Positions 1 through 10,672 of a DNA stretch of 10,672 bases are shown here, piece by piece. The position numbers and the translations under genes are program-made. Every line of letters begins with the position of its first letter. The first letter of the stretch is position 1. The notes beneath the pieces are model-generated. The model searched no databases. It worked only from the letters and a program-made list of their open reading frames with translations, and was not told the DNA's origin. Where the stretch lies: the NCBI GenBank assembly GCA_017304505.1, contig JAFKKQ010000322.1, positions 1 to 10,672 on the forward strand, given 5' to 3'. The DNA comes from Hyphomicrobiales bacterium. GTDB lineage: Bacteria; Pseudomonadota; Alphaproteobacteria; Rhizobiales; Xanthobacteraceae.

Positions 1-319
1 TGTCAGGCTCGCTGAGCATGCTGGCAAAGCCCTTCATCACGGGGTCATTGCGCTTGTCGCCCTTGAACTCCAGCAACTGCTTGACCAGGTACTCGGGATG
101 CTGGCCGGCCAGCTTGGGCTGCAGCGGGATGGTGGAATTGCCGTCGGCCGCATGGCATGCCGCGCAGACGGCGGTGTAGCTGGCCTCGCCCTTCGCCAGA
201 TCGGCCTTGGCCGCCTTCGGCTGAGCCGGGGCAGCAGGTGCCTCGCCAGCGGAGAAAGCGGGAAAGGCGGGGGCTGCAGCAAGAATGGCAGCCGTCAGCA
301 AAGAGGCAAGCAACTTCAT
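1..319 (-). CDS. Cytochrome c, c4-like, secreted (3' end outside window)
   Basis: A reading frame begins with ATG at 319 and runs off the left edge after 106 residues without a stop. Residues 1-24 form a classical signal peptide (MKLLASLLTA start, Ala-rich core, likely cleavage after AFSA). An Ala/Pro/Lys-rich linker follows. A haem-attachment motif C52-A-A-C55-H56 lies in the context CAACHAADGNSTIP, and M95 in RNDPVMKGFAS fits the usual position of the distal Met ligand. The conserved QPKLAGQHPEYLVKQL stretch is typical of cytochrome c4-type domains. It would act as a periplasmic electron carrier. The family impression is Burkholderiales, where such a gene often lies divergent to engB; here it follows an EPS polymerase on the same strand instead. 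Whether a second haem domain exists cannot be seen. Confidence 0.9.
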   Translation of the reverse strand, partial: MKLLASLLTAAILAAAPAFPAFSAGEAPAAPAQPKAAKADLAKGEASYTAVCAACHAADGNSTIPLQPKLAGQHPEYLVKQLLEFKGDKRNDPVMKGFASMLSEPD

Positions 320-362
320 ATCGAGGGCGTGGTTCTGTTGTTGAAAGCGCAAAATTCGGCGG

Positions 363-368
363 ATTCTA
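363..368 (-). promoter_or_regulatory. Possible -10 box for the cytochrome c gene
   Basis: On the minus strand TAGAAT (five of six matches to TATAAT) lies 43 bases before the cytochrome start codon. That would give a leader of roughly 35 bases. No convincing -35 hexamer is seen at the proper distance; the best is TATCAA, a poor match. No strong Shine-Dalgarno precedes the ATG. Confidence 0.3.
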
Positions 369-429
369 CAATGGGGTCCCCTGTGATTGATATCGTCAGG
401 AACCCTGGTTTCGCCCCTGCGCACAGAGG

Positions 430-491
430 AAAACATATTCCTTGATCGTGGTCACAAACTGGCCACGGATTCGGTACTGAACATATGTTTT
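430..491. repeat. Nested inverted repeats in the spacer before the cytochrome gene
   Basis: The outer arms are perfect 9-base inverted copies, AAAACATAT at 430-438 and ATATGTTTT at 483-491. Inside them lies a second inverted pair, CGTGG at 447-451 and CCACG at 463-467. The right outer arm also overlaps the palindrome ACATATGT (481-488). The function is unknown: an operator, an RNA structure or a remnant of a small element are all possible. No target-site duplication was seen around it. The remaining sequence between 320 and 595 shows no gene and no tRNA. Confidence 0.5.
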
Positions 492-592
492 TCGCAGCCC
501 AGCATATCGATCTGTGCCAGCGCGGCAATAAGGACTCTACCCATGTGGCGCGCGATACCACACCCGTGCGCGCCAGATTCCGCTTCCCCGTC

Positions 593-613
593 GCTTCAAC
601 CCGCGCCGAAGCG
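593..613. repeat. Inverted repeat at the stop codon of the truncated polymerase
   Basis: CGCTTC at 593-598 and GAAGCG at 608-613 form a perfect 6-base stem with a 9-base loop. The stop codon of the polymerase (596-598 on the minus strand) is part of one arm. No T-run follows, so it is not a typical intrinsic terminator. It marks the point where polymerase-like sequence ends. Confidence 0.45.
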
Positions 614-1387
614 GCTGTCCGCCGCGACGACGGCTGCAAGCGCGCCAAGCATGATGCCGAGGTGCAGCTTGTTGTCGAACCGTGAGCGCACCACCCCCCA
701 CATGAAAACGATAACACCGAAATTCCCCATCGACACCGGCTCAAGGAACAGCGACGACACGCGATGGTCGCCGATGAACGGCAACAGATTGCGCCCGCCC
801 TGCGCACCCGCGGGGCGGATGCCGCTCACAAACAGGTCCGAATTCTGGAAAATCTGGTGTGCCTCGATGGTTCCTCGGGCGATGTAATAGTGCGCGACGT
901 TGAACACGCGTACGAACGTCTCAAGCCAAAAGTATTCAAACGCGGCAACGACGAGAACCGTCCCAAGAACGATCGCGACGATGGTATCGACGGCCTTCAG
1001 GTTCCGGGTCCGCGTCCCAAGCATGAAAAATGCGATGGGAATCGCCAGGTCGCGGATGATCTTGACGTCGATAGTCTTGTCGGATTCGTCCAGGAACCGG
1101 ACGGAGGCAAACGACAGGGTCCACATCACCGCGAACCCGATCAACATGAGGTGGACCTGCCCCATCGAGCGGTAGGAAACCAGGAACACCAGCGAAAGGA
1201 TCAGGGCTTCGCAGCCGACGACATAGATTTCGCTGATATGCAGGACGAGCGTATTGGCGAAGCACAGCACGAGATTGAACGTGACCGCGCCGAACACAAG
1301 TGCAAACAGGACAAAAGGCGGGGCTTCGTCCCCGGCCTGAGACAGGTGCGGAGCATAACGCGCCGCTTGCACCCCGCTTGCCGCCAT
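596..1387 (-). pseudogene. EPS polymerase (Wzy/GumE-like membrane protein), C-terminally truncated
   Basis: The 263-residue product is rich in membrane segments (about 24-48, 55-73, 79-95, 110-123, 134-152, 219-233 and 243-257). It has a long hydrophilic loop at about 155-210, the layout of Wzy/O-antigen-ligase-type proteins that polymerise lipid-linked repeat units at the periplasmic face. The stretch RVSSLFLEPVSMGNFG (209-224) resembles the R-x-S-x-F-x-EP signature seen in EPS polymerases. Family members are usually over 400 residues. This frame stops right after ADSRFGAG, and the other two frames beyond 596 are not membrane-like, so a simple frameshift does not restore it. The start ATG at 1387 follows GGAG (1398-1401) and lies 7 bases past the stop of the GH5 gene, so the two form an operon. 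The gene is probably non-functional, unless a natural short form exists. Confidence 0.7.
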
Positions 1388-1394
1388 CGCTTTG

Positions 1395-2426
1395 CTACTC
1401 CGGCGCGGCCCGCCCGTTCACGTGCTTCAGCAGGACCGACATCTGCGGACGGTCCGCGCCGTTGACCGGCTGCACGCTGGTGAAATAGGTCGGCGGCCAG
1501 AAGCCCGCCGCCCAGTAGGTCCAGCCAAGCCACACGTCACCGTTTTTTTCCATGTCGGCCAGCATGGCGTCGAGCGCTGCCATACATACCGGATCGGATC
1601 CCCCGCCGAACTCGCCAAGGAATCCGCGCTTGCGATGGTCGCGCAGCCATTGGGTAAAGCGCTGCAGCGTCGTCACTCCGATCTGCTCGTTCTGGCATTG
1701 CGGGTGCGTTCCCGAGTAATTGCTGTCGAGGTACTGATGCGCCTCGAAGGCGTAATTGTTCGCCGGATCGACAACGCCCAACATCGCCTCCGCGTTCGGG
1801 GTGCCGTAGCTTTTGCCGAACCAACTGTGCGCGCCGGTCCAGCCGTTGCCGGGAACGAGGATCAGGTTCTTGGCTCCGGTCTGTCGGATCGAGGCGATCG
1901 CGGCATTGGCCGCGGCGAGCCACGTTTCGGTCGGCAAGCCCTTGGGCTCGTTCATCAGGCCGAAGATGACTTGCTTATTGTCCTTGAAACGCCCCGCGAG
2001 CCGGCGCCACAGGTCGGCCAATGCTTCGGTCGGCACGCTGGCGCTGCCGATCGGCTGGCGCAGATAAGCGGCATAGTTGTGCACGTCGAGAATCACATTC
2101 ATGCCTCGCGACGTAGCCTGGGATACCACCGTCGCCAAGCGATCAAGCTCGGCGGTGTTCAGATCGGCTCCAAGGGCGGGCTGCATCCGTTCCCAAAGGA
2201 AAGGAATGCGAACCGTGTTCATGCCCTTCGCTGAAAAGTGATCGATCGTCGCGGACGTTGGATAGAAGTAATCGGTTCCGGCTTTCCCCGGTAACTTCTT
2301 ACTGGCGAACTCAGCACCCGCGATATTCACGCCTGTAAAGCGGAGCGGTGTCTGTGCGCGCAACATCGATACCGTCGCGGCAAGCATCGCCGCCACAACA
2401 ACGGCTCGCGTCACAACTGACTTCAT
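1395..2426 (-). CDS. Secreted glycoside hydrolase family 5 (endoglucanase-like)
   Basis: The product has 343 residues, with a signal peptide at 1-24 (cleavage likely after MLRA) and then a single GH5 barrel. Catalytic landmarks are present: NTVRIPF (70-76), H116 in LDVHNY, the acid/base E160 in GLMNEP, H230/Y232 in EAHQY, the nucleophile E272 in GFLGEFG, and a WTYW stretch near 302-305. GH5 enzymes of this type hydrolyse beta-1,4-glucans with retention of configuration. It would act in the periplasm or outside the cell, perhaps cutting the cellulose-like backbone of the EPS or clearing stalled polymer; that role is inference. There is no carbohydrate-binding module. An in-frame stop at the upstream Shine-Dalgarno-like stretch leaves ATG 2426 as the only usable start. 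AAGGAA (2439-2444) may serve as its ribosome binding site. It is first in a unit with the polymerase. Confidence 0.9.
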   Translation of the reverse strand: MKSVVTRAVVVAAMLAATVSMLRAQTPLRFTGVNIAGAEFASKKLPGKAGTDYFYPTSATIDHFSAKGMNTVRIPFLWERMQPALGADLNTAELDRLATVVSQATSRGMNVILDVHNYAAYLRQPIGSASVPTEALADLWRRLAGRFKDNKQVIFGLMNEPKGLPTETWLAAANAAIASIRQTGAKNLILVPGNGWTGAHSWFGKSYGTPNAEAMLGVVDPANNYAFEAHQYLDSNYSGTHPQCQNEQIGVTTLQRFTQWLRDHRKRGFLGEFGGGSDPVCMAALDAMLADMEKNGDVWLGWTYWAAGFWPPTYFTSVQPVNGADRPQMSVLLKHVNGRAAPE

Positions 2427-2449
2427 CGGTCGGTGCTGTTCCTTGATGC

Positions 2450-2460
2450 ATCACCTCCTT
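2450..2460 (-). promoter_or_regulatory. Perfect anti-16S Shine-Dalgarno stretch, far upstream of the GH5 start
   Basis: On the minus strand AAGGAGGTGAT matches the complement of the 16S rRNA 3' end over 11 bases. It lies 23 bases before the GH5 ATG, too far for ordinary initiation. An in-frame TGA overlaps it. It may be a standby site, or may serve an ATG at 2449-2451 that opens a different frame of 67 codons overlapping the GH5 start; the spacing to that ATG is very short. Confidence 0.45.
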
Positions 2461-2544
2461 TGAATTCGCAGCAAACCGGCCACACCACCACACCTCTTCG
2501 TCAGCGATTAGCGGCCTCATGCGACCGTAGCAAGGCCGCGAGAG

Positions 2545-2558
2545 GTCATGATCGTGAC
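2545..2558. promoter_or_regulatory. Palindrome GTCATGATCGTGAC, candidate operator
   Basis: The 14-base site is symmetric except for one position pair (GTCA-T-GATC-G-TGAC). A second overlapping symmetry, TCATG-N7-CATGA, spans 2546-2562. It lies about 120 bases upstream of the GH5 start, a place where a dimeric regulator could act. No specific regulator family is recognised. Confidence 0.35.
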
Positions 2559-2665
2559 ATGAGCCGCGCAGGAATCACATTTTGTTTCCGCGGTATCGCG
2601 TTGCGATTGAACGCGCATCGTCGCCTTAAAACGTCCAAACAATTTCTGAAGAGAACCCATTCAAT

Positions 2666-2695
2666 GATGATCGACGATGATCGCAACGATGATCG
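2666..2695. repeat. Three direct copies of GATGATCG
   Basis: Identical 8-base copies lie at 2666-2673, 2676-2683 and 2688-2695, with start-to-start spacing of 10 and 12 bases, close to one DNA helical turn. They lie about 150-175 bases before the glycosyltransferase start. Such phased repeats are typical of binding sites for a regulator that binds one face of the DNA; this is inferred from spacing only. Confidence 0.4.
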
Positions 2696-2706
2696 GCTGA
2701 AAACTC

Positions 2707-2754
2707 CGCCACGTATGTGGCGACATGCGCGAGCGTGCTGAAAATTCGAGCACG
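2707..2754 (+). promoter_or_regulatory. Two tandem hairpins in the leader of the glycosyltransferase unit
   Basis: The first is CGCCAC (2707-2712), loop GTAT, GTGGCG (2717-2722), a perfect 6-base stem. The second is CGTGCT (2734-2739), a 9-base loop GAAAATTCG, AGCACG (2749-2754), also perfect. A smaller ATTG-TG-CAAT follows at 2758-2767. They lie 90-135 bases before the start codon. They could be operators or structures in a long 5' leader; no T-run makes either a plain terminator. Confidence 0.4.
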
Positions 2755-2842
2755 ACAATTGTGCAATCGCGAAACGAAACGAGTGGTCGTGCGTTGGCCA
2801 ACTCGGGTTTTCCTTCAAGGCAAGGATCGGGTTCGGAGGACA

Positions 2843-4711
2843 ATGCAAATCACTCATGTCGTGCGGCAGTTCCATCCGGCGGTGGGCGGAATGGAAAATG
2901 TCGTCTGGGAACTCGCAAGCGCGCAAGTGGCCAACGGTCACAACGTTCGTGTGGTAACACTCAACCGTCTCTTCAAATCGCCGGACAGCAAACGTCTTCC
3001 ATCCCGCGAGACGTTGGCGGGAATCGATGTCGTTCGGATTCCGTTTTTCGGTTCCACCCGCTACCCGCTGGCATGGAGCGTCCTGAAATTCATCAGGGGC
3101 GCCGACATCGTTCACGTCCACGGCGTCGACTTCTTCTTCGATTACTTGGCGTGGACGTGGCCGCTGCATCGGCGGCGCCTGGTGGTTTCGACCCACGGCG
3201 GGTATTTCCATACCCCGTTCGCCTCGTCGTTCAAGAAATTCTACTTCGCCACGATGACGCGGCTTCTGCTCAGCCGCTATGCCGGTGTCGCATCGGTCAG
3301 CACCGCCGATCAGCGGCTCTTCAAGACCATCCGCAACCGCGGCGTCGCTCTGATTGAAAACGGCGTCAGCATCGCGCGATTCGCCGAGACCTCGTCGCAT
3401 ACGCCAAGCAAAACCATTGTGTCGCTTGGCCGGTTTTCCCGAAACAAGCGGCTGGATCGCCTCATCGACTTCGTCGCGGCGCTGTCACGGCGCGACCCGG
3501 GCTGGACGTTAAAGATCCTTGGCCGGCCGTCGGACCTGACGGTCGCCGACCTGCAGAAGCTTGCGACCTCCGCCGGGGTTCGCGACGCGGTCGAGATCGT
3601 GCCCCTGCCCTCCGAGCGCCACATCTGCGAAATCTTCGGCCAGTGCTCGGTGATCGCCAGTGCGTCGAGCTATGAAGGATTCGGCCTGACCGCCGTCGAG
3701 GGAATGTCGGCCGGCCTGTTCCCGGTGCTCAACGAGATTCCACCATTCCGCCATCTCGTCGAACGCCACAGGATCGGCATGATCGTGGATTTTTCCGACC
3801 CCGAGGCCGCAGCGAGCCGGTTTTTCGCCCGCTGGCGCGACATCGCAATGGACTATGAGAGCCATCGGCGGCGCGCAATCGACGCAAGCGCACGTTACGA
3901 TTGGGCCGGGGTGAGCCGGCAATACGAGTCGTTCTACAATTCGGTGATCGGCCGCAAGGTCCGGTCGATCCTTGACGTTGGCGTCGGAGTCAGCACCTTC
4001 AACGACGCCGCGAAGCTGCTGGATAAGCGCTTCGAGGAAGGCAAACCGGCTGCGGTGGTGTTCGCCAGCGCCCACACCCTCAACACCACCTTCGACAATC
4101 ACGAGGTGCGAACGGCGCTGCGCAAGTCGATTGTCTTCAACGATGGCGTCGGGGTCGACATCGCAAGTCGTCTGCTGTTCGGAAAATGGTTTCCGGAGAA
4201 CTTGAACGGCACCGACTTTGTCCCCGATTACCTCCGCCACACGCGGCACCGTTACCGCATCTTCTTCCTCGGCGCGCGGCCGGGCATTGCGGAGCGCGCC
4301 GCCGCACGTCTGCTGAAGGCCGCTCCGCGCCATGAGCTTGCGGGCTGCACCCACGGCTATCTGGGCGAGCGCGACACCGTCACCATCACAAGCAGAATCC
4401 GCGAATCCCGGGCCGATCTGCTGCTCGTCGCGATGGGCAATCCGGGCCAGGAGCTTTGGCTCATGAACCACCTTGCGGAAACCGGATGCCACTTCGGTTT
4501 CGCCGTGGGCGGCTTGTTCGATTTCATGGCCGGCGCCGTCCCGCGCGCACCGCAATGGGTTCGCACGTTGCGGATGGAATGGTTCTACCGCGTGGTCCAG
4601 GAGCCGCGACGGCTGTGGGCCCGCTATTTCATCGGCATGCCGCTGTTTTTGCTACGGGTCGGCCGCCAATGGCTCTCCGGTCCACGCGTCCCGAACACGG
4701 TATCCGAATGA
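2843..4711 (+). CDS. gumH-gumM: Fusion glycosyltransferase: GumH-like GT4 + GumM-like GT26 (WecG/TagA/CpsF)
   Basis: The product has 622 residues in two domains. Residues 1-365 are a GT-B fold GT4 enzyme very like xanthan GumH (GDP-mannose alpha-1,3-mannosyltransferase): MQITHVVRQFHPAVGGME at the N-terminus, VVSTHGGYFHT (114-124), GRFSRNKRLD (196-205) and the EX7E pair E278/E286 in YEGFGLTAVEGMSAG. Residues about 372-615 are a GT26 domain as in GumM: NDGVGV (433-438, with the proposed catalytic Asp D434), NGTDF (455-459), MGNPGQE (531-537), GLFDFMAG (557-564) and RAPQWVRTLRMEW (568-580). GumM adds the second backbone glucose and GumH the following mannose, so one protein may carry two successive steps at the inner face of the membrane. 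The start at 2843 is preferred because GumH homology begins there and GGAGG lies at 2835-2839; the frame is open upstream to 2717 but without resemblance to anything. It overlaps the flippase gene by 4 bases (ATGA). Confidence 0.92.
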   Translation: MQITHVVRQFHPAVGGMENVVWELASAQVANGHNVRVVTLNRLFKSPDSKRLPSRETLAGIDVVRIPFFGSTRYPLAWSVLKFIRGADIVHVHGVDFFFDYLAWTWPLHRRRLVVSTHGGYFHTPFASSFKKFYFATMTRLLLSRYAGVASVSTADQRLFKTIRNRGVALIENGVSIARFAETSSHTPSKTIVSLGRFSRNKRLDRLIDFVAALSRRDPGWTLKILGRPSDLTVADLQKLATSAGVRDAVEIVPLPSERHICEIFGQCSVIASASSYEGFGLTAVEGMSAGLFPVLNEIPPFRHLVERHRIGMIVDFSDPEAAASRFFARWRDIAMDYESHRRRAIDASARYDWAGVSRQYESFYNSVIGRKVRSILDVGVGVSTFNDAAKLLDKRFEEGKPAAVVFASAHTLNTTFDNHEVRTALRKSIVFNDGVGVDIASRLLFGKWFPENLNGTDFVPDYLRHTRHRYRIFFLGARPGIAERAAARLLKAAPRHELAGCTHGYLGERDTVTITSRIRESRADLLLVAMGNPGQELWLMNHLAETGCHFGFAVGGLFDFMAGAVPRAPQWVRTLRMEWFYRVVQEPRRLWARYFIGMPLFLLRVGRQWLSGPRVPNTVSE

Positions 4712-6090
4712 CGATCGACGCGCCTGCCAAGACTGCCGGCGGCTTCCTGCCCGAAAGCACGCCCGCCGCCGGCCGCGGCGCGCGTGCGTTCAGCGCGGCG
4801 CGCGGCATCGCCCAGCGGTGGAAGGGCCGTATTTTTCTGGCTCTGACCGATCAGGGTCTGGGCAGCGCCGGAAATTTTCTGCTGACCATCCTCTGCGTCA
4901 TCTGGCTGCCGCTCGACGGCTTCGGCCGTTATGTCCTCGTCATGTCCGTCTCGCTTCTGATCGAGGTGGGACAAGCCTCGCTGATCCTCGATTCGATGCC
5001 GGCGGTCGTCGCGCGCTACGGCCAGCGCAATCGGCGGCGGCTGGAGATCGCCTGTCTCTGGGTCGTTCTGATCTACAGCGCACTCACCAGCGCCGTCGTT
5101 CTTTTGAGCGCTGGGGTGTTTTCGCTTTGGGCGCCGGAATTCGCGCTTCCCCTGCTCTGTCTCGCGATTTCCAATCCGTTCCAGCGGCTGTACGTGTTCC
5201 TTCGGCGCCTGTGCTACATCCGCGACCGTCAGCAAGCCGCCGCCATCGCCTCCGTCGCCAATTGCACGTGCCTGCTGGGCGGCGTCGTGGGACTGCATTA
5301 CTCCGGCCTGCTTTCGGTTGCGGCGCTCCTTCTGCTTTGGGGCTTCGCCAATGGCGTTGCCGCGCTCGTCATCTGCTGCGCCGGCGTCATGTACCCCGGC
5401 CGCACCAAGACGACTCACGTGGCATGGCTGGCGCGGCAGCTTTGGCGCTCGGGCCGCTGGCTGGTCGGCGCAGCGGTCGGTTTCTGGGCCTGCAACTGGG
5501 GAATCCTGCCCCTGGTCGCTGCCACCGCCGGCATCGAAGCCGCCGGCATCGTGCGGGCGCTGCAGACCCTGGTGACGCCGATCATCCAGCTCAACGCGGC
5601 ACTCAACCTCGCCATCCTGCCGCGCATCGCCGACAAGGTGGTGGCCGTCGGCCAGAAATATGCGCGGTCATTCGCGATCTACAGCACCGCGGTGTTCACG
5701 GCGATGGTCGTGGTCTATGCCGCCGTCGTGCTGGGCGAATCCAAGACCATCCTCGCCCTGCTCTACCGCAAGCAGGAGATCGCCGCGTCGTCCTACCTAC
5801 TCTGGCCGCTGGGCATCGCCATGATCGCCGAAGCGGCGCCGCAAGGCTCGTCGATCGCCCTGCTGGCGATGAACCGCACCCGCGTCTTCTTCTTCTCCCG
5901 CGCGCTCGGCGTGGCGATCCTGCTGGGCGGCGCCGCTGTGCTCGGCCCGACAAAGGGCGCCGAGGGCATCCTGTGGGCCAACGCCGTCTCGCACGCCGTC
6001 GGCGCCGCCTTGCTGATGGCCGCCGCATTCCGCATTCGCGAAGAACCGCAGAGCGTCGCGCGGCGGCGCCCTGCCATCGTGATTCGATAG
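4708..6090 (+). CDS. Wzx-type EPS repeat-unit flippase (MOP superfamily, GumJ-like role)
   Basis: The 460-residue polytopic membrane protein has a charged N-terminal tail (1-45) followed by about a dozen hydrophobic segments. The first begins near TDQGLGSAGNFLLTILCVIWL, with FGRYVLVMSV next, the pattern of polysaccharide flippases of the MATE/MOP type. It would move the undecaprenyl-linked repeat unit across the inner membrane. The start ATG at 4708 overlaps the stop of the fusion glycosyltransferase (ATGA), a sign of translational coupling. Earlier in-frame ATGs lie inside that gene and are not supported. The methyltransferase starts 14 bases after its stop. Flippases of this superfamily share little sequence, so the EPS assignment rests on topology and neighbours. 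Its substrate, a Glc-Glc-Man-GlcA-like unit, is inferred from the transferases nearby. Confidence 0.85.
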   Translation: MTIDAPAKTAGGFLPESTPAAGRGARAFSAARGIAQRWKGRIFLALTDQGLGSAGNFLLTILCVIWLPLDGFGRYVLVMSVSLLIEVGQASLILDSMPAVVARYGQRNRRRLEIACLWVVLIYSALTSAVVLLSAGVFSLWAPEFALPLLCLAISNPFQRLYVFLRRLCYIRDRQQAAAIASVANCTCLLGGVVGLHYSGLLSVAALLLLWGFANGVAALVICCAGVMYPGRTKTTHVAWLARQLWRSGRWLVGAAVGFWACNWGILPLVAATAGIEAAGIVRALQTLVTPIIQLNAALNLAILPRIADKVVAVGQKYARSFAIYSTAVFTAMVVVYAAVVLGESKTILALLYRKQEIAASSYLLWPLGIAMIAEAAPQGSSIALLAMNRTRVFFFSRALGVAILLGGAAVLGPTKGAEGILWANAVSHAVGAALLMAAAFRIREEPQSVARRRPAIVIR

Positions 6091-6104
6091 CCATAGGGGT
6101 TGCC

Positions 6105-6776
6105 ATGCTGAATATGAAATACCGATTGAAACGCCTCACCCGCAGCGCGCTCGTTCCGCTGATCTACCGCTATCCGCCGTCCGTGCTCGCGCCCGAGCGG
6201 CTTTATCTGTTTCTGCACCACCTCATCCAGGCCAAGGACGTGCCCGGAGCGGTGGTCGAGATCGGATGCAATCTCGGCGGCACCGCGATCATGGCCAGGC
6301 GGATGCTCGACCGGCTCGGTGTGAAGAAGCCCTACATCTGCATCGACACCTTCGACGGATTTGTCGACAGCCAGTTCGCGGCGGACGTGTCCCGCGGCTC
6401 GCCGTCGCGGGACCAGAATTTATTTTCCGGCAATTCCAGGGATCTTGTCGCCAAAATCCTGCGCCGGCACGGCTGCGGCGACATCCAACTGATCCAGGGC
6501 GATGTCACCGTCGTGCCCGACGCCGCTCTCCCAGCTCAATGCTCGGTCGTGCTGCTCGATGTCGATCTGACCGAACCGACTTACGTGTCCCTGCAACGCT
6601 TCTGGCCGCGGCTTGCGCCGGGCGGCGTCATCCTGGTCGACGACTGCCAGGAAAACGCCAGTTGGAAGGCGCAGATCGGTTACAGCCGGTTCTGTCGCGA
6701 GAACCACCTGCCGGAGCGGTACCTGCATGGCATGGGGCTTCTGGCGCGCGCCGAGCGCAAAGCCGAGGCGGCCTGA
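6105..6776 (+). CDS. TylF/NovP-like SAM-dependent sugar O-methyltransferase
   Basis: The 223-residue class I methyltransferase carries a SAM-binding motif VVEIGCNLGGTA (50-61), an acidic strand ICIDTFDGF (78-86), and the family hallmark LDVDLTEPTY (151-160) with APGGVILVDDC (171-181). The Asp set D152, D179 and D180 corresponds to the divalent-metal site of TylF/NovP/MycE sugar methyltransferases. The product is probably an O-methylated hexose or uronic acid in the EPS; a methylated terminal glucuronate is one inference. The start ATG at 6105 follows AGGGG (6095-6099). The same frame is open through the flippase gene, but that part shows no protein resemblance. It contains a rare TTA codon (6420-6422) just after a GC-rich hairpin. 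Its stop lies 20 bases from the stop of the convergent gumK. Confidence 0.87.
   Translation: MLNMKYRLKRLTRSALVPLIYRYPPSVLAPERLYLFLHHLIQAKDVPGAVVEIGCNLGGTAIMARRMLDRLGVKKPYICIDTFDGFVDSQFAADVSRGSPSRDQNLFSGNSRDLVAKILRRHGCGDIQLIQGDVTVVPDAALPAQCSVVLLDVDLTEPTYVSLQRFWPRLAPGGVILVDDCQENASWKAQIGYSRFCRENHLPERYLHGMGLLARAERKAEAA
6389..6426 (+). terminator. Intragenic hairpin with T-rich tail, terminator-like
   Basis: GTCCCGCG (6389-6396) and CGCGGGAC (6406-6413) form a perfect 8-base GC-rich stem with a 9-base loop. Soon after comes AATTTATTTT (6417-6426), unusual in this GC-rich gene. The shape resembles an intrinsic terminator, but the T-tract is interrupted and starts a few bases late, and it lies inside the methyltransferase reading frame. 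Confidence 0.3.
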
Positions 6777-6796
6777 TATCCGTTCAAGCGCCGCGC

Positions 6797-7942
6797 TCAC
6801 ATTGCGGTGTCGGCAAAGGCGCGCGGCTCCAGCATGCGGTGCGCGACATCCTCCCAGGTGAGGAATTGCGGCGGCTGGATTGCGCGGCGGTTCGCCAGCG
6901 CGGACTCGATCGCCGCCGCGATTGAGCCTGCGTCGCCGGGCACATAGCCGAAACGGTTCGGGCTGTCGCCCACGGCAAAGGTCGGGCACACGGCGGGCAC
7001 GCCGCAGTATTCGTACTGCTGCAGCTTGATGCTGGTGTCGCTCAGATATTCGCAGCCCGGCGCCGCGCGGTACGGTGCCAACCCGATCGTGGCATGAATG
7101 ATGAACGGCATGGTGTCGCGGAACGCCATCTCGGGATACTGGGTCACGTTGCCCGGTGCATCGAAAGTCCGGCCGGCTCCGATGACATGGAACATAACGT
7201 CGGGAAACTGCGCCGCTGCATCAGCGAAGAATCCAGCATCGAACAGCATGGAACCGGCCGACACCGCATGGATTCCCGACCGATAGGGGTTGTCGCAAGA
7301 CTTCGGAAAATCGTCGTCGCGGATGCCATGCGGAACAAAGAACAACCGATCCTCGATCCAGCGAAACCCGTCTGCCATCTTGCGCGACGTCACACACGCC
7401 TGATCGATAACCCGCCCCGCTTTCTCGAGCCGGGTCTGCACGTAGGGGTGCACGCCCACGGTCATGAGATCGTCGGACGCGAGGTAAATGATTTTCGCCG
7501 TTTCGTTGAGCGCCCGCGCCCGGTTGAGCAGCACCGCGCCGAGGCCGGATTCGACCATGATGAACGATGCCGACCGCAATTCGTCGTCGATGAACCGCGA
7601 CCGCATGCGCCCATAAGCCCTGTAGAGCGGCGGCGATAGGCTATCGAGCCATGCGACCTTGGATTTGAACGGGTGGAACGGCGTCTTCCACAAGTAGCAT
7701 TGGATGTTGTTTTTCACCTCCGGCTTGTTGGCGCGGCGCCAAAGGAAATTGCGGGAATCGCCCTTGATCCGCGACAGCACGCTGAAGCGAACCGAGATGA
7801 ACGACACCTTATGCCCCAGGCGGGCAAAGGCATCGGCGATCTGGTGAACGCTGGCGCGCCGCGCGGTGCGGTAATCATGATCGGAGATCACCACAACCTT
7901 GCCGCGCCGGTTCGCGGAGCCCGAATTCCCATCCACTCGCAT
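6797..7942 (-). CDS. gumK: GumK-like beta-glucuronosyltransferase (GT70)
   Basis: The 381-residue protein aligns by eye along its whole length with xanthan GumK (400 residues). Shared stretches are SDHDYRTARRASVH (20-33), SVLSRIKGD (54-62), YLWKTPFHPF (83-92), VESGLGAV (130-137), the catalytic-Asp region ASDDLMTVG (155-163, D157), GIHAVSAGSMLFDAGFF (223-239), FHVIGAG, Y291, K306/Q309 in SIKLQQY, AVCPTFAVGDSPNRFGY, and LEPRAF near the end. GumK transfers glucuronate from UDP-GlcA in beta-1,2 linkage to the mannose of the lipid-linked trisaccharide at the inner membrane. The start ATG at 7942 has GGAGG at 7948-7952 and lies 1 base past the stop of the preceding small gene, so it is the last gene of the exoP unit. 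The mannose acceptor would be supplied by the fusion transferase on the opposite strand. Confidence 0.93.
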   Translation of the reverse strand: MRVDGNSGSANRRGKVVVISDHDYRTARRASVHQIADAFARLGHKVSFISVRFSVLSRIKGDSRNFLWRRANKPEVKNNIQCYLWKTPFHPFKSKVAWLDSLSPPLYRAYGRMRSRFIDDELRSASFIMVESGLGAVLLNRARALNETAKIIYLASDDLMTVGVHPYVQTRLEKAGRVIDQACVTSRKMADGFRWIEDRLFFVPHGIRDDDFPKSCDNPYRSGIHAVSAGSMLFDAGFFADAAAQFPDVMFHVIGAGRTFDAPGNVTQYPEMAFRDTMPFIIHATIGLAPYRAAPGCEYLSDTSIKLQQYEYCGVPAVCPTFAVGDSPNRFGYVPGDAGSIAAAIESALANRRAIQPPQFLTWEDVAHRMLEPRAFADTAM

Positions 7943-7943
7943 G

Positions 7944-8351
7944 TCAACCTCCGCCTTTGATTCGTATGCAAGGCGTCGGATTGATGGCGGTCATCAGCAC
8001 CGCCTGCGACATGCGGGCGGCCAGCGCACGATCCTTGCGCTTGATGAAGTGCAGCGTGCCGCGCGGAAACCGCTCGCAGAACTGCGCAAGCGTCGAAGCG
8101 GTGGCCGCCACGGTGTCGCGCTTCGGGATCACCGCGATGGCGCCAACCTTCAGGATAAAAGCGTCCTGCACGTTTGAAAGCTGCAGCGTATCCATGCAGT
8201 CGCGGAACAGCTTCTGGTAAATGCTGGGTCGTTGCGGCAGGTCCGACGCCTCGGTCAAAAGGTAGTCCCGGCTTTTCGAGCAGCTTTCCGCATGCGCCAA
8301 GCCCGGCGCAACGAAAAGCAGCGCCGCCACACACACCATGACGAACTTCAC
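7944..8351 (-). CDS. Small secreted four-cysteine protein of unknown function
   Basis: The 135-residue product has a signal peptide at 1-21 (MKFVMVCVAALLFV core, cleavage after AHA) and then a mature domain of about 114 residues with four cysteines, C24, C52, C92 and C128, enough for two disulfides. The mature part looks mainly helical, without transmembrane segments. I do not recognise a defined family. The pattern of a helix, FPRGTLHFI, another helix and a final PC is loosely like Rap1a/Tai-type periplasmic proteins, too weak to assign. The start GTG at 8351 overlaps the exoP stop (GTGA); an ATG at 8339 is an alternative that would also keep a signal peptide. It ends 1 base before gumK. This tight packing between the co-polymerase and a side-chain transferase suggests a periplasmic accessory role in EPS assembly. 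Confidence 0.85.
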   Translation of the reverse strand: MKFVMVCVAALLFVAPGLAHAESCSKSRDYLLTEASDLPQRPSIYQKLFRDCMDTLQLSNVQDAFILKVGAIAVIPKRDTVAATASTLAQFCERFPRGTLHFIKRKDRALAARMSQAVLMTAINPTPCIRIKGGG

Positions 8352-10669
8352 TCCGCGGCCTCCCGCGCCGGCGGCCGGCCATAAAGATAAGGTGAGCCAT
8401 AGGCACTGCCGTCATAAGGCTCATAGAACCGCTGCCGGTCGAGATCGACACGAGTCAGCACGGTGCCCAGAACCCGGTCATGAACCCGGCCAAGCAGTTC
8501 GGTCGCGCGAAGCACCACATCTTGCGGGGTCTGGTCCCAACCGATGGTGAGGACCACGCAATCCGCCAGCTCCGCCAACACACGCCCATCGACCAGCGGC
8601 AACAGCGGCGGCGAGTCGACGATGATCACATCGAAATGGTTGCGCAGCTCGCCAAGAACGCTGTTCATCCCTTCCGACGAAACGAACTCGGCCAGCAGCG
8701 AGACGTCCGCAGGCGGCGGCGACGGCAGGATGGCCAGATTGCTCGACGGCTCGATCAGCATGGCCTGATGCAACGGTGCATCCGCCAGCGCGACATCGAG
8801 CAAACCCATCCGCATGCGCGGACACAAAGAGCGCGTTAGCTCGGGATTGCGCAGGTCGCCGTCGACCAGCGCCGTCTTGATGCCAAGCGACGCCATCGAC
8901 AGCGCGAGGTTCGCCGAGAGCGTCGTCTTGCCCTCGCCGCCGACGGCCGATGTCACCATGATGACCTGCGTCAATTTCACCCGCGCCGCTTGCTGCAATG
9001 CGAACCGCACCGAGCGCACCGATTCGGCAAATGCCGATGTCGGCTGCTCAATCGCATAACGCAACAGCGGAGGCTGCAATGCCGGCGGCAACAACCGGGC
9101 CGTTCTCGGATCGTAGCTTTCGAGTGCAACACGGCCGCGTTTGGCCAGATGGGCCAATTCCCGCACGCCGACGGACGGCATCGCCGCGATGCCGGGCAGC
9201 CCCGACGCCGCGCGGGCCTGATTCTGTGTCTTCACGCGCCGGTCGAGATAATCGACGGCCAACGCCGACAGACAGCCGAAACCAAGACCGAGAATCAGAG
9301 CCAGGCCCAACGTCAACGGAACCTTCGGGAACGATGGCGAAACCGGCGCGATGGCCTTGGTCACCACCCGCGAATCCGGCATTTCCAAGCTTTCCTGCGC
9401 GGCGGTTTCCTTGTAGCGCGCCAGGAAGCTCTCGTAGAGCGTGCGGTTGGCTTCGGCCTGCCGCTGCAACTCGCGCAATCGCACTTGCGTCTCGCCGGAC
9501 GCCGACGAGACATTTTGAAGTTCATCCAGGCTTTTCTGCAGCGATGCCTCGCGGGCCGACGCCACTTCATAGGAATGACGCCGCGCCTGCAGGATGCGCT
9601 TGAGTTCGGCGCTGACGAGGTTCTTGGTTTCGCGTATCTGCGCACGCACCGTCTCAAGCATCGGGTGGCGCGGCCCGAACTTGGTGGCGAGGTCCGCCTC
9701 GGTCTTGGCCAAGTCCGCATATTGCGTGCGCAGACGTGCAATCGTGTCGGAGCCCAGCGCTTCCGTGATCGACCCCGGATCGCCCCCGTTCTTGGCAATA
9801 TGATCGACTTGATCGTATTTGGCGCGCGCCTCGGCGGTTTCGGCTCGGGCTTCGATCAGCTTGTTGTTGAGGTCGCTGATCTGCTGATCGTTGACGGTGA
9901 CGCCTTGCGACACGATCAGGTTGTGGGCGGCACGGAAATCCTGAACCGCCTTGTCGGACGCCAGCACCCGGGCTTTCAACTCTTCGATTTGACCATTGAG
10001 CCAATCCGCCGCGGTCTTGGCGGCATCGGCTTTCGAGTGCACCTGCTCGACGAAATAGGCCTGCGCGAAGGCGTTGGCGATGCGCGCGGCCTTCACCCGG
10101 TCCTTCGAGCTGGCATCGATATCGACCAGGAAGGTCGAGCGTTGCCGGGTGATCTTGACCCGCCGCTCAAGGCTTTCGCTGGCTCGGGCGCGCAACACAT
10201 CCCCGACGCTGCTGCCATCGGCCGGCTTACGTGCAAACAGCGATTTGACGAAACCGACGAAGCCCGGCGGCGGGACGAACTCCGGATCTTCGGTGAGCTT
10301 CAGCTCATTGACGACCCTCTGGCGCACGGCAGCCGACTGGATCAGCGACACCTGGCTTTCGATCGAGGTATCGTCGGTTCCGTAATTGCTCGGCGCCTGA
10401 TTCCCGGTATCGAGCACGCTGGCCCGGCGCGGATCTATCAGCACCGTCGTGGTCGCCGTGTAAAGCGGCGTAACCAGCGCGACGAAGATCATCGCCAGAA
10501 CGAGAAAGAGCGCCGCCACCGCCAGGATCACCCGCGCATGCCGGCGCAGGATACGGACGATTTCCCGCAGGTCGATCATCTGTCCGTGACCCGCCGGCGC
10601 CGCAAAGCCCGCGTCGTCCGATACAGTTCGCGACAAGGCACGCATACCGTCAGAACCGTGCTGTGACAT
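8348..10669 (-). CDS. exoP: ExoP/Wzc-type polysaccharide co-polymerase with tyrosine autokinase
   Basis: The 773-residue inner-membrane protein controls chain length and couples polymerisation to export. Its parts are: cytoplasmic tail, Wzz domain from about IDLREIVRILRRH (32-44), TM1 at 47-67, a large periplasmic part with coiled coils (about 215-430), the Pro-rich motif APVSPSFPKVPLTL (441-454), TM2 at about 452-472, then the BY-kinase. The kinase shows EX2RX2R (E549, R552, R555), Walker A SAVGGEGKTT (574-583), Walker A' LVDGDLRNP (601-609) and Walker B VIIVDSPP (681-688). The tail carries five tyrosines (Y749, Y752, Y757, Y761, Y763) for autophosphorylation. GumC of Xanthomonas lacks the kinase part; the fused form is usual in rhizobia. 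The ATG at 10669 is only 3 bases from the window edge, so an upstream start cannot be excluded. Its stop overlaps the next gene. Confidence 0.93.
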   Translation of the reverse strand: MSQHGSDGMRALSRTVSDDAGFAAPAGHGQMIDLREIVRILRRHARVILAVAALFLVLAMIFVALVTPLYTATTTVLIDPRRASVLDTGNQAPSNYGTDDTSIESQVSLIQSAAVRQRVVNELKLTEDPEFVPPPGFVGFVKSLFARKPADGSSVGDVLRARASESLERRVKITRQRSTFLVDIDASSKDRVKAARIANAFAQAYFVEQVHSKADAAKTAADWLNGQIEELKARVLASDKAVQDFRAAHNLIVSQGVTVNDQQISDLNNKLIEARAETAEARAKYDQVDHIAKNGGDPGSITEALGSDTIARLRTQYADLAKTEADLATKFGPRHPMLETVRAQIRETKNLVSAELKRILQARRHSYEVASAREASLQKSLDELQNVSSASGETQVRLRELQRQAEANRTLYESFLARYKETAAQESLEMPDSRVVTKAIAPVSPSFPKVPLTLGLALILGLGFGCLSALAVDYLDRRVKTQNQARAASGLPGIAAMPSVGVRELAHLAKRGRVALESYDPRTARLLPPALQPPLLRYAIEQPTSAFAESVRSVRFALQQAARVKLTQVIMVTSAVGGEGKTTLSANLALSMASLGIKTALVDGDLRNPELTRSLCPRMRMGLLDVALADAPLHQAMLIEPSSNLAILPSPPPADVSLLAEFVSSEGMNSVLGELRNHFDVIIVDSPPLLPLVDGRVLAELADCVVLTIGWDQTPQDVVLRATELLGRVHDRVLGTVLTRVDLDRQRFYEPYDGSAYGSPYLYGRPPAREAAE

Positions 10670-10672
10670 TGA

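What the first reader, a model, noticed from the sequence alone, without database searches (positions are those of the whole stretch)
2843..4711. GumH-like and GumM-like transferases fused in one polypeptide
The sequence shows a full GT4 domain with an intact EX7E pair followed, after a very short linker (about residues 365-372), by a full GT26 domain with NDGVGV and the C-terminal RTLRMEWFYR region. In xanthan the two enzymes are separate and act in succession: GumM adds glucose, then GumH adds mannose. The domain order is reversed relative to the reaction order. A fusion would fix 1:1 stoichiometry and could channel the lipid-linked intermediate. The GT26 C-terminus would place both sites at the membrane.
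Basis: partly seen in the sequence, partly recalled or inferred. Interest (0 to 1): 0.7.

Follow-up and report, generated by a model that had tools for sequence, protein, structure and literature searches.

The report
Two xanthan-type sugar transferases fused
One bacterial gene encodes, as a single protein, two enzymes that xanthan makers keep separate and that add neighbouring sugars to a growing slime polymer; the fusion is real, recurs across several proteobacterial groups, and suggests that these two steps work side by side.

Summary
Window 2843-4711 (+) encodes 622 aa without a stop: a GumH-type GT4 (residues 1-370) joined through about three residues to a GumM-type GT26 (373-622). The halves are 43% and 39% identical to GumH and GumM of a Xanthomonas gum locus. 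It is no assembly error: the 120 best of 781 homologues listed carry both domains (one is the window's own), and 35 of the 80 kept named loci encode the fusion, isolates among them, in alpha-, beta- and gammaproteobacteria. Catalytic residues of both halves are kept in 53 of 53 fused rows. In 7 of 8 near-complete genomes the fused GT26 is the only GT26 found. One clade for the fused rows is rejected (p-AU 5e-6). The neighbourhood is gum-like: GumK, part of a GumE-like polymerase, GumC-like Wzc, GH5. Best reading: a bifunctional enzyme adding Glc (GT26), then Man (GT4), to lipid-linked glucose. Sugars, activity and channelling are inferred. Databases name the protein by its domains; eight open-access searches brought up no paper that I saw describe the fusion. 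New variant of a known kind.

The parts
2843..4711 (+). Fused GT4-GT26 gene (GumH-like then GumM-like), 622 aa plus stop
2835..2839 (+). GGAGG, probable ribosome-binding site, 3 nt before the ATG at 2843
   Evidence: read from sequence
2843..3952 (+). GT4 half (residues 1-370), GumH-type retaining mannosyltransferase by homology
3674..3700 (+). EX7E motif, E278 to E286; both Glu in 53 of 53 fused rows
3953..3958 (+). Linker core (residues 371-372) between GT4 helix 354-369 and GT26 strand 373-376
3959..4708 (+). GT26 half (residues 373-622), GumM-type inverting glucosyltransferase by homology
4139..4147 (+). NDG, residues 433-435; D434 aligns with Asp65 of TagA, its proposed catalytic base
   Evidence: alignment; paper passages
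4589..4624 (+). C-terminal appendage arginines R583, R590, R594, aligning with TagA Arg214, Arg221, Arg224
   Evidence: alignment
4708..6090 (+). Polytopic membrane protein, 460 aa, start overlaps the fusion stop (ATGA); probable flippase (Wzx/GumJ role) by topology and position only, no family match
6087..6776 (+). TylF-like methyltransferase
6797..7942 (-). GumK-like glucuronosyltransferase (GT70), the next step after GumH in xanthan
8348..10669 (-). Wzc/GumC-like chain-length and tyrosine autokinase protein
1395..2426 (-). GH5 cellulase-family hydrolase
596..1387 (-). GumE-like polymerase (Wzy), N-terminal part only

Best explanation
It is a bifunctional, membrane-associated glycosyltransferase of a xanthan/acetan-type Wzx/Wzy exopolysaccharide pathway. 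A sugar-phosphate transferase first makes Glc-PP-undecaprenol. The C-terminal GT26 half (GumM step) adds the second glucose, with D434 as base and the C-terminal arginines holding the UDP. The N-terminal GT4 half (GumH step) then adds alpha-1,3-mannose from GDP-Man, using E278 and K202. GumK next adds GlcA, and flippase and GumE-like polymerase finish the job. The short junction keeps both sites on one membrane patch at 1:1, so the disaccharide-lipid can pass over without being lost. Shown here: fusion, homology, intact residues in both halves, cluster context, recurrence. Inferred: sugars, linkages, activity, hand-over.
For: Domains and full-length homology. GT4: R8, E18, H118, H123, R197, K202, E278, E286 in 53 of 53 fused rows, matching GumH R8, E18, H118, H123, R198, K203, E279, E287 named in PMC13104830 (passages; mapping; counts). 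GT26: D434, Q536, R583, R590, R594 in 53 of 53; fold match to TagA TMt 0.92, rmsd 1.9 over 197 columns. GumK in the same cluster keeps 7 of the 8 residues that I took from PMC12768416 (passages, alignment). The fused GT26 is the only one above cut-off in the window's genome, which is 79% complete, and the only one found in 7 of 8 chosen near-complete genomes. The fused state recurs.
Against: No enzyme assay exists for this protein in anything that I saw. GumK lies within the fetched DNA of only 8 of 35 fused named loci; none was hit in the fetched DNA of the Pseudolabrys-type loci L084-L087 and L089, so the polymer beyond the core differs between hosts. GumH Tyr181 and Tyr231 are F180 and S230 here. 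Two sugar-phosphate transferases are in the genome and the cognate one is not settled. All listed NCBIfam equivalog models are far below cut-off for either half. The fusion is patchy: none of 10 same-genus genomes has a match at E 1e-30, though some are incomplete.
Confidence: 0.78

Rival explanations
1. Both halves are active but on other sugars: a GT26 that adds a different second sugar to Glc-PP-lipid and a GT4 that adds a non-mannose or differently linked sugar, so the polymer is not xanthan-like.
For: GT26 specificity varies inside Alphaproteobacteria: PrmH of Sphingomonas LM7 does not replace HfsJ of Caulobacter (PMC11340318, passages). Only 8 of 35 fused loci have GumK within the fetched DNA.
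Against: 43% and 39% identity to Xanthomonas GumH (371 aligned columns) and GumM (234), with the NLNGTD block shared; GumK, which acts on the mannosyl-cellobiosyl lipid (PMC12768416, passages), sits in the same cluster.
Confidence: 0.15
2. Only one half is catalytic and the other serves as membrane anchor or scaffold.
For: TagA C-terminal helices do tether the protein to the membrane (PMC6493773, passages).
Against: Catalytic residues of both halves are kept in 53 of 53 fused rows and at 98% or more in 169 rows; in 7 of 8 chosen near-complete genomes no other GT26 was found.
Confidence: 0.05
3. The fusion is an assembly or frame artefact.
For: The window is a contig of a fragmented genome (550 contigs, 79% complete), and its left 0.6 kb does look odd.
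Against: Fused proteins on many independent contigs, including isolates such as Pseudolabrys sp. Root1462, Bradyrhizobium jicamae PAC68 and Desertibaculum subflavum.
Confidence: 0.01

Closest known systems
GumH (GT4) of Xanthomonas, and AceA of acetan synthesis
   Same: 159 of 371 aligned columns identical to the Xanthomonas arboricola gum-locus protein; same EX7E, Arg-Lys pair and His118
   Different: Ends in a GT26 domain; F180 and S230 in place of two Tyr of GumH
GumM (GT26) of Xanthomonas
   Same: 92 of 234 aligned columns identical; NDG, NLNGTD, EW..R and RY blocks
   Different: Not a separate protein: a GT4 domain precedes it
TagA (GT26), structures 7n41 and 7mpk
   Same: Same fold, TMt 0.92; Asp65 and Arg214/221/224 have counterparts
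   Different: Thr37, proposed to position the ManNAc, aligns with F407 here and is Phe in the Xanthomonas GumM; TagA acts on GlcNAc-PP-lipid
Split adjacent GT4/GT26 pairs (Hyphomicrobium L126-L128, G013)
   Same: Same two families, GT4 first; open frames 15-18 nt apart in L126-L128, matches 28 nt apart in G013
   Different: Separate genes; a more distant lineage

Membership tests
GT4, GumH/AceA type | GT-B fold, GT4 Pfam models over cut-off | tested here: met
GT4, GumH/AceA type | EX7E plus Arg-Lys pair and His118 (residues as named in PMC13104830) | tested here: met
   E278, E286, R197, K202, H118 in 53 of 53 fused rows
GT4, GumH/AceA type | Closer to GumH than to other GT4 enzymes | tested here: inconclusive
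   43% to GumH; other NCBIfam GT4 models match below cut-off, but no GumH model is among those listed
GT4, GumH/AceA type | Transfers Man from GDP-Man to O3 of cellobiosyl-PP-lipid | not testable with these tools
   needs assay
GT26 (WecB/TagA/CpsF), GumM type | PF03808 and TIGR00696 over cut-off | tested here: met
   182 bits against 27.4 and 109.3 against 69
GT26 (WecB/TagA/CpsF), GumM type | Catalytic Asp and C-terminal appendage arginines | tested here: met
   D434, R583, R590, R594 in 53 of 53
GT26 (WecB/TagA/CpsF), GumM type | Adds beta-1,4-Glc to Glc-PP-lipid | not testable with these tools
   needs assay
Xanthan-type gum cluster | GumK, GumE, GumC, GumB and GumD counterparts in one cluster | tested here: inconclusive
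Xanthan-type gum cluster | GumI (GT94), GumF/G, GumL | not tested
   none among the nine window proteins given to Pfam (one of them out of frame and redone); the genome was not searched for them

The most novel reading that the evidence does not exclude
The fusion is a true two-step membrane machine: the GT26 product is handed directly to the GT4 site without leaving the protein. Because fused forms do not make one clade, and one fused lineage groups with split adjacent pairs, GumM and GumH may also dock on each other where they are separate, as in Xanthomonas and acetan makers, which would make the early xanthan pathway an assembly and not a diffusion relay.
Probability: 0.3. Interest if true: 0.6.

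Novelty: new variant of a known kind. Interest (0 to 1): 0.4.

Why it matters
Whether the xanthan transferases act as a complex is open. The GumH/GumI preprint raises a multiprotein assembly of GumH, GumK and GumI as an alternative, and states that no experimental evidence currently supports it and that co-folding attempts gave no plausible complex (PMC13104830, passage); GumM is not part of that passage. A naturally fused GumH-GumM pair whose fused state recurs is genetic evidence that these two steps gain from being together. It gives one protein on which hand-over of a lipid-linked intermediate can be measured, and a compact part for making xanthan-type cores in laboratory hosts.

Tried and rejected
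Assembly artefact: rejected by homologues in isolates. One inactive half: rejected on residues and on the absence of a second GT26. One clade of all fused rows: rejected on the GT4 tree (p-AU 5.3e-6 for 28 fused of 48 rows; 0.003 for 27 without Reyranella). The GT26 tree needs 8 changes and was not AU-tested. New joinings and later splits cannot be told apart from these counts, so how many times the genes were joined is not settled. A scan of genome contigs with the single protein kept nothing; the alignment found the loci. NCBIfam and PDB searches gave the membrane protein after the fusion no name. The preprint's failed co-folding of separate Gum transferases speaks against a docking model for those enzymes.

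Errors of mine: the membrane protein after the fusion was first taken out of frame (4803-6090). The rows for protein 4, and the Wzx columns, are therefore void; redo it in frame.

Rows dropped or chosen: one search used 169 proteins of 570 aa or more, leaving out P0002 (identical to the query) and all shorter ones. One search merged identical halves: 51 fused frames gave 40 rows, plus the window and 12 chosen database proteins. One search aligned 58 chosen proteins. One search used 48 of 125 rows. One search tested 8 genomes that I chose. Searches kept the best 80 loci of 567 relatives and listed the best 120 of 781, so counts among them are not population frequencies. The genome samples overlap.

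Labels: TagA Asp65 and Arg214/221/224 are from PMC6493773 passages; I read their match off the alignment. GumK D157 is recalled and was not counted. That the C-terminal helix of GT-B enzymes crosses back is recalled. Papers: PMC11340318, abstract and passages; PMC13104830, PMC12768416, PMC5050591, PMC6493773, PMC4862043, PMC4443731, PMC8042644, passages only; all others, search listings only. The statement that no paper describes the fusion rests (open-access library; listings, with passages of some hits). sought TagA. The single hit held no such phrase in its main text; the hits with 'bifunctional' that I opened use it for other enzymes.

Full report
What is there. The frame 2843-4711 on the plus strand encodes 622 residues with no stop. 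Pfam finds both GT4 parts and a complete WecG/TagA/CpsF (GT26) domain, all far above cut-off. The start is supported by GGAGG just upstream and by alignment with the GumH N-terminus. The AlphaFold model (58 sequences) has mean pLDDT 86.5 and pTM 0.80; the GT4 part ends in a helix at 369 and the GT26 part begins with a strand at 373; residues 122-127 and 618-622 are below 50. Foldseek puts the model on GT4 enzymes such as MshA, BshA and PimA, and on TagA with TMt 0.92 and rmsd 1.9 A. A pTM of 0.80 hints that the two parts have a defined placement, but I had no coordinates or error map to test it.

What the halves are. In the Xanthomonas arboricola gum locus (L154) the GT4 protein and the GT26 protein are identical to the two halves at 159 of 371 and 92 of 234 aligned columns. 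Residues that a GumH modelling preprint names for donor and acceptor (PMC13104830, passages) map one to one: R8, E18, H118, H123, N173, R197, K202, E278, E286 are kept; Y181 and Y231 of GumH are F180 and S230 here. In the GT26 half, D434 matches TagA Asp65, proposed as the base, and R583, R590, R594 match the appendage arginines that TagA is modelled to bring into its site at the membrane (alignment, paper passages). TagA Thr37, placed near ManNAc, aligns with F407 here, which is also Phe in the Xanthomonas GumM.

Are both halves working? In 169 fused proteins H118, R197, K202, E278, E286, D434, Q536, R583, R590 and R594 are conserved at 98% or more, R8 at 90-98%. In 53 diverse fused rows R8, E18, H118, H123, R197, K202, E278, E286, D434, Q536, R583, R590 and R594 are kept in 53 of 53; N173 is P in one, the Reyranella row. 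The window's genome has one GT26 above cut-off, this one, though it is only 79% complete. Of eight near-complete genomes with the fusion that I chose, seven show no other GT26; G1037 has a second.

How common. The 120 best of 781 homologues, the window's own included, carry both domains. Full-length fusions: 2 of 61 near relatives, 12 of 391 family genomes, one of them (G658) with a stop in the matched stretch, 3 of 397 order genomes, 2 of 385 class genomes; each count includes the window's own genome, and the samples overlap. None of the 10 same-genus genomes has a match at E 1e-30. G1122 covers the query but with one stop, and both halves came out as separate frames, so I count it as split. 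Among the 80 best named loci, 35 are fused: Pseudolabrys, Bradyrhizobium, Hyphomicrobium, Chthonobacter, Rhizobium, Shinella, Sphingomonas, Sphingobium, Desertibaculum and Reyranella, but also Ideonella (Betaproteobacteria), Ferrimonas (Gammaproteobacteria), Paraferrimonas and Alteromonas. So it is widespread and patchy, not a curiosity of one genome.

History. On a FastTree of 125 GT4 rows the fused state needs 5 changes, at least 3 forced by starred branches; on an IQ-TREE of 48 rows 6, at least 5 forced; the GT26 tree of 106 rows needs 8. Holding all 28 fused rows of the 48 as one clade is rejected (p-AU 5.3e-6), also without Reyranella (p 0.003). The Reyranella fusion (L118) groups, in both trees, with split pairs: Hyphomicrobium L126-L128, where the GT4 and GT26 frames lie 15-18 nt apart in the same order, and G013, matches 28 nt apart. 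Other loci have the pair in the opposite order, GT26 first (L117, L120, L131). So the two genes are repeatedly neighbours and were joined more than once, or joined and split again; the counts cannot tell which.

Surroundings. The fusion stop overlaps the start of a 460-aa polytopic protein (ATGA at 4708-4711; 8 hydrophobic segments by a simple scan), whose relatives at 46-49% follow the fusion in five loci, L084-L087 and L089; no family matches it, so flippase is inferred from topology and place. A TylF-like methyltransferase follows. On the minus strand lie a GumK-like protein that keeps S230, M231, L232, Y292, Y300, L301 and K307 with T for S304 (residues from PMC12768416 passages), a Wzc/GumC-like protein, a GH5 hydrolase and part of a GumE-like polymerase. 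On contig C278 a sugar-phosphate transferase, an export protein and a porin lie together; in Pseudolabrys the porin and export genes adjoin Wzc, so C278 probably continues the window's right end. A second, longer sugar-phosphate transferase, 35% identical to GumD over 426 residues, is on C550. Within the fetched DNA, GumK is found in 8 of 35 fused loci and 17 of 45 others, GH5 in 22 of 35 and 31 of 45, a GumE-like polymerase in 16 of 35 and 25 of 45, Wzc in 20 of 35 and 32 of 45 (some loci are short). The polymer core may be shared while the later sugars are not.

Mechanism. Established for xanthan: GumD loads glucose, GumM adds the second glucose in beta-1,4, GumH then adds mannose in alpha-1,3, GumK glucuronate (PMC4443731 passages; PMC5050591 passages; PMC13104830 figure legend). 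By homology the fusion does the GumM and GumH steps. The C-terminal helix of a GT-B enzyme usually crosses back to the N-lobe, the lobe that meets the lipid acceptor (general knowledge, recalled); a GT26 attached right after it would sit beside the GT4's membrane face, and the GT26's own appendage docks on the membrane. This makes hand-over of the disaccharide lipid plausible; it is not shown. Against an assembly of the separate enzymes stands the preprint's failed co-folding of Gum transferases, which did not deal with GumM in that passage.

Novelty. Databases already label the protein by one or the other domain (alpha-1,3-mannosyltransferase, or WecB/TagA/CpsF family). Eight searches of the open-access library brought up no paper that, in the listings and passages I saw, describes a GumH-GumM or GT4-GT26 fusion of this kind; subscription papers were not covered. 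I rate it a new variant of a known kind, of moderate interest.

Noticed in passing
window 1-600 and 596-1387: The GumE-like polymerase stops at about residue 305 of its Pseudolabrys relative; a stretch matching residues 324-452 is at the very end of another contig of the same genome, C273. The cytochrome c frame at 2-436 may be a contig mis-join, or a real rearrangement.
   Followed up: partly
window 6087-6776: TylF-like methyltransferase next to a GumK gene; in the 80 fetched named loci a relative was hit only in the Reyranella locus L118.
   Followed up: no
L087 13206-16185: In Pseudolabrys, a weakly GT4-like protein sits beside Wzc where the window has GumK, with a pyruvyl transferase and an FkbM methyltransferase: the later side-chain steps appear to be swapped around a constant fusion.
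   Followed up: partly
L126-L128, L117, L120, L131: Split GT4 and GT26 genes lie next to each other in both orders, open frames of L120 and L131 overlapping by a few bases.
   Followed up: partly
window 1395-2426: A GH5 cellulase-family gene accompanies the cluster in 22 of 35 fused and 31 of 45 other named loci, fitting a cellulose-like backbone.
   Followed up: partly
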